Assembly: GCA_030145245.1 (NCBI GenBank)
Contig: JAQYWC010000065.1
Span: 62,001 to 126,000, forward strand
DNA from: Desulfobacterium sp.
Lineage (GTDB): Bacteria > Desulfobacterota > Desulfobacteria > Desulfobacterales > Desulfobacteraceae
DNA: 64,000 bases
Direction: 5' to 3'
Positions within the stretch are counted from its first letter, which is position 1; each line of letters begins with the position of its first letter. Position numbers and translations under genes: made by a program. This document shows, one piece after another, positions 1 through 64,000 of the stretch. The notes under the pieces were generated by a model. It ran no database searches and was not told the DNA's origin. It was given only the letters and a program-made list of their open reading frames with translations.

Positions 1-503
1 GGGATCTGGTCATTTCGATAATCTACCACCGCCTGCTTTAATGCCTTTACATCCTGGTTTTTCACAGCGTCATGGGCATGGATAAACAACGAAAACACAC
101 CGGCCATTCTGAACCGTCTATGCTCATACGCGTATCCAAAACATTCACGGGCCTGCACATGAACATAGGAAAGCAACGGACCAAAGAGGTCTCCGTACCG
201 CTCCACGCAAAAGACAGGATTGGCAAAACTTTCGCCATAATTTTCCGGCAAGAGATCCATGTACCGCTCAAGGTTCTCCTTTTTCAACTGATCCAGGCCC
301 ATATCCGCCCGGATACCCTCGTCCAACTGAGCCTCCAATACGGATGCCTGGATGAGACGCTCCCCGGTGGCCTCAAAACAGGCCCCATACGGGCTCTCCT
401 CTTTTTCAGCTGCATCCACGATTCCATGGATCGCTTTGAGACGGGTCTCATATGCTGACCTATACTGTTCATTATAGCGTTTATAAATATCTTTAGATTT
501 CAT
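1..503 (-). CDS. N-terminal 167 residues of a conserved protein, cut by the window edge (possibly M29-type aminopeptidase)
   Basis: An open frame runs leftward from an ATG at 503 (MKSKDIYKRYNEQY...) to the window edge without a stop, so only the N-terminus is seen. AAGGA lies about ten bases before the ATG and decides the start. The visible part is soluble and rich in acidic and aromatic residues, with a patch reading YGDLFGPLLSYVHVQA followed by FGYAYEHRRF. From memory this resembles the long helical N-terminal region of the leucyl aminopeptidase (M29-like) proteins of anaerobes, whose metal-binding domain would lie outside the window. No catalytic motif is in view, so the family call is tentative; that the frame is a gene is well supported by its length, start signal and lack of competing frames. 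Confidence 0.5.
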   Translation of the reverse strand, partial: MKSKDIYKRYNEQYRSAYETRLKAIHGIVDAAEKEESPYGACFEATGERLIQASVLEAQLDEGIRADMGLDQLKKENLERYMDLLPENYGESFANPVFCVERYGDLFGPLLSYVHVQARECFGYAYEHRRFRMAGVFSLFIHAHDAVKNQDVKALKQAVVDYRNDQI

Positions 504-538
504 TGCTGTTTTCCTTGTGGGTTATAACTTCATGTACA

Positions 539-1328
539 TTAGAAACTGCCCCAGGATGCAACCAGGCCCACCTCCATGATGGGGATCTCCCAGTCGTCGC
601 ACAGGATCTTTGCCTCATATCCGCCTTTGCAGTCGGACCTGCGCCGCTTCACCATGGCGATCACCCTGGCCCGGCTGACCCTTGGTAAAAGGGTGCCCCA
701 CTCTTCCCTGGCACTGGCGGCAACGGCTGCCACGGGGGTTCCTGCCGGGGTTAACAGGCAGAGTTTTGCGTTAACAAAACCAAAACCTAACTCGTCCCCC
801 GCATTCAGGTCCTTAAGGGCGGTGAGCACCGGATGACCGGGATGGCAGCGGCCGGCAAAATCCATAAACAGCTCCTTGAGCCCGAGAATCCGGTGGCGAA
901 GGAGGGATGGACCCGGGCCGGCCAGACGGGCCGGGGAGGGAACAAATGTCAGCCCCTGCTCCTTGCCAAGGATGGCAAGGTGGGGGTTGCATTCCCCGGC
1001 CAGGCGAAACAGCCCGAGAAAGCGCTTGGCCCTTGTCATGGCCACATAAAAGAGCCGCCGCTCCTCCTCCATCTCTTCAGATTTTGCAGGCAGGTTCCAG
1101 CCCCCGTCCAGGATGAACAGATGGGAGAACTCAAGTCCCTTGGCACTGTGGACCGTTCCGAGGAACACCCCGGTTCCCAGGCGCTGTTCCCGTTTCTGTT
1201 CAGCCAGCAACCGGGTTAAAAACTGGTGGGCCTGGAACCGCTCCCATGTGATAGATCCTGCCACTGGGATCGACCTCAAGATCAATAAACCCGATCTCAT
1301 TCCCTATGTCCTTGTCTGCCGCAGCCAT
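539..1328 (-). pseudogene. Remnant of an exonuclease-helicase fusion (DEDD exonuclease start joined to UvrD-type helicase end)
   Basis: From 1300 down to 539 a 253-codon frame encodes only the C-terminal end of a UvrD/Rep superfamily 1 helicase: motif V-like GTVHSAKGLEFSHLFI and motif VI-like EERRLFYVAMTRA are present, while Walker A, the DE box and all N-terminal helicase motifs are absent. Just upstream in another frame, from an ATG at 1328, the DNA encodes NEIGFIDLEVDPSGRIYHMG, which looks like the exo I motif of a DEDD 3'-5' exonuclease. Large proteins carrying exonuclease, RecQ and UvrD C-terminal parts are known in anaerobic bacteria. The two parts meet near 1233-1243 with a frame change. 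I infer a large internal deletion that left both ends; the product should be inactive. Confidence 0.65.
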
Positions 1329-1407
1329 GGATGTTTTTCTATCAGAAATGGGGGCAGCAGGACAAGCATTTCCTCACGGTACAAGGACGTTTCAAGTGAC
1401 CGTTCCC

Positions 1408-1584
1408 TCAAGGAAAACCCAACGGGTCAGATTCGTTTCGGCCTTCAGGGTCTCGGCCCCACCCCTTGTTGTGATCCATGCCTGGGATGTCCCGCTCAAA
1501 CTCGTTGTTCCAGACCCCATAGAGAAACTGAAAAATCCGTTCCAAGTCCATGGGATCCCTTGGAGGGGTTACGGAAACGGTCAT
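1408..1584 (-). CDS. Small hypothetical ORF, 58 codons
   Basis: The ORF starts with ATG at 1584, preceded by AAGGAG at a spacing of seven bases, twenty bases downstream of the histidine kinase stop. It begins MTVSVTPPRDPMDLERIFQF and ends after 58 codons in the stretch between the kinase and the helicase remnant. I recognise no family. The start signal is convincing, but the protein could be the surviving front of a longer gene broken by the same rearrangement that made the neighbouring remnant. Confidence 0.3.
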   Translation of the reverse strand: MTVSVTPPRDPMDLERIFQFLYGVWNNEFERDIPGMDHNKGWGRDPEGRNESDPLGFP

Positions 1585-1603
1585 GGAAATTCTCCTTTCC
1601 GGG

Positions 1604-4249
1604 TTAATCGAGAAGATTTCTGATGCTTCTGCTAAAGGTGTGCATGGTGACAGGCTTCATCAAAAAATCGTCAATCACCTCGGTGGAATAATTTTTTCTC
1701 GAAATTTTTTCGCTGAAACCGGTGCAGAGAATGATCGGGGTGGAGGTGCTGAGATTCTTGATTTCGGCGGCCAGGATATCGCCGGTCATGTTGGGCATGG
1801 TCATATCGGTGATCACAAGATCAAACCGGTCTGACTCGGCCTTAAAGGCCTCCAGCGCCTTGAGGCTGTCGGTATAGATGGTGACGCTGTAACCGTGCTT
1901 TTCCAGCATCTGCCTGCCCATCTCGGCGATGCTCACCTCATCGTCCACCCAAAGGATGTGCTCGGTGCCTTTAACGATGGGCTCCCCGGGAAATCTTTCC
2001 CTCAAAGGCGTTGTTTCAGCCTTGGGCAGGTAGACATGGAAGGTCGTGCCCTTGCCCGGTTCGCTGTAAACCTTAATGTCGCCGTTTAAATTCTTTACGA
2101 TCCCGTAGGTCACAGAAAGCCCGAGGCCCGAGCCTTTTCCATTCTTCTTTGTGGTGAAATAGGGATCAAATATCATGGGCAGGATCTCTTTCTCAATCCC
2201 ATGACCCGTGTCGCTGACCGACAGATGGACGTACTCTCCGGATTGCAATCCGGGATTCCCCAGGATCGCGTCCGTATTGATCTCGACCTCGTCCAGCCGG
2301 ACCTCGAATTGGCCGCCGCACTCCTGGACCGCATGGAAGGCATTGGTGCACAGGTTCATGATGATCTGATGCAGTTTGGTGGGATCGGCAAAGACGGGGC
2401 TGGCCCCCGGCTTGATGTTCTGGATGATTTCGATATCATTTGGGATGGATGAGCGCAACAGCTTGAGCACCTCCTTGACGATCAGCTGGTACTGGACCGG
2501 CCGCGGCTCCTGGTCTGCCTGGCGACTGAAGGTCAGGATCTGCATGGTAAGCTCCTTTGCCCGGTATGCAGCCTTGTAGATTTTCTGAACCTTACTGTAC
2601 TCGGGGCTCTCCCCCGGCAGATCCTCAAACAGCATCTCCGAATACCCCATGATGGGAAAGAGGATGTTATTAAAATCATGGGCGATACCACCAGCCAGGG
2701 TACCGATGGCCTCCATCTTCTGATAGTGGTTGAGGCGTTCTTCGAGTTTCTTCCTCTCCTCAAGGGTATGCAGCCGTTCCGAAAGGTCACTGCAGATCGC
2801 CTGGAACAGGCCTTGTTTGTTGGAAATGATCCTGAAGCTGATCTCCACGGTAATACGGGTGTTAAACCGGGTGAGCAGCGCAGTCTCAAAAAGTATTAGC
2901 CCTTTCTTTTGGCCGGAATTCAAGGCCTTTTTCACATCTGCTGCGCCCTCCGGGGAAAACAGATCCATAAGATTCATGGCGCAGAGCTCATGATGGGGAT
3001 ATCCCAGCAGCAGGGATGCGCTCTTGTTGACATTCTGGATACGCCCGTCAATGGTGTGGATGAAGGTGGCGTCATGGGAGTGCTCAAACAGGTTCCTCAA
3101 CATCTCTTCGCTCTTCAGGAGATCCTGCTGGGCCTTCTTGCGGATCTTCTCCTGGGTTTCAAGGGTCGCAACCATCTCGTTGTAGCCCTCGGCGATAAAT
3201 CTGACCTGTTCGATATCCGAATCCTTTGTAAAACGGTAGGAAAAGTCTCCGGACTTGACCCGGTCAAGGCCAGCCCTGATTCTCTTATTGGCGGCATCCT
3301 GCATGGATGAGCGGGGAAATATCACAAAAAGGATCCACTCGATTCCCGGAATCACCTCATGATAAACCATGAGATCGAAAGCGCCTTCCTTTGTGAGCCT
3401 GAAACTGCCCTTGCCTCTCTTTTTCAGGCGAGCCAGGGAAATCTCCTTGAACCCAGGGCCGAGACTGTGGAGGTGGCGCTGAAAAATGCTGCCCTTTGCC
3501 TTGTCGATCTCGGTTTCCACGGAGGGGTGGTCCATGATGGTTCCATTGGCATCCACGATAAAGTTAACCTGGCCGGGGATGTATGGGTCAAGGATAAAAT
3601 CCTGGTGCAGACTCTTCATGGGAAGGTCGATGCTCCAGAGCCCCACGAACTGATCTGCCAGATAGACGGGAACCGAGGCCGAAACGATAAGCCCCTCGCC
3701 TGCGTAATCAATGGTCGGTTTGGTCCACTGTATCTTTCTTTCCGGGTTGTTGGAAGGTTCCACCGATACAAAGGTATGGCAGGACGTCCAGTCAAACCCG
3801 GGATCAATGGCTTGTTGCTGGTCGATATAGGGGAACTGAACCGAGGTGTTTGTCACATCCTGGTAATAGAACCAGGCACTGGCCGGCAACCGGGTTCGTA
3901 TTTCGCCCAGAAAGGTGCCGATGTTTCGAAGACAGTACATGCGAAAACAGGTTTCCGGATCATTCCTCAGGCCGGGGGACCAGGAGTAGGAGATGGCATT
4001 CCCGGGGACCCTGTGGGACCGGAACGCCTCCTGAAGGGGAAGCCGGAGCCAAAATCCGGCATCATCGACGCCAAAACCCTCTTTTTCAAACCAGCGCTCA
4101 ATATCGGATTGTTCGCACCTGATCTCGGAAAAAAGCAGCTGGGAGAGCCGCTTGAGTTCGTTGAGGGTGTCATGGCAACTTCTGATATTTGCATCAAGGG
4201 ACGCTGCGATCTGCTTTATTTGAACGTGGATGTGGTTAGTTTGTACCAT
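1604..4249 (-). CDS. Hybrid sensor histidine kinase (Cache-like, HAMP-like, PAS, HisKA, HATPase, receiver), no clear membrane helix
   Basis: The protein has 881 residues from the ATG at 4249; GGAGG five bases upstream favours it over the ATG four codons earlier. Order by residue: helical N-terminus, double-Cache-like sensor about 60-310, HAMP-like segment 320-370, PAS about 385-500, HisKA with GGIAHDFNN (phospho-acceptor His near 524), HATPase_c with an SDTGHGI and GSGLGLS pair, and a C-terminal receiver with Asp near 815 in LVITDM and Lys in FLMKP. Kinases of this domain order sense small ligands and pass phosphate from His to the attached receiver. The unusual point is that neither end of the Cache domain shows a convincing transmembrane helix; the only hydrophobic patch is WILFVIF, far too short. 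The protein therefore looks cytoplasmic or peripheral. Its ligand and output partner are unknown. Confidence 0.88.
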   Translation of the reverse strand: MVQTNHIHVQIKQIAASLDANIRSCHDTLNELKRLSQLLFSEIRCEQSDIERWFEKEGFGVDDAGFWLRLPLQEAFRSHRVPGNAISYSWSPGLRNDPETCFRMYCLRNIGTFLGEIRTRLPASAWFYYQDVTNTSVQFPYIDQQQAIDPGFDWTSCHTFVSVEPSNNPERKIQWTKPTIDYAGEGLIVSASVPVYLADQFVGLWSIDLPMKSLHQDFILDPYIPGQVNFIVDANGTIMDHPSVETEIDKAKGSIFQRHLHSLGPGFKEISLARLKKRGKGSFRLTKEGAFDLMVYHEVIPGIEWILFVIFPRSSMQDAANKRIRAGLDRVKSGDFSYRFTKDSDIEQVRFIAEGYNEMVATLETQEKIRKKAQQDLLKSEEMLRNLFEHSHDATFIHTIDGRIQNVNKSASLLLGYPHHELCAMNLMDLFSPEGAADVKKALNSGQKKGLILFETALLTRFNTRITVEISFRIISNKQGLFQAICSDLSERLHTLEERKKLEERLNHYQKMEAIGTLAGGIAHDFNNILFPIMGYSEMLFEDLPGESPEYSKVQKIYKAAYRAKELTMQILTFSRQADQEPRPVQYQLIVKEVLKLLRSSIPNDIEIIQNIKPGASPVFADPTKLHQIIMNLCTNAFHAVQECGGQFEVRLDEVEINTDAILGNPGLQSGEYVHLSVSDTGHGIEKEILPMIFDPYFTTKKNGKGSGLGLSVTYGIVKNLNGDIKVYSEPGKGTTFHVYLPKAETTPLRERFPGEPIVKGTEHILWVDDEVSIAEMGRQMLEKHGYSVTIYTDSLKALEAFKAESDRFDLVITDMTMPNMTGDILAAEIKNLSTSTPIILCTGFSEKISRKNYSTEVIDDFLMKPVTMHTFSRSIRNLLD

Positions 4250-4350
4250 AAAACCCTCCATAAATCCGCCAAGGTCTAAGCAGTCATGTCCATGTAGGTA
4301 TTGGGCCGTAAAAAAAACACACCGTTTGAGATCCAGGAGTCGGACGTGTG

Positions 4351-4380
4351 TGATTGTTGCGGGTGATTGTTGCGGGTGAT
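4351..4380. repeat. Two tandem copies of a 13-bp unit
   Basis: TGATTGTTGCGGG occurs twice without a gap at 4351-4363 and 4364-4376, and a third copy begins with TGAT. It lies upstream of the kinase gene and just past the terminator-like hairpin of the CobW gene. It may be a slippage product or part of the kinase promoter region. Confidence 0.6.
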
Positions 4381-4383
4381 TTA

Positions 4384-4422
4384 AAAATCAATGATCTCTT
4401 TTTATACAAAATCATTGATTTT
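4384..4422 (-). terminator. AT-rich hairpin after the CobW-family gene
   Basis: A 12-bp perfect inverted repeat, AAAATCAATGAT at 4384-4395 and ATCATTGATTTT at 4411-4422, lies four bases past the stop of the CobW-family gene. Read on the minus strand the second arm ends in a T run. The stem is AT-rich, so the terminator may be weak, but position and shape fit. Confidence 0.55.
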
Positions 4423-4425
4423 CCG

Positions 4426-6354
4426 TCAACAAGTTATCTCATCTCCACGCCCTGTTGAATGGTATGCATCATGCAACACGCCGGGCAATGTTTCAGGGTT
4501 AAGTTGCTTTCCAATGACAACGACAAAACCGGATTCATCGTATCTGCCGTCATGCCTTGAGAAATCAACCCGGCCGCCGACATACTGACAAACTTGGGCA
4601 GCCTGGCCGTGGTTGAACCTTACAAGCCCTTTGAGCCTCAGGATTTCAGACGGCAGCGCTTCAAGGGCTGCCACAAATGCGGACCTGTCCACCGGGCCGT
4701 CAAAGTTTATCTTTATCGAACCGATACCTTCCTCTCCGTGGCATGCATGGCGAATATGCCAGGTCCCATGATTGCCAGGTGACCCCTGTGCCGGCGTCTT
4801 GCCGGCCGTTCCCCCCATATCGATATCGTCATTGTAGAGAAGGCCGGGGTTCAGGTTGCCAAACCTTGTTTCCAGCAAAAGCGCGCCGGGAGTGAGGCGC
4901 CTGATCCGTTTGCCAACTGTGGCAAGGCTCTCCGGGTCCGTAAGGTCTGTTTTGTTCAGAATAACAATGTCGGCGGCCCTGACCTGATCACAGGCAATTT
5001 CATATTCATCAAGGGTATGAAGGATGTTTTTGCAGTCAACAACCGTTGTTATGGAGTCAAAACGTACAATTTCACTTAGTTCGTCAATTTCCGCCAGCAG
5101 ATTGAAAGGATTTGCAAGCCCTGTGGTTTCAAGGAGTATCACTTCAGGACCGAAGTTTTCCATAAGTCCTGAGATGCCGGCGGAAAGGCGGCCTGCAAGG
5201 GTGCAGCACACGCACCCCTCGTCCATTTCAACGACATTGCAGTTGCTCTCAAGAAGCTTGCCGTCCAGGCCGGTTTCACCGATCTCGTTCTGTATGACGG
5301 CAACAAAGTTGTTCCGGCTGTTATGGTATTCCACAAAGTTTTTTACAAAACTGGTCTTGCCGGATCCCAAAAATCCGGTGAGCACAATCAGTTGCGGGCG
5401 CTTGTCCCAGGCCCGGAGGATCTCCTTGGGCAAAATCGGGTTTTCCGGATCGTTGGCCTTCCACCAGAGCAGATCGGCAACCGCCACAGGAGTGGGTTCC
5501 CCTTTGTTCCAAACCGTGCGGCGGATCGGTTTCTCCCCGGATATTTCACCAAACGCCCCCCGGGTCAAGCCGGATAGCCCGGAGGGGGTTCCGTAGCCCA
5601 GGGTTTCGGTGATGGCAGGCAGTTCCCCTGTTTTTGTGTATGTGATCTCCCCTGCGGAATTGTACGATATGATCCGGCCGGGCGTCTCAAGGCGCTCATA
5701 GTATACCGGGGGCGCCTCCAGATTAAAGGTTGCGGCGGCGCACACGGCTGAAAAGAGATCCATGGAAAGGTCGAAACAGGGCAGATCCGCTTCATATCCG
5801 CCGGGCCGGACAAGATAGCCGCCCCCGGGCTGATCCGGATTTTTGATCCCGTTTTCAGACACGATCCGTTTTTTCAAGGCGGACTCAAGGGAAAACCCCA
5901 TGGATTGTTCGTCCGTGGATAGTTCCATCACCATCCGTCCCGTGCAAAACGGCTCGATCATCTCCTCGTGGGAGATAAAGTCCCTGACCTTTTCAATGTA
6001 TTCCGGCTGATGCACGGTGATGGCGGCCCTGAGGTTGATCAGATCCACAATTTCCTCATCCTGCCGGGGAAAATAGCAGATCATGAACTCTGCGGCCTGG
6101 CTCTGCTCATATCTCTCTGTCTTTACATGGCTGACACCGAAAAGCCCCAGGCGTTTCCTTATTTTGAAGGTCCAGGCGCAGCCACTGGTTTGGGTCTGGC
6201 TCATCCCCTGCCACCCCGAACGTTTTTTGAATGATTTGCTGTAGCAGGCCCGGGTGATCATATTGATCAAAAGCCGGGGCATTCCTCTCCCGGGATCGGT
6301 CATCAGGTCTGACGGGCGGACATGGACTAATTTTGTAGTTCGGTCTTTATTCAC
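4426..6354 (-). CDS. CobW/COG0523-family metal-trafficking GTPase with a 320-residue N-terminal extension
   Basis: The C-terminal half is a G3E GTPase of the CobW/ZigA group: Walker A GFLGSGKT at about 327-334, the metal-binding C-x-C-C in GCVCCTLAGR at 381-384, base-specificity motif NKTD at 467-470, and a CobW C-terminal domain after about 540 ending in a histidine-containing tail. These proteins deliver metal ions (Co, Zn, Fe or others) to client enzymes at the cost of GTP. Family members usually have 300-400 residues; here 642 residues are encoded because an unrecognised domain of about 320 residues precedes the GTPase. The GTG at 6354 lacks a clear ribosome site, and a later start such as the Met near residue 51 is possible. 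It is the last gene of a leftward set with a Tat-exported MBL-fold protein and a membrane protein, which suggests metal loading of one of these. Confidence 0.85.
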   Translation of the reverse strand: MNKDRTTKLVHVRPSDLMTDPGRGMPRLLINMITRACYSKSFKKRSGWQGMSQTQTSGCAWTFKIRKRLGLFGVSHVKTERYEQSQAAEFMICYFPRQDEEIVDLINLRAAITVHQPEYIEKVRDFISHEEMIEPFCTGRMVMELSTDEQSMGFSLESALKKRIVSENGIKNPDQPGGGYLVRPGGYEADLPCFDLSMDLFSAVCAAATFNLEAPPVYYERLETPGRIISYNSAGEITYTKTGELPAITETLGYGTPSGLSGLTRGAFGEISGEKPIRRTVWNKGEPTPVAVADLLWWKANDPENPILPKEILRAWDKRPQLIVLTGFLGSGKTSFVKNFVEYHNSRNNFVAVIQNEIGETGLDGKLLESNCNVVEMDEGCVCCTLAGRLSAGISGLMENFGPEVILLETTGLANPFNLLAEIDELSEIVRFDSITTVVDCKNILHTLDEYEIACDQVRAADIVILNKTDLTDPESLATVGKRIRRLTPGALLLETRFGNLNPGLLYNDDIDMGGTAGKTPAQGSPGNHGTWHIRHACHGEEGIGSIKINFDGPVDRSAFVAALEALPSEILRLKGLVRFNHGQAAQVCQYVGGRVDFSRHDGRYDESGFVVVIGKQLNPETLPGVLHDAYHSTGRGDEITC

Positions 6355-6411
6355 TTATGTTTGCCGTTTTCCGGGGCCCGGCCAAACGGCTGGACCCCGG
6401 TTCCTTATCTG

Positions 6412-7584
6412 TTATACGCCAAAGGTGATGGTGTCCCCGTTTCCAAGATAGTCGGGTGATGATGACCTGAACCGTGCGGTTCCCCGGATCACAGGATATC
6501 CTGCCTCAATGAATTTCTTGGCAGTCAGGTGACCTGTACAATGGTTGCATCCGATCTTTTCAAACCCCCACTTGCCAAGGGAGATCACAAGGTCGTCATA
6601 CTTGGGATCCCAGTCTTCAAACGGAGAGATGTGAAGGCCGCCGTATATTCCGTAGAACCTGTCATGGTCGTATTTCAACTCCCTGTAGGCCAGGTCTGCG
6701 AATTTCAGGATGCCCTGGTGACAGCAGCCGCTGACCAGTACCAGCCCCTTGTCCTTGACATTAAAAGCAAGGGAGAGCTCCCCGAACACCCGGTTGATGA
6801 TGGGAACATCAAACTTCAGGGCCGCCATACCGGGAATCACCTGATTTACAGCGTCCGTGTAGGAATGGAGGGGACCCGTGTGGCCTGAATCCTTGATGTA
6901 TTGAAGGCCTTCCTCGTAGAATCCGTCCTGGATATAGACCGGAATGGTGGGATCGTATTTCATTGTCACCGGGAATCCCCAGAAATGGTCCCAGTGTTCA
7001 TGGGAAATGAACAAGGCTTCAATTTCATGGTTCTCAAGCATCTTGTCGATCCCTTCCCGCTTGAATGCGGCATCGGTCCATTTGTATGACCAGCCGGTGT
7101 CGAGAAGGTATTTATGCTTTTTGCCGTTGAGCTCTTCAACCTCGATAAGGCATGAATAGCCGCCGGCATTTTCAGGATGCAGTGACAGTTTCTCCTGGAT
7201 CTCCCACGCTTTTTCAAGGTCGTGGGGGATCAGGTCTTTGATGGTTGCAATCCCGCTCTCATAGGACCCCTGGGCGCTCCCTTTGCCATTGCCAAAGGGA
7301 GGCCAGTTCAGGTCATACTGGTTGACCAGCAGCCCGCCTGCCTTGTGGATGTCCCCCATGAGGTTTGCGTTGCTGAACCAGCTGGTTTCGGAAATATTGG
7401 TAATTTTAACGCTTTTCAACACCCCGAAATCCTTCATCGCCCGCTGGGTTTTGGCCAGCCTCTTTTTGGCAAGGGGGGAATAGGAATAGAGGCCCATGGT
7501 GGCGAATGTGCCTGCGCATACGCCGGTGGCGGCGCCTTTTACAAAATCGCGCCTTGAAACGCCCTTATCTTTCTCTTCAGTCAT
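6412..7584 (-). CDS. Tat-exported metallo-beta-lactamase-fold hydrolase
   Basis: The start is the ATG at 7584, preceded by AGGAG at a spacing of eight; an upstream in-frame start is not supported. The 390-residue protein begins with a twin-arginine signal (SRRDFVKG followed by a hydrophobic stretch with ATGVCAGTFATMGLYSY), so it should fold and load its metals in the cytoplasm before export. The MBL metal site is visible as SHEHWDHFWG (H-x-H-x-D-H), with further ligands plausible in SGCCHQGI and in a C-terminal NHCTGH. The arrangement resembles the group annotated as 7,8-dihydropterin-6-methyl-4-(beta-D-ribofuranosyl)-aminobenzene 5'-phosphate synthase-like, but the exported form probably has another substrate. 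It lies between a membrane protein gene and a CobW-type metallochaperone gene on the same strand with short gaps, which points to a joint function. Confidence 0.85.
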   Translation of the reverse strand: MTEEKDKGVSRRDFVKGAATGVCAGTFATMGLYSYSPLAKKRLAKTQRAMKDFGVLKSVKITNISETSWFSNANLMGDIHKAGGLLVNQYDLNWPPFGNGKGSAQGSYESGIATIKDLIPHDLEKAWEIQEKLSLHPENAGGYSCLIEVEELNGKKHKYLLDTGWSYKWTDAAFKREGIDKMLENHEIEALFISHEHWDHFWGFPVTMKYDPTIPVYIQDGFYEEGLQYIKDSGHTGPLHSYTDAVNQVIPGMAALKFDVPIINRVFGELSLAFNVKDKGLVLVSGCCHQGILKFADLAYRELKYDHDRFYGIYGGLHISPFEDWDPKYDDLVISLGKWGFEKIGCNHCTGHLTAKKFIEAGYPVIRGTARFRSSSPDYLGNGDTITFGV

Positions 7585-7657
7585 GAAGATGTCTCCTTTT
7601 TTTAGACATTTACGGTTCACCTGTGCAGATGGGATCCTGCACAGGCGTGCCGCATCA

Positions 7658-9061
7658 TCAGTGAATAATGGTGTAAACCGTTGAAAACCACGGAATGAAA
7701 TTGATAATCATGAAATAAACGCCCACGCCGCCGGCAAGTCCGGCGATGAGTCCGACTGCGAACCTAGGTGTCCACTTCACGTCGCTTGCAACGACCTCGG
7801 ATTCGAGCTCTTTGATTTCAGCAGCGGTTTTCGGTACGGCTTTCCATCCGGGCCATCCGTCCATGAACCAGGAGTTGATCAGGAAGATGTTGATCAGCCA
7901 GATCATCGGTATCATGGGGAACTGCTGGGGATGGGAAAAACCCTTCTGGGTTCCAAGGAAAAGATGGGAGGTTTTGTAATAGATGATGTAGACCACCACA
8001 GCGATAACCGCAGTGAGAAAGGTCCTGATGATCACATTGACCGGCCGGCTGAATTTTGTGGGCCAGTTGTTGCAGTAAAAGGTCAGAAACAGGGTGGGAC
8101 AAAGCCAGAATATCGCCATCTCGCCAACGTGGAGCCATCTCCAGTCCGGTGCCATGAGCCGCCTTGTGCCCCTGATGGCCGGCCCCCAGGCAAGTTCTTC
8201 GCAATAATAGAGGAAAAATGCCAGACAAACGGCAATGGCAATAATGCCGAAAAAGGAGGAGACACGCCTGAGCCAGTTGGTTTTGATCAGATTGAACGGG
8301 TAGCGCTCCCAGATGGTCTCATACAGCCAGACAACAACGGTGCAGCACATGATCCATGCGATATGGAAGTTTCCGGATACCGTGTTTGCAAACTCTTCCC
8401 AGTAGGGCGGACAGATGGCCGTGAATTTCTGCCAGGGGTAGAAAAGGATGGCCATGTGTGAATGCATGGTAAGGAAATATACGATCATGCTGATGAAAAA
8501 GGTCACCGTAACGATGGTGAATCCCCTTGCCGGCTGGGGCAGTTTCTGCCACGGCGCATTCTCGCAGGCCACCACCCAACTGGGGCTCAACCATGAGGCG
8601 ATGGCGGCAAACATCATGATCGCTTCTGCCGCGTACTCAATGGCGTAGAACTCGGTCAGCCCCATGCTGGTCAGCCGTTCGGGATTGAAGTAGGCGATGC
8701 CATAGTTGCCCAGTATGTCAACAAAAAAGACCTTGATGAGCAGATACATGGCGGCAACGCTGAAGGCAACGATAACGGTTGATTTCACCAGGGGATGGGT
8801 CCGGTCGAGCCACGCCCTTTTAAACGGCCAAAAATCAAAAATGTAGGCCACCCAGATGAACAGTATCAGGAGCCATCGGCACACCATATACCCGATATAG
8901 GGGGTGTACATCCGCATGATGCCCCTGGGATCCTGGAAAATCCACCAGGTGATGTAAAAGACAACCGCGATAAAAAGTGAATTGGCCAGGGCAGGCCAGG
9001 GTCCCTTCCACCTTTTAACCAGCTTTCTGCTTTCAAGGTAACTGACTTCGTTTCTTTCCAT
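7658..9061 (-). CDS. Polytopic inner-membrane protein of unknown family, rich in Trp and His
   Basis: The 467-residue protein starts at an ATG with AGGAGAAG upstream. About eleven hydrophobic helices are spread over the chain, beginning near residue 23 (NSLFIAVVFYITWWIF) and ending in a final helix near residue 430 followed by a short tail. The middle contains a striking patch, LTMHSHMAILFYPWQKF, followed by a Cys-Pro-Pro-Tyr-Trp-Glu-Glu segment and by GNFHIAWIMCC, so histidines, cysteines and glutamates cluster within helices; that could bind metal or haem, but this is inference. I do not recognise a transporter or oxidase family. It is downstream of a small RRDF protein and upstream of the exported MBL-fold gene, all on the same strand, and is probably co-transcribed with them. 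Confidence 0.8.
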   Translation of the reverse strand: MERNEVSYLESRKLVKRWKGPWPALANSLFIAVVFYITWWIFQDPRGIMRMYTPYIGYMVCRWLLILFIWVAYIFDFWPFKRAWLDRTHPLVKSTVIVAFSVAAMYLLIKVFFVDILGNYGIAYFNPERLTSMGLTEFYAIEYAAEAIMMFAAIASWLSPSWVVACENAPWQKLPQPARGFTIVTVTFFISMIVYFLTMHSHMAILFYPWQKFTAICPPYWEEFANTVSGNFHIAWIMCCTVVVWLYETIWERYPFNLIKTNWLRRVSSFFGIIAIAVCLAFFLYYCEELAWGPAIRGTRRLMAPDWRWLHVGEMAIFWLCPTLFLTFYCNNWPTKFSRPVNVIIRTFLTAVIAVVVYIIYYKTSHLFLGTQKGFSHPQQFPMIPMIWLINIFLINSWFMDGWPGWKAVPKTAAEIKELESEVVASDVKWTPRFAVGLIAGLAGGVGVYFMIINFIPWFSTVYTIIH

Positions 9062-9247
9062 AAAAACTTCTCCTGTTTAACATCTATTGCTATTAACCGG
9101 CTGGTACCCGAAAGATTCAACCCTGCTGGAAAAAAAGATAGAGATATCCCCTCTTGCCACAAGGGCAGCATTTTGAAAATCGCCAAACTGGTATACCTGG
9201 GATCGGCTTTAAACGTTCACGCCGTTATCGCACTGTTCCACGGGGGG

Positions 9248-9448
9248 TCAGCCGGAAGTTGTATCCTTTTTTATGAAGGTGTTAACGGTTTTTCTCAACT
9301 CCGCCGGGGAGAGCGTTGCCGGGTCTATTCCGAAGCGCATGGCTTCCATGAACAACTCTTTTTCCGACAACGGCGCTTCAGTGCGCTCAGGTTTGATGAG
9401 TTCCAGGGACCGGGTCATGATATTCTTAAAAAAATCCCGTCTGTCCAT
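9248..9448 (-). CDS. 66-residue protein with an N-terminal RRDFFK motif
   Basis: The ATG at 9448 has a strong GGAGG site and gives MDRRDFFKNIMTRSLELIKP; the longer reading from 9481 lacks support. The N-terminus copies a twin-arginine motif, but no hydrophobic stretch follows, so export by Tat alone is doubtful. The rest is charged and helical, with SEKELFMEAMRFGIDPATLS. I know no family for it. It sits between the repressor and the membrane protein gene, same strand; it could be a small subunit, or a companion that binds the Tat machinery or the MBL-fold partner. Confidence 0.7.
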   Translation of the reverse strand: MDRRDFFKNIMTRSLELIKPERTEAPLSEKELFMEAMRFGIDPATLSPAELRKTVNTFIKKDTTSG

Positions 9449-9477
9449 TTTTGCCCTCCTCCCATTTGGAAGAAATT

Positions 9478-10161
9478 TCAACCGTTCAGTTCCCCAAAAA
9501 GCCTGTACCGCTCTTCAAGGGAGGCCCTTACCTGCTCTGCTGCCGTTGCAGCATCCCGGTTCTTGAAACAGTTGATGAGTTCAACCCGGTTTTTAAAAAT
9601 AGCCTGTATTCTGTCGTCACTGCACCCGGATAATACCCGGGAGAGAATATGCTTCTCCAGCTCCATCTCCTGGATGATTAGAATGAAAAACCGGTTGCCG
9701 CTGATTTCAGACACGGCCCTGCCGAACGCAATGATGGCATCCCCTGTTTTGTCGCTGTCCCGGTTGATGATGGCGTTGCTGAGCCCCACCATGATCTGTT
9801 TGAGCGTTTTGATATCCTTATCTGTGGATCGCTCCACAGCCTTGCAAACAATCAAGGGTTCGATGGCCACCCGGGCTTCCATGTGATCCTTGAGAACCCC
9901 GGCATCGGTAGTGTCCCGAAGACTGTCCCAGTTTGCCTTGTCTTCGAGGCGGGTCACAAAACAGCCGCTGCCGGATTTTGTTTTTACCCGGCCTTTTGTC
10001 TCAAGCTCCCGTATGGCCTCTCGCACGGTATTTCGGCTCACCCCGAACATCTCTGCCAGTTTTCGTTCAGGGGGCAGCCGGTCTCCCAAACCGAGTTTTT
10101 TCTCTTCAATAAAAGCGATCAACGCTTCTGTCACACTGTTTTTTTGATGGCCTCTTTTCAA
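9478..10161 (-). CDS. GntR-family (FadR/FCD subgroup) transcription regulator
   Basis: The 227-residue protein has an N-terminal winged helix (LPPERKLAEMFGVSRNTVREAIRELETKG, residues about 30-58) and a C-terminal all-helical FCD ligand domain from about 90, where members bind carboxylic acids, often through a metal ion. The start is a TTG at 10161 preceded by AAAGAGG. Two GGTNNNACC sites sit directly upstream of it and a third 70 bases further, matching the operator type of FCD regulators, so self-repression is likely. The regulator is the first gene of a leftward set with the RRDF protein, the membrane protein, the MBL-fold protein and the CobW GTPase, and probably controls them. The inducer cannot be told from the sequence. 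Confidence 0.9.
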   Translation of the reverse strand: MKRGHQKNSVTEALIAFIEEKKLGLGDRLPPERKLAEMFGVSRNTVREAIRELETKGRVKTKSGSGCFVTRLEDKANWDSLRDTTDAGVLKDHMEARVAIEPLIVCKAVERSTDKDIKTLKQIMVGLSNAIINRDSDKTGDAIIAFGRAVSEISGNRFFILIIQEMELEKHILSRVLSGCSDDRIQAIFKNRVELINCFKNRDAATAAEQVRASLEERYRLFGELNG

Positions 10162-10162
10162 T

Positions 10163-10267
10163 TGGTCCTACCTCTTTTCTGATTGGTTATACCGATATTT
10201 GTGTTTTTCACTAAAAAACGCAAGCTATTTTTTCAAAAACATGAATTTAATTGATCCGGTTGGACCA
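10163..10267. promoter_or_regulatory. Three GGTNNNACC operator-like sites upstream of the GntR-family gene
   Basis: TGGTCCTACC at 10163-10172 and TGGTTATACC at 10184-10193 are direct copies 21 bp apart, two helical turns, both inside the longer repeat ATTGGTNNTACC. A third, GGTTGGACCA, is at 10258-10267. All fit the T-G-G-T-N3-A-C-C-A form recognised by FadR-type regulators. The first touches the TTG start, so binding would block transcription or translation start of the regulator gene. Confidence 0.65.
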
Positions 10268-10394
10268 ATCAATAAAATTATACAGGGGATACAGCGTCTC
10301 CCATGGGGCGCTGTGGGGGAAGGGGATGCTTGAGCCGGGGGCTAATGAAGATATAAACGGCCCGGCCCATCCATGCACATGGCGGATCGCGCTG

Positions 10395-11696
10395 CTATGG
10401 CCGTTTTTTCCACCTTGCAAGTCCCTCAAGAAAGGCGGGAAAGAGGGTGCTGTATGGTTTTACGTTCTCTTCATTGAAGGTGCCGGATTTTGACGAGCAG
10501 AAGACCAGCACGGTATTGAGTACCCCCTCTTCATAAAAGGGTTTTGCAAAATAGGAGCGGATGCCCATGGGGATGAACAGGGCCCAATCAATGGGTTTTA
10601 TGCTTTCCGAAGTCTCGTTCAGGATGAGGTGGTTCAACCGAAATTTCCGGATATTCTCGGCGATGGAGCCCTCATAGGGATGTGTAGCACCCGGGACAAG
10701 GTTTTCAAAACCGGATCCGGCCCCGTGTACGGAGACCCTGTTCCGACGGATATCCACATCCGAATACATCACTGCATCGGCAAGACCGGGTTCGGGTTGG
10801 CTGTCCAGGAGCAATGGGAGGAGCCGACCGATATCATCGGTCCGACCAATCTTCTCAACCCGGCGGACATCGGCTGAAGAAGCTTTTTTTATCCCTGGAA
10901 AGGGTTCGATCCGGGGAGACTCTTTTTCGGTCAAATTGCGTATGGAGATCCAGAGCATGTTCTTTCCGAGATCAGACACCGCGCGAATGGCGGCTTGCCC
11001 GGCAAAAGGGGTGCCCTTTTGGCCTTGCAGGATAATGTCCCCGTTCCATATTTGGTCAAAAATCAGGCTCTCATAGATGGCATGGAGATAGGGTTCTCCG
11101 TTCCCTGAGAAAATGTCATCCAGGGAAAGCCCATGGATTTCATCTTCCGTATAGTTGAAGACCGATAGCGCTGCCCGGTTGGCCGCCATGATTTTTTTGT
11201 CACTGAAATTGGCAAGGAACACCGGGTTGTCAAAGAGGTTGACCTTTTGCCGGATGGATAATTCGTCCCTCGAAGCCACCCGGATCCCGTTGATCAGGTC
11301 CGTCTCTTCTGAAATGGATCCAAAACAGCAGGACGATTTGCAGGGATCGGGCCATCCTGCGACTCTCAACCATCTGACGGTTCCGTCGTCCGCTTTTACC
11401 CTGACCAGGACAGACGCAGGTTTTTGACTTTTTACGGCTTTCATGAACGCCTCGAACCGGAAAAAATCCTTCTCAAGGATAACATTGCGGGCATAGGCCA
11501 TGTTTTTGAGAATATGGCAGGTTTTGCTCCCAAGGCCGGGCACCCTGTAGCTGTTCAAGTACCTGATTTTATTTTTGATGATGTTGATCCGCCAGAAGAG
11601 GGCGGATGCGGTATTCAGGTAAGCGTATATCAGCTCTTCAGCCTTTTCCCTGATCCGGGGGCCGCAGTTCGCAGTATCATTGTTCTCGTGTGTCAT
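10395..11696 (-). CDS. PAS-domain protein with a GAF-like C-terminus and no output domain
   Basis: The 433-residue protein carries a first PAS-like region at about 25-140, with the typical PAS core sentence RVKADDGTVRWLRVAGW near residue 98, a second PAS at about 155-265 (FDNPVFLANFSDKKIMAANR, YTEDEIHGLSLDDIFSG), and a C-terminal region that resembles a GAF domain (WALFIPMGIRSYFAKPFYEE, near 380). No histidine kinase, GGDEF, EAL, AAA+ or DNA-binding part is present, so it must signal through a partner or act as a sensory regulator by itself. It is transcribed towards the GntR-family gene with a 233-base gap containing operator-like sites, so it probably forms a separate unit. Confidence 0.7.
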   Translation of the reverse strand: MTHENNDTANCGPRIREKAEELIYAYLNTASALFWRINIIKNKIRYLNSYRVPGLGSKTCHILKNMAYARNVILEKDFFRFEAFMKAVKSQKPASVLVRVKADDGTVRWLRVAGWPDPCKSSCCFGSISEETDLINGIRVASRDELSIRQKVNLFDNPVFLANFSDKKIMAANRAALSVFNYTEDEIHGLSLDDIFSGNGEPYLHAIYESLIFDQIWNGDIILQGQKGTPFAGQAAIRAVSDLGKNMLWISIRNLTEKESPRIEPFPGIKKASSADVRRVEKIGRTDDIGRLLPLLLDSQPEPGLADAVMYSDVDIRRNRVSVHGAGSGFENLVPGATHPYEGSIAENIRKFRLNHLILNETSESIKPIDWALFIPMGIRSYFAKPFYEEGVLNTVLVFCSSKSGTFNEENVKPYSTLFPAFLEGLARWKKRP

Positions 11697-11764
11697 AATT
11701 CCTCGTAAAATAACCCTAATAGGACAGAAAGTTGCGGTTTGTCAAGAACAGCAGAGAAAAACAT

Positions 11765-13153
11765 TCAAACCCCTTCGGCCCTCACCCCCTTGGCCGGAGC
11801 GCCCCAATTGAATGGCGACAAGGCATTTAATACAACCATATACCACGATGACACGATGACACCTTTACACACACTGCTGATGCTGATACACCACCACACG
11901 CCGGCAACCCCCCAGGGTGTAGCCCCCACAACAACAAGGGCTGCAGGGATTCTCAATCCGGTGAACAATACACTTGTCAATGAGGGCGGCCGTGTTCTTC
12001 CCAGCCCGTAAAACCCGCCTGCTGAAATAATTTCAAGGCACATGAACATTTGCGAAACCGCAAGGATTTTAAGATAGAGCGCCCCGGTTGACCGCATGAC
12101 ACTTTCACTTGTAAACAAAGAGAATATCTGGCTGCCGAAGAAATAGAACCCGATGGTGGCAAGCCCCCCCAGGCTGAGGCTTAAAAACAGGACAATATAA
12201 TATCCTTTCCTGATTCTATCAAACTTCAACGCCCCGTAATTTTGACCGGTAAAGGCGCCAAGGGCGGTGGAAAACCCCAACGCCGTATTCCAGGACAATG
12301 CCTCAATGCTTGCGCCGACATTCTGAACGCCCAATGGAATGGTGCCAAAACCAGATACAATCCTGCCGATATACATGGATATCAAACAGAATGCCACCTG
12401 CTGAATGGTCACGGGGATCCCGATATTTAACAATTTTCCCAAGATCTTTTTATCGATCGGGACGAACAGCTTAAACCGTTTCAGTACAGAGTTGTCAGAT
12501 TTCAGTTTAAACAGAAACACCGCAAAAACCAGAACATTTGAACAAACCGTTGCCAGGGCAGCGCCCTTTGCCCCCAATGCCGGTATGGCGCCCCACCCGA
12601 AGATCAGTATGGGGTCAAGGATAATGTTCAGAACCAGCCCCATGGAACTTACAACAAACGGGGTTCTGCTGTTGCCAAACCCGATATAGATCGCGCTGAA
12701 TGTGGGATTGATCACAGCAAACACCATCCCAAAGGAGACAATCCGCAGATAGGCCAGGGCCTGCTCCATCACAACGGGTTCCAGCTTAAAGAACTTGAGC
12801 AGACCGCCTGAACTGACCAGTACCAGCAGGTTTAAAACCAGGGAACAGCAGATGGCAAAGGTCAGTGCATTTTCAGCCACCTGCCGGGCCGTTTTCACGT
12901 CTTTTTTACCCACCGCCTGGGACACCAGGGTTTCAGTACCGGCTTTGGTGCAATAGAAGATACTCAGCAGCAGCCACATGAAAAACCCTGCGGTTGTAAC
13001 GGCTGTAACCGTGGCAGATCCGGTCCGGCCAAGCCAGATGACATCGGTAAGATTGTACGCCATTTGAACAAACGAGATCCCCAGAATCGGCAGGGTCAGC
13101 CCGATTATTTTAGGCAGGATATTTCCCTCGGTCAGATCTATTCCTTTTTTCAT
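11765..13153 (-). CDS. MATE-family multidrug/toxin efflux transporter
   Basis: The 462-residue membrane protein has twelve predicted helices and the MATE signature start (DLTEGNILPKIIGLTLPIL, residues 5-24) in which a polar segment precedes the first helix, followed by the conserved YNLTDVIWLGR and, in the second half, the repeat of this region (NIGIPVTIQQVAFCLISMYI). MATE proteins of the DinF/NorM type expel cationic compounds in exchange for Na+ or H+. AAAGGGAT precedes the ATG. The gene stands 126 bases downstream of an MFS gene on the same strand; the two may be co-transcribed. The substrate is not predictable. Confidence 0.92.
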   Translation of the reverse strand: MKKGIDLTEGNILPKIIGLTLPILGISFVQMAYNLTDVIWLGRTGSATVTAVTTAGFFMWLLLSIFYCTKAGTETLVSQAVGKKDVKTARQVAENALTFAICCSLVLNLLVLVSSGGLLKFFKLEPVVMEQALAYLRIVSFGMVFAVINPTFSAIYIGFGNSRTPFVVSSMGLVLNIILDPILIFGWGAIPALGAKGAALATVCSNVLVFAVFLFKLKSDNSVLKRFKLFVPIDKKILGKLLNIGIPVTIQQVAFCLISMYIGRIVSGFGTIPLGVQNVGASIEALSWNTALGFSTALGAFTGQNYGALKFDRIRKGYYIVLFLSLSLGGLATIGFYFFGSQIFSLFTSESVMRSTGALYLKILAVSQMFMCLEIISAGGFYGLGRTRPPSLTSVLFTGLRIPAALVVVGATPWGVAGVWWCISISSVCKGVIVSSWYMVVLNALSPFNWGAPAKGVRAEGV

Positions 13154-13278
13154 ACATCCCTTTAAATTTTCATTTTGGTTACACCTGTTTCATCAGGTGA
13201 CGGTCCATACCAAAATAAAATAAAAAAAGATAGTAAGGAACCAGGGACGGGATCAAACGTCACCCTGTTTTATTCTTT

Positions 13279-14436
13279 TCAGTTTTTATGCCCCCCGGCA
13301 TCGAGCTCTCCTGTGATCAGCTGCACGAGCACAAGGGAACCTAGGCTCAACACGGCTCCCCCGATAAAGGGGATCCGGTAATCCACGATCCACAACATCC
13401 CGCCGATGGCCGGCAGCACCACGGCAGCAATATGGTTGATGGTAAATCCCACGGCCATGCTCGGGGCAATATCCCTGGGATCGGCAATTTTCTGAAAAAA
13501 GGTGTTGATGGCAATGGCAAAATTGAAAAAAATATGGTCTGCCACATAGAGCAGTGCCACCAGCACTTTTGAGTCCACCAGGGCATAGGCAATGAAAATA
13601 AAGATCAGGCTGAAGTATTCAAGGGAAAGCACTTTTCTCTCGCCGAACCGGACAATGCACCGGCCGATAAAAGGGCTCAGAAAATAGTTCACAAGGTTGT
13701 TAAAGAGGAACAGGGCCGCAATGGCCTGTACGGAAAACTCAAATTTCTTCACAAGGAGGAATACGGCAAAGGCGATGAAGATCTGACGCCGGGCACCGGC
13801 CATGAAAGTGAGAACATAGTAGAGCCAGTAGCGTCTTTTCAGGATCATCTTCTTATGCTGGGGGATCATCTCCTTTGACGTGGGGTTCTTGAGAAACGCC
13901 CATGCCCCCACACCCACCACGAGAAAACCAAACACCAGGTAGAGCTGGGCATAGGAGAGAAAGGACGCGGCAATGAAGATCATCGCTCCTGCGGCCATGT
14001 TGCTCACCGCAGCATAGCTTCTCAGTTTTCCAAACACAAGGGGGGCGGTATCCCGGTCAAAATATTGAAGGGTCAGGGATTTATTCGTGGTTTCAAAATA
14101 GTGAAACCCAAAGCTCATCACAAGGGTGGTGAAGATCAGCCCATAAAAGGTTGGAAAAACACCTGTTGCCGACACACCTATCCCGAGCACCACAATGGAA
14201 AGGGCTGAAAGCTTGTGCTCCTTGATGATGAACAGGAGATAGACCACCAGCAACGCCAGAAATCCGGGAATTTCCCGGATGGATTGAAGAATGCCGATGT
14301 GGTGACCGTCCAGGCTGACCATATTGACGGCAAAGTTATCAAACAGGGTTCGCCACACATGGAGACCGGCTGTCGCGGCAATGGTGAGAACCATCAGATA
14401 GATGTACATGGGGTTACCGGACACTTTTTTTTTCAT
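13279..14436 (-). CDS. Major facilitator superfamily transporter
   Basis: The 385-residue protein has about twelve hydrophobic helices in two halves, with the second half opening near residue 210 after a basic loop containing HKKMILKRRYWLY. An ETTNKSLTLQYFDRD motif follows helix 4 and a GRCIVRFGERK loop, a variant of the MFS motif A, follows helix 8. These features place it in the MFS, but no subfamily or substrate can be named. An AAGGAGAT sequence about twelve bases before the ATG supports the start. The promoter side faces a strong bidirectional hairpin that separates it from the aldehyde oxidoreductase gene. Confidence 0.8.
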   Translation of the reverse strand: MKKKVSGNPMYIYLMVLTIAATAGLHVWRTLFDNFAVNMVSLDGHHIGILQSIREIPGFLALLVVYLLFIIKEHKLSALSIVVLGIGVSATGVFPTFYGLIFTTLVMSFGFHYFETTNKSLTLQYFDRDTAPLVFGKLRSYAAVSNMAAGAMIFIAASFLSYAQLYLVFGFLVVGVGAWAFLKNPTSKEMIPQHKKMILKRRYWLYYVLTFMAGARRQIFIAFAVFLLVKKFEFSVQAIAALFLFNNLVNYFLSPFIGRCIVRFGERKVLSLEYFSLIFIFIAYALVDSKVLVALLYVADHIFFNFAIAINTFFQKIADPRDIAPSMAVGFTINHIAAVVLPAIGGMLWIVDYRIPFIGGAVLSLGSLVLVQLITGELDAGGHKN

Positions 14437-14570
14437 GGAACCTGTTTATCTCCTTTGGGTCATTGGTGGTTGTCCATTGTAAATCCATGGAAACCTTTTA
14501 CCAGCACCAAGGACACAAGATCAAGGGGAGGTTTTTATCTCCCCGGGTTCACCCTTCAGGTCCGGGCAAA

Positions 14571-14604
14571 CAAAAAAGGGGCGGCAAACGCCGCCCCTTT
14601 TTTT
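14571..14604. terminator. Strong bidirectional rho-independent terminator
   Basis: GGGGCGGC at 14578-14585 and GCCGCCCC at 14590-14597 form an eight-pair GC stem around AAAC, flanked by six A on the left and seven T on the right. It terminates the leftward aldehyde:ferredoxin oxidoreductase transcript and isolates the MFS gene. Confidence 0.9.
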
Positions 14605-14632
14605 CATCTTTTCTTTTAACCGGGTGTCAACC

Positions 14633-16360
14633 TTAGAACTTCAGGGTCTCCTGGAGCTCGTCAGTTGAGAAATCCCAGGTGGTGTTGTGGGGAGGAAAGT
14701 TCTCCTTAAACATCTCCGGGAGCTGGTCGTCTTTCTTGGTAAAGCCGGCCCTGCGGTTGAACTCTCTCTCGTCGTTGAGGATGGACTGGCCAAGGCTGAC
14801 CACGTCGTCCGGGGTGAGGCTTGCGCCGTACTGGGCGTTGAGCAGGTCAACGATGGTCTGGACCCCGTCCTCGTTGTCAAGGACAGCAAAGGCGACAAAG
14901 AGGCAGAGGCCTGCCGCATCAATGGCTGCCGTGGCAATCTGGAGGTTCCTGGAAAGCTCCAGGTTGCCCTCTTTTTTCAGGGGATCCACGGTGCCGCCAA
15001 CGGCAAGAATGTTGGCCGTGACGCCGTAGCCTGCGGTATGGTCGGCACCCATGGGGGTGGTTGCATAGGTGACACCGACACCCTTGACGGATCTGGGGTC
15101 ATAGGCGGGAAATGCCTGGCGCTTGACAGCGGGAATCCGGTCGACACCCAGGGCGTCTGCCGTGAATGCGGTACCGTTGCCGAGGATCTTGCCCATGGGT
15201 GTTCCCTGGCCGATCTCCTTGACAAGTTCGACGGCAGCCTTGCTGTCCCCCCATGGAATGAGTCCGCCCTCCATGGCCATGCCGATGGCAACACCGGTGT
15301 CGATGGTATCAACACCAAAATCGTCACAAAGCCTGTCCATCATGGCGATGTCATCAAGTTCCTTGATCAGGCAATGGGCACCGAAGGCCCAGAGGGTCTC
15401 GTACTCAAATCCGGAAGTCAGGTACTTTCCGTCCTTGTCATGGTACGCCTGGGAGCACTTCATGATACAGCCGGGATGGCAGCCTTCCGCAACAACGCCG
15501 CCCCTGGCCTCCATGTTCTCGACCATCTTCTCGCCGCTGATATCCTGGGCATGGTCAAAACGGCCGGTCCTGAAGTTCTTTGTGGGCATGGCGCCGGCTT
15601 CGTTAACCACGTTGACAAGCACGGCGGTGCCAAGGGCGGGAAGCCCTTCGCCGCACACGGGGTGGGTTCTGAGCATATCTACCCATCGCTTGTTGGCAAC
15701 CTTGAACGCGTCGGAATCTGCGATGGCGACCCTGGATGCACCCTTGTCATCCACGATGATCGCCTTGATCTTCTTGGAACCCATGACCGCACCGAGTCCG
15801 CCCCTGCCAAGTGCCCGGCCCGGGGTTCCCTGGGGATCGGCCACATGGATGCTGGCGGCCTTGAGGCGCTGCTCCCCTGCCTGGCCGATGCACATGACGC
15901 CGGTCTTCTTGCCGAACCGGTCCCAGAGCTTCTCCATGGTATCGTAGTTGCCGTTACCCACATACTCGTCTGCCGGGAGGAACTCCACGCTGTCCTTCTT
16001 GATCACGATCATGGAGAAGTCGTCATCCTCGGGTTTGTCCTCCAGCACAAGGGCCTTGATCTCAAGCTTTGCAAGCTTCTGGGAAACAAGCCCGCCCGCG
16101 TTGCTCTCCTTGATGCCGCCGGTCAGGGGAGATTTACTCCCTGCAGAAAGCCTGCCCGAGTTGGCTGCAGGAGAGCCTGACAAAAGGCCCGGGGCAAAGA
16201 TGATCTTGTTTGCCTGGCCCAGGGGATGGCAGGTGGCAGGCACTTCGTTGAGCACCATCTTTGAGGTCAGGGCCCGGCCGCCCAGGGCTGCAAGCTCCTC
16301 GGGTACATCCTCAAATTTATATGTTTTGCTCTTTGTGTTGATTCTCAGTATTTTTGACAT
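14633..16360 (-). CDS. Aldehyde:ferredoxin oxidoreductase family protein (tungsten/molybdopterin, 4Fe-4S)
   Basis: The 575-residue protein matches the AOR family through its length and order: an N-terminal pterin-binding domain with GRALTSKMVLNEVP and NSGRLSAGSKSPLTG, the 4Fe-4S ligands in GCHPGCIMKCSQAY (C-x3-C-x3-C) with the fourth cysteine in DAAGLCLF, and the central GRGGLGAVMGSKKIKAI. Family members oxidise aldehydes to carboxylic acids, or the reverse, with ferredoxin as electron carrier and a tungsten or molybdenum bis-pterin centre in the cytoplasm. AAGGAGATACC before the ATG is a clear ribosome site. The gene ends before a strong terminator; upstream and thirty bases away lies an RtcB remnant. 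No separate ferredoxin subunit gene is adjacent. The exact substrate is unknown. Confidence 0.93.
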   Translation of the reverse strand: MSKILRINTKSKTYKFEDVPEELAALGGRALTSKMVLNEVPATCHPLGQANKIIFAPGLLSGSPAANSGRLSAGSKSPLTGGIKESNAGGLVSQKLAKLEIKALVLEDKPEDDDFSMIVIKKDSVEFLPADEYVGNGNYDTMEKLWDRFGKKTGVMCIGQAGEQRLKAASIHVADPQGTPGRALGRGGLGAVMGSKKIKAIIVDDKGASRVAIADSDAFKVANKRWVDMLRTHPVCGEGLPALGTAVLVNVVNEAGAMPTKNFRTGRFDHAQDISGEKMVENMEARGGVVAEGCHPGCIMKCSQAYHDKDGKYLTSGFEYETLWAFGAHCLIKELDDIAMMDRLCDDFGVDTIDTGVAIGMAMEGGLIPWGDSKAAVELVKEIGQGTPMGKILGNGTAFTADALGVDRIPAVKRQAFPAYDPRSVKGVGVTYATTPMGADHTAGYGVTANILAVGGTVDPLKKEGNLELSRNLQIATAAIDAAGLCLFVAFAVLDNEDGVQTIVDLLNAQYGASLTPDDVVSLGQSILNDEREFNRRAGFTKKDDQLPEMFKENFPPHNTTWDFSTDELQETLKF

Positions 16361-16390
16361 GGTATCTCCTTGAACATTCTCACTTGAAAA

Positions 16391-16882
16391 TTATCGCTTT
16401 TTTCCTTTTCGTCTGTCGGCAGGCGCCCGCTTGACCCGCTGGGGGTCAACCCAGGCAACAACATCACCAGGATCCTTTTGTTGCACCATGGCACCAAAGG
16501 CAGGGGTTGCCATGGATCCCGGAATAACACCAATGACTCCCTTATATACGGGAGTCGCTCCTTTGCGGTGAACGATCACCTCCTCATCCCCACACTGCAT
16601 TTTCCATACAAAGTTATGCTGGTTCTCCAGGATCAGGGCAGACACTGCCCCCGGATGGTTCAGCACACTCTGCTGGATAATATCATGGCCTGCAGACACG
16701 CCTCTGCCCATGAGTTCCATTGTTTTCCAGTATTCAAGCCCTTCCGGCCAGTCAAGGTCGAGACAGGCAAGGTTATTCAGATAGTTGAAACGCTCCGGTT
16801 GGAGTGCAAGGGTCTCCCAATCAAAGTTTCCGCCCCAAATTTCATCGGGAGCGGCATAATTGGCTGTTTTCTCTTCTTTCAT
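16391..16882 (-). pseudogene. Shortened RtcB-type RNA ligase relic
   Basis: The frame from the ATG at 16882 encodes 163 residues that match an inner segment of the RtcB 3'-phosphate RNA ligase family: GLEYWKTMELMGRGVSAGH, then QHNFVWKM, VHRKGATPVYKG and IPGSMATPAF. The N-terminal metal site (D-C-G-x-G, H-F-x-E) is missing, and directly after TPAF, where the family has over a hundred residues including the guanylylated His of HGAGR, the chain jumps to VAWVDPQRVKRAPADRRKG, which resembles the extreme C-terminus. A full enzyme has 390-480 residues. I read this as a gene with N-terminal and internal deletions, without ligase activity. The frame is still open, so a small retained domain cannot be excluded. 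It is divergent from the RNA cyclic phosphodiesterase gene. Confidence 0.65.
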
Positions 16883-16983
16883 TGAGATCCCATTACAAAC
16901 TCTGTAAAACTGTAAACGACATTCGTTTAACTCCAACTTGGGGCATTATAAAAAACAACGGGTACTCTGTAAAGGAATAACCA

Positions 16984-17580
16984 GTGAACACTATAAATAA
17001 CAACAAAAACCTGCGACTCTTTGTTGCCCTGCCGGTGCCGGAAACGGTGGTCCGTTTCCTCCAAGGGGTTCAGATCTCATTAAAAAAACAAGGATTCAGG
17101 GCGTCCTGGTCCAACACAGCCACCATGCATCTCACCCTGAAATTCATGGGGGACACCCCGGCTGAAATGATCGACCCCATAATAGGAGCGCTGGAACAAA
17201 CAGCCCTGGCCCATGAACCATTTGAATTGAGGGCACGGGGGGTGGGGGTATTTCCTTCGGTGAAGAGAGCCAGGGTGATCTGGACAGGGGTGAGGTCGGA
17301 AAACGAGGTCTTGTCAGACCTCCACCAGCTCCTGGACAGCAATCTTGGAAAGACCGGGGTTCCCCGGTCGAAAAAGCGGTTCTCCCCCCATCTGACCCTG
17401 GCCCGGCTCAAGACCCGGGTGGACAGCCACAAGCTTGTGGAGGTGATCAAGGCGTTTCAAAACGTTGAATCCGATGGGTTTGACTGCGCAAGCCTTGATC
17501 TGTACCAGAGCGTTCTCACCCCTTCCCGAGCCGTTCACACCCGGCTGTTCCGGGCAAAGCTCGGGCTGAGGACCGGTTAA
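16984..17580 (+). CDS. thpR: RNA 2',3'-cyclic phosphodiesterase (2H superfamily, LigT/ThpR)
   Basis: The 198-residue protein has the two catalytic H-x-T motifs of the 2H phosphoesterases, HLTLKF near residue 43 and HLTLAR near 137, and the family opening LRLFVALPVPE. It hydrolyses 2',3'-cyclic phosphate ends of RNA to a 2'-phosphate and can work in reverse as a weak ligase. The start is GTG at 16984 with AAGGA eight bases upstream. It is divergent from an RtcB relic at 102 bases distance; intact RtcB would act on the same RNA ends, so the pair may be what remains of an RNA repair locus. It converges on the GGDEF gene. Confidence 0.92.
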   Translation: MNTINNNKNLRLFVALPVPETVVRFLQGVQISLKKQGFRASWSNTATMHLTLKFMGDTPAEMIDPIIGALEQTALAHEPFELRARGVGVFPSVKRARVIWTGVRSENEVLSDLHQLLDSNLGKTGVPRSKKRFSPHLTLARLKTRVDSHKLVEVIKAFQNVESDGFDCASLDLYQSVLTPSRAVHTRLFRAKLGLRTG

Positions 17581-17621
17581 GTTCGCTTGAATGGGATGCC
17601 GGCAGACCGATCGCTGACCCG

Positions 17622-19646
17622 TCATTTTTCACCCACGGCAATGACACGGTTTCGCCCCTGCTCTTTGGCGACATATAGCGCCTTGTCCGCTTGACTGAGA
17701 AAGGTTGTAATGGACTGGCCCGAGGCCGGGCAATACCCAGCCACACCGATACTGACCGTCATCCGGAGGGAGACCCCCTGGTATTCAATGACATGGTTTT
17801 CCAGTTTCTTTCTGAATCTGTCGCAAAACAAACGGGCATTTTCCATGGAGGTGTCGGTGATCACCACAACAAATTCCTCCCCCCCGTACCGGCAGGGAAT
17901 ATCAGATTCCCGGGAGAATTCCCGGAGGAGCCCTGCCACCTGCCTCAGCACTTCGTCACCGGCCGGGTGGCCATGGGTGTCGTTTATTCTCTTGAAAAAA
18001 TCCAGATCCATCATGCCGAGGGCAAGTTTCCTGTCATACCGTTCCGCCCCCTTCATCTCACGCTCCAGCACGTCCATGAAATATCGACGGTTGTACAGGC
18101 CTGTCAATTCATCCCGGGTTGACATTTCCGTCATTTTTTTCACGGCCAGCCGCATCTCCTTATTGAGGCGATGTTTTTCAAGGGCGTTGGAAATCACCCT
18201 GAAAAGCGACTCCCTGGAGAGCCTTGCCTTTGCCAGATAATCATAGGCCCCTGACTTTATGATCTGGGAGGCGACCATATCATCCCCCATTCCTGTGATC
18301 ACGGCAACGGGAATATCGATCCCCTTTGATTCCATGGAGGTGAGAAAATCGAACACGGTTCCGCCCGGAAGGGTATGGTCCATGAGGATGATGTCCACCC
18401 CAGTGGTTTTGATCACCTCAAATGCATCCCCAAGATCTCTGACGTGGAACACCCGGATATCTCCTTTATCCAGAAGCAGATCCCTGATCCTTTTGCAGGC
18501 GGATTCATCGGCGTCTACACACAGAACTGAGATGGACGATTCAAGATCCATGGAAACAGGATCTCCGGGCTTGCGTTTAACCTCAAAAAGGGGAATGGTT
18601 TGAATTTTCCTGACCATCTCCGCAATCCTTTCTCCTGCGGTTTCGACCCTGGCAATATGGCGGTCCATTGCTTCGGGATCGTTCCGGTTCTGCTCTAACA
18701 ACCGAATATTCTCCAAAAGCTGGGACAAGGGCTGAATGATGCCATGGGCTGTGGCCCCGGCCATCTGCAAAAGCACCTTGAGCCGCTCCTCTTCAATCAC
18801 CGCCTCATGCTGTTGGACAATTTGACAGTTGGCCTTTGAAAGCTCCCGGGCAGTTTTTTTGAGCAGCTCCTCCATCGCCTTTCTTTCGGTGATATCAACC
18901 ATGCTGCCCACAAATCCTGCCACCCTGCCCTCCAGATCCCGATAGGACGCCTGATTCAAGATAATGTCCCGCTGCCGGCCAGCCTTGTCCAGTATCACGG
19001 TTTCAATGGTGACAGCCCCGGACCGATGGATCAGCTGGTGATCGATCCGATCATATCTGTCCCCGGCTTCTTTTGCAGCAATCTCATGCAGGCGCTTTCC
19101 CACAATCTTCTCCCTGGGAATGCCGAGAAAGGCCTCAAACGCCTTGTTGCATCCGGTGCATCTCCCTTCCCCATCCTTGTAGAAGATCGAATCCGGGATG
19201 GTCTCGATAAGGGTATTGAGAAAGGTATTCTTTTCATTAAGGACCCTGTCCGCCGCAATCTTTTCCATCGCATGGTGAACTGTTCGGACAAGGAGTTCCC
19301 TGGTCAGAACGGTTTTGATGAGATAATCGGTGGCACCGCTTCTCATGGCCCCCACCGCCACCATTTCACTGCCCTGGCCGGTCAGCAGGATCACCGGTGT
19401 CGTTGTGAAATTCGGATCTTTCGATAGTTCATTGAGCACCTCAATGCCGTCCATGTCCGGAAGGTTGTAATCCAAAAGGATGCAGTCCACCGGGGTTTGC
19501 CGGAGGATCGCCACGCCTTCCTCACCGGTCTCAGCTTCCATGAAGCGGTATTCCCGCTCCCCATCCTCTTTGAGCAGTCTCTGGTAGGTTGCCTGATCTT
19601 CAGGGCTGTCCTCGATGATCAGAATTTTCAGCGGTTTCTTACCCAT
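17622..19646 (-). CDS. Diguanylate cyclase with two receivers, PAS and a HisKA-like helix pair
   Basis: From the ATG at 19646 (GGAG ten bases upstream) the protein has 674 residues. Order: receiver 1 (Asp in LLDYNLPDMDG near 59), PAS about 140-255, a HisKA-like segment about 285-350 with MAGATAHGIIQPL but no ATPase domain, receiver 2 about 370-495 (ILMDHTLPGG), and GGDEF about 510-670 with the active GGEEF signature. An inhibitory I-site RESD stands five residues before GGEEF. It should make c-di-GMP from two GTP when phosphorylated, with product feedback. It is the last gene of a leftward operon with a single receiver, a membrane kinase and a periplasmic binding protein, whose overlaps show tight coupling. 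The leftover HisKA-like helices may serve as a dimer hub or docking site. Confidence 0.92.
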   Translation of the reverse strand: MGKKPLKILIIEDSPEDQATYQRLLKEDGEREYRFMEAETGEEGVAILRQTPVDCILLDYNLPDMDGIEVLNELSKDPNFTTTPVILLTGQGSEMVAVGAMRSGATDYLIKTVLTRELLVRTVHHAMEKIAADRVLNEKNTFLNTLIETIPDSIFYKDGEGRCTGCNKAFEAFLGIPREKIVGKRLHEIAAKEAGDRYDRIDHQLIHRSGAVTIETVILDKAGRQRDIILNQASYRDLEGRVAGFVGSMVDITERKAMEELLKKTARELSKANCQIVQQHEAVIEEERLKVLLQMAGATAHGIIQPLSQLLENIRLLEQNRNDPEAMDRHIARVETAGERIAEMVRKIQTIPLFEVKRKPGDPVSMDLESSISVLCVDADESACKRIRDLLLDKGDIRVFHVRDLGDAFEVIKTTGVDIILMDHTLPGGTVFDFLTSMESKGIDIPVAVITGMGDDMVASQIIKSGAYDYLAKARLSRESLFRVISNALEKHRLNKEMRLAVKKMTEMSTRDELTGLYNRRYFMDVLEREMKGAERYDRKLALGMMDLDFFKRINDTHGHPAGDEVLRQVAGLLREFSRESDIPCRYGGEEFVVVITDTSMENARLFCDRFRKKLENHVIEYQGVSLRMTVSIGVAGYCPASGQSITTFLSQADKALYVAKEQGRNRVIAVGEK

Positions 19647-19651
19647 ACATT

Positions 19652-20098
19652 TCACTCTCCCCTGGGAAGGATGACAATCTCAAACCAGTAGTTTGTCAGT
19701 CTCTGGATCGACTCCATAAATCCGTTAAGATCCACAGGCTTGGACAGATAGCTGCTGGCACCCGCATCATAACAGCCCTCAATATCCTGCTCATTGGTGG
19801 ATGTGGTTAAAATAATCACGGGAATATTTTTCAGGGTCCCGTCTTTTTTGATCTCCCTTAAGACCTCCCGGCCGTCCGTTCCCGGCAGGTTCAGGTCCAG
19901 GAGAATGATGCCGGGACGGGGGGATTTTTCCATATCCCGATATTCGCCCCGCCTGAACAGATAGTCCAGGGCCTCATCCCCGTCTTCGCATCGAAACACG
20001 GGGTTGGCGAGTCCCGATTTTTTAAAGGCCCGCAACGTTGTCTCATAATCTTCGGGACTGTCCTCAACAATCAGAATCGGTTGGCTGGACTTGACCAT
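19652..20098 (-). CDS. CheY-like single-domain response regulator
   Basis: The 148-residue protein is a stand-alone receiver of the subgroup with an extended C-terminal helix: acidic pair in ILIVEDSPED near residue 9, phospho-Asp in IILLDLNLPGTDG near residue 68, switch Thr in IILTTS and Lys in YLSKPVDL. It has no output domain, so it works as a phosphate shuttle or by binding a partner. AAGGAG before the ATG lies inside the end of the kinase gene, giving a 35-base overlap, and the stop is six bases from the diguanylate cyclase start. The likely route is kinase to this receiver or directly to receivers of the cyclase. Confidence 0.93.
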   Translation of the reverse strand: MVKSSQPILIVEDSPEDYETTLRAFKKSGLANPVFRCEDGDEALDYLFRRGEYRDMEKSPRPGIILLDLNLPGTDGREVLREIKKDGTLKNIPVIILTTSTNEQDIEGCYDAGASSYLSKPVDLNGFMESIQRLTNYWFEIVILPRGE

Positions 20099-22073
20099 GA
20101 TATTCTCCTTGCTTCAGGCTAAAATAGAAGGTGGTTCCCTCACCGGGCCGGGATGCCACCCAGATTTTCCCCCCATGGCGTTCCACGATTTTTTTCACAA
20201 TGGTGAGCCCGGCCCCTGTTCCCCCGCCAAATTTGTCCCGGCCGTGCAGCCTTTTGAAGATGGTGAAAATCTTTTTATGGTGTTTTTCCGGGATGCCGAT
20301 CCCGTTATCTTTCACATAAAAGATATAATGACCGGACGCTTCTCCGGGAACAGCCGGATTAACACCCGTTTCGATCCGTTTTTCAGCCTTGTCATTGTAT
20401 TTTATAGCATTGGTAAAAAGGTTACAAAACACCTCATTGATGCGCACACTGTCACACCAGATGACCGGTAACGGCTGAGGCACCCGGATATGGACATTCT
20501 GCCCTTCAAAGGAGGGCATGATGGCCCCGGTCACCTCCCTGACCACAGCGTTCAGGTCCACCCGTTCAAAGGCAAGCTCAGTGCGGCCGACCCTGGAATA
20601 TTCCAGCAGGGACTCGATCAGGGACTCTTCCCGCCGGGCCAGGCGGATCAGGGTTTTCAGCTTTGAGCGGCCATCATCATCCAGAATATCCCCGTAATCC
20701 TCCATGAGAAACCCGGAGTAGTTGGCGATCCCCCGGAGGGGCTCCTTCAGGTCATGGGAGGCGACATAAGCAAAATCATCCAGCTCCCTGTTGCTTCTCT
20801 CCAGTGCCTCTCTCTGCTTTTCAAGCCTCACTTCAAGCTCTTTTCGCTGGGTCACATCATTAATCATCAGCAGCAGGTGAGCCTGACCGCCGGAAGAGAA
20901 CCTGGAAAGATAAGAGTCTATCCAGACCTCCCGACCGAATGTGGTGACCAAATGGGATTCAAGATGCCGGTCCGACCCATCTGCAACCACAGCCCGGGCA
21001 GCTGCCAAAAGCCCGGTTTGCTTCCAGGAATCGATCCGGTTATAGTTCTGTTCCAGAATCTGCTCCTGGCTGGTGCCGATGATCCGGGCTGTGGAGCGGT
21101 TGGCCAGCATGCACTGGCCCGTGGCATCATAGGACACGATGGCAAGGGGGGATGCGGAGATCAGTTTCTGGTTGAATTCCAGGGACTCCCGCAACTCCCC
21201 CTCTGTTTTCTTTCGCACCCGGATCTCCTCGGTCAGGGCGGCGTTGGTTTCGTTCAGGTCCTCGGTACGGGCCTGAATCTCCTCCTCCAGGTGGCTTTGC
21301 CAGTTTGCCTGCCGGATCCGGTAGCTTTGGATCGCCCCTGCCATCTCCTCCATGCTGCGGGCAAGCTCCCCAAGCTCATCCCTGGAGCGGATATCTATTC
21401 TGTCCACATCCTCCAGGCCGGCAATGGCTTTGGCCGCATCCTTAAGCCGGGAGACAGGGATGATAAGAAAACTTCTGAAGATGAAAAAGATCAGGAAAAA
21501 ACCAACAACAATGCATAGTAAGGCAATCCCGAAGGTGGCATTGCGGATACTCCTGGCTGAAGCAGTCACCTCGCTTGCGGAAATGGCATAAATCACAGAC
21601 CAGCTCCAGGGCTTGAAATAACGCCCCACATAGATCTCCTTCCCCTGGGCGGTCTTGAGCTCTCCTTTAATCTCGCCGTCAGGCTGGGAAGCGATCCGGG
21701 TCGCCACATCACGCCACAGGGGTTCAGCATGGTTCAGCCCGTGTTTGCTGCTGAAAACAGCCCTGCCGGACGGGTCCAGGATCACCAGGTGGGACGATTG
21801 CAGATAGTGGAACGTTTTTGCCTCTACCAGGGCAAGCTCCTGATATTTTCTCACAAAAGAGTCCACCTTTGTCAGCCGGTTCTTCTCCAGCACCCCGTAC
21901 ATCCGTTTTAAAGAATGGTCCATGAAGTCGTCCAGCTCCAGGGTCATGACAAGCTCCATGGATTTTCGCAGGCTTTGGGTTGAGGTAATCACAGACCATG
22001 AGCCAAGGAAGAGGATCGCCAGGGAAACCATGGGCAGGATGGCCAGGCTGGTTTTAGTTTGAAGCCTCATCAT
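20064..22073 (-). CDS. Membrane sensor histidine kinase (periplasmic Cache-like sensor, HAMP, PAS, HisKA, HATPase)
   Basis: The 669-residue kinase has a first membrane helix at about 9-30 (LAILPMVSLAILFLGSWSVI), a periplasmic region of about 150 residues with a small Cache-like sensor, a second helix at about 178-200 (IALLCIVVGFFLIFFIF), HAMP to about 265, a coiled coil, PAS about 290-405, HisKA with FAYVASHDLKEPLRGI, and an HATPase_c of the bacteriophytochrome-like group (DNGIGIPEKHHKKIFTIFKR). It should autophosphorylate in response to a periplasmic signal and feed the receivers encoded directly downstream. The start overlaps the binding protein gene by four bases and the end overlaps the receiver gene by 35 bases, which argues for translational coupling and for a sensory pair made of binding protein and kinase. 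Confidence 0.93.
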   Translation of the reverse strand: MMRLQTKTSLAILPMVSLAILFLGSWSVITSTQSLRKSMELVMTLELDDFMDHSLKRMYGVLEKNRLTKVDSFVRKYQELALVEAKTFHYLQSSHLVILDPSGRAVFSSKHGLNHAEPLWRDVATRIASQPDGEIKGELKTAQGKEIYVGRYFKPWSWSVIYAISASEVTASARSIRNATFGIALLCIVVGFFLIFFIFRSFLIIPVSRLKDAAKAIAGLEDVDRIDIRSRDELGELARSMEEMAGAIQSYRIRQANWQSHLEEEIQARTEDLNETNAALTEEIRVRKKTEGELRESLEFNQKLISASPLAIVSYDATGQCMLANRSTARIIGTSQEQILEQNYNRIDSWKQTGLLAAARAVVADGSDRHLESHLVTTFGREVWIDSYLSRFSSGGQAHLLLMINDVTQRKELEVRLEKQREALERSNRELDDFAYVASHDLKEPLRGIANYSGFLMEDYGDILDDDGRSKLKTLIRLARREESLIESLLEYSRVGRTELAFERVDLNAVVREVTGAIMPSFEGQNVHIRVPQPLPVIWCDSVRINEVFCNLFTNAIKYNDKAEKRIETGVNPAVPGEASGHYIFYVKDNGIGIPEKHHKKIFTIFKRLHGRDKFGGGTGAGLTIVKKIVERHGGKIWVASRPGEGTTFYFSLKQGEYHGQVQPTDSDC

Positions 22074-23131
22074 TTCTCCAGTCTGTAGATATGCTCTCCG
22101 GCAAGTTCCAGCAGGTCCGGCGGCACGACAATCTTGTTTTCCAGGGCTGTGGTCAGGTTGATGCCCAGTTCAAAAGAGGTGGGCGGAGTGACCGGAATCT
22201 TGCCCGGATCCGCCCCTTTCAGAATCGCATCCGCCAGCATGGCGGTCTCCCGGCCACTGGCCTCGATGCTGGGGGTGAGGTGGAGCAGGGCACCCAGTTT
22301 AACGCTTTCCAGTTTGGTTCCCATCACAACCGGTGCCGAAGAGTGTTCCAGAAGCGCCCGTGTATACGCCCCGACCTCTCCCAGGGGCCCGGAGGGCTCC
22401 CACCAGAAATCCACCTGGTCCCTGATGATTTCGACCCCCTGGATCACCTCCTTCAGCATGCCGGGCAGGCCCTGGGGGACTTTCCTGTACGCCACCTGAA
22501 ATGGAACAAACAGAATATCGCCCCGGCTTTTAGCAGCTGCAGACAGTTCCCTCAGGTCCCCTACTGCTGAAGGGTAGGAGGAGTGAACAAAGCCCATACG
22601 GACCGGTTTTCCTGCAACCGGTTCCCCAATGAGCCCCATCACCATATCGATCCTGGTTTCTCTATCGATCATATGCACCTTTCCGGTGATATTCGTGCCT
22701 GTTGGGTCCCCCACCTTCCGGATCAGGCCCGCCCCCACCGGATCGGAGACCGTCATGAAAAGAAGCGGTATGCCCGTGCCTTTCAGCACCCTGGCTGCGG
22801 TCTGGGAGGCCAGGGTAGCATTGGTCACCACAAGATCCGGAGCTCCCCCGGTCAGCGCCTCTCTGAGCAGGCTTTCCGCCCGTGTCCTGTCGCCATTGGG
22901 CTGAAGGAGCACAAGCCTCATATTTTCGCCCTCTTTATATCCCATCTCCCCAAGCTGGGTCAGAAACCAGCGGCTGTGCTCCAGCACCACAGGTACCGGC
23001 ATGGTTTCCATGAGAATAATCCGCTTGATCTTCCCGGCACAGGAAGGTGAGGCGACGCCGAACAAAAGCGCTGCCAGGCAAAAGATAAACATAAAACGTT
23101 TAATAGAATCAGCAGATGTACGGTTTGACAT
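22070..23131 (-). CDS. Periplasmic ABC-type binding protein (TrpX-like, ABC_sub_bind family) serving a kinase
   Basis: The 353-residue protein has an N-terminal signal peptide (MFIFCLAALLFGVASPSCAG region) followed by two type-I periplasmic binding lobes: an ILMETMPVPVVLEHSRWF start, APDLVVTNATLASQTAARVL, and the late TPPTSFELGINLTTALE motif usual for the TrpX/YtrX substrate-binding family. Such proteins normally deliver aromatic or other small ligands to an ABC permease, but no permease or ATPase gene is near. Its stop overlaps the start of a membrane histidine kinase by four bases, so the ligand-bound form probably stimulates that kinase. The same gene order recurs at 48.9-53.0 kb with a distant binding protein. 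Confidence 0.88.
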   Translation of the reverse strand: MSNRTSADSIKRFMFIFCLAALLFGVASPSCAGKIKRIILMETMPVPVVLEHSRWFLTQLGEMGYKEGENMRLVLLQPNGDRTRAESLLREALTGGAPDLVVTNATLASQTAARVLKGTGIPLLFMTVSDPVGAGLIRKVGDPTGTNITGKVHMIDRETRIDMVMGLIGEPVAGKPVRMGFVHSSYPSAVGDLRELSAAAKSRGDILFVPFQVAYRKVPQGLPGMLKEVIQGVEIIRDQVDFWWEPSGPLGEVGAYTRALLEHSSAPVVMGTKLESVKLGALLHLTPSIEASGRETAMLADAILKGADPGKIPVTPPTSFELGINLTTALENKIVVPPDLLELAGEHIYRLEK

Positions 23132-23236
23132 AACGCCCCCTCCAAGCAGGCTAAAGGATTAATATCCTCTTTATCTTTTGAACTTAATGGGAATCTGCCT
23201 GTTGTCAATGATGGACGGTGTCATTTAAAGCGGGAG

Positions 23237-25597
23237 TTAAAGCTTTTTCAGCGTTAGTTCAAATTTTTCCGGAACCCCGGCTTTTCTCTTCTCAAGGACC
23301 TTCACCCCCTGGCAGGATTTCTGAACCGTTGTTGAACTGAATTGCCCGGTCAGCACCGTTTCCTGGGCAATGGTCCCTTTGACGGCTATTTCAGCTGTGC
23401 CTGGGCATTTCCGGCTCCACTCAATCAGGGCAAACCGCTCCTGTTCAAGCTTATGCACCTCAGCCTCCACCCCGGGCCTTGCAGCAGCCTCCTTCTCCTT
23501 TATGGTGGTCAGCTTTTTGCCAATGGCCTTTTTCCGTACATTAAGATCCTTGAGTGAAGCCCATGAGGATGCCAGTCTCTTTTCAAGGCCCTTCACAAGA
23601 TTGACGGTCTTGGCCCTTTCCTCGTCCGTTCCTGTGCCATGGGCGGTTTCAAGGTGATGCCGGGCCTTGTCTCTTTCCTGTTCAGCCTTGTCATGGAAGC
23701 GTTTGAGACCCACCATCTTATCAAAGATCCGCTTGATCTCCCCCTTAAGTTCCCTGGCCCTGTTTCCAAGTTTATCGATCTCTTCCATGGTGCGGGCCAT
23801 ATGGTTGGCGATCCTTTCAAGCTCGATCACCAGGTGATCCTCCCTGCCGGCGCTGATACGGCAGGGCACGGTGACGTCACTTCCCACCCCCCCGGCCGCA
23901 ACACCCCCCTTTGCCGAAATCCGGGAGGCGATGATCCGGCTCTTTTCGGCCCGGCAGCGACCACTGATGATAATGGTGGAGTCCAGGATCTCATGGTCCA
24001 CAATAACATCGCCAAAGGCCTCGATGGTCGAGTTGTGTATATACCTCGCCCGGACACTGCCCTGGGTTTTAATAACGGCATTTGTGATGCCGATGGATAC
24101 CGAGATATCGTCGAGGCTCACAATATCGCCCCCCCTGATTTCCCGGGCGTTTACCCTGCCTGCCTGAACCGGATAGGCCCCGGTCAGGATACCTGTCACC
24201 TTGATGTCGGAGAACGCCTGGATGGGCCCGAACCTTAAATCCGCATCATCGAGAACATTGACCTCGGGGAAAACATAAGGACGCCCCAGGAGAGATACAA
24301 AAGGAACTCCCCGGATGCCTGAAAACACCTTAAACTTTTCCCTGGAAAGCCGTGCGCCCCTGCCGCAGCTGAAACTGGATCTTCTGTGGGGCAGCGCCGT
24401 TGCCACACTGTTGCCAAGGACATCCCTTCCCTGGGTGGTTGTCCCACGCCGTCCCAATGTGGCCAGGGCCTCCCCCCGTTCCACCCGGGTCCCGGGCAGG
24501 TTCTCCCCCGCCCCCTCGGTTTGGGTCTCAAACAGGTAGTCCACCCGGATCTCTCCCAGCAGCAGGGGCAGATCGCCCTTTGCTGCCATGAAACAAGGCA
24601 TTTTTTTGTCCATGCAGCACTGGATCAAAGCATCGCTCAGCAGGCCGTGGACAACCCCCTTCCCGGCCAGGGCCGCTTTGAGTCCGGCCATGGACAGGTC
24701 GCCTTTCCTGGTTTTCGGCACCTCGACCCAGGCCTCCATGGCATCATCGGAGATCACAATGCCGATCTTATCATCCGGAGCAGCGTCAAGCGCTTCCCCG
24801 CCTGGAACCGTATCCAGCCGGTTCTGTTCGGCCAGGATCAAATCCCGCTGCCCACGGGTTAAAAAGCCCTTTAAAACCATGATATCTCCAAGGAGCCGGA
24901 TGGTTCCCTGGCGCTTGAACGCTATCACCTGGCTCTTCAGGGAGGCGTCCACCTGTTCCTTTGTTGCAAACGCATTTTCAACCACGGTGGCGGCAAAGAT
25001 CTTGTCCAGATCCCGTATCCTGAGGAAATCCAGCACTTCAGGGGTAAGTTCCAGGGCCCCAGGGCCGCTTGGCACCGCCTCTTCCACGGCGGAGCGAACT
25101 TCCAGGCGCTTTTGTTCCCGGGCAATAATCTCCTTCTGTTCCGGGGTGATCACCCCGGAGCCCACAAGGATATCACCGATCAGCCGTTTAAGCTTGGCCT
25201 TTCTGAACTCCTGGAGCTGTTCCTTCAGAGCCGCGTCCACCTGCTCCCTTGTAACAAATCCCCTTTCAACAGCCAGCTGACCGAATTTCTCCCCCTGCCG
25301 CTTAATGACAAGGAACTCCCGTATGAGGGAAAGCAGGCTTATCTGGTACTCGGTGGCCAGCTTCTCCTGCTTCATGAGTTGAACAAAGGAGAGATCGGTC
25401 TGCTTCGACAGGATAAGGAGACGGTCCAGCTGTCGGCTGTTGATGGTGCCGTATTGGAGGGCAAGCTCTCCCATGGTAGGAACATCCGGGCTCTGTTTCA
25501 CGATTATCCATTCCAGTTTTAAGGTATAAGTAGTACTCCCTCCCCTTTTCTTAACTAAATCCGTGCCTGTGTCAAGGGTTTCCTCCCAAGGAATCAC
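23237..25597 (-). CDS. FapA-like (DUF342) protein
   Basis: The frame encodes up to 786 residues. The middle, about 330-560, is the DUF342/FapA polymer-like beta region with repeated short strands and gly-rich turns (VRARYIHNSTIEAFGDVIVDH, GRCRAEKSRIIASRISAKGG), followed by a long coiled coil (about 590-720). The first 270 residues contain three copies of a motif seen in GspE/PilB N-termini and related proteins (GELALQYGTINSRQLDRLL; QLAVERGFVTREQVDAAL; a third near 215 with ENAFATKEQVDASL), each about 35 residues. FapA homologues occur in bacteria and regulate cell-surface or division machinery; no catalytic role is known. The first 40 residues are uncertain: a GTG at 25501 or the ATG at 25474 may be the true start. 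Its stop lies about 105 bases from the binding protein gene on the same strand. Confidence 0.85.
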   Translation of the reverse strand: MIPWEETLDTGTDLVKKRGGSTTYTLKLEWIIVKQSPDVPTMGELALQYGTINSRQLDRLLILSKQTDLSFVQLMKQEKLATEYQISLLSLIREFLVIKRQGEKFGQLAVERGFVTREQVDAALKEQLQEFRKAKLKRLIGDILVGSGVITPEQKEIIAREQKRLEVRSAVEEAVPSGPGALELTPEVLDFLRIRDLDKIFAATVVENAFATKEQVDASLKSQVIAFKRQGTIRLLGDIMVLKGFLTRGQRDLILAEQNRLDTVPGGEALDAAPDDKIGIVISDDAMEAWVEVPKTRKGDLSMAGLKAALAGKGVVHGLLSDALIQCCMDKKMPCFMAAKGDLPLLLGEIRVDYLFETQTEGAGENLPGTRVERGEALATLGRRGTTTQGRDVLGNSVATALPHRRSSFSCGRGARLSREKFKVFSGIRGVPFVSLLGRPYVFPEVNVLDDADLRFGPIQAFSDIKVTGILTGAYPVQAGRVNAREIRGGDIVSLDDISVSIGITNAVIKTQGSVRARYIHNSTIEAFGDVIVDHEILDSTIIISGRCRAEKSRIIASRISAKGGVAAGGVGSDVTVPCRISAGREDHLVIELERIANHMARTMEEIDKLGNRARELKGEIKRIFDKMVGLKRFHDKAEQERDKARHHLETAHGTGTDEERAKTVNLVKGLEKRLASSWASLKDLNVRKKAIGKKLTTIKEKEAAARPGVEAEVHKLEQERFALIEWSRKCPGTAEIAVKGTIAQETVLTGQFSSTTVQKSCQGVKVLEKRKAGVPEKFELTLKKL

Positions 25598-25710
25598 CAG
25601 GTTCTCCTTGAGAAAGAAAAGAGGGTGTGATAGTTATTTAATCTTTTACCATGGGACGCGTTTAATCCGTCACCATGCTACCCTAAAATCCAAAACGTGT
25701 ACATTTTATT

Positions 25711-26610
25711 ATGAGAATAGTAACAAGACCCGATTTTGATGGAATTGTCTGCGCCGTAGTCATCCATGAGTCCGAGGAGATCAACGCCCCGGCCCTCTGG
25801 ATCGAACCGAGCCAGGTTCAGAACAGGGAAGCCGAGATCCGGGAGGGTGATATCATGGCAAACCTTCCCCATGATCCCCGCTGCTCTGTCTGGTTTGACC
25901 ACCACGTCTCCAACCAAACAGAGGAGAAGATCGAAGGGGCCTTTGAGATCGCCCCCTCTGCAGCCGGGGTCGCCTATGGGTACTACAAAAGCGCCAACCG
26001 GCTGACCAGGGATTATGACGAACTGATCCGTTGGACCGACATCATCGATGCGGCCGACCTCAACGAGGACCAGGTCCTTCGTCCCGAGGCCTACCCCTAC
26101 GTCCTTCTCTCCATGACCGTGAAAAACCATGATGACACAGATCCCCCCTATTGGAACAAGCTTGTTGCCATGTTGCGGGAACAGACCATCCTTGAGGTGA
26201 TGGAGGATCCGGAGGTGAAACAGCGGTGCAACAAAGTGGTGGAGGAGAACCGCCTCTATGTGGACGTCCTGAAGCAGCACACCGTCATCCACCATGGGAC
26301 CATCTCAATTGCCGATTTCCGGTCCATGGACACCGTTCCCTCGGGAAACCGGTTCCTCACCTACTCCCTCTTCCCCCAGAGCCATGCCAGCATCAAGATC
26401 CGGTATGCCGACCCGGAGAAAAAGAGAGTTCTCATGAGCATCGGTCATTCGATCTTCAACCCAACCTGCCGGGTCAACGTGGGCAAGCTGCTTTCCAACT
26501 ATGGCGGCGGCGGCCATGCCGGTGCAGGCGGATGCAGCCTGGATGCCCGGGATGCCGACAGGGTCCTGGAAGAGGTTCTGGCAATTCTTAAGGCCAACCG
26601 GGAGAGTTAG
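25711..26610 (+). CDS. DHH/DHHA1-family phosphoesterase (exopolyphosphatase or nanoRNase-like)
   Basis: The 299-residue protein begins with RPDFDGIVCAVVIHE, where D-x-D binds metal, and carries the name motif in WFDHHVSNQ near residue 69; the C-terminal DHHA1 domain ends in the substrate-binding GGGGHAGAGG near residue 266. Such enzymes cleave phosphate esters such as short oligonucleotides, pAp, c-di-AMP products or polyphosphate with two Mn ions. The start lacks a strong ribosome site, but the N-terminal motif leaves no room for a later start. Its neighbours are phosphate transporters; a role in phosphate or nucleotide turnover is plausible but not shown. The gene converges on the Pit transporter gene. 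Confidence 0.9.
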   Translation: MRIVTRPDFDGIVCAVVIHESEEINAPALWIEPSQVQNREAEIREGDIMANLPHDPRCSVWFDHHVSNQTEEKIEGAFEIAPSAAGVAYGYYKSANRLTRDYDELIRWTDIIDAADLNEDQVLRPEAYPYVLLSMTVKNHDDTDPPYWNKLVAMLREQTILEVMEDPEVKQRCNKVVEENRLYVDVLKQHTVIHHGTISIADFRSMDTVPSGNRFLTYSLFPQSHASIKIRYADPEKKRVLMSIGHSIFNPTCRVNVGKLLSNYGGGGHAGAGGCSLDARDADRVLEEVLAILKANRES

Positions 26611-26642
26611 CCTGACCTGGACAAGCCTGAATCAAAGAAGCT

Positions 26643-26679
26643 CTCTGATTATCCTGCCAAAATAACGCGAAAATCAGAG
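26643..26679. terminator. Weak hairpin between convergent genes
   Basis: CTCTGATT at 26643-26650 and AATCAGAG at 26672-26679 form an eight-pair stem with a 21-base loop between the DHH gene and the convergent Pit gene. There is no clear T run, so termination is only likely from position. Confidence 0.35.
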
Positions 26680-27633
26680 CTACGAAGCTAAAGGGGAGAT
26701 GTACTTCAGGCGGGACGCCACCGTAATGGCAAGGGAGATGAAACAGGCCACAACCGGCGTCAGGAACCAGGCCAGCAATATCCGCTTCAGGGTCTTCTGG
26801 CTCACGGTGTTTGATCCTTTGACGATGCCGATGCCAAGAACGCTTCCGATGACGGCCTGGCTGCTCGACACCGGCACCCCCATCAGGGTATAGAAGTGGA
26901 TGGTCAGGGCCAGGCTCAGGGAGACCACCAGGGCCGAAAACGGATCCAGGGTCACCAGGCGCTTGCCCACGGTCTCCATCACGGGCCGGCTGAAGGTGAC
27001 AATGCCCAGGGCAATGCTGCCCCCGCCGATGAGGGCGGCAGCAGACACGGTGATCATGCCGGCGCCCACAAACACTGCGGTCACGTTGGCCACGTTGTTG
27101 GCCCCCAGGGCATAGGCGCCATAGGACCCTGACACCACAAGGCCTGCCCGCAGCAGCCGGTCTGAATCAAAGAGGGTCAGGGGGAGCCGGTTATAGACCA
27201 CCGCCATGGCCCGGTAGAGCAGCACAGCGATCAGGGCGCCCCCCACGGGGGTGCCGAACCAGCAGAGGACAACCTTGCCAAGGCCTGGAAAATTCAGCTG
27301 GTTGTTCAGGACGCCGATGCCGAGGATGGCACCCACCACAGCCTGGGAGGTTGACACGGGAAGACCCAGGAGGGTCATGAGGGTCACGGTAAGGGCTGCG
27401 GCAACCGATGATATCACGGCCTGGGAGAGATCAAAGCTGGTGAGCCCCTTGAGGGTCTCGATGCCGGCCTGGCCCGAAAAAAGAGCTCCCAGAATTACAA
27501 ACACCGCCCCCAGGAGGGCTGCGGTCCGAAACCGGATCATCTTGGAGGAGACCGCCGTTCCAAAGATGTTGGAAGCGTCGTTGGCCCCCAGGGACCACCC
27601 CAGGAACACCCCACCCAAGAGAGAAAGCATCAC
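26680..27633 (-). CDS. pit: Low-affinity inorganic phosphate transporter of the PiT family
   Basis: The 317-residue membrane protein starts with GGVFLGWSLGANDASNIFGTAVSS, the N-terminal PiT signature with G-A-N-D, and repeats it in the second half as SYGAYALGANNVANVTAVFV. Ten helices are predicted. PiT proteins move phosphate with Na+ or H+, usually as metal-phosphate, across the inner membrane. The start overlaps the end of a DUF47/PhoU-like gene by four bases, the usual regulator pairing. A promoter is likely upstream of that gene or in the ugpC gene region. Confidence 0.93.
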   Translation of the reverse strand: MMLSLLGGVFLGWSLGANDASNIFGTAVSSKMIRFRTAALLGAVFVILGALFSGQAGIETLKGLTSFDLSQAVISSVAAALTVTLMTLLGLPVSTSQAVVGAILGIGVLNNQLNFPGLGKVVLCWFGTPVGGALIAVLLYRAMAVVYNRLPLTLFDSDRLLRAGLVVSGSYGAYALGANNVANVTAVFVGAGMITVSAAALIGGGSIALGIVTFSRPVMETVGKRLVTLDPFSALVVSLSLALTIHFYTLMGVPVSSSQAVIGSVLGIGIVKGSNTVSQKTLKRILLAWFLTPVVACFISLAITVASRLKYISPLAS

Positions 27634-28289
27634 ACCCGCCGTTTCATGATCAAAATGTTGACCTGGCGGGAGACCCGGTCGGTCTGATCGGAGATCTCCC
27701 CCATGTTGATCACAAGATCCTTGAGCTGCAGCTTGAGAAAAGGATCCATTCCGGAATCAAATATCGTTGAGATCAGCTGCCGTTCAATGTGGTCGCAATG
27801 GCTCTCGTTGATGTCGATGGTAGTCACAAGCGCCCGGGCGCCGGTCTTCTTTTTCAGAAAGAGCCTGACCTGCTTTGCGAGCAGGTCACAGGATTCAAGG
27901 CTGATCCGGACAAGATCCCGGACGTCCGGGAGAAGCGCCTCCGGGATCACGATCCGCTGGTACTTGATGATAAACAACACCCGCTCCAGCAGCTGGGGAA
28001 TTTTGTCCAGGGCCTGGAGCAGGTTCATGATATCCCCCCGGGAATCCGGGATCAGCACCTTGCCGTACATGAGGTTGTTGATCTCATCGATGATGTCGTC
28101 GGCCCTGGACTCGTACTTGTGGGTCTGCTCAATAAAAAAATCAAACTCTTCGCAATGGTGGTTGAGAATGCAGGCCCCGATCGCCTTCCTGAAATTCTCC
28201 TGGGTAAGGTGGAAATTTTCAAGATAGTCGTAGATCAGGGATTCCACCTGGCTCTCTTTCCTGAAAAGAAAACGGAACATCCCCTCCAA
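27630..28289 (-). CDS. DUF47 family phosphate transport regulator (PhoU-like partner of PiT)
   Basis: The 219-residue protein is helical and soluble and has the DUF47 pattern: EFDFFIEQTHKYESRADDI near residue 50, with E-x3-A-D-x-I, and GDIMNLLQALDKIPQLLERVLF near 85. It resembles PhoU, which binds metal clusters on its helices and controls phosphate transporters. Overlap with the PiT gene by four bases shows that they are translated together. The ugpC gene lies 23 bases upstream on the same strand, so the three may share a transcript. Confidence 0.9.
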   Translation of the reverse strand: MEGMFRFLFRKESQVESLIYDYLENFHLTQENFRKAIGACILNHHCEEFDFFIEQTHKYESRADDIIDEINNLMYGKVLIPDSRGDIMNLLQALDKIPQLLERVLFIIKYQRIVIPEALLPDVRDLVRISLESCDLLAKQVRLFLKKKTGARALVTTIDINESHCDHIERQLISTIFDSGMDPFLKLQLKDLVINMGEISDQTDRVSRQVNILIMKRRV

Positions 28290-28311
28290 CGTCTCCCATG
28301 GTTAGACGAAT

Positions 28312-29409
28312 CTAATAAACCACCTTGGTGGTCTCGGCATCAAAGACATGCAGCTGGTTCAGGTCCATGGCGATCCGGATCTTTTCATTGGGATGGATCA
28401 CCCTGCGTCCCTCACTCCGTGCAATCATCCTGACCCCATTGAAGTTTACATGGATGTGGGTCTCGTTGCCAAGGGGTTCCACCACCTCAACAACGCCATC
28501 GAACTTCCAGGCATCGGTCAGCTCTTCATTCATGTCCGCCGGCATCATCTCTTCGGTGCGAAGACCCATAACCACCTTTTGGCCGTCACTGAGATTGATT
28601 CCGTTCTTCCGGGGCACGGGGATCTCAAGGCCCCCTTCAAAATGCAGAACAACATCGTCCCCGGTCCTTTTAGCGGTACAGTCGATCAAATTCATGGGCG
28701 GGGTACCGATGAAGCCAGCAACAAAGGTGTTCACCGGATTTAAAAAGAGCTCTATGGGAGTGCCCACCTGTTCGATATAGCCGTTTCTGAGAACCACGAT
28801 CCGGTCGGCCAGGGTCATGGCCTCCACCTGGTCATGGGTCACGTAAATAATGGTGGAATCCACCCGCTGGTGCAACAGCTTTATCTCGGCCCGCATCTGG
28901 ATCCTGAGCTTGGCGTCCAGGTTTGACAAGGGTTCGTCAAACAGGAACATGGAGGGTTTTCGCACCATGGCCCGTCCCATGGCCACCCGCTGGCGCTGGC
29001 CCCCGGACAGTTCGTGGGGCTTTCGATAGAGGAGCTCTTCGAGTCCGAGGATCCCGGCCACCTCCTCCACCCGCTGCTGAATCTCTGCCTTGGGTGTCTT
29101 GGAGATCTTGAGGCCAAAGGACATGTTGTTGAACACATCCATGTGGGGATAGAGGGCATAGTTCTGGAACACCATGGCAAGCCCCCTGTCCTTGGGCGCC
29201 ACGTCGTTGATCACCTTATCGTCAATGGAGATGGTTCCCTGGCTGATCTCTTCAAGGCCCGCCACCATCCGCAAAAGAGTGGATTTACCGCAGCCCGAGG
29301 GCCCCACCAGCACGAGGAACTCCTTATCCTTTACATCCAGGTTAATACCGTGGACCACCTCGGTTTTTCCATATCGCTTTACAACATCATTTATTTTTAG
29401 TTCAGCCAT
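28312..29409 (-). CDS. ugpC: ABC transporter ATP-binding protein, UgpC/MalK type
   Basis: The 365-residue ATPase has Walker A GPSGCGKST near residue 38, ABC signature LSGGQRQRVAMGRA near 134, Walker B in FLFDEPLSN, switch His in YVTHDQVEAM, and a C-terminal OB-fold TOBE region from about 240, all of the CUT1/MalK-UgpC group. It should supply ATP hydrolysis to the UgpA-UgpE permease encoded divergently 290 bases away. Separate location opposite to ugpB-A-E is unusual, as ugpC mostly is the last gene of that operon. The stop lies near the start of the DUF47-PiT pair, so the glycerol-phosphate ATPase and the phosphate channel could be co-expressed. Confidence 0.92.
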   Translation of the reverse strand: MAELKINDVVKRYGKTEVVHGINLDVKDKEFLVLVGPSGCGKSTLLRMVAGLEEISQGTISIDDKVINDVAPKDRGLAMVFQNYALYPHMDVFNNMSFGLKISKTPKAEIQQRVEEVAGILGLEELLYRKPHELSGGQRQRVAMGRAMVRKPSMFLFDEPLSNLDAKLRIQMRAEIKLLHQRVDSTIIYVTHDQVEAMTLADRIVVLRNGYIEQVGTPIELFLNPVNTFVAGFIGTPPMNLIDCTAKRTGDDVVLHFEGGLEIPVPRKNGINLSDGQKVVMGLRTEEMMPADMNEELTDAWKFDGVVEVVEPLGNETHIHVNFNGVRMIARSEGRRVIHPNEKIRIAMDLNQLHVFDAETTKVVY

Positions 29410-29436
29410 TCCATATCCTGTATTTTTATTAGCCAG

Positions 29437-29531
29437 TGTTTTCCATGTTCATAAGTTTTCTAAAACTCACACAATAATGAATTCGCCCCTGTTTCCCGTG
29501 TTCATATTTTTTCTAAAAACCACATAATAGG
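29437..29531. repeat. Imperfect direct repeat of about 43 bp in the ugpC-ugpB intergenic region
   Basis: The blocks 29437-29479 and 29489-29531 share TGTTCATA, TTTTCTAAAA, and CACA-TAATA in the same order and start 52 bases apart. They lie upstream of ugpC. The copies are too close in form to be chance but have diverged at about a quarter of sites; they may be tandem regulator sites. Confidence 0.55.
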
Positions 29532-29575
29532 AAAAAAGGCAATTGCGTAATAGTTTTTTTTCTGAAATATAAATC

Positions 29576-29614
29576 TTGACTCTATTGTAATTAGCTATTA
29601 ATTCATATTGAATT
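29576..29614 (+). promoter_or_regulatory. Candidate sigma-70 promoter and palindromic operator before ugpB
   Basis: TTGACT at 29576-29581 is followed after 17 bases by TAATTC at 29599-29604, an acceptable -35/-10 pair for ugpB. A palindrome, AATTCA-TAT-TGAATT at 29600-29614, overlaps the -10, as an operator would. The -10 match is only partial. Confidence 0.4.
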
Positions 29615-29697
29615 AGGATAGCTGTTTTCTGTAAGAAAGGGAACAACCATGTTCAATTATGAATTGGAAGACCATTAACCAGGAGGAAAAAAGGAAT

Positions 29698-31026
29698 ATG
29701 AAGCTGCGCAGATTGCTTATTTGCACCGTTGTTGCACTGGGGCTTGCCATGCCCGCAGGCGTGTTTGCCAAACCGGTCACCATCGAGTGGTGGCACGCCA
29801 TGAGAAGTGCCAGGGGAAAAGTTGTCGATCACATGATCGAAGAGTTCAACGCCTCACAGACCGAATACAAGGTGGTTGGCACCAACAAGGGCAACTATGA
29901 CGAGACCATGAACGCGGGCGTCGCCGCCTTCAGGTCCAAGAAACAGCCCCACATCCTCCAGGTGTTTGAGGTGGGAACCCAGACCATGATGCTTTCAGGC
30001 GCTGTCTACCCGGTGTACAAGCTCATGGCAGACGCGGGCTACAACATCGACTGGTCCAACTATCTCCAGGCCGTACTCTCCTACTACATGAATGCCGACG
30101 GCAACCTCATGTCCATGCCCTTCAACTCCTCCACCCCCATCATGTACTACAACGTTTCCATGTTTGAGAAGGCAGGCATCGCGCCCCTTTCCAAGACAGA
30201 GCCCATCACCTGGGATCAGCTGGGTGAGATCACCAAAAAGCTTGTGGAGGCAGGCATTGCGCCGGCAGGCATGGTAACCGCGTGGCAGTCCTGGACCCAG
30301 ATCGAAAACTACAGCGCCATCCACAACCTTCCGTTTGCAAGCAAGGCCAACGGCTACAAGGGTCTTGACTGCGAGCTCCAGATCAACAACCCCAAGGTCC
30401 TGAACCACATCGAGCGCCTCAAGACCTGGACTAAGGACAAGCGTTTCATGTACGGCGGACAGAAGTACCAGGGTCCCAAATCCGAGTTTCTCTCCCAGAG
30501 CGCTGCCTTCTACATCGACAGCATCTCCGGCATTGCCAAGCTGAAATCCGCTGTCAAGGATTTCAAGTGGGATGCGGCTCCCCTTCCGGTTGAGTCCTGG
30601 ATGACCAAGCCCCAGAACAGCATCATCGGCGGCGCCTCCCTCTGGGTTCTCAAGGGCCACACCAAAAAAGAGTACAAGGGCGTTGCAGCCTTCCTCAAGT
30701 TCCTTTCAAGCAATGAGATGCAGGAGTACTGGCACAAAGAAACCGGCTACTTCCCCATCACCCTTACCGCATACAACGATCTGAAGTCCAAGGGATACTA
30801 CAAGGAGAACCCCCTCCAGGAGGTGGGCATCACCCAGCTCAACCGCGCCATCCCCACCGAGATCTCACGGGGCCTTCGCGTGGGCTACTTTGTCCAGATC
30901 CGGAACATCATCAATGAAGAGTTAGAGCTTGTCTGGAACGGTTCCAAGACACCTAAGGAAGCCCTGGACGAGGCGGTCAAGCGAAGCAACGACCAGCTCA
31001 GAACCTTCGAAAAAACCTATAAATAG
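29698..31026 (+). CDS. ugpB: Extracellular glycerol-3-phosphate/sugar binding protein
   Basis: The ATG at 29698 has AGGAGG ahead and starts a clean signal peptide of about 24 residues (MKLRRLLICTVVALGLAMPA, then GVFA), while an ATG 39 bases earlier would not. The 443-residue protein has the family 1 solute-binding form of UgpB: TIEWWHAMRSARGKVVDHMI, AFRSKKQPHILQVFEVGTQT and GASLWVLKGHTKKEYKGVA near 315. It should bind sn-glycerol 3-phosphate or glycerophosphodiesters in the periplasm and hand them to UgpA-UgpE. A hairpin with T run follows the stop and probably reduces expression of the downstream permease genes relative to this one. Confidence 0.92.
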   Translation: MKLRRLLICTVVALGLAMPAGVFAKPVTIEWWHAMRSARGKVVDHMIEEFNASQTEYKVVGTNKGNYDETMNAGVAAFRSKKQPHILQVFEVGTQTMMLSGAVYPVYKLMADAGYNIDWSNYLQAVLSYYMNADGNLMSMPFNSSTPIMYYNVSMFEKAGIAPLSKTEPITWDQLGEITKKLVEAGIAPAGMVTAWQSWTQIENYSAIHNLPFASKANGYKGLDCELQINNPKVLNHIERLKTWTKDKRFMYGGQKYQGPKSEFLSQSAAFYIDSISGIAKLKSAVKDFKWDAAPLPVESWMTKPQNSIIGGASLWVLKGHTKKEYKGVAAFLKFLSSNEMQEYWHKETGYFPITLTAYNDLKSKGYYKENPLQEVGITQLNRAIPTEISRGLRVGYFVQIRNIINEELELVWNGSKTPKEALDEAVKRSNDQLRTFEKTYK

Positions 31027-31043
31027 CGAAAAAAGGGATTAAC

Positions 31044-31080
31044 AAAAAGCCCCTGCCCTGTGTAGAGACAGGGGCTTTTT
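31044..31080 (+). terminator. Intercistronic terminator/attenuator hairpin between ugpB and ugpA
   Basis: AAAAAGCCCCTG at 31044-31055 pairs perfectly with CAGGGGCTTTTT at 31069-31080, giving 12 pairs, a 13-base loop and a T run, sixteen bases before the ugpA start. It probably stops part of the transcripts, so the binding protein is made in excess of the permease. Confidence 0.85.
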
Positions 31081-31095
31081 GTTGTTTTTGTATCC

Positions 31096-31986
31096 ATGAT
31101 TAAACGATCTTTTTTTAAATCTTCGTATTTGCCATACCTGCTGATTCTTCCCCAGGTGCTCATAACGTTGACCTTTTTCTATTGGCCGGCGCTCCAGGGA
31201 CTTATTCAGTCGTTTCACCTGAGTGACCCCTTTGGGCTCCAGAGCAGGTTTGTATGGTTTTATAACTATATCGAGCTGTTCACGGATCCCCTCTATCTCA
31301 AATCTATCTTCATCACCATTGTGTTCAGCATATCAGTGGCATCGGTCTCCCTGGGCCTGGGATTGTTCCTTGCCACCATGGCCAACAGGGCCCTCAAGGC
31401 CAAACCCCTGGTAAGGACCATGCTTATCTGGCCCTATGCCGTGGCCCCGGCCATCTCCGGCATCATGTGGCTGTTTCTCCTCCACCCCTCCTATGGCGTG
31501 GTGGCCCTGGGCATCAAGCGCTGGCTGGGCATCAATTGGAACCCTGTTCTGAACGGGGCGGACGCCATGGCCATGATCACCATGGCTGCGGCCTGGAAAC
31601 AGATCTCCTACAACTTTGTTTTTTTTGTGGCAGGCCTCCAGGCCATCCCCAAATCCCTCATTGAAGCGGCCGCCATTGACGGTGCAAGCCCCCTTCGACG
31701 CTTCTGGACCATCACATTTCCCCTGCTCTCCCCCACCTTCTTCTTTCTGTCGGTCATGAATATCATCTACTCGTTCTTCGAGACCTTTGGCGTTATTCAC
31801 ACCGTCACCCAGGGAGGCCCGGGCGGCTCCACCAATATCCTGGTCTACAAGGTTTACCAGGACGGATTCGTTGGATTGAACCTTGGTTCCTCCTCGGCCC
31901 AGAGCGTGGTTCTCATGTCATTGATTATTTTTATAACATTTCTGCAGTTTCGATTTGTTGAAAAGAAAGTACAATATACCGGATAA
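31096..31986 (+). CDS. ugpA: ABC transporter permease, UgpA type
   Basis: The 296-residue membrane protein has six predicted helices and the binding-protein-dependent transport (EAA) loop EAAAIDGASPLRRFWTITFP at about 193-212, which contacts the ATPase. The start MIKRSFFKSSYLPYLLILPQ and the following WPALQGLIQSFHLSDPFG match the UgpA/MalF-like group. With UgpE it forms the channel for glycerol-3-phosphate import. The gene follows a hairpin and leads ugpE by five bases. Confidence 0.93.
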   Translation: MIKRSFFKSSYLPYLLILPQVLITLTFFYWPALQGLIQSFHLSDPFGLQSRFVWFYNYIELFTDPLYLKSIFITIVFSISVASVSLGLGLFLATMANRALKAKPLVRTMLIWPYAVAPAISGIMWLFLLHPSYGVVALGIKRWLGINWNPVLNGADAMAMITMAAAWKQISYNFVFFVAGLQAIPKSLIEAAAIDGASPLRRFWTITFPLLSPTFFFLSVMNIIYSFFETFGVIHTVTQGGPGGSTNILVYKVYQDGFVGLNLGSSSAQSVVLMSLIIFITFLQFRFVEKKVQYTG

Positions 31987-31991
31987 ACATT

Positions 31992-32912
31992 ATGGTTGAA
32001 AAAACACCCCTATTGGATTTTTTTACATATGCCTTTCTCATCTTCGGCATACTTATCGTGGGATTCCCCATTATCTACAGTCTCATCGCCGCCACCCTTC
32101 CCCTGGAGGATGTGTCACGGGTTCCCATGCCCCTGATCCCCGGGGACCAGTTCATGGTGAACATAAGAGAGGCGTGGACCCGGGGGGATCTGGGCACACA
32201 GATCTTCAACTCCTTTGTCATGGCATCCGGCATTACCGTGGGAAAGATCGCCATCTCCATGATCGGTGCCTTTTCCATCGTCTATTTTGACTACCGGTTC
32301 AGGGCCGCTGCCTTTGCCTCGGTTTTCTGCACCCTCATGCTTCCGGTGGAGGTGAGAATCATGCCCACCTACGAGGTGGCCGCCAACATCCTCGGCCCGC
32401 TCCAGCCCGTGTGGGACTTTCTCCACATGGATGGCCTCCTCTCCTGGTTTGCCGGCCACGATGTGGAGGTGCTCCTCAACTGGTCGCTGCTGGACAGCTA
32501 CACAGGGCTCATCCTTCCCCTGGTGGCCTCGGCCACCTGCACCTTTCTCTTCAGGCAGTTCTTTCTGACCGTGCCCGATGAGCTGTGCGAGGCTGCCAAG
32601 ATGGACGGGGCCTCTCCCATGACCTTTTTCAGGAAGGTCCTCTTTCCCCTGTCAAAGACCAATATCGCTGCCCTTGTGGTTATCGAATTTGTGTATGGCT
32701 ACAACCAGTATCTCTGGCCCTTGCTCATCACCACAAATCCCAAGATGACCACGGCGGTCATCGGTCTCCAGAACCTGATTCCCCAGGCAGACGATCTCCC
32801 GGAATGGAACATCGCCCTGGGAGCAGCCGTGCTGGTGATGCTGCCGCCCATCCTGGTGGTGCTCTTCATGCAGCGCTGGTTTGTAAAGGGATTGATCGAG
32901 AAGGAGAAATAA
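31992..32912 (+). CDS. ugpE: ABC transporter permease, UgpE type
   Basis: The 306-residue permease has six helices and the EAA loop ELCEAAKMDGASPMTFFRKV at about 197-216 of the CUT1 second permease. LPLEDVSRVPMPLIPGDQF near 36 corresponds to the periplasmic segment of UgpE. It pairs with UgpA and UgpC. The gene begins five bases past ugpA and ends before a very strong palindromic terminator. Confidence 0.93.
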   Translation: MVEKTPLLDFFTYAFLIFGILIVGFPIIYSLIAATLPLEDVSRVPMPLIPGDQFMVNIREAWTRGDLGTQIFNSFVMASGITVGKIAISMIGAFSIVYFDYRFRAAAFASVFCTLMLPVEVRIMPTYEVAANILGPLQPVWDFLHMDGLLSWFAGHDVEVLLNWSLLDSYTGLILPLVASATCTFLFRQFFLTVPDELCEAAKMDGASPMTFFRKVLFPLSKTNIAALVVIEFVYGYNQYLWPLLITTNPKMTTAVIGLQNLIPQADDLPEWNIALGAAVLVMLPPILVVLFMQRWFVKGLIEKEK

Positions 32913-32936
32913 CCGCCAAAGCATAAAACCAAAGCA

Positions 32937-32983
32937 AAAACCCAAAACGGGCCGGCCATGATGGCCGGCCCGTTTTGGGTTTT
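32937..32983. terminator. 23-bp perfect palindrome, bidirectional terminator after ugpE
   Basis: Bases 32937-32959 pair without mismatch with 32961-32983; the GC-rich core GGGCCGGCCAT is flanked by AAAACCCAAAA-type outer arms that give T runs on both strands. It ends the ugpB-A-E transcript from the left and the MCE lipoprotein transcript from the right. Confidence 0.9.
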
Positions 32984-33013
32984 CCTGATCTTGCCCCACC
33001 CCTTTGTCAGGGA

Positions 33014-33685
33014 TCAGATCTCCCTCAGGGTGTCGAGCTTCCTCTCCAGGGACTCAAGCGTCTCCTCTGGGGGCTCAAGCTCCCGGCCGCCACCCTCCAG
33101 CCGTTTTTTAAGCGCTTCCAGCTCTTTTTGAAGCTTCGGGAGGACCTCGTTCTTCATGGTCTCCTGGACCTCTTTCCCCGAGGCCTTCATCTCCCTGGCC
33201 AGCTCGTCCATGGCGGATTCAAGCCGCTTGAACTCCTCACTCTCGGGGATCTTGCCCACCTCGTCCATGAACTGTCCGAATCCTGTTTCCAGTTGTTTTA
33301 ACATCCCGGAAAAGCCCTGGACAGGGGGAGCCTCCGCGCCCTGGACAATTGCGCCCTTTTGAAGGGGGCTTCCCCCGGGTGCAGCCTGGGTCACCCTGAC
33401 CACGGTCTGGCCGGGGCTTTCCCGGGAAGGTGCCAGGCGAAAAACAGCGTGTTCGGTCATGAAGGGTTTGAACTCTTTGTCGATCTCAACAAGCACGGCA
33501 TAGGTCCCGTTTCCAGGCGGAGAGATGGCCGTCACCCGGCCCACCGGGGTCTGGTCCACCACCACAGGGTCACCGGCCTTAAGGCCGTCGATCCCCTTGA
33601 AGTTGACCGTGAAGTCGAGGGTGTTGCACCCCGCAAAGAGAAGGGTAGAGATCAGAACAAGGATGGCAGTTCGAAAGAAAGGCAT
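33014..33685 (-). CDS. MCE/MlaD-domain lipoprotein
   Basis: The 223-residue protein has a lipoprotein signal (ILVLISTLLFAGC, lipid Cys at 20), an MCE domain at about 27-110 (FKGIDGLKAGDPVVVDQTPVGRVT), and a coiled coil at about 125-222. MlaD and similar proteins form rings that pass lipids between membranes. In most cases an MCE gene stands with a permease and ATPase (MlaE-MlaF); here none is adjacent, and the single Cys anchor replaces the usual membrane helix. It sits 19 bases downstream of a DUF1178 gene and ends at a strong shared terminator. The role in envelope lipid flow is inferred from family knowledge only. Confidence 0.82.
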   Translation of the reverse strand: MPFFRTAILVLISTLLFAGCNTLDFTVNFKGIDGLKAGDPVVVDQTPVGRVTAISPPGNGTYAVLVEIDKEFKPFMTEHAVFRLAPSRESPGQTVVRVTQAAPGGSPLQKGAIVQGAEAPPVQGFSGMLKQLETGFGQFMDEVGKIPESEEFKRLESAMDELAREMKASGKEVQETMKNEVLPKLQKELEALKKRLEGGGRELEPPEETLESLERKLDTLREI

Positions 33686-33703
33686 GGTTCTCCTCCCGGG
33701 CGA

Positions 33704-34129
33704 TCAGTTAAGGTGCTCGTCGGGCTTGGGCGGCAGGGGCAGCTTGACCACATCAACCCCCTCCTGGTCGAGGAGCTTGTCTTCTTCGGCCGTGGTGGTG
33801 CCCATTATGTTCTTAGGTTCCGAAGCACCATAGTGAATCTTCAGGGCCTCTTTGGCAAAGTTGGGGCCCACATTATCAAAGTTCTTCCCGATGAAGTCCG
33901 AGACCCTGGTATGAAGTTCCACCAGGGCCTCCTCCCTTGCCCGGGTGTGGGCAAGAGCCCCCTGGGAGGTCTTCACCGCAATGGGGGACAGCTTTTGGGC
34001 TACCGAGGTTGTTTCGCACACAGGACAGGTGACCTGCCCCTGTTCCTGCTGGCGCTCAAATGCTTCCCCATGGTCAAACCACCCCTCAAAGGCGTGGCCG
34101 TTGATGCATTCAAGATCAAAAACGATCAT
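33704..34129 (-). CDS. DUF1178 family protein (zinc-ribbon-like)
   Basis: The 141-residue protein begins MIVFDLECINGHAFEGWF, the DUF1178 pattern with a Cys near residue 8, and has a C-x-x-C in TCPVCETTSV near residue 35, so a small zinc site is likely. The middle is helical and the tail is acidic. No function is established for the family. The stop of the Na/Pi cotransporter gene lies two bases upstream and the MCE gene follows, all leftward, so they form one operon. Confidence 0.9.
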   Translation of the reverse strand: MIVFDLECINGHAFEGWFDHGEAFERQQEQGQVTCPVCETTSVAQKLSPIAVKTSQGALAHTRAREEALVELHTRVSDFIGKNFDNVGPNFAKEALKIHYGASEPKNIMGTTTAEEDKLLDQEGVDVVKLPLPPKPDEHLN

Positions 34130-34131
34130 TG

Positions 34132-35802
34132 CTATTTTATCCGGTTGATTCCAATGGCAATGTTATAACAATAGTCACCCATTTTTTCAAAATTGGACAG
34201 CAGGGCGATGAAGAGCACGCCCACATCCACGGAACAGGCCTCAGCCCTGAGCCGGTCGATGTGATCCTGGCGCATGCGCTCGCGCATGTCGTCGATGAGA
34301 TCCTCCTGGGCCTTGGCCCGCACTTTAAAGTCCGGGGTATGCTCGCCCAGCTCCTTGATGACAAAATCAAAAAAACGGTCGACCTCTTTTGAGATGGCAA
34401 CAAGGTCGCCTGATGCCTCCTCACTTATATCATAACCATTGTCATGGATGCGCTCAAGGATCTTGGAAACATTCTCGATGGAGTCGCCCAGCCGCTCGAT
34501 GTTGTTGGTGATCCGCATCATCTCCGAAATCTCGATCGCCTCGGGCTCATTGACATCACCCTGGTAGATGGAGGTCAGATATTTGATGATCACCTTTTGC
34601 ATGGCATCGATGTGATCCTCAACCGCCTCCCGCTCGGCAAGCCGGTCGTCGTCCCGGACAGTGATGCATTCACAGGTGTGCCTGAGGCTCTTCTGGGTGA
34701 AGAGGGCCATCTTGGTCACCTCTCCCCTCACCTTGGCAAGGGCGCCGATGGTGGAGTCCATGAACCGCATATCAAACGAGGGCAGCCGGTATCTCTCCTT
34801 TCGCTTCTCCTTGGGAGACAGATAGATGGCCACCTTGATCAGCTGGGGAAGAAACATGAGGAAAAATGAAGCATTGAGAACGTTGAAAATGGTATGACCG
34901 TTGGCGATGTAGCGGCCCACGTTCAGGAATTCACCGTTGACCGTATCGGTCACAGGCTCTGCCCCCATCATCATTGTGACCATCGAGATGAGTTCCACAA
35001 ACCAGGGAAATATCAGGACGATCATGGCGACGCCCACCACGTTGAAAAGGGTGTGGGCCCGGGCCGTTCGATGGGCGCTGAGGCTGGTGGAACCAAGGGT
35101 CGCGATCTCTGCCGTTATGGTGGTGCCGATGTTTTCGCCCAGAACCAGGGCCATGGCCGTTGGAAACGAGATCAGGCCCTGTACCGCCAGGGTCATGGTG
35201 AGCCCCACCGTGGCCGAAGAGGACTGAACCATGATGGTCACAAGCGCCCCCATACCAACGCACAAAAGAATGCCGCCGTAGGTGTCGGTGGAGAATTTCA
35301 GAAAAAAGGAGATGAATTCCGGATCGTTCTTGATGGGCGCAAGTCCGTGCTTCATAACGGTCATGCCGTAGAAGAGCAGACCAAAGCCAAGGACGATGTC
35401 ACCGATATGGCGGTATTGCCGTTTTTTAGAAAAGAACTTCATGGGAACGCCGATGGCAATGGCGGGAAGCGCCAGATCGGTGAGCTTAAAAGCGATCATC
35501 TGGGCCGTAACCGTGGTACCCACGTTGGCACCGAGGATAACGCCCACGGCCTGCTCCAGTGTCATGATCCCGGCGCCCACAAAACCAATGAGCATCACGG
35601 TGGTGGCCGATGACGACTGGATCATTGCGGTGACCCCGGCTCCGGTGGCGCAGCCGATCACCCGGTTGGACGAGATGGCTCCGAGGATGCGCTTGATCTT
35701 CTGGCCTGCCGTCATTTCCAGGCCTTCTGTCATCATCTTCATGCCGAGGATGAAGAGCCCCAGGCCGCCAATGGTTTGAATAAGAATATCTAACAAATCC
35801 AA
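34132..35802 (-). CDS. Na+/phosphate cotransporter family protein with C-terminal PhoU-like domain
   Basis: The 556-residue protein has two QSSSATT repeats of the Na/Pi-II family (IQSSSATTVMLIGFVG near 62 and MVQSSSATVGLTMTLA near 190), each in a hairpin with flanking helices, about nine helices in total, and a cytoplasmic PhoU-like helical domain from about 345 (RITNNIERLGDSIENVSKIL near 444). Members such as YjbB/NptA move phosphate, outward in Escherichia coli YjbB. The PhoU part is fused rather than separate, in contrast to the PiT-DUF47 pair six kb to the left. It heads the operon with the DUF1178 and MCE genes. Confidence 0.92.
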   Translation of the reverse strand: MDLLDILIQTIGGLGLFILGMKMMTEGLEMTAGQKIKRILGAISSNRVIGCATGAGVTAMIQSSSATTVMLIGFVGAGIMTLEQAVGVILGANVGTTVTAQMIAFKLTDLALPAIAIGVPMKFFSKKRQYRHIGDIVLGFGLLFYGMTVMKHGLAPIKNDPEFISFFLKFSTDTYGGILLCVGMGALVTIMVQSSSATVGLTMTLAVQGLISFPTAMALVLGENIGTTITAEIATLGSTSLSAHRTARAHTLFNVVGVAMIVLIFPWFVELISMVTMMMGAEPVTDTVNGEFLNVGRYIANGHTIFNVLNASFFLMFLPQLIKVAIYLSPKEKRKERYRLPSFDMRFMDSTIGALAKVRGEVTKMALFTQKSLRHTCECITVRDDDRLAEREAVEDHIDAMQKVIIKYLTSIYQGDVNEPEAIEISEMMRITNNIERLGDSIENVSKILERIHDNGYDISEEASGDLVAISKEVDRFFDFVIKELGEHTPDFKVRAKAQEDLIDDMRERMRQDHIDRLRAEACSVDVGVLFIALLSNFEKMGDYCYNIAIGINRIK

Positions 35803-35877
35803 GCTATCACCTTTTATTTAGTTTTAGTTAAGCCAGTGTTAGGACGCTCTTGAAATCAAGTTTGCGCCATGTATAGT

Positions 35878-37218
35878 TTATTTTGTTATTTTTTTCAATT
35901 GTGAAATTGTTTTTATAGGGGGAACGCCCTTGGCAAGGCATGGAAAGAGGGCGTTGTTCGAGAACACGGGATCTTTATCCAGATCGTACCTTGAGGCCGT
36001 CTTTGCCTCCTCCCACATGGGCGTGTGGGGGATGGGCGTGTAAAAAGCAAGAACCGGGGTGATACCGCTCTTTTCAACCTCAACCATGGATGCCTTCACT
36101 TCGGCCAGGCCCTGATCGGGCAGGCCGCACAAAAGATAGGCGCCGATCTGGTCATGGTCAAACCCGGCCTCCTTGAGCAGGGTGACCGCCGTATGAAATT
36201 CATTGGCCTTCACCTTGGTATCGTGGGTCCTTTCGGATGAAAAATCCGTGGTTTCCAGTCCCAGGCGGATGGTCTTGAAACCGGCCTTAAACATCAAAGT
36301 CGCCGTCCGTTGGCTGATCTCCCGGATATGCAGGGCGTTGGGGGTATGAAACGCAAGGTCCATCCCTGCGTCAATGATCGCTTCCAAAAGGGGTATGGCG
36401 TAGCGTTCTGCGTCAATGAGCAGGGCATCGTCGTAAAATGCAAAATCCCGGACCCCCTTTTCCCTGTGCCAGTGGCAGATTTCCCGGAACACCGATTGGG
36501 CAGACCTGCGCCTGAACTTCGGCTCAAGGAATGACGAGGCGCAGTATTCGCAAGAAAAGGGACAACCCCTGGAGGTGAGGATCGGTGCGTAGCTGAGATG
36601 GGAAATAAGATCCAGCGCCGGATAGGGCTGGGAATCGAGTTCCCCTATATCCGTCTTGGGTGTGAAGGCAAACCCGGTGTAGCGGAAAACCAACTCCTGG
36701 AGTTTCTCCTCCCCTTTGCCCGGCACCACCTCATCGGCAAGGGAGCAGCTTCTTGCATGGTCGGTGCAGAGGGTGGCGTAGATGCCGCCAAGCACCACCG
36801 GAACGTCCGGGAACACCTCCTTGATAGAGGAGATGGTCTCCCTGACCCCGGGGGCCCAGTAGGTCATAAGGGACGTGACAAACACAAGATCGGGTCGTTC
36901 CATGGCCAAAAGATCCTGTTTAAACCATTCAGGCTCGATGCCGTACCGGAAATAGCGCTTTCCTGTCTCTTCCACCCCCTTGGGCGGCGGAATAACGGTC
37001 TTCCGGTAGGGGCCCCGGCCGTCGGCCAGCACCTTCACCCGGTCACCGGCCCTGGGGTGGAACCTGTCCAGGCAATCCATAAAACTCACCCGGATGCCAT
37101 TGTCCCTGAGCATGGCGGCAAGGCCCAGCAGCCCTAAGGGCTTGGCCCAGAAATCAAAAGCAGCATAGTCATGGATCCACGGATTGACGCAGAGAATATG
37201 TGGCGCTTCTTGTCTCAA
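35878..37218 (-). CDS. B12-binding domain radical SAM protein
   Basis: The 446-residue protein has an N-terminal cobalamin-binding-type Rossmann region (HILCVNPWIHDYAAFDFWAK, then LGLAAMLRDNGIRVSFMDCL) and a radical SAM core with the cluster motif SRGCPFSCEYCASS near residue 216 (C-x3-C-x2-C). Such enzymes methylate or rearrange unreactive carbons. TTG at 37218, directly after the TGA of the AhbB-like gene, is the apparent start; it has no strong ribosome site, so translational coupling is likely. AhbC and AhbD of the alternative haem route are also radical SAM proteins but lack the B12 domain; whether this one acts in tetrapyrrole synthesis is open. Confidence 0.87.
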   Translation of the reverse strand: MRQEAPHILCVNPWIHDYAAFDFWAKPLGLLGLAAMLRDNGIRVSFMDCLDRFHPRAGDRVKVLADGRGPYRKTVIPPPKGVEETGKRYFRYGIEPEWFKQDLLAMERPDLVFVTSLMTYWAPGVRETISSIKEVFPDVPVVLGGIYATLCTDHARSCSLADEVVPGKGEEKLQELVFRYTGFAFTPKTDIGELDSQPYPALDLISHLSYAPILTSRGCPFSCEYCASSFLEPKFRRRSAQSVFREICHWHREKGVRDFAFYDDALLIDAERYAIPLLEAIIDAGMDLAFHTPNALHIREISQRTATLMFKAGFKTIRLGLETTDFSSERTHDTKVKANEFHTAVTLLKEAGFDHDQIGAYLLCGLPDQGLAEVKASMVEVEKSGITPVLAFYTPIPHTPMWEEAKTASRYDLDKDPVFSNNALFPCLAKGVPPIKTISQLKKITK

Positions 37219-37686
37219 TCAGTCGAAATATCGCATGGAGGTCTTTTTCAGCTCTTTCCTGCTAAAAAGAAGAATGTACGCTTCAACCCCCACGGCCTTT
37301 GATATCTTTTCCGCAATGGCGTGGCAGGCGGGTTCGTCAAAGGCGTGGATCATGGTGTAAAGATTGTAGGGCCAGGTTTCCGTGGGATTCCTGCGGTAGC
37401 AGTGGGAAACCTCGTCAAATCCAGCCATGGTGGGCCCCACCTCCTGAACCCTGGCCTCATCCACCGACCATGCAACCATGGCGTTGGCCGTGTAGCCAGA
37501 TTTCTGGTGTTTGAGGGTTGCGCCGAATCGTCGGATGATGGCCCGCTCGTCCAGCCCCTTTGCCGTCTTGAGGAACTCCTCCTCGGACATGCCAAGCCCC
37601 TGTGCAAGCTCAAGATAGGGACGTTCGCATACCGGGATATTGCCCTGGAGGGCGGAGATCACTTTTTTTTCTGTTTCAGTCAACAT
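37219..37686 (-). CDS. ahbB: Siroheme decarboxylase subunit AhbB-like (Lrp/AsnC-fold)
   Basis: The 155-residue protein looks like an Lrp/AsnC regulator (helix-turn-helix EKKVISALQGNIPVCERPY, effector fold from about 65) but has the features of AhbB/NirD-type siroheme decarboxylase: RRFGATLKHQKSGYTANAM and the SHCYRRNPTETWPYNLYTM segment in place of regulatory residues. AhbA and AhbB form a complex that removes two carboxyl groups of siroheme to give didecarboxysiroheme in the alternative haem path of sulfate reducers. AhbA is not in the window. The gene is fused translationally (TGATTG) to a B12-radical SAM gene. A pure regulator is the alternative reading. Confidence 0.82.
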   Translation of the reverse strand: MLTETEKKVISALQGNIPVCERPYLELAQGLGMSEEEFLKTAKGLDERAIIRRFGATLKHQKSGYTANAMVAWSVDEARVQEVGPTMAGFDEVSHCYRRNPTETWPYNLYTMIHAFDEPACHAIAEKISKAVGVEAYILLFSRKELKKTSMRYFD

Positions 37687-37752
37687 AGGGCTTCTTTAAT
37701 GGTGTTCCGGTTCATATGTCAAGTATAAAATTGAGCGCCCCTGGTTCACCGG

Positions 37753-37784
37753 CCTGGCATCATCGCCATGATGGCGTTGCCAGG
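37753..37784. other. Nested inverted repeat downstream of mtnA
   Basis: CCTGGCA at 37753-37759 pairs with TGCCAGG at 37778-37784, and inside it CGCCAT at 37764-37769 pairs with ATGGCG at 37771-37776. The structure is GC-rich with no T run, lying between mtnA (stop at 37854) and the ahbB-like gene. It may be an mRNA 3' stabiliser or a factor-dependent stop. Confidence 0.45.
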
Positions 37785-37853
37785 GCGCCCAATACACCTT
37801 CCGGGCGGGGGCCAGTTTCTGCCGGCCTGCACCTTGCCCATGTGGTTCGTGGT

Positions 37854-38954
37854 TTATCGCTTCTCCGGAAACAGGGTCAGAATTCCCTCCCGGGAGGCGT
37901 CGCACATGCCCCGTTCCGTAATAAGGCCTGTGACAAGCCGCGATGGGGTCACGTCAAAGGCATGGTTGGCGCACGGGCTTGCCGGGGGCGGTACCAGCAC
38001 CTTCACCAGGTTGCCGCCGCCATCCAGCCCCTGGATATGGCTGATCTCGGCCGGGTCCCGCTCCTCGATGGGAATCGAGGTCACCCCGTTGTCCATCTCC
38101 CAGTCAATGGTGGAGGAGGGAAGGGCCACATAAAAGGGGATGTCGTTGTCCTTTGCGGCCAGGGCCTTGAGATAGGTGCCGATCTTGTTGGCAACGTCCC
38201 CGGTCCAGGTGGTCCTGTCCGTGCCCACGATCACAAGGTCCACCATGCCGTGCTGCATGAGGTGGCCGCCGGCATTATCCGTGATCACCGTGTGAGCGAT
38301 GCCGTGCTTTCCAAGCTCCCAGGCCGTGAGCCTTGCGCCCTGGTTCAAAGGCCGTGTCTCGTCCACCCACACATGGATCTCAATGCCCTGGTCAAAGGCC
38401 GTATACATGGGGGCCGTGGCCGTACCATACTCCACGGTGGCAAGCCAGCCCGCATTGCAGTGGGTAAGGATGTTGACAGGCTTGCCTCCCTTTTTCCGGC
38501 TGATCTCCCGGATCAGGGAGAGTCCGTGTTCTCCGATAAGCCTGCAGTTCTCAGCCTCCTCTTCCACGATGGCCAGGGACTCAGCCAGGGCGGCGGCAAG
38601 CCGGGCATCACGATCATCCCTGCCCATACAGGTTTCAAGGACCCGTTCAACTCCCCAGGCAAGGTTCACGGCCGTGGGCCGGACCGCCTTGAGCCTGTCG
38701 CACTCTGCGGCCAGGCGATCATCGTTGCACTCCTGATCCCGGAGAACGGCGGTATAGACACCAAAGGCGCCGGTGGCACCGATCAGGGGCGCTCCCCGGA
38801 CAAACATCTCCCGGATCGCCTCGATGACATCATCCACAGTGTTGAGATCCGCCACAACCAGCTGATGGGGCAGCATTCGCTGGTCGATCACCTTTGCAAT
38901 TTTCAAATCAGCATCAAACCAGATGGGGCGCATCTGTTTACCGTCAACAAGCAT
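37854..38954 (-). CDS. mtnA: S-methyl-5-thioribose-1-phosphate isomerase
   Basis: The 366-residue protein belongs to the eIF2B-alpha-like MtnA family: RGAPLIGATGAFGV near residue 53, THCNAGWLATVEYGTATAPM near 165 with the catalytic Cys, DETRPLNQGARLTAWEL near 200, and VGTDRTTWTGDVANKIGTY near 245. It isomerises methylthioribose 1-phosphate to methylthioribulose 1-phosphate in the methionine salvage of 5'-methylthioadenosine. The gene is divergent from mtnP with a 255-base gap that holds a palindrome, so both steps are probably controlled together. No downstream mtnB-C-D-E genes are in the window; anaerobes may use other routes from this product. Confidence 0.94.
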   Translation of the reverse strand: MLVDGKQMRPIWFDADLKIAKVIDQRMLPHQLVVADLNTVDDVIEAIREMFVRGAPLIGATGAFGVYTAVLRDQECNDDRLAAECDRLKAVRPTAVNLAWGVERVLETCMGRDDRDARLAAALAESLAIVEEEAENCRLIGEHGLSLIREISRKKGGKPVNILTHCNAGWLATVEYGTATAPMYTAFDQGIEIHVWVDETRPLNQGARLTAWELGKHGIAHTVITDNAGGHLMQHGMVDLVIVGTDRTTWTGDVANKIGTYLKALAAKDNDIPFYVALPSSTIDWEMDNGVTSIPIEERDPAEISHIQGLDGGGNLVKVLVPPPASPCANHAFDVTPSRLVTGLITERGMCDASREGILTLFPEKR

Positions 38955-39031
38955 GTGAATCTCCTTTCAATTCTTCGGAATATGGGAACCGGAATTTGAA
39001 ACGAACATGGCCCAAATCCGGTATAGGAACG

Positions 39032-39050
39032 ATATTTTGATCCAAAATAT
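39032..39050. promoter_or_regulatory. Palindrome in the mtnA-mtnP divergent region
   Basis: ATATTTTG at 39032-39039 and CAAAATAT at 39043-39050 are perfect arms around ATC, and longer arms GGAACG and CGTTCC flank the site asymmetrically. The position between two divergent genes of one pathway makes a regulator site likely. The factor is unknown. Confidence 0.5.
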
Positions 39051-39209
39051 ACCATTGTCGTTCCGGGCGTCAACGATAATGTTACCCAACTCTTGCCTTG
39101 ACAAAGGTTTTGGCCATCATATAAAAACAAACAGGATTTTTTTCGGGCCTCTCTGGTTAAAAACAGGGGCCATTGATAAGGGCGAGATGCAAGGCAGGAG
39201 AACATTGGT

Positions 39210-39962
39210 ATGGTTAAAGTTGGAATCATCGGCGGATCCGGGCTGGATGACCCTGAAATAGTTCACAACTCCCAGGAGATGACGGTTACAACACCCTATG
39301 GAAGCCCCTCTTCCCCCCTCACCTGCGGAACGATCAACGGGATCGATGTGGTGATCCTTGCAAGGCACGGGCGGAATCACGATCTCAGCCCCACCCAGGT
39401 AAACAACAGGGCAAACATCGCAGCCCTCAAGGAGCAGGGGGTGACCGCAATTCTGACCACCACGGCCTGCGGAAGCCTGAGACAGGAGATCGACCGGGGG
39501 GATCTTGTGATCCTGGACCAGTTCATCGATTTCACCAGGTTCAGGAAAAACACCTTCCACGACTCCTTCAAAAACGGGGTGGTCCACACCTCCATGGCCG
39601 AACCCTTTGACAGGGATCTGAGACATCTGCTGTATGAGACAGCCGTTAAACAGGGGGTGAGGGTCCATGAAAAAGGAACCGTGGTGACCATCGAGGGCCC
39701 CCGCTTTTCCACCCGGGCCGAATCAAAGATGTTCCGGATGTGGGGGGGGGATGTGATCAACATGTCCATTGCGCCTGAGGCGGCCCTGGCCTGCGAGGCC
39801 GGGATACCCTATGCCTCGGTGGCCATGTCCACGGACTACGACTGCTGGAAGGAGGATGAGGCGCCGGTCTCCTGGGAAGAGATCCTTGAGGTATTCAACG
39901 CCAATTCACAGCGTGTTAAAGCGCTTTTAATCACGGCCATTTCCGGGCTGAAAAACAGATAA
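39210..39962 (+). CDS. mtnP: S-methyl-5'-thioadenosine phosphorylase family protein
   Basis: The 250-residue protein has the class-I-like nucleoside phosphorylase/MTAP form: GIIGGSGLDDPEIVHNSQ start, the phosphate-binding ARHGRNHDLSPTQVNNRANI near residue 51, EGPRFSTRAESKMFRMWGGD near 157 and MSTDYDCWKEDEAPVSWEE near 208. MTAP splits methylthioadenosine with phosphate to adenine and methylthioribose 1-phosphate; some close relatives act on methylthioinosine, and this cannot be told apart without key residues compared. AGGAG is nine bases before the ATG. apt follows 17 bases later on the same strand and takes the adenine formed. Confidence 0.92.
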   Translation: MVKVGIIGGSGLDDPEIVHNSQEMTVTTPYGSPSSPLTCGTINGIDVVILARHGRNHDLSPTQVNNRANIAALKEQGVTAILTTTACGSLRQEIDRGDLVILDQFIDFTRFRKNTFHDSFKNGVVHTSMAEPFDRDLRHLLYETAVKQGVRVHEKGTVVTIEGPRFSTRAESKMFRMWGGDVINMSIAPEAALACEAGIPYASVAMSTDYDCWKEDEAPVSWEEILEVFNANSQRVKALLITAISGLKNR

Positions 39963-39978
39963 ACAACCAGGTGAGACA

Positions 39979-40500
39979 ATGGACATAAAAAACAGCATAC
40001 GATCAATACCGGGCTGGCCCATCGAAGGGGTGATCTTCCGGGACATTACCACCCTTATGCAGGATCCCGACGCAAACAGGAAGGCCACTGACATCTTTTT
40101 TGACCGGTACAAAAACATGGATATCGACAAGGTGGTGGGAATCGATGCCAGGGGCTTCGTCTTTGGCGCCATCCTGGCCCACCAGCTCCACGTTGGATTC
40201 GTTCCGGTTCGGAAAAAGGGCAAACTGCCCCACAAGACCATCAGCGAGTCCTACAGCCTCGAGTACGGCCAGGACACCCTGGAGATCCACGAGGATGCCA
40301 TCGAAAAAGGGGAGCGGGTGGTGATCATGGACGATCTCATTGCCACGGGCGGCACCATCGGCGCAACGGTGAAACTCGTGGAGAAGATCGGCGGCAGCAT
40401 CGTGGAGTGTGCCTTTGTGGTGGAGCTCCCGGATCTCAACGGAAGGGAACGGCTGAACGGCCACAAGATCTTCTCCATCGTCGAGTTCGAAGGAGACTGA
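39979..40500 (+). CDS. apt: Adenine phosphoribosyltransferase
   Basis: The 173-residue protein starts SIRSIPGWPIEGVIFRDITT, usual for Apt, has GIDARGFVFGAILAHQL near residue 54, and the PRPP-binding motif VVIMDDLIATGGTIGA near 114. It converts adenine and PRPP to AMP and so removes the adenine made by the phosphorylase encoded directly upstream. The two form a small operon. A GC-rich hairpin without T run follows. Confidence 0.95.
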   Translation: MDIKNSIRSIPGWPIEGVIFRDITTLMQDPDANRKATDIFFDRYKNMDIDKVVGIDARGFVFGAILAHQLHVGFVPVRKKGKLPHKTISESYSLEYGQDTLEIHEDAIEKGERVVIMDDLIATGGTIGATVKLVEKIGGSIVECAFVVELPDLNGRERLNGHKIFSIVEFEGD

Positions 40501-40515
40501 TACGTTTTCTTTTTA

Positions 40516-40552
40516 CGCGCCATTGCCCCGGTTTTGATGGGGCAATGGCGCG
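40516..40552. terminator. 14-bp GC-rich hairpin between convergent apt and methyltransferase genes
   Basis: Bases 40516-40529 pair with 40539-40552 (CGCGCCATTGCCCC and complement) without mismatch. Neither side shows a T run, so it may end transcripts through a factor, or protect the 3' ends of both mRNAs. Position between convergent genes supports a terminating role. Confidence 0.55.
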
Positions 40553-40564
40553 GCTAAACAAGGA

Positions 40565-41365
40565 TCAGGCCTTGATATTGCCGGCCCTGACGCCCTTCAG
40601 GTAGTTCATGCAGAAGCTGTCGTTACCCTTGAGCATCTCACAGGTGTTGAGCACCGCCATAATCTCAGAGTCAAGGGGATCCATGATGGCCGAATCAAAC
40701 CCGTGGGCCATCATCAGGGCAAGGAAGTTCCGGTTGATGATCTTACGCTGGGGAAGTCCGTAGGAGATGTTGGACAGTCCCCCGGTGGTGTGAACCCCGG
40801 CAAGATCGGTCATGATGGTCTGAACAGCCTCCATGGCAACGTTGCCGTTATTGGCATCGACGCTCATGGGCTGGATCAGGGGATCGATGAAGATGTCGTC
40901 CCGTTTCATGCCGATCTTCTCAAGCTCCCCAACGAGCCTGGCGGCCCGGTCAACGATGTCGGCAACCGACTTGGGCATGCCGGAATCGTCCATGCACAGG
41001 GCAATGATCTTGCACTCCTTGCCGTCGAGAAAGGGCATCATGGCGTCAAAACGATCCTTCTCAAGGCTGATGGAGTTGACCATGGGAATCTTGTTGACCA
41101 TGGGGTAGGCCATCTCCAGAATGGCGGGATCCGGGCTGTCAAGGCAGAGGGGAAGATCTGTACCCTCCTGGACCACCTCCAGCAGCCAACGCATATCCTC
41201 CTCTTCATGACCGATGCGGGCCCCGGCATTCACGTCAATATAGGTGGCTCCACCTGCCTGCTGTTTCCTGACATCTTCCCTGATATAGTCGGCATCCCTG
41301 GCAATGACTGCGGCCTGGACTTTTTTCAGGGTGGTGTTGATTCTCTCTCCAATGACTGTAAACAT
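40565..41365 (-). CDS. Methyltetrahydrofolate:corrinoid methyltransferase (pterin-binding, AcsE/MtgA-like)
   Basis: The 266-residue protein has the pterin-binding TIM-barrel form: VIGERINTTLKKVQAAVIA start, GGATYIDVNAGARIGHEEED near 38, LPLCLDSPDPAILEMAYPM near 75 and FIDPLIQPMSVDANNGN near 160. Such proteins move the methyl group between a corrinoid protein and tetrahydrofolate. The two genes upstream encode a corrinoid protein and an MttB-like methyltransferase, so the set should demethylate a quaternary amine or similar methyl donor and give methyl-tetrahydrofolate for the Wood-Ljungdahl pathway. The gap to the corrinoid gene is 28 bases. A sigma-54 promoter controls the operon. Confidence 0.92.
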   Translation of the reverse strand: MFTVIGERINTTLKKVQAAVIARDADYIREDVRKQQAGGATYIDVNAGARIGHEEEDMRWLLEVVQEGTDLPLCLDSPDPAILEMAYPMVNKIPMVNSISLEKDRFDAMMPFLDGKECKIIALCMDDSGMPKSVADIVDRAARLVGELEKIGMKRDDIFIDPLIQPMSVDANNGNVAMEAVQTIMTDLAGVHTTGGLSNISYGLPQRKIINRNFLALMMAHGFDSAIMDPLDSEIMAVLNTCEMLKGNDSFCMNYLKGVRAGNIKA

Positions 41366-41393
41366 CTTTTTTTTCTCCGCTTAATGGTTTTTC

Positions 41394-42035
41394 CTAGGCT
41401 GATTTTTTGAGCAGGGTCTTGGCAAGCTTGCTTGCGGAACCGGCATCCGGTGCATATCCGTCCGCACCGATCTCATCGGCAAAGGTCTGATTCACGGGAG
41501 CGCCGCCCACAAGGATCTTGACCTTGTCCCTGATGCCGCTCGCCTCAATGGTCTTGACGGTCTGGGCCATCATGGGCATGGTGGTGGTCAAGAGGGCTGA
41601 GAGGGCCACAATATCCGCATCGTTCTCTTTGATCGCCTCAACAAATTTTTCAGGCGCCACATCCACGCCCATCTCGATCACATCAAAACCTGCGCTCTCA
41701 AGCATCATTGAGACCAGGTTTTTTCCAATATCGTGGAGGTCGCCCTTAACCGTTCCAAGCACCACCTTGCCGGCCACGGCAGAGTCCTCTTCCGAAAGCA
41801 GGGGTTTCAGGATCTCAACCGCACCGCCCATGGCCTGGGCACTCATGAGCACCTCGGGTATGAACATCTCACCGGACTCCATCCTTGCTCCCACAACGTC
41901 CATGCTGGCGATGAGTCCCTGGTTGAGAATCTCGTTTGCGGGCGCACCATTATCCAGGGCCGCCTTCACAAGGGTTTCGAGTTTCTCACCGTCTCCTGTG
42001 AGCAGGATCTCTAAAAGTTCTTTATAATCAGACAT
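41394..42035 (-). CDS. Corrinoid (B12-binding) methyl carrier protein, MtbC/MtgC-like
   Basis: The ATG at 42035 with GGAG seven bases upstream starts MSDYKELLEILLTGDGEKLE; the longer frame is not needed. The 213-residue protein has an N-terminal helical cap (methionine synthase B12-binding form) and the cobalamin domain with lower-ligand motif DLHDIGKNLVSMML near residue 105, and GGAPVNQTFADEIGADGY near 180. It carries the methyl group between the MttB-like enzyme and the methyltetrahydrofolate methyltransferase. Genes of all three stand together in the order substrate methyltransferase, corrinoid protein, pterin methyltransferase. Confidence 0.94.
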   Translation of the reverse strand: MSDYKELLEILLTGDGEKLETLVKAALDNGAPANEILNQGLIASMDVVGARMESGEMFIPEVLMSAQAMGGAVEILKPLLSEEDSAVAGKVVLGTVKGDLHDIGKNLVSMMLESAGFDVIEMGVDVAPEKFVEAIKENDADIVALSALLTTTMPMMAQTVKTIEASGIRDKVKILVGGAPVNQTFADEIGADGYAPDAGSASKLAKTLLKKSA

Positions 42036-42066
42036 AGGGTTCTCCATTTGAAATCGTTTAAGTGGT

Positions 42067-43491
42067 TTATGCGTTTGTCCTGGCCGCAATATAGGCCTTG
42101 AGATCCTTTTCAATACCAGGGTCAAGGTCAGGCTTTATATAGGACGCAAGACGCTCCTTAACATGTTTTTCCGCAGCCTTTGTGACATCTTCCTTTCCGC
42201 GGCTCTCCCACTTCTCGTAGGTTTCCCGGACCGATACCTTTGGCATGAAAAATTCCGTCCGGCACCGCTTGGCCGTCATGGGCTCCATGAGAAAGCTTCC
42301 GCCGCAGCCGACCCTGTCGATGGCATCCAGAGCAAGGGTTTCATCGCTGATCTCAACCGGGCGTATGGCCCGTTTCACCATGCCGCCGATCTCCTCATCC
42401 AGGACGAATTTTTCAAAACTCATCTCCGTGTATGAACCGAGGATGCCGCAGGCCTGGTGCATGTAATGGGCACCCGATGCAAGGCTCAGGGCGATATTGA
42501 GGGTGGATTCGATTCCCGCCTGCATGTCCGGGAAATGGGCGTCGGTCAAGCCGCCTCCGTACCGGCAGGGCAGACCGTAAAACCTAGCCATCTGGGTTGA
42601 GATACCCATCAGCTGGATCAGCTCGGGGCTTCCGATGGTGGCACTGCAGAAGCGAAGATCGGCCGCACAGGAGGTGCCGCCGCACACACAGGGAACCCCG
42701 GGGTTGACAAGCTGGGCCAGAACAATACCGGCCAGGCTTTCAGCCATCTCCAGGACAGCTGTTCCGGCGATGGTGATCGGCCCGCTCAGGCCCGCCATGA
42801 CCATGCTCGATATCAGCAGTGCCTGGCCGCCCCGGGCGAACTCGATCAGGCCGCCTGCGGCTTCCGGGGTGTAGGTCAGGGGGGAGGTGGGGTTGATGGA
42901 GACAATGGAGACCGGCCCCCGGGTGGCCGCCTCCCGGCTGCCCCAGACAATGGATGCCATCTCAACGGTCTCAATGGCGTTCTCCCGGCAGCAGGGATTG
43001 GTTGTGACGGGCATGTCTGTCAGGGTGAAACAGGACGCCAGGAGTTCTGCCGTGGCGGTTTTGGGATCCAGATCCTTGGGGGGAACCATGGAGCTTGCAA
43101 TCATGTCCAGGTGGGGTGAGGTCTGCACAAGCTTGCAGAAATTGTTGGAATCCGCCATGGTGGCGGAACGGCTGTTGCCTGCGGCATCAACGATGAACGG
43201 GGCTCCCCAGCCCGGGCTCAGAACGAAATTATCCCCTCCTATCCGGACGGATTTTTCAGGATTCCTGGCATGGATGGTAAATTCGGACGGCGTCGTTTTC
43301 AGCGCGTTCATCACCTGATCTTCCTCAAAAAAGACCTTGTTTCCATCCATCCGGAAACCGTTCTCCCTGAAGATCTCCAAGGCTTCAGGTTCGTTGAAGA
43401 TAACCCCTGTCTTATTCAAGACTTCCATGCAAGCATGGTGCAGACGTTCCGTCCGGGCCCTGTCAAGGGACTGCAACCTGTTCAGCATCAT
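42067..43491 (-). CDS. MttB-family corrinoid methyltransferase, non-pyrrolysine type
   Basis: The 474-residue protein belongs to the trimethylamine methyltransferase (MttB) superfamily: HHACMEVLNKTGVIFNEPEA start, PGWGAPFIVDAAGNSRSATM near residue 92, VCGGTSCAADLRFCSATIGS near 270 and YCRY-like GLPCRYGGGLTDAHFPDMQ near 310. The frame is open with no in-frame amber, so it belongs to the Pyl-free group that includes MtgB (glycine betaine) and enzymes for carnitine or proline betaine. It should pass a methyl group from a quaternary amine to the corrinoid protein encoded next. It is first in the operon, 89 bases after a strict sigma-54 promoter. The exact substrate is not predictable. Confidence 0.93.
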   Translation of the reverse strand: MMLNRLQSLDRARTERLHHACMEVLNKTGVIFNEPEALEIFRENGFRMDGNKVFFEEDQVMNALKTTPSEFTIHARNPEKSVRIGGDNFVLSPGWGAPFIVDAAGNSRSATMADSNNFCKLVQTSPHLDMIASSMVPPKDLDPKTATAELLASCFTLTDMPVTTNPCCRENAIETVEMASIVWGSREAATRGPVSIVSINPTSPLTYTPEAAGGLIEFARGGQALLISSMVMAGLSGPITIAGTAVLEMAESLAGIVLAQLVNPGVPCVCGGTSCAADLRFCSATIGSPELIQLMGISTQMARFYGLPCRYGGGLTDAHFPDMQAGIESTLNIALSLASGAHYMHQACGILGSYTEMSFEKFVLDEEIGGMVKRAIRPVEISDETLALDAIDRVGCGGSFLMEPMTAKRCRTEFFMPKVSVRETYEKWESRGKEDVTKAAEKHVKERLASYIKPDLDPGIEKDLKAYIAARTNA

Positions 43492-43579
43492 TTGGCAAAC
43501 TCCTTTGGTGTCGTTTCAACCCGCAATTTACGGGCGCTGTTACTCCTGTAAGAATCCACTATTTTTTTTTACTACATAG

Positions 43580-43594
43580 GCAACTTGCGTGCCA
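43580..43594 (-). promoter_or_regulatory. Sigma-54 promoter of the methyltransferase operon
   Basis: On the minus strand 43594-43580 reads TGGCACGCAAGTTGC, a full match to the -24/-12 consensus TGGCACG-N4-TTGC. Transcription would start about twelve bases further, some 75 bases before the MttB-like gene. The divergent gene encodes a sigma-54 activator, and three palindromes lie 77-245 bases upstream, as enhancers do. Confidence 0.9.
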
Positions 43595-43670
43595 GGAAGC
43601 GGAAAGCCCCTCAAGGCGGGAGAATATTGAACCCCACCCGGAAAATCCACCATAATGAAACCCGGCAATC

Positions 43671-43825
43671 GATGCGAAAACGCATCGACAAACCGCCAAA
43701 CAGCATTGCTGGCTCCCTATTTGGAGAGACAAACCCGAAAGATGCGTTTTTGCATCAAAGCCGGGAATGGCCCCGGTGCAGCAGGTTTTGACTTTGCCGG
43801 CTTACAGGCGATGCAACTTCGCATC
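43671..43825. promoter_or_regulatory. Three 16-bp palindromic enhancer sites (GATGCRNNNNYGCATC) at 70-bp steps
   Basis: GATGCGAAAACGCATC at 43671-43686, GATGCGTTTTTGCATC at 43741-43756 and GATGCAACTTCGCATC at 43810-43825 share the arms GATGC and GCATC around six central bases. Starts are 70 and 69 bases apart. They lie between the sigma-54 promoter and the activator gene and are the likely binding sites of that activator. Confidence 0.85.
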
Positions 43826-43854
43826 AAACCCAATAAGTGTGAAGCTTTTTAACG

Positions 43855-43883
43855 TTGACTTGGCTCTCTACAATAGTTATTCT
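43855..43883 (+). promoter_or_regulatory. Candidate sigma-70 promoter of the activator gene
   Basis: TTGACT at 43855-43860 and TATTCT at 43878-43883 are separated by 17 bases, 159 bases before the activator start. The third enhancer palindrome ends 30 bases before the -35, so the activator could affect its own expression. Confidence 0.5.
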
Positions 43884-44041
43884 CAGCCCTTAGCGTAATC
43901 TCGGGATGGTTTTTACTCGAATTTTTTTTGACTTTTTTCCCGCCATCATAAAGGGGAAGGATAGAAGACTTAGGATGTGCTGTCATTCGGATATATTCAA
44001 CAAAACAAGGCGCCGGCTCAAATTAAATAAAGGATGCAGCA

Positions 44042-45385
44042 ATGGACCAAATTCTTAATTCTTCGCCGGACGGCATCTGGATATGGGACGGTTTCGGCCG
44101 GGTCATTGCGGTGAACAGGACCGCTGAAAAGTACGGCGCGGTCAAAGAGAACGCCCTGATCGGCAAGTGTTATCTCGAACTGATCAGGGAAGGTATTTAC
44201 GATCGGTCCGTGGCCCACAAAATTTTCAAGACCAAACAGAAGGCCGTGGTCCAGGCAGAATCCATGCGTACCGGGATCATGACAATCAACACCGGCACCC
44301 CCCATGTGGACGACCGGGGAGAGATCCTTCGCATCGTGGTCAGGGAACAGGAGATCGCCAACCTGCCCCCCAGGGAGGCCCAGGGAATCAAGGCCGGTTT
44401 TGGGGAGGAGTTCAGCGATCCTGGTATGGTCCGCCTGGCTTCCCATGAAGTCGTTGCCAGGAACCACAGGTACAGGCAGATCCTGCAAACAAGCTTCAAG
44501 CTTGCAGTCTCCGGGGTTTCAAAAATCCTTGTCCTGGGAGAATCCGGCACGGGCAAGGGACTTCTGGCAAGACTGATGCACGATAAGAGCCCCAGGAAAG
44601 ACAACGCCTTTGTCCAGCTCAATTGCGCCGCTGTTCCGGAAAACCTGCTGGAGGCCGAACTGTTCGGTTACGAGGGCGGGGCCTTTACCGGAGCCAAAAA
44701 GCAGGGTAAGGCCGGCCTGTTCGAGATCGCCCATGGGGGAACCCTGTTTCTGGATGAGATCGGGGAGCTTCCCCTGCCCCTACAGGCAAAGCTGTTAAAA
44801 TACCTGGACGATTTTCAGGTCATGCGACTCGGCAGCACCCGGGCAAAAAAAGTCGACTGCACCATGATCGCAGCCACCAACTGTGACCTCAAGGCACTTG
44901 TGGAAAAAGGCAGGTTCAGGGAGGATCTTCTCTACCGGATCAACGCCTTTACCGTCAGGATCCCCCCCTTGAAGGAGCGCCCGGAGGACATTTTCGGGCT
45001 TATGACCCACTTTCTTGAACAGTACAACAAACAGTACGGACAGCATCGATGCATCTCTCCCCGGTTGATGGGCCAGCTGCAATCCTACCCGTTCCCCGGC
45101 AATGTGCGCGAGTTGAAAAACATAATTAAAAGAATCGTGGTCCTGAGCGAAACCGATACCCTGGACGAAAGCATCTTCAATTTCATGGCGCATCAACCGG
45201 CAAAGACGCCGGCTCTTTTTCTAAAAGAGCAGATGCTTGACTTTGAAAAAAAGCTGTTGATCAAGGCCATGTCCCTGCACACCACCACCCGGGCCATGGG
45301 CGAACACCTGGGGATTGACCAGTCAAGTGTTGTGAGAAAGTTAAAAAAACACGGGCTTGTGCCCGGAAAGAAACAGGGTCATTGA
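44042..45385 (+). CDS. Sigma-54-dependent enhancer-binding protein with N-terminal PAS domain
   Basis: The 447-residue protein has a PAS sensor at about 1-105 ([20 protein letters not shown]), an AAA+ domain at about 135-370 with Walker A GESGTGKG at 166-173, the sigma-54 contact loop GAFTGA at 213-218 and Walker B in [12 protein letters not shown], and a C-terminal TyrR-like helix-turn-helix ([19 protein letters not shown]). It opens sigma-54 promoters by ATP hydrolysis after a signal sensed by the PAS. AAAGGATG precedes the ATG. It lies divergent to a methyltransferase operon with a consensus sigma-54 promoter, which is almost certainly the target. The signal may be the methylated amine itself. 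Confidence 0.95.
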
Positions 45386-46681
45386 TCACAGGCCGCCCAG
45401 GTTTTGGCAAAGGGTCTGCACCCCATCCATCACAGCGCCCACATCCATGGTCAAAAGCGCTCTGTTGTCCATCACAAGTTTCCCGTCAATGACGGACGCT
45501 GCGACATCGCTGCCTGCTGCGGAGTAAACCAGATGGGAATAGGGGTTGTACATGGGCACAAGATGATGACCGGACAGGCCGACCACGATGATGTCGGCCC
45601 GCTTGCCCGTCTCAAGGGAGCCTGTTATCCTGTCGAGTCCCAGCACCTTTGCCCCGTTGATGGTGGCCATTTTTACCGCGGTTTCCGCATCAATCACCTC
45701 CGGATCCATGGCAACGACCTTATGGAGCTTGGCGGCTGTATCCATTTCACAGAAAAGGTCAAGATCGCCGTTGCTTGCACAGGCATCCGTGCCAAGCCCC
45801 ACGGTGATGCCAAGCCCAAGGAGCCGGGGGATGGGCGCAACCCCTGAGCCAAGGGCCATGTCGCTCTCCGGGCAATGGGCCACCCTGACATGGTAATGCC
45901 TGTAAAGTTCCATGTCGTTTTCGGTCAGATGGATGGAGTGGCAGGCCACAAGACCGGGCCCAAGGAGTCCCAGGCTTTCAAGGAACTCCACCGGGCTCTT
46001 TCCATGCTTTCTGGCGATCTGCGACACCTCACTCCCTGTCTGTGCCACCTCGATCACCAGGGGAACCCTGTTTTTTCTTGCAAGGTCAGCCGCCCGCTTC
46101 AACAGTTCCGGATCTGCGTCAGGGGCAAAAAGGGGGGCCACAGCCACCGTCACCCGGCCAGGTTTTCCCCATTGGGCCACCATTTTCTGGGCACGGTCAA
46201 ACCCATCTTCCATCTCGCCGCACCCGGAAAAACCGTTGAGCACCTCCCCCACCACCGCCCGCATGCCGGTTGTTGCAGCAGCCCGTGCCACTGCCTCCCC
46301 GAACCAATAGCTGTCGCAGAAACAGGTGGTTCCGGAGAGGATCATCTCAGCGCAGGCAAGTAAGCTCCCCTGGTATACCGCTTCCCGGGTCAGGCGTTCA
46401 TCCGCCGGAGAAACGTGGCGATTGAGCCACGCCAGGGGGGGAAGATCCCGGGCAAGCCCCCGGAACAGGGTCATGGGGGCATGGGTGTGGCAGTTGACAA
46501 GGCCCGGCATGATGATCCCGCCCCTGGCATCGATCACGGTTTTCGCCCCGGGTACGGGCAGGGTATCGTGACTGCCGATCCCGGCGATACACCCCTTGTC
46601 CACGCCCACCCACCCCTGGTGGACGATCTCCATCCCTTTGTTCATGGTCAAGACGATACCGTTCTTTATAACAAGATCCAT
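45386..46681 (-). CDS. Amidohydrolase of the MTA/SAH/5'-deoxyadenosine deaminase group
   Basis: The ATG at 46681 is preferred to the TTG five codons earlier. The 431-residue protein has the metal motif HTHAPMTLFRGLARDLPPLA near 62, CHSIHLTENDMELYRHYH near 229, PESDMALGSGVAPIPRLL near 252 and LGTDACASNGDLDLFCEMD near 277. It belongs to the MtaD/TrzN-like group, whose members deaminate S-adenosylhomocysteine, methylthioadenosine or 5'-deoxyadenosine to the inosine form. With corrinoid and radical SAM enzymes nearby, removal of these SAM by-products fits. The stop abuts the end of the activator gene (convergent, no gap). The route would overlap with MtnP if this phosphorylase takes methylthioinosine. 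Confidence 0.9.
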   Translation of the reverse strand: MDLVIKNGIVLTMNKGMEIVHQGWVGVDKGCIAGIGSHDTLPVPGAKTVIDARGGIIMPGLVNCHTHAPMTLFRGLARDLPPLAWLNRHVSPADERLTREAVYQGSLLACAEMILSGTTCFCDSYWFGEAVARAAATTGMRAVVGEVLNGFSGCGEMEDGFDRAQKMVAQWGKPGRVTVAVAPLFAPDADPELLKRAADLARKNRVPLVIEVAQTGSEVSQIARKHGKSPVEFLESLGLLGPGLVACHSIHLTENDMELYRHYHVRVAHCPESDMALGSGVAPIPRLLGLGITVGLGTDACASNGDLDLFCEMDTAAKLHKVVAMDPEVIDAETAVKMATINGAKVLGLDRITGSLETGKRADIIVVGLSGHHLVPMYNPYSHLVYSAAGSDVAASVIDGKLVMDNRALLTMDVGAVMDGVQTLCQNLGGL

Positions 46682-46882
46682 GGCGTATCTGTCCAATATT
46701 ACATTGTTTTAGTGTGGTGTTGGTGGGATATCCTCTCCTTTACCTCTATAGCTTCTAACCCATGAGAGTTCAACAAAAGAAGATGGTTTTGGCAACTTTA
46801 CCCATTCTCCTTCTTGACAAACCGCGGCGACCCCTCTATCTCTGTAGATAGATCACCCCCCTAAAAAATTAAGGAGATAGCC

Positions 46883-48325
46883 ATGGCTGAGACCACCATG
46901 CCCCGGTTGATGGATGCCCTTGGCGCCATTGAAGACGGCGTCTACATCATCAGTGACGATTTTGTCATCCAGTACATGAACAAGGCCATGGTCTCCCTGT
47001 TTGGGGAAGGGGTGGGGAAAAAATGCCACGCCGTGATCAACCGGGAGCAACAGGCCTGCCCATGGTGCAGGGCCGACCAGGTCTTTGCCCGGCAGGAAAC
47101 CCTCCATGGCGAGGTGTCCCTTCCCAGGATCCACCGGTCCTTCCATATCATTGCCATCCCCGTGACCAACAAAAACGGCAGCAGATCCCAACTGGTGATC
47201 TACCGGGATATCACCCGCACCAAGGCCCAGGAGGCCCGGCTGAAATCCTCTGAAGAGGATTACCGGCGGCTGTTCAACAATGTGGGGTGCGGAGTTTTCA
47301 CCAGCAGCAAGCAGGGGCGGTTTCTGGACGTTAACCCGGCACTTCTCTCCATGCTGGGATATGACGACAAAAAGGAGTTCCTGGAGCTCGACCTTGCCAC
47401 CCAGGTATACCGGGACGCAACGCACCGGAAGGCCTATCAGGATATCGTTGAAGGAAAAGGAAAGGTGGTGGACTATGAGGTGGAGTGGAAAAAGCGGGAC
47501 GGGTCCATCATCCAGGTGCTCCTGACCACCCATGTCCGCTACGATTCCAAGGGCAATGTCCTGGGGTACGAAGGAATCATCGTGGATCTCGGGGAGCGGC
47601 TCAGGATGGAGCGAAAGCTGCATGAAACCCGCCAGCATCTCCTGCAGTCGGAAAAACTGGCTGCCATGGGCCGCCTCACCTCCCAGGTCGCCCATGAACT
47701 CAACAACCCCCTGTTTGGCATCATGAACACCCTGGAGTTGATGAAGACGGAGATCGCACCTGAAAGCAAGCGCAGACGGCTGCTGGACATGTCCCTGTCG
47801 GAAACCCAGCGCCTTGCCGACATGCTGAAAAAAATGCTCACCTTTTCAACCCCGGACCAGATCGAACGGGTCAACATCAACGTCAATACCATCCTTGAAG
47901 AAATCTTGCTGCTCTATGAAAAAAGGTTCAGGGAAAACAGCATCAAGATTACCACCCGGCTCATGGAGGCCCCGGGCCATGTTTGCGCCTCCAAGGATCA
48001 ACTGCGCCAGGTCTTTTTAAACATGTTTTCCAATGCCCTGGACGCCATGCCCGAGGGAGGGGTGTTGACCCTTGTGACCACCCAGGCCGGCCAGGAGATG
48101 CGAATCCTCATCTCCGACACAGGGACCGGCATTGAAAAAGAGCACCTTGAAAAGATCTTTGACTCGTTCTTTACCACCAAGAGAGAGAGCGTCAAGGGGG
48201 TGGGGCTGGGGCTCTCGGTCTGTTACGGGTTCATCCAGGATCACGGGGGAAAGATCACGGTGGAAAGCACCCCTGGCAAGGGAACCACCTTCACCATCTC
48301 CCTGCCCGTTGCCAAAGAATCGTGA
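46883..48325 (+). CDS. Soluble PAS-PAS sensor histidine kinase with a cysteine-rich PAS
   Basis: The 480-residue kinase starts at an ATG with AAGGAG ahead. A first PAS at about 10-115 contains a Cys cluster KKCHAVINREQQACPWC (cysteines at 48, 60 and 63), a second PAS lies at about 130-245, HisKA follows with QVAHELNNPLFGIM (His 271) and HATPase_c with SDTGTGIEKEHLEKIF and VKGVGLGLSVCYG. No membrane helix is seen. The first PAS with a CH...CPxC pattern is frequent in anaerobic deltaproteobacteria and may bind iron-sulfur, metal or respond to redox, though this is inference. A stand-alone receiver gene follows at 160 bases and is the likely partner. Confidence 0.9.
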   Translation: MAETTMPRLMDALGAIEDGVYIISDDFVIQYMNKAMVSLFGEGVGKKCHAVINREQQACPWCRADQVFARQETLHGEVSLPRIHRSFHIIAIPVTNKNGSRSQLVIYRDITRTKAQEARLKSSEEDYRRLFNNVGCGVFTSSKQGRFLDVNPALLSMLGYDDKKEFLELDLATQVYRDATHRKAYQDIVEGKGKVVDYEVEWKKRDGSIIQVLLTTHVRYDSKGNVLGYEGIIVDLGERLRMERKLHETRQHLLQSEKLAAMGRLTSQVAHELNNPLFGIMNTLELMKTEIAPESKRRRLLDMSLSETQRLADMLKKMLTFSTPDQIERVNINVNTILEEILLLYEKRFRENSIKITTRLMEAPGHVCASKDQLRQVFLNMFSNALDAMPEGGVLTLVTTQAGQEMRILISDTGTGIEKEHLEKIFDSFFTTKRESVKGVGLGLSVCYGFIQDHGGKITVESTPGKGTTFTISLPVAKES

Positions 48326-48485
48326 TTCTGTGCAGGGTTTGAACAGAGGAATCAACGGAAAAACGATTTTTTTCCATGAATTTCCATGCGGTTTCCGGTA
48401 TATACCCTATGGAAGTTCAGGAGGGTCGCAAGATACCTTACCCGGGAATGTAAGGTTAACCAGAGAACGGATGAAGGGAGGGACG

Positions 48486-48875
48486 ATGAAAATTCTTGTT
48501 GTTGATGATGAACTTGTCAGCAGAAAGAAGATGGAAACCATCCTGGAGAAATTTGGCCAGTGCACGGGGGTTGCAACCGGGCTCCAGGCGTTGACCCACT
48601 TTTCCAAGGCCCTTAAAAAAGGAAAAGGATTTAACCTCGTCACCCTGGATATCTCGCTTCCCGACATGGAGGGCACCGAGGTGTTATCACGGCTGCGGGG
48701 CATTGAGCAGCAGGAAAACATCCGGGAAGATGGAAAAGTCAAGGTATTGATGGTAACCTCCCATGCGGATCAGGAAACGGTCCTCCTCAGCATTGTGGCA
48801 GGATGTGATGACTACATCATCAAACCGTTTTCCAAAGAAACCATGGAAGAGAAGATCAGGAAGATAGGGTTCTGA
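48486..48875 (+). CDS. CheY-like response regulator
   Basis: The ATG at 48486 with GGGAGG upstream starts MKILVVDDELVSRKKMETIL; upstream in-frame codons belong to a chance extension. The 129-residue receiver has the Asp in LVTLDISLPDMEG near residue 56, Thr in VTSHAD and Lys in YIIKPFSKE, with a slightly longer loop around the phosphorylation site (LRGIEQQENIREDGK). Its first sixteen residues equal those of the HD-GYP regulator at 53.0 kb except for two changes, so both come from one ancestor. It probably serves the preceding soluble kinase. Confidence 0.92.
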   Translation: MKILVVDDELVSRKKMETILEKFGQCTGVATGLQALTHFSKALKKGKGFNLVTLDISLPDMEGTEVLSRLRGIEQQENIREDGKVKVLMVTSHADQETVLLSIVAGCDDYIIKPFSKETMEEKIRKIGF

Positions 48876-48923
48876 GCCGAAAGGTTGAGCGCCGTTGTGA
48901 GAACAAATAAAGGGATATATCGG

Positions 48924-49991
48924 ATGAATTTTTGGAGACCTTTTTTCGTTGGGGTTCTGACAGGGGTCTTCCTTGTGCTGGCACCTTTGGGAACCGCCTT
49001 TTCACAACCGGGTGAAATGCGACGCATTTTTATCCTTCACAGCTATGAAAAGGGCCATGTATGCGGCCAGCCCCAGCACGACGGCGTGATTGCGGCCCTG
49101 GCTGCCGCAGGGTTTGAGGAGAACGTCGATTTCAAGGTCCGGGCCTTTTACATGGACACCAAACGGACAAACAACACCCAGCCCCTCATTCAGCTCCAGG
49201 CCCAAAAGGCCCTGGCCGCCATCAGGAATTTCAAGCCCCATATCCTTGTGCCTTTGGATGATAATGCCTTCAGAACCGTGGCCCTGGAGCTTACGGACGC
49301 TCCCATGGCCATCGTCTTCTGCGGAATGAACGGCCAGCCTGAAGCCTACAACAGGATCAAGCCGTTCATGGAAACAAGGAAGCGACCGGGACACAGGACC
49401 ACCGGCGTCTATGAAAAACTCTACATCGCCGATGCCATCCGGGTCCACTCAAAGCTTCTGCCCGGGCTTGAAAAGGTGAGAATCTTTGTGGACCCCTCCC
49501 CCACGGGCACAGCCATCCACAGGCAGATCCTCCTTGAGATGGAGAACGCATCCATCCCCTGCGACTGGGAGATTACCACGGTCAGGGATTGGGAGCAGTA
49601 TCAGCAGGAGATTTTCCTGGCCAACCAGGACCCGGCAACCGGCGCCATCTACCCTGCGGTTCTGCTGCTCAAGAATTCTAAAGGCGCAACCTATACCGCC
49701 CCTGAAATTTTTGCCTGGACCGTTGGGCATTCGAGAAAACCCGGAATCCCCCTCAATTACGCCTTTGCCCACATGGGGCTCTTTGGCGGGGCGGCCGTGG
49801 ATTTCCACGCCATGGGCGTCCAGGTGGGCCAGATGGTGGCAAGGATTTTCAATGGCGAGCCGCCAGGCACCATCGCCATCCAGGATGCCAAAAAGTATGC
49901 CCTGGTGTTTAATCTCAAACGGGCCAGTCAACTCGGGATCACCATCCCGCCGGATATCCTCATGGCGGCCGATGAAGTGATAACGGAATAG
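48924..49991 (+). CDS. Periplasmic ABC-type binding protein serving a hybrid kinase
   Basis: The ATG at 48924 gives a signal peptide (MNFWRPFFVGVLTGVFLVLA, then PLGTAFSQ) and has AAAGGG ahead; the longer frame from a TTG adds only a basic leader. The 355-residue protein has two lobes of the ABC_sub_bind type, with RRIFILHSYEKGHVCGQPQH at the start, HILVPLDDNAFRTVALEL near 110 and IPLNYAFAHMGLFGGAAVDF near 275. No permease or ATPase is near. The next gene, one base away, encodes a membrane kinase with a periplasmic domain, so ligand binding is probably read by that kinase. It is only distantly like the protein of the 22.1 kb locus. Confidence 0.85.
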   Translation: MNFWRPFFVGVLTGVFLVLAPLGTAFSQPGEMRRIFILHSYEKGHVCGQPQHDGVIAALAAAGFEENVDFKVRAFYMDTKRTNNTQPLIQLQAQKALAAIRNFKPHILVPLDDNAFRTVALELTDAPMAIVFCGMNGQPEAYNRIKPFMETRKRPGHRTTGVYEKLYIADAIRVHSKLLPGLEKVRIFVDPSPTGTAIHRQILLEMENASIPCDWEITTVRDWEQYQQEIFLANQDPATGAIYPAVLLLKNSKGATYTAPEIFAWTVGHSRKPGIPLNYAFAHMGLFGGAAVDFHAMGVQVGQMVARIFNGEPPGTIAIQDAKKYALVFNLKRASQLGITIPPDILMAADEVITE

Positions 49992-49992
49992 A

Positions 49993-52959
<2,967 letters not shown>

Positions 52960-53006
52960 CCCTGCTGTGTTGCGTTAACTGCTGAAGCTAAGAAAAGGCG
53001 TTGAGA

Positions 53007-54005
53007 ATGAAGGTATTGATCGTTGATGATGAACTGGTGAGCCGTAAAAAGATGGAGGTCCTGGTCCGAAGCCTTGGCTATGAACTGCTTGTGGGATCTG
53101 ACGGCCTGGAGGCCTGGGAGATGTGGAAGACCGAAAGACCGAGGCTGGTCATCACCGACTGGATCATGCCCGGGCTGGACGGTCCCGGGCTCTGCGCCAA
53201 AATCCGCCAGGCCGAGGGCAGCCGCTACACCTACCTGATCATGGTTTCCGCCAGGACCGGCACCAAGGACTGTGTGACAAGCATGAAGGCAGGAGCAGAC
53301 GATTACATCACCAAGCCCTTTATCAAGGAGGAGCTGGCTGTACGCATCCAGGTGGGACAGCGCATCCTCGGGTTTGAGACCCGGGATCTTGTGATCTTCT
53401 CCATGGCCAAACTTGCAGAGTCAAGGGACTCGGAGACCGGCAACCATCTGGAACGGATACGTTTCTATTCCAGGACCCTTGCCAGTGCCATGGCAGACCT
53501 GAACCATCCCCCCGGGGAGATCACCCCGGTATTTGTGGAAAACATCTTTCTGACAAGTCCCCTCCACGACATCGGCAAGATCGGTATCCCCGACTATGTG
53601 CTGCTCAAGCCGGGCCGCCTTGACGACGCGGAGTTCGAGATCATGAAAAGCCACACCACCATCGGGTTTGAAACCCTGAGCGAGGCACTGAAGCGGTATC
53701 CCCGGGCCGACTACCTTCAAATGAGTGCGGACATCGCCCTGTGCCACCATGAGAAATTCGACGGCACCGGCTATCCCCAAGGGTTTTCCAGGGAGGAGAT
53801 CCCCCTTGCCGCCAGGATCGTGGCCCTGTCCGATGTGTACGACGCCCTGGTCAGTAAAAGGGTCTACAAGCAAGCCATGCCCCATGACATGGCCCGGGAC
53901 ATTATCCTCAAGGGAAGCGGAAATCATTTTGATCCCAGGGTGGTTGAGGCCTTTCTTGCCTGCGAAGGGGAGTTCGTCAAGATTTTCAACCGTTACCGGA
54001 ATTGA
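53007..54005 (+). CDS. Response regulator with HD-GYP c-di-GMP phosphodiesterase domain
   Basis: The 332-residue protein has a receiver at 1-120 (VDDELVSRKKMEVLV; Asp 51 in VITDWIMPGLDGPG; Lys in YITKPFIKEE) and an HD-GYP domain at about 130-325 with HDIGKIGIPDYVLLK (His 187, Asp 188), KSHTTIGFETL and HHEKFDGTGYPQG. It should hydrolyse c-di-GMP to GMP when phosphorylated. The HPt end of the hybrid kinase directly upstream is the likely phosphate donor. The protein forms a counterpart to the GGDEF regulator at 17.6-19.6 kb, which ends the similar operon. Its end overlaps the convergent EamA gene by 13 bases. Confidence 0.94.
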   Translation: MKVLIVDDELVSRKKMEVLVRSLGYELLVGSDGLEAWEMWKTERPRLVITDWIMPGLDGPGLCAKIRQAEGSRYTYLIMVSARTGTKDCVTSMKAGADDYITKPFIKEELAVRIQVGQRILGFETRDLVIFSMAKLAESRDSETGNHLERIRFYSRTLASAMADLNHPPGEITPVFVENIFLTSPLHDIGKIGIPDYVLLKPGRLDDAEFEIMKSHTTIGFETLSEALKRYPRADYLQMSADIALCHHEKFDGTGYPQGFSREEIPLAARIVALSDVYDALVSKRVYKQAMPHDMARDIILKGSGNHFDPRVVEAFLACEGEFVKIFNRYRN

Positions 54006-54919
54006 CCCCGAGTTACCGGGGTGCCACTTTTCGACCACCAGCGGTTGATGATCTCGGACGCGTTGGTGGAATAAACCCCTGATACCACCAGGAGCCCCCC
54101 GATAAAGAGGGAGGGGGTGACAGGCTCCTCCAGGATGAGCCAGGCAAAAAGAATGGCGGAGATGGGAACAAAGTTGATAAACACGCTGGCCTTCATGGGC
54201 CCGATCTTGCTGATCCCCTCGTAGTACCAGAAAAACCCCAGCACGGTGCCGAAGAACCCCAGGTAAAAGAGGCTTAACCAATCGGTCACCGACCAGACCC
54301 CCATGGTTGTAAGATCGCCCTTGACCATGGCGGCAACCCCCAACAGCAGGGCCCCGATCACGGAAGAGTAACACACCGAGGCCACAGGAGACATCTTCCC
54401 CATGACCGATTTTCCGATGAGGGAGTAAGCAACCCAGCTCAGAACGCAACCGCAGATCAAAAGCTCCCCCCGGCCGATATCGTAGCTGACAAGATCCAGC
54501 ACATGGCCGTTGGAGATCACCACAAGGGCCCCGGTAACAGACATGAGAATCCCAAGCCCCTTGATGGGGCTGAGCCTCTCCTTGAAAATAAGGGCGGACA
54601 GCAGGCTGATGATGATGGGGTTTGTTGCGATGATCAGGGAAGCCCTGCCAGCATTGATGTGGTGAAGGGCGGTGAAAAAGAGGATATTGTACGCAAACAC
54701 CCCGGTGCATCCCAAAAGAAACAGGGGAAGGATCTGATTCTTTCCCACCCGGGGCAGTCGCCCCTCAAGGCGTCTTGTGATGGCCAAAAGAAAGACAGAG
54801 GCAATGGTAAAACGGACAAATGCGGCATCCAGGGGGTTCACATGGGCGGCAAGGGATTTTGCCGCAATAAAGGTCCCTCCCCAGAAAATGGCGGTCAAGA
54901 TGAGTTTTACGTAGATCAA
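53993..54919 (-). CDS. EamA/DMT-family transporter
   Basis: The TTG at 54919 with AAGGAG ahead gives a 308-residue protein that begins directly with the first helix (IYVKLILTAIFWGGTFIAAK), as usual for the family; the ATG at 54982 would add a charged leader without a ribosome site. Ten helices in two EamA repeats are visible (first repeat LDAAFVRFTIASVFLLAI; second SLFYLGFFGTVLGFFWYYEG). Such proteins export amino acids, nucleobases or other metabolites. Substrate and regulation are unknown. The C-terminus overlaps the end of the HD-GYP gene on the other strand. Confidence 0.88.
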   Translation of the reverse strand: MIYVKLILTAIFWGGTFIAAKSLAAHVNPLDAAFVRFTIASVFLLAITRRLEGRLPRVGKNQILPLFLLGCTGVFAYNILFFTALHHINAGRASLIIATNPIIISLLSALIFKERLSPIKGLGILMSVTGALVVISNGHVLDLVSYDIGRGELLICGCVLSWVAYSLIGKSVMGKMSPVASVCYSSVIGALLLGVAAMVKGDLTTMGVWSVTDWLSLFYLGFFGTVLGFFWYYEGISKIGPMKASVFINFVPISAILFAWLILEEPVTPSLFIGGLLVVSGVYSTNASEIINRWWSKSGTPVTRGQFR

Positions 54920-55015
54920 AGCGTCCCTCTCCTTATGCTGAAAGAATGTCAAAGGATATTTATATAGCCTTCCACCGGACAATAGGCAAGTTTTTCAAGG
55001 CCATGGAAAAAGGGC

Positions 55016-55813
55016 TCAGGGGATCTGCTTCACCGTGACGGCCTCTTCCCACAGGCTTGAAAGCACGGTTTCAACGCCCCGGGAGCCGCTGGTCCAGAAG
55101 GTTACAGCCCCAGGCCCCCGGCTGCAAGTTAGCAGATTCCTGGTGGCCAAAGTCCGGCACACCTGGCGGGAGACCGCCTCCCCCGTATCGATGATCCGGA
55201 TCTCATCCCCTGCCATCTCCCGGATCAGGGGGGCAAGAAAGGGGTAGTGGGTACACCCAAGGACAATGGTGTCTGCACCTTTCTCAAGCAGGGGGGTGAG
55301 GTAACGGTCCAGAAGGTCACGGGTCTTTGGGGCGGTAAAGGCCAAGGACTCCACCTGCTCCATCAGGCCGGGGCAGCCCTGGACCTCCACCCGGACGCCT
55401 TTTCCGAAACGGTTGATCAGGGTGTGAAAGGAAGGACTCTTCAGGGTCTCGGTGGTGGCCAGCACCCCCACCACCCCGGATGCGGTTACTGCCAGGGCTG
55501 GCTTCACACCCGGTTCAATGCCGATAAAGGGAACGGCAAACAGGGATCTCAAGGTGGCGATGGAGGTGACGGTGGCCGTATTGCATGCAACCACAACCGC
55601 CTTGGCCCCCTGGTCCAGAAGAAAGCGGGACATACGGATGGCCCGCTCTTCAACATAGTGTGGAGACCTGTTGCCATAGGGGGCGTAACCTGCGTCCGAC
55701 ACGTAGATGAGGTCTTCCCGGGGAAGCAGCCGCCGTACCCATCTAAGCACGGACACGCCGCCCACCCCGGAATCGAAAATCCCAAGGGGATTGTTGTTTG
55801 CGGATGTTTTCAT
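55016..55813 (-). CDS. murI: Glutamate racemase
   Basis: The 265-residue protein has the two catalytic cysteines of MurI in VVVACNTATVTS near residue 73 and VLGCTHYPFLAPL near 184, with the start GIFDSGVGGVSVLRWVR and SDAGYAPYGNRSPHYV near 43. It makes D-glutamate for peptidoglycan. Several in-frame Met codons lie within 30 codons upstream; the ATG at 55813, behind GGGGGG, gives the normal family length, and the earliest start at 55897 would add 28 residues of no known family. The gene stands alone between the EamA gene and a repeat region. Confidence 0.93.
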   Translation of the reverse strand: MKTSANNNPLGIFDSGVGGVSVLRWVRRLLPREDLIYVSDAGYAPYGNRSPHYVEERAIRMSRFLLDQGAKAVVVACNTATVTSIATLRSLFAVPFIGIEPGVKPALAVTASGVVGVLATTETLKSPSFHTLINRFGKGVRVEVQGCPGLMEQVESLAFTAPKTRDLLDRYLTPLLEKGADTIVLGCTHYPFLAPLIREMAGDEIRIIDTGEAVSRQVCRTLATRNLLTCSRGPGAVTFWTSGSRGVETVLSSLWEEAVTVKQIP

Positions 55814-55964
55814 TGTACCCCCCATATCACTCTCCATCGTCTCCATACCTTTCCTCATCCCTGAGGGGTGTATACTCTTGAATCCGGTGGGTTTCAAGGG
55901 TTTCTTTTGGTAAAAACCGTGGATTGGATGATGACAAATTTCACGGTTTATGATAATTGACCTC

Positions 55965-56069
55965 TTTCAACGACCGGTTTGCCGGTTTAAAATTGTTGGC
56001 CAGTCTCAATGGCCGGTTTGTCGGTTCAAATTGAAGCCCGTCTCAATGACCGATTTGTCAGTAAAATTG
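55965..56069. repeat. Three direct repeats of about 30 bp at 37-39 bp steps upstream of the GAPDH-family gene
   Basis: Copies at 55965-55995, 56004-56033 and 56041-56069 share TCAAYGRCCGRTTTGYCRGT followed by TAAAATTG or TCAAATTG. The first holds an inner palindrome, ACCGG-TTTG-CCGGT, which decays in the other two. The last ends 25 bases before the gene start, so they are well placed for regulator binding. Confidence 0.75.
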
Positions 56070-56094
56070 TTGACCAGGATGAAACACAAGGCAT

Positions 56095-57117
56095 ATGAGT
56101 CACAGAGTCGCTATAAACGGATATGGAAGAATAGGACGCTCGGTCCTTCGCGCCCTTTACGAGTCCCACCACTATCGGGCCCTTGAGATCGTCGGCATCA
56201 ACGAGCTTTCAGATGCCAGGACCATGGCCCATTTGACAAAATATGACACCACCCACGGAAGATTTTCAGGCGAGGTGACGATCTGCGAAAACGACCTCTA
56301 TGTGAACAACACCAAAATCCGGCTGACCCATGAACCGGAGATCCAGCGGCTGCCCTGGGCCGACCTTGGGGTTGACGTGGTGCTGGAGTGCACAGGGTCC
56401 TTCTCCCAGAGAGAGCGGGCCGAGCTGCACATCAAGAGCGGGGCGAAAAAGGTGATCTTTTCCCAGCCGGCCGAGGATGATGTGGATGCCACCATTGTCT
56501 ACGGCATCAACGACCACACCCTGGAACCCCACCACAGGGTGATCTCCAACGCCTCCTGCACCACCAACTGCAGCGTCCCGGTGCTCAAGGTGCTCAACGA
56601 CACCCTGGGCATTGAATCGGGCATCATCACCACCATCCACTCGGTCATGAACGACCAGCCCGTGATCGATGCCTACCACCACCACGACCTCCGGCGCACC
56701 CGGTGTGCCGGCCAGTCCATCATTCCTGTTGATACGGAACTTGCCAAGGGCATCGACCGGATACTGCCCGAACTCTCAGGACGGTTCCAGGCGGTATCCA
56801 TGCGGGTGCCCACCATCAACGTGTCTGCCCTGGACATCACGGTGGTGGTGTCCAAACCCACCAGCGTCACCCAGGTGAACCAGATATTGAGCAGGGCGTC
56901 CCAGGGAAGGCTCACCGGCATTCTCGGCTATACGGAAGAGCCCCTTGCCTCCTGCGATTTTAACCACGATTCAAGATCGTCGGTGGTGGACGGCTGCCAG
57001 ACCCGGGTCAGCGGCACCACCCTGGTGAAAATACTGGCCTGGTTTGACAACGAATGGGGCTATGCCAACCGGATGCTCGACACGGCGGCGGCCCTCCTTA
57101 AAAAGAGCGACGCCTGA
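56095..57117 (+). CDS. Glyceraldehyde-3-phosphate dehydrogenase family (erythrose-4-phosphate dehydrogenase-like)
   Basis: The 340-residue protein has a Rossmann start ([20 protein letters not shown]), catalytic Cys 155 in [19 protein letters not shown], and C-terminal [12 protein letters not shown]. Several places match Epd more than classic Gap: [20 protein letters not shown] (Gap usually has IND), [19 protein letters not shown] and [20 protein letters not shown]. Epd makes 4-phosphoerythronate for pyridoxal phosphate synthesis with NAD; a GAPDH with similar changes is the alternative. AAGG precedes the start closely. Three direct repeats lie just upstream, and a hairpin follows. Confidence 0.88.
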
Positions 57118-57154
57118 TTCTCCACGGGTTTCGCGCCCATGGACACCGTTGACA

Positions 57155-57177
57155 GGAGCCCCGCCCCCCGGGGCTCC
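57155..57177 (+). terminator. GC hairpin after the GAPDH-family gene
   Basis: GGAGCCCC at 57155-57162 and GGGGCTCC at 57170-57177 form an eight-pair stem with a seven-base loop 38 bases past the stop. The T content behind it is modest (CGGTTCCTT), so the strength is uncertain. Confidence 0.6.
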
Positions 57178-57367
57178 CGGTTCCTTATGCCCTCCATATC
57201 CGTGTGTCAAATATGCAGATATGCCCCTGATTTAAACACGTTTTTCTTCGCTGTATAGCGTTCATTGAATAAATCAACGATATACGCTGAATCCCGCTTG
57301 ACGACTGAACGAATCTATAATAATTAGAATAAGTAGATTACCCCCAAACAAAAAGGAGGGATGCGTT

Positions 57368-57940
57368 ATGGAAGATACCTTGACCGTATTTACCGCGAGC
57401 AAATACTGCAACGTTTCATCTAAGACCATCATCAACTGGGTCGAGGCCGGTCATATCAAGGCGTACAAGACCGTAGGCGGCCATCGGCGAATCAAAAAAG
57501 CCGATCTTTTGAGCTTCATGGAGAACCAGGGGATCCCCATTCCCGAGGAAAAGGGCGAAGAGGGGCGAAAACGGATCCTTGTTGTGGACGACGACATGAT
57601 CATCGTGGAGTCCATCGTCCAGGCCCTGGAGGAGGATGAGTTTGACTACGATGTGGTCTCGGCCTCGGACGGGTTTGAGGCCGGCCTCCAGGTCAAGCAT
57701 TTCAACCCTGATCTGCTGATCCTGGACATCATGATGCCCGACATCAAAGGGTACGAGGTGTGCAAAAAGATCAAGTCCGATCCCGAGACCCGGGAGATCA
57801 AGATCATCGTCCTGTCGGCCTACCTTGACGACGAAAAGTTCAAGACCATGAAGGAGAACGGCGCGGACATCTGCTTAACCAAGCCCCTGCCCCTGGCCCA
57901 GCTCAAATCGGAAGTGGCAACCCTGCTTGGATTAAAATAG
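57368..57940 (+). CDS. Excisionase/MerR-type DNA-binding domain fused to a receiver
   Basis: The 190-residue protein has an N-terminal winged-helix of the helix_turn_helix_17/MerR type (FTASKYCNVSSKTIINWVEA, GGHRRIKKADLLSFM, residues 8-51) and a C-terminal receiver at about 68-188 (ILVVDDDMIIV; phospho-Asp 120 in LLILDIMMPDIKG; Thr/Ser in IVLSAY; Lys in CLTKPLPL). In common response regulators the receiver comes first; here the order is reversed and the DNA-binding part is of the excisionase kind. Genes of this kind are frequent in deltaproteobacteria. The MetF gene starts 13 bases after its stop, so it is the first gene of the MetF-Hdr operon or its regulator. No kinase is adjacent. Confidence 0.9.
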   Translation: MEDTLTVFTASKYCNVSSKTIINWVEAGHIKAYKTVGGHRRIKKADLLSFMENQGIPIPEEKGEEGRKRILVVDDDMIIVESIVQALEEDEFDYDVVSASDGFEAGLQVKHFNPDLLILDIMMPDIKGYEVCKKIKSDPETREIKIIVLSAYLDDEKFKTMKENGADICLTKPLPLAQLKSEVATLLGLK

Positions 57941-57953
57941 AAGGAGGCACGTC

Positions 57954-58829
57954 ATGAACCTAAGAGAAGCATTGGATCAAAAGAGATTTGTCGTAACATC
58001 TGAAATCCAGGCCCCCCTCGGCGATGACGATCCCGAAATGCTGGTCAACAGCCTCAAGCGGGTGAAGGGCCGGGTGGACGGGGTGTCTGTGTCCGAAGTC
58101 GAGCTTCAGGGGGTGGTGGGCGACACCATCAAGACCTGCGATCTGTTGAACAAAAACCGTTTCACCCCCATCTACCAGACCACCACCAGGGACAAGAACC
58201 GGTTCCAGCTCCAGAAAGACCTTGCCGCCGCCCATGGGATCGGCGTGGAAAACCTCCTGGTGTTTACCGAGGATTACCGGATCTCCGGGGACACCCTCCA
58301 GGAGACCATGTTTTTCCACGTGGATTCGGGGAAGCTGGCTTCCGTGCTCGACCACATGAAGGATGGCCAGACCATCGACGGCCAGGCCCTGCCGGGCAAG
58401 ATGGAATTCACCCTCGGGTCCGGCGTCACCACCCCCTGGGGAAAGCCTGTGAGCAAGAAGGGGATGGAGGAGATGGAGGATATGATGAACCTGAACACGG
58501 GATATTTCCTCACCACCCCGATCTTTGACCTGGACCAGTTTGAACGGTTCATGAAACAGGTCAACACCTTTAACGTCCCGGTGATCGCCGAGGTGATGAT
58601 CCTCAGAACCGCGGGCATGGGAAAGTTTCTCAACCGCCACTTCCGGTCGGGCCTTGTGCCGGACTGGGCCATCCAGAAGCTGATGAACGCGCCGGACAAG
58701 GCAAGGGCCAGCATGGAGCTTTTCGCGGAGACGATCAACGGCTTAAAGCACCTCTGCCAGGGCGTACACATCATCACCATCGGAGGGCAGGACCGGCTTG
58801 CCCATTACCTTAATGCGGCAAGATTATAG
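57954..58829 (+). CDS. metF: Methylenetetrahydrofolate reductase (MetF family)
   Basis: The 291-residue protein matches MetF in length and pattern: NLREALDQKRFVVTSEIQAP start, RVKGRVDGVSVSEVELQGV near 37, FTPIYQTTTRDKNRFQLQKD near 73 and FNVPVIAEVMILRTAGMGKF near 202. It binds FAD and reduces methylene-tetrahydrofolate to methyl-tetrahydrofolate. AGGAGG precedes the ATG. Genes for an HdrC-HdrB selenoprotein and an HdrA-type flavoprotein follow on the same strand, so the reductase is probably a subunit of an Hdr-linked complex that does not use NAD(P)H directly, as shown for MetFV-HdrABC of acetogens. It may serve acetyl-CoA synthesis or oxidation. Confidence 0.93.
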   Translation: MNLREALDQKRFVVTSEIQAPLGDDDPEMLVNSLKRVKGRVDGVSVSEVELQGVVGDTIKTCDLLNKNRFTPIYQTTTRDKNRFQLQKDLAAAHGIGVENLLVFTEDYRISGDTLQETMFFHVDSGKLASVLDHMKDGQTIDGQALPGKMEFTLGSGVTTPWGKPVSKKGMEEMEDMMNLNTGYFLTTPIFDLDQFERFMKQVNTFNVPVIAEVMILRTAGMGKFLNRHFRSGLVPDWAIQKLMNAPDKARASMELFAETINGLKHLCQGVHIITIGGQDRLAHYLNAARL

Positions 58830-58899
58830 CTCCTCGCATGGGGATTGACCCCAGTTAATCAATTCCATTGCGAACGTCTATAGCAAAAAGGAGTCAGCC

Positions 58900-60186
58900 A
58901 TGGCAAGGGTAATTGACATTGACCATTGTACGTGTGAATTAAAGGAACAAATCACCCACCTCCTGCCGGATGCCAACCTTGATCTCTGCCTCACCTGCGG
59001 CACCTGTACCGGCGGATGTCCGGCCTCGGAACAATACGACATGGACCCGAGGCGATTTCTGCGAATGGTGGTGCTGGGCATGGACGACGAGGTGCGAAAC
59101 TCTCCCTGGGCCTGGGTCTGCACCATGTGCGCACGGTGCAAGCACGCCTGTCCCATGGATATCGACATCCCCAAACTGATCTACAACGTAAGGGCAAGCG
59201 TGCCAAGGGAGGAGCGGCCCAAGGGGATCCGGGGCTCCTGTGACCAGCACATCAAGGCCGGCAACGCCATGGGCGTGCCCAGGGATGATTTCATCTTCAC
59301 CGTGGAGGATGTGGCAGAGGAGATCCGGGAGAACCAGCCCGATTTCAAAGATCTCAAGGTTTCGGTGGACCGGAAAGGGACCGCCATGGTTCTGAACCAG
59401 AACTCCAGGGAACCGGTTACCGAGCCGGATGAGCTGGGCCCCCTGTGGAAGATCCTTCATCTGGTGGATGCCGACTGGACCTACCCTTCAGTGATGTGGG
59501 CCGGTGAGAACTACTGCATGTTCCTGGCCGACGACGAGGGATGGCGATACATCCTGGAGGAGTTTGTCCACCACGTGGACGTCAACCTGAAGAGTCCCCT
59601 GGTGGTCAATACCGAGTGAGGCCACTCCTACTTTGCAATCCTGGAAGGGTTGCGAAAATACAAGATCGACCATAAATTCAAACTGGTTACCATCATCGAA
59701 CTCTATGCCCAGTGGATACGGGAAGGAAAGCTTGCGGTCAGCTCCGACTGGAACCGGGATCTCAAGATCAAGTTCACGGTTCAGGATCCCTGCAACATCG
59801 GGCGAAAGGTCGGCACCAACCGGATCGTGGACGACCTTCGCTTTGTGCTGAAAGCAGCCATCGGCGAGGAGAATTTCAGGGAGATGGCCCCCAACCGGGC
59901 CAACAACTTCTGCTGCGGCGGCGGGGGCGGAGCCCTCCAGGCCGGGCACACGGACCAGCGCAGGGCTTACGGAAAGGCCAAGTTCGACCAGGTGATGGAG
60001 ACAGGGGCCCAGTATGTGATCGCCCCCTGCCACAACTGCCATGCCCAGATTGAGGACATGGGCTCCCACTACGGGGGCGCCTACCATGTGGTCCATCTCT
60101 GGACCATCCTCTGCCTTGCCATGGGCATTCTCGACGAGAACGAACGAAGCTATCTTGGACCCGACCTGGCCATGGTGGGCCTCTAA
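58900..60186 (+). CDS. HdrC-HdrB-type fusion protein containing selenocysteine (UGA at 59617-59619)
   Basis: The ATG at 58900 with AAAAGGAG ahead opens a frame of 239 codons, meets TGA at 59617, and continues in the same frame for another 188 codons to a TAA at 60184. The first part has two 4Fe-4S motifs of HdrC (CLTCGTCTGGCP, 30-41; CTMCARCKHACP, 74-85). Reading the TGA as selenocysteine gives NTE-U-GHSYF at 240, then a CCG domain of HdrB: C298, C338-C339 in NFCCGGGGGAL and C377/C380 in PCHNC, spacing C-x39-CC-x37-CxxC. A SECIS-like hairpin starts 12 bases after the TGA. The protein should carry electrons between MetF and the HdrA flavoprotein encoded next. A broken gene is unlikely, as both halves and the frame are intact. 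Confidence 0.9.
59632..59657 (+). other. Bacterial SECIS-like hairpin for the UGA at 59617
   Basis: TTTGCAATCC at 59632-59641 pairs with GGGTTGC and AAA at 59647-59657, with one bulged G, around the loop UGGAA. The loop starts 22 bases after the UGA and has the two adjacent guanines that SelB-binding loops need. It lies wholly in the coding region, as expected in bacteria. Confidence 0.75.
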
Positions 60187-60202
60187 CAAAGGAGGGATAC
60201 AA

Positions 60203-63200
60203 ATGGGTGAAAACAAGAGAGGATCAGTGCTGGTGGTGGGCGCCGGCATCGCAGGAATCCAGGCGGCCCTTGATCTGGCCGATTCCGGATTCTTTGTCCA
60301 CCTGGTGGACAAAAGTTCCGCCATTGGCGGGGTGATGGCCCAGCTGGACAAGACCTTTCCCACCAATGACTGCTCCATGTGCATCATCTCCCCTAAGCTT
60401 GTTGAGGCGGGACGGCATCTCAACATCGAGCTGTCCACCATGACCCGGATCCGGGAGGTCACGGGGGAGGCCGGTGATTTCACGGTCACCATGCTCGGGG
60501 AGCCACGATACATCGATCTTGAGAAATGCACGGCCTGCGGGGAGTGTGCCACGGTGTGTCCGGTGGAGCTGCCGAGCCGGTTTGACGAAAACCTGTGCAA
60601 CCAGAAGGCCGCGTTCAAGCTCTATCCCCAGGCCATGCCCTCGGCCTTTGCCATTGACAAGGGGGACCGAGCCCCCTGCACCCTTGCCTGCCCGGCCAAC
60701 ATCAATGTCCAGGGCTATGTCCAGATGGTGAAGCAGGGACAATATGAACGCGCCCTTGGGATCATCATGGACAAGCTTCCGTTACCGGGGATCCTGGGCC
60801 GGATCTGCCCCCACGGCTGCGAAACCGCCTGCCGGAGAAACGAGGTGGACCAGCCCATTGCCATCCGGGATCTCAAGCGGCTGGCCGCCGATCGGTTTGA
60901 CCCGAGAAAGGTGAAGATCGACTGCCCCGCTCCCACGGGAAAACGTGTGGCCATCATCGGATCGGGCCCGGCCGGCCTGTCCGCCGCCTATCACCTGGCC
61001 AGGAAAGGCATTGGCGCCACCATTTTCGAGGCCCTGGCAAAGCCCGGGGGCATGCTCAGGGTGGGCATCCCGGAACACCGGCTGCCAAGGGATATCATCG
61101 ACATGGAGATCGAGGTGATCACCCAGCTGGGGGTGGAGATCCGGCTCAACGCTCCCCTGGGCAAAGATCTCACCGTGGACACCCTTCTCTCGGACGGGTT
61201 TGAGGCCGTGTTCCTTGCCATGGGCGCCCATCAGGGCATCGGGCTTGGCATACCCGGGGAAACCATGGAAGGCGTCTGCCAGGGGGTGGATCTCCTGCGG
61301 CGGATGAACCTGAAGGAACCCGTTGAGGTGGGCAAACAGGTGGCGGTCATCGGTGGCGGCAATGTCGCCATTGACGTGGCCAGAAGCGCCCTGCGCCTGG
61401 GGGCGGACGCCGTTACTATTCTCTATCGCCGCACCCGGAACGAGATGCCGGCCTGGGAGGAGGAGATCCAGGCCGCCGAGGACGAGGGGGTCAAGCTGGT
61501 CTATCTGGCCGCTCCCCAGGAGGTGCTTGGAGAAGAAAACCGGGTCACGGGCCTGAGATGCATTCAAATGGAACTTGGCGAACCGGACAGTTCCGGCCGG
61601 AGACGCCCGGTTCCCCTTCCCGGGAGCGAGTTTGAGATCCGGGTGGACCAGGTTATCCCGGCCATCGGCCAGCGGCCGGATCTCTCGATCATGGAAGCCC
61701 TTGGCGAAATTGAGATGACCGCCTGGGGCACGGCCCTGGTAGACCCTGACACCCTTGCCACCACCCGGACGGGCGTGTTTGCAGGCGGGGATTTCCAGAC
61801 AGGACCCGGGGTGGCCATCGGTGCCGTGGGGGCGGGCATGGCCGCAGCAGCGTCCATGGCCCGGTATCTTGCCGGGGAGACCTCCCCCAAAGAGGACACG
61901 TCATTAAAAGAGGACGCGGCCCTGTCCGACGAGCCCGATTATGTCCCGATCCCAGCGGATATCCCAAGGCAGCCGCGTTCCCATATGCCGGAACTGCCCC
62001 TGGAAGAGCGCCGGGGCAATTTCCGGGAGGTGGAGCTGGGCCTTTCCGAACAAGAGGGTCAGGTGGAGGCGGACCGCTGCCTCAACTGCGGCTTCTGTTC
62101 CGAGTGCATGGCCTGTGTGGATGCCTGCCTTGCCAAGGCCGTGGATCACACCATGGCACCTGAGATAAAACAGCTGTCCGTGGGGGCCATCATCCTCTCC
62201 CCGGGATTTACCGCCTTTGACCCCTCCGTCTACGACACCTACGGCTACGGCACCATCCCCAACGTGGTCACCAGCATCGAATTTGAACGGCTATTGTCCG
62301 CCTCAGGTCCCAACATGGGACATCTTGTAAGGCCCTCGGACCAGAGGGAACCCAGAAAGATCGCCTGGCTCCAGTGCGTGGGCTCCAGGGATATCAACAA
62401 GGGAGACCACAGCTACTGCTCCGGGGTGTGCTGCATGTACGCCAACAAGCAGGCGGTCATCGCAAAGGAGCACAGCGAGCTGGAACTTGATACCGCCATC
62501 TTTTTCATGGACATGAGGACCCATGGCAAGGAGTTCGACGCCTACAGCATCCGGGCCCAGGACGAGCACGGGGTAAGGTTGGTCCGATCCAGGATCCACA
62601 GCATATTTCCCCACAAGGATGACACCCTCAAGATCGTCTATGCCACCGAACCCGGGTCAACCGTGGAGGAGATCTTCGATATGGCAGTCCTCTCCGTGGG
62701 CCTGGCCCCGCCAAAGGATGCAGCAGCCCTTGCCAAAACCATGGGGATCGGGCTCAACCGTCACGGGTTTGCTGAAACCTGCAACCTCGCCCCGGTGGAT
62801 ACCACCAAAGAGGGCATCTTTGTGTGCGGCAGCTTCCAGGAGCCCAAGGATATTCCAGGCTCGGTCATGGAGGCATCGGCCGCCGCGGCCTCGGCATCCC
62901 GGCTTCTCAACACCGAACGCTGGAGTCTGACCCGCACCCCGGAGCTTGTGCCGGAACGTGATTTCTCGGGCATGGAGCCCCGCATCGGGGTCTTTGTCTG
63001 CAACTGCGGCATCAACATCGGCGGCATCGCCGATGTGCCTGCGGTCCGGGACTATGCCGCCACCCTTGACCAGGTGATCCATGTGGAGGACAACCTCTTC
63101 TCCTGTTCCCAGGATGCCCAGGACCACATCCGGGATGTTATCATGGAAAAGAACATCAACCGGGTGGTGGTGGCCTCCTGCTCCCCCAGGACCCATGAGC

Positions 63201-64000
63201 CCCTGTTCCAGGAGACCATCCGGGCGGCAGGGCTGAACAAATATCTCTTTGAGATGGCAAACATAAGGGACCAGAACACCTGGGTCCACATGAACCAGCC
63301 TGAAAAGGCGACCCAAAAGGCCAAGGACCTGGTGCGCATGGCCGTGGCCAAGGCCGCCCATGTGGAACCCCTGCACCTGGTGAACCTTCCCATCCACAAG
63401 GCGGTCCTGGTGGTGGGGGGCGGTGTGGCCGGCATGGAGGCGGCCCTGGGGGTGGCGGACCAGGGCATCAACGCCTTCCTTGTGGAACAGTCCGGGGTTC
63501 TTGGCGGGGTGGCCAGGGATCTTAAGACCACCTGGCAGGGGGAAAAGGTCGCCCCCTATCTTGAGGATCTCATGGAGCGGGTCAAGGGCCACGACAGGAT
63601 ACAACTCTTCACCAGCGCAAGGGTGATCGCCTCAACCGGCTCCCTGGGGAATTTCGTCACCACCATTGCCCAGGAGGGGGGCATCAACGGCAAGACCATG
63701 GTGGAGCATGGTGCCGCCATCATCGCCACCGGCGGTCACGAGCTCAAACCCGATCTCTATCATTACGGCAAACACCCCAATGTGCTGACCCATCTGGAGA
63801 TGGACAAGGTGGTGCAGGCCACCTCAAACGGGGTAACCCGGACAAAGGCCGTGGTGTTCATCCAGTGCGTTGGCTCCAGGAACGAGGAGCGACCGTACTG
63901 CAGCAAGGTGTGCTGCACCCACAGCCTGAAGACGGCCCTTGCGCTGAAGAAGCTGAATCCCGCCACCCGGGTCTACATCCTCTACCGGGAGATCCGCTCC
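60203..64000 (+). CDS. Giant HdrA-GltD-HdrA flavoprotein, C-terminus outside the window
   Basis: An open frame of 1266 codons runs from the ATG at 60203 (GGAGG ahead) to the window end. Order by residue: HdrA-type FAD region (VVGAGIAGIQAALDLADSGF), 4Fe-4S motif CTACGECATVCP near 109, a GltD/NfnB-type NAD(P)H module about 155-570 (GSGPAGLSAAYHLARKG near 253, GGGNVAIDVARSALRLGAD near 384), a second cluster CLNCGFCSECMACVDACL near 626, HdrA core with CVGSRD and YCSGVCC, then a complete second HdrA beginning near 930 (VFVCNCGINIGGIADVP; FSCSQDAQDHIRDVI; GGGVAGMEAALG; CVGSRNEERPYCSKVCC). HdrA flavins split electrons between high- and low-potential acceptors. With MetF and the HdrC-HdrB protein it should form a methylene-tetrahydrofolate reductase complex that takes NAD(P)H and ferredoxin. 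Confidence 0.9.
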   Translation, partial: MGENKRGSVLVVGAGIAGIQAALDLADSGFFVHLVDKSSAIGGVMAQLDKTFPTNDCSMCIISPKLVEAGRHLNIELSTMTRIREVTGEAGDFTVTMLGEPRYIDLEKCTACGECATVCPVELPSRFDENLCNQKAAFKLYPQAMPSAFAIDKGDRAPCTLACPANINVQGYVQMVKQGQYERALGIIMDKLPLPGILGRICPHGCETACRRNEVDQPIAIRDLKRLAADRFDPRKVKIDCPAPTGKRVAIIGSGPAGLSAAYHLARKGIGATIFEALAKPGGMLRVGIPEHRLPRDIIDMEIEVITQLGVEIRLNAPLGKDLTVDTLLSDGFEAVFLAMGAHQGIGLGIPGETMEGVCQGVDLLRRMNLKEPVEVGKQVAVIGGGNVAIDVARSALRLGADAVTILYRRTRNEMPAWEEEIQAAEDEGVKLVYLAAPQEVLGEENRVTGLRCIQMELGEPDSSGRRRPVPLPGSEFEIRVDQVIPAIGQRPDLSIMEALGEIEMTAWGTALVDPDTLATTRTGVFAGGDFQTGPGVAIGAVGAGMAAAASMARYLAGETSPKEDTSLKEDAALSDEPDYVPIPADIPRQPRSHMPELPLEERRGNFREVELGLSEQEGQVEADRCLNCGFCSECMACVDACLAKAVDHTMAPEIKQLSVGAIILSPGFTAFDPSVYDTYGYGTIPNVVTSIEFERLLSASGPNMGHLVRPSDQREPRKIAWLQCVGSRDINKGDHSYCSGVCCMYANKQAVIAKEHSELELDTAIFFMDMRTHGKEFDAYSIRAQDEHGVRLVRSRIHSIFPHKDDTLKIVYATEPGSTVEEIFDMAVLSVGLAPPKDAAALAKTMGIGLNRHGFAETCNLAPVDTTKEGIFVCGSFQEPKDIPGSVMEASAAAASASRLLNTERWSLTRTPELVPERDFSGMEPRIGVFVCNCGINIGGIADVPAVRDYAATLDQVIHVEDNLFSCSQDAQDHIRDVIMEKNINRVVVASCSPRTHEPLFQETIRAAGLNKYLFEMANIRDQNTWVHMNQPEKATQKAKDLVRMAVAKAAHVEPLHLVNLPIHKAVLVVGGGVAGMEAALGVADQGINAFLVEQSGVLGGVARDLKTTWQGEKVAPYLEDLMERVKGHDRIQLFTSARVIASTGSLGNFVTTIAQEGGINGKTMVEHGAAIIATGGHELKPDLYHYGKHPNVLTHLEMDKVVQATSNGVTRTKAVVFIQCVGSRNEERPYCSKVCCTHSLKTALALKKLNPATRVYILYREIRS

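Follow-up and report, generated by a model that had tools for sequence, protein, structure and literature searches.

Selenoproteins of the GlpC type were gathered in a 2006 list reportedly drawn up by Zhang and Gladyshev. Such proteins have been listed since at least that year, when the available passages give five of them and an operon glpC-hdrA-frhD-frhG-frhA (PMC1794560). In the accessible parts of later reviews (PMC9312934, 2022; PMC13188914, 2026) an Fe-S oxidoreductase-like family is included, the more recent of the two giving its motif as UGH and describing the functions of its members as largely uncharacterised. Passages of a 2021 MAG study name Fe-S oxidoreductase and heterodisulfide reductase among selenoproteins (PMC8318568), and those available from the Desulfococcus multivorans genome paper list five selenocysteine (Sec) genes, the HdrCB/GlpC family not among them (PMC5109826). 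In Desulfobacterium autotrophicum HRM2, hdrD4 is of HdrC-HdrB type and is a reported selenoprotein according to the text available (PMC2702500). Gene sets joining MetF to HdrA-, HdrB- and HdrC-like genes have been described as MetFV-HdrABC in Moorella thermoacetica and metF-HdrABC in Seep-SRB1g, in a paper whose available passages mention selenium only in a reference on selenite (PMC10553843). Furthermore, a structural reference exists in EtfD (PDB 9ojn), for which the passages available report that C503, C538, C581 and C584 hold a linear [3Fe-4S] cluster, and that C637, C672, C673, C709 and C712 together with H583 hold a noncubane cluster; its authors regard the His-capped cluster as non-catalytic (PMC13083937).

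The locus described here lies in a window of 64,000 nucleotides (the whole stretch of DNA that was analysed) from a Desulfobacterium sp. contig, and its gene order is response regulator-HTH, MetF1, HdrCB-Sec, HdrL, MvhD (TGA), MetV, MetF2. The features are as follows.

57368-57940, forward strand: response regulator (receiver domain plus helix-turn-helix) that precedes the cluster in this locus and in many related ones
57954-58829, forward strand: MetF1, a divergent methylenetetrahydrofolate-reductase-like protein directly upstream of HdrCB (Pfam, census of loci)
58900-60186, forward strand: HdrCB, a predicted HdrC-HdrB fusion selenoprotein (GlpC/HdrD-like) with Sec240 (translation, Pfam, NCBIfam, relatives, structure comparison)
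58978-59166, forward strand: two ferredoxin-type [4Fe-4S] motifs, HdrC-like (C30, C33, C36, C40, C74, C77, C80, C84; Pfam, with HdrC structures matching by sequence)
59617-59619, forward strand: predicted Sec240 UGA codon, NTE-U-GHS (translation; TGA or Cys in relatives)
59632-59656, forward strand: SECIS-like hairpin, core 59636-59641 pairing with 59647-59652, apex UGGAA at 59642-59646 (folding, conservation)
59776-60051, forward strand: C-terminal CCG domain (C298, C338-C339, C377-x-x-C380), noncubane [4Fe-4S] site by homology (Pfam, EtfD alignment)
60203-64000, continuing to 64654 in window numbering (L132), forward strand: HdrL (1483 aa), with HdrA-like parts and an NAD(P)H domain resembling the glutamate synthase small subunit, extending beyond the window end

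With U-G-H at 240-242 (preceded by E239), the U being a predicted Sec, and a SECIS-like element after the UGA, HdrCB resembles the UGH Fe-S oxidoreductase-like selenoproteins (GlpC, COG0247, PTHR43551), for which Sec in UGH, occurrence in Deltaproteobacteria and association with HdrA and FrhD are likewise given in the passages available (PMC13188914, PMC9312934, PMC1794560). The GlpC models TIGR03379 and PRK11168 match HdrCB below cut-off. The known GlpC selenoproteins, as far as those passages describe them, stand in hydrogenase operons, whereas HdrCB lies beside MetF1, HdrL, MvhD, MetV and MetF2, and no hydrogenase large subunit was found among the cluster genes scanned. HdrCB is also like the HRM2 hdrD4 product, and the HdrL of this locus resembles the HdrL type described for that organism (PMC2702500, from the text available). 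A same-genus genome (G225) has two listed matches at 58% identity, one of which carries a TGA. MetF, MetV, HdrA-, HdrB- and HdrC-like genes and MvhD stand together in one cluster, as a MetFV-HdrABC-MvhD gene set. Unlike the Moorella and Seep-SRB1g systems, as these appear in the passages available (PMC10553843), HdrC and HdrB are fused here, Sec is predicted, HdrA is represented by the long HdrL and its NAD(P)H domain, and there is an extra divergent MetF1; the locus also has MetV and MvhD beside the MetF and Hdr genes. HdrCB is very probably a genuine selenoprotein of a family that was already known. For its setting MetF1-HdrCB(Sec)-HdrL-MvhD(TGA)-MetV-MetF2, no report of a Sec-containing HdrCB tied to MetF was found in the open-access literature, searched by listing, abstract and passage. 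What would be new is likely the place next to MetF and a candidate selenium site by an unusual iron-sulfur cluster.

The HdrCB frame encodes 428 residues, an estimated 48 kDa or so, and its sole internal stop is the TGA at 59617-59619, which is codon 240 in the context NTE-U-GHSYF; the initial annotation, made from the sequence before any searches, had described a single TGA in an otherwise open frame, and translation bears this out. It had also foreseen that automatic gene calling would split the frame at this point, and table 11 does give the same two ORFs, 58900-59619 (239 aa) and 59650-60186 (178 aa), as two separate genes would, or one gene broken by a nonsense mutation or an assembly error. 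An in-frame TTG within 20 codons past the TGA, the sole in-frame start over that distance in most Sec copies, is in line with such a split and occurs in 73 of 88 Sec segments. However, this TTG encodes Leu within the hairpin stem and is missing in 15 of the 88, one of which has a GTG farther downstream. The identical TGA is shared by 89 frames from many genomes, and the Cys frames (n = 20) have no TGA in their aligned part and read on past codon 240 without interruption. Codon changes 3′ of the TGA are mostly in third positions, like those of the 5′ part, in the four relatives compared; against one of them (L037) the non-synonymous share was 9 of 31 changed codons after the TGA and 4 of 42 before it, a slightly weaker constraint after, and in this and the three other comparisons the codons after the TGA retain a protein-coding look. 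Separate translation of the halves, raised by the initial annotation as the counter-case, has left no sign in the continuous Cys frames or in the segments lacking TTG. We therefore reject the two-gene and pseudogene readings, given the TGA shared by 89 frames and the continuous Cys frames, and consider them extremely improbable; most likely the gene encodes a single intact protein.

Relatives were sampled as 109 frames matching at E ≤ 1e-60, drawn from 111 loci of whole genomes and a named genome collection, with some organisms fetched twice. Site 240 is TGA in 89 of these frames, Cys in 20 and never another residue, as had been anticipated for the E-U-G-H context, and no Sec frame has more than this one TGA within the aligned part. 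G241 and H242, which complete the U-G-H motif, are invariant (109/109), and so are Cys114 and Cys206. On a tree of 96 distinct proteins (80 Sec, 16 Cys), none shorter than 380 residues, the Sec/Cys label changes at least three times, with the direction not fixed. A wider sample of the order gave a match at E ≤ 1e-60 in 115 of 146 genomes, and most of the matches listed carry one TGA, its position being compared in the fetched rows; among the matches listed at order and class level, rows without TGA were called Cys only when fetched. All class-level matches listed belong to the same genus, family or order (17 of 192 genomes not listed), therefore our inference stays within the order. In more distant relatives from the same genome the expectation of Cys or Sec held only in part, with Cys in DsrK (L133), L134 and L140 and neither residue in L139. 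The motif at this column varies by subfamily, being ECGH in DsrK and L134, CPHC in L140 and without Cys in L139.

A hairpin with a UGGAA loop had been proposed 12 bases downstream of the TGA, within 59617-59660. Folding of 59617-59666 (-15.1 kcal/mol) does predict one beginning at that distance, at 59632-59656, although with z = -2.40 and six of 200 shuffles equal or better the single-sequence hairpin is only moderately striking. Its conservation separates the two groups of relatives: all six core pairs are present in 79 of 80 distinct Sec segments and in 0 of 16 distinct Cys segments, three of the latter having at least five of the six (identical segments were merged, 88 to 80 for Sec and 20 to 16 for Cys, and one Sec frame, L109, was left out, being truncated at the end of its contig). 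One core pair is A-T in 65 of the Sec segments, G-C in 14 and broken in one. When the partner strand was slid by 1-3 bases, pairing in the Sec copies dropped from 0.998 to 0.48 or less. None of 1000 column shuffles reached the observed 0.998, but this test is weak because the stem columns hardly vary (shuffle mean 0.974) and the sequences are related. Stronger evidence for the hairpin comes from invariant third codon positions, with offsets 23, 26 and 35 showing an entropy of 0 in Sec segments compared with 2.0, 1.42 and 1.25 bits in Cys segments. Chance is excluded, since site 240 is TGA or Cys in 109/109 frames and third codon positions of the stem are fixed in Sec segments and variable in Cys segments.

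The genome also holds the means of insertion. A search for the genes selA, selB, selC and selD, as the initial annotation had suggested, found selA, selB, selD and tRNA-Sec above their cut-offs. A reading of the UGA as some other residue, whether through suppression or an altered code, found no support and is very unlikely; it sits badly with this Sec machinery and with Cys in relatives, and HdrL, MetV and MetF2 of the same cluster terminate in TGA, hence the genetic code is not reassigned. On these three grounds a changed code was rejected. UGA240 very probably encodes selenocysteine, and the conserved sequence and the sel genes suggest that SelB would bind the hairpin behind it so that Sec is inserted. 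The selD match of this genome (L120, G000:C33) itself holds one TGA.

The initial annotation placed HdrCB next to MetF, and MetF1 indeed adjoins it. In a census of neighbours, 63 of 65 Sec loci have MetF1 no more than 700 bases upstream, as do 2 of 9 Cys loci; the two Sec loci without it (L095, L099) start at or near a contig end. Applied downstream, the same 700-base limit picked up HdrL at 56 of the 65 Sec loci and at 5 of the 9 Cys loci, which is an undercount: of the nine Sec loci failing the distance rule seven do show an HdrL frame, and the remaining two (L076, L109) end with the contig. The census covers 74 of 75 loci, one (L104) being lost when its read-through frame was credited to HdrL, and the 75 lean towards the MetF-linked branch because peptides of HdrCB itself served as queries. 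Cultured relatives such as Desulfosarcina widdelii (L091) and Desulfospira joergensenii (L060) are among those with a TGA copy together with MetF1 and HdrL. The same genome has three other close copies, of which two carry TGA and one Cys, and the 15 kb fetched around each contains no relative of MetF, HdrL or MvhD; Sec in the HdrCB family is hence not tied to MetF, since two TGA copies stand without these neighbours. A probable HdrCB selenoprotein is kept by many sulfate-reducing bacteria next to one-carbon enzymes, which suggests that annotations of many Desulfobacterales may show this MetF neighbour as two gene fragments. The receiver-HTH protein (57368-57940) is possibly a regulator of the cluster.

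Other members of the cluster have features of their own. MvhD (L132:14713-15147, or 64713-65147 in window numbering, past the window) has an in-frame TGA in CCQYU, and TGA occurs in 39 of the 41 MvhD matches above 150 bits in related loci; CxxU is already known in the MvhD family, according to the passages available (PMC13188914). MetF1 scores 55 bits with Pfam and MetF2 149 bits, and this fuller MetF2 sits with MetV in the same cluster. Conserved blocks run through MetF1 over 31 rows, for example TSE near its start, unlike MetF2 (a consensus of 2 rows).

In domain layout HdrCB has an HdrC-like part followed by two HdrB-like (CCG) halves. One chain thus carries the HdrC-type [4Fe-4S] pair and then a CCG domain, as in an HdrCB (HdrD-like) fusion, and the Pfam matches agree with the initial annotation, which had put HdrC clusters 5′ and a CCG domain 3′ of the TGA (ferredoxin-type 4Fe-4S; PF02754, E 1.8e-10). 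The two complete CCG motifs and two noncubane clusters of HdrB proper are not present, with the first CCG half having only C206 and U240 and no Cys between C114 and C206. An AlphaFold2 model built from 35 rows (pLDDT 86.6, pTM 0.88) was compared with known structures by VIA-align. It matches EtfD 9ojn with Z 24.2 and rmsd 3.0 over 369 residues, covering EtfD 285-751 only; HdrB chains with Z about 20 and rmsd 2.8-3.0 over about 250 residues; and, in the Hdr-hydrogenase complex 5odh, a chain whose length of 183 residues points to HdrC, with Z 13.5 and rmsd 2.1 over 109 residues. Further matches among those listed include 3kwl (Z 19.9) and a LutA-LutB model (Z 19.7).

HdrCB shares with EtfD the two 4Fe-4S motifs, the two CCG halves and the noncubane ligands including His, as these are given in the passages available (PMC13083937). 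By sequence, U240, G241, H242 and S243 align with EtfD C581, P582, H583 and C584, and C298, C338, C339, C377 and C380 with C637, C672, C673, C709 and C712. With a single sequence the correspondence of 240 and 581 scores weakly (E 0.0064), and a profile (E 1.2e-7) and the fold agree with it; another profile (A2) returned no EtfD alignment. All five Cys and the His of the noncubane site thus have their counterparts in HdrCB, and none of the six varies among the frames covering them; His242 probably caps the remaining noncubane cluster. In contrast to EtfD, the ligands of the linear [3Fe-4S] cluster are incomplete, with Sec predicted at one position, S243 replacing C584 and C206 alone left for C503 and C538, and the membrane part of EtfD is absent from the aligned region. 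Our main new inference is that Sec240 would occupy a ligand position of the lost cluster, two residues from His242. The initial annotation had suggested that Sec240 could tune the redox potential or bind a metal or a flavin partner of MetF; of these, a role as a metal-site residue is plausible, because the EtfD homology puts residue 240 at a cluster-ligand position. Homology of C206 with EtfD C538 was considered and is doubtful, since by way of L140 the equivalent column seems nearer W200 (EtfD is not aligned there); a pairing of C206 with Sec240 accordingly draws on invariance alone.

Taken with gene order, from which formation of a MetF-Hdr complex is read, these results make it likely that HdrCB is a single selenoprotein and an electron-transfer subunit of such a complex. 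In an electron-transfer complex of the MetF-HdrL-MvhD type it would supply the HdrC-HdrB subunit. Homology to EtfD and HdrB suggests that electrons may then move between the HdrL flavin, both [4Fe-4S] clusters in the HdrC part and a single noncubane [4Fe-4S] cluster at the C-terminal CCG domain. The N-terminal CCG half, with Sec240 at one ligand position, Ser243 replacing another and Cys206 remaining, would be unable to hold a cluster in the manner of EtfD, hence the selenol could face the noncubane cluster as a redox-active residue, either as a selenolate or as a selenylsulfide with the invariant Cys206. It may then exchange electrons with a partner, for which the neighbouring flavoprotein MetF1 or a disulfide carrier is the most likely candidate. 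For this active-selenol step on its own we judge the chances to be nearly balanced, leaning slightly against. The complex as a whole would link the Wood-Ljungdahl pathway, at its methylene-/methyl-tetrahydrofolate step, to NAD(P)H and ferredoxin.

Sec240 could instead be non-catalytic, a passive residue or ligand tuning the potential or stability of the noncubane cluster within an electron wire, as in EtfD. We regard this as a substantial minority possibility, with which the invariance of His242 (109/109) and its alignment with EtfD H583 are consistent, as is the interchange of Sec and Cys on the tree (at least three label changes, direction not fixed). Passive roles seldom require Sec, and most of the copies examined keep it together with a dedicated hairpin, both of which speak against a passive role.

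HdrB reduces a heterodisulfide, and disulfide reduction is also proposed for TmcB, HmcF and DsrK. HdrCB might likewise reduce a disulfide, for example DsrC or a low-molecular heterodisulfide, with MetF merely a neighbour. HmcF, TmcB and DsrK are its best NCBIfam matches, and ECGH stands at the site in the DsrK of the same genome (L133) and in L134, the next relative by the DsrK model, below cut-off. The scores are however far under the cut-offs (180/750 bits for HmcF, 167/735 for TmcB, 114/400 for DsrK), and membership in these equivalogs was rejected on that basis. Moreover, position 243 is Ser or another residue and not the second Cys of C-x-x-C that EtfD and HdrB have (the HdrB alignment being very weak), and MetF1 is retained upstream in nearly all Sec loci. 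We find disulfide reduction with an incidental MetF rather unlikely. Within the preferred reading, that of an electron-transfer subunit, the fullest version is that Sec240 binds or faces iron of the noncubane cluster or pairs with Cys206 as a selenylsulfide next to it, the selenol having replaced the lost cluster and serving as the entry or exit of MetF electrons in a complex with two selenoproteins (HdrCB and MvhD) of sulfate reducers using the acetyl-CoA pathway; this is speculative and on balance improbable. The MetF-linked branch and the EtfD residue map make the role of these selenoproteins testable, allowing specific tests of which partner is served, which cluster is involved and what the selenium does.

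Cys also occurs at this site in the MetF-linked copy of two loci (L009 and L011, genomes G124 and G027). G027 has another copy with TGA beside the Cys MetF-linked one, and this genome may still use Sec.
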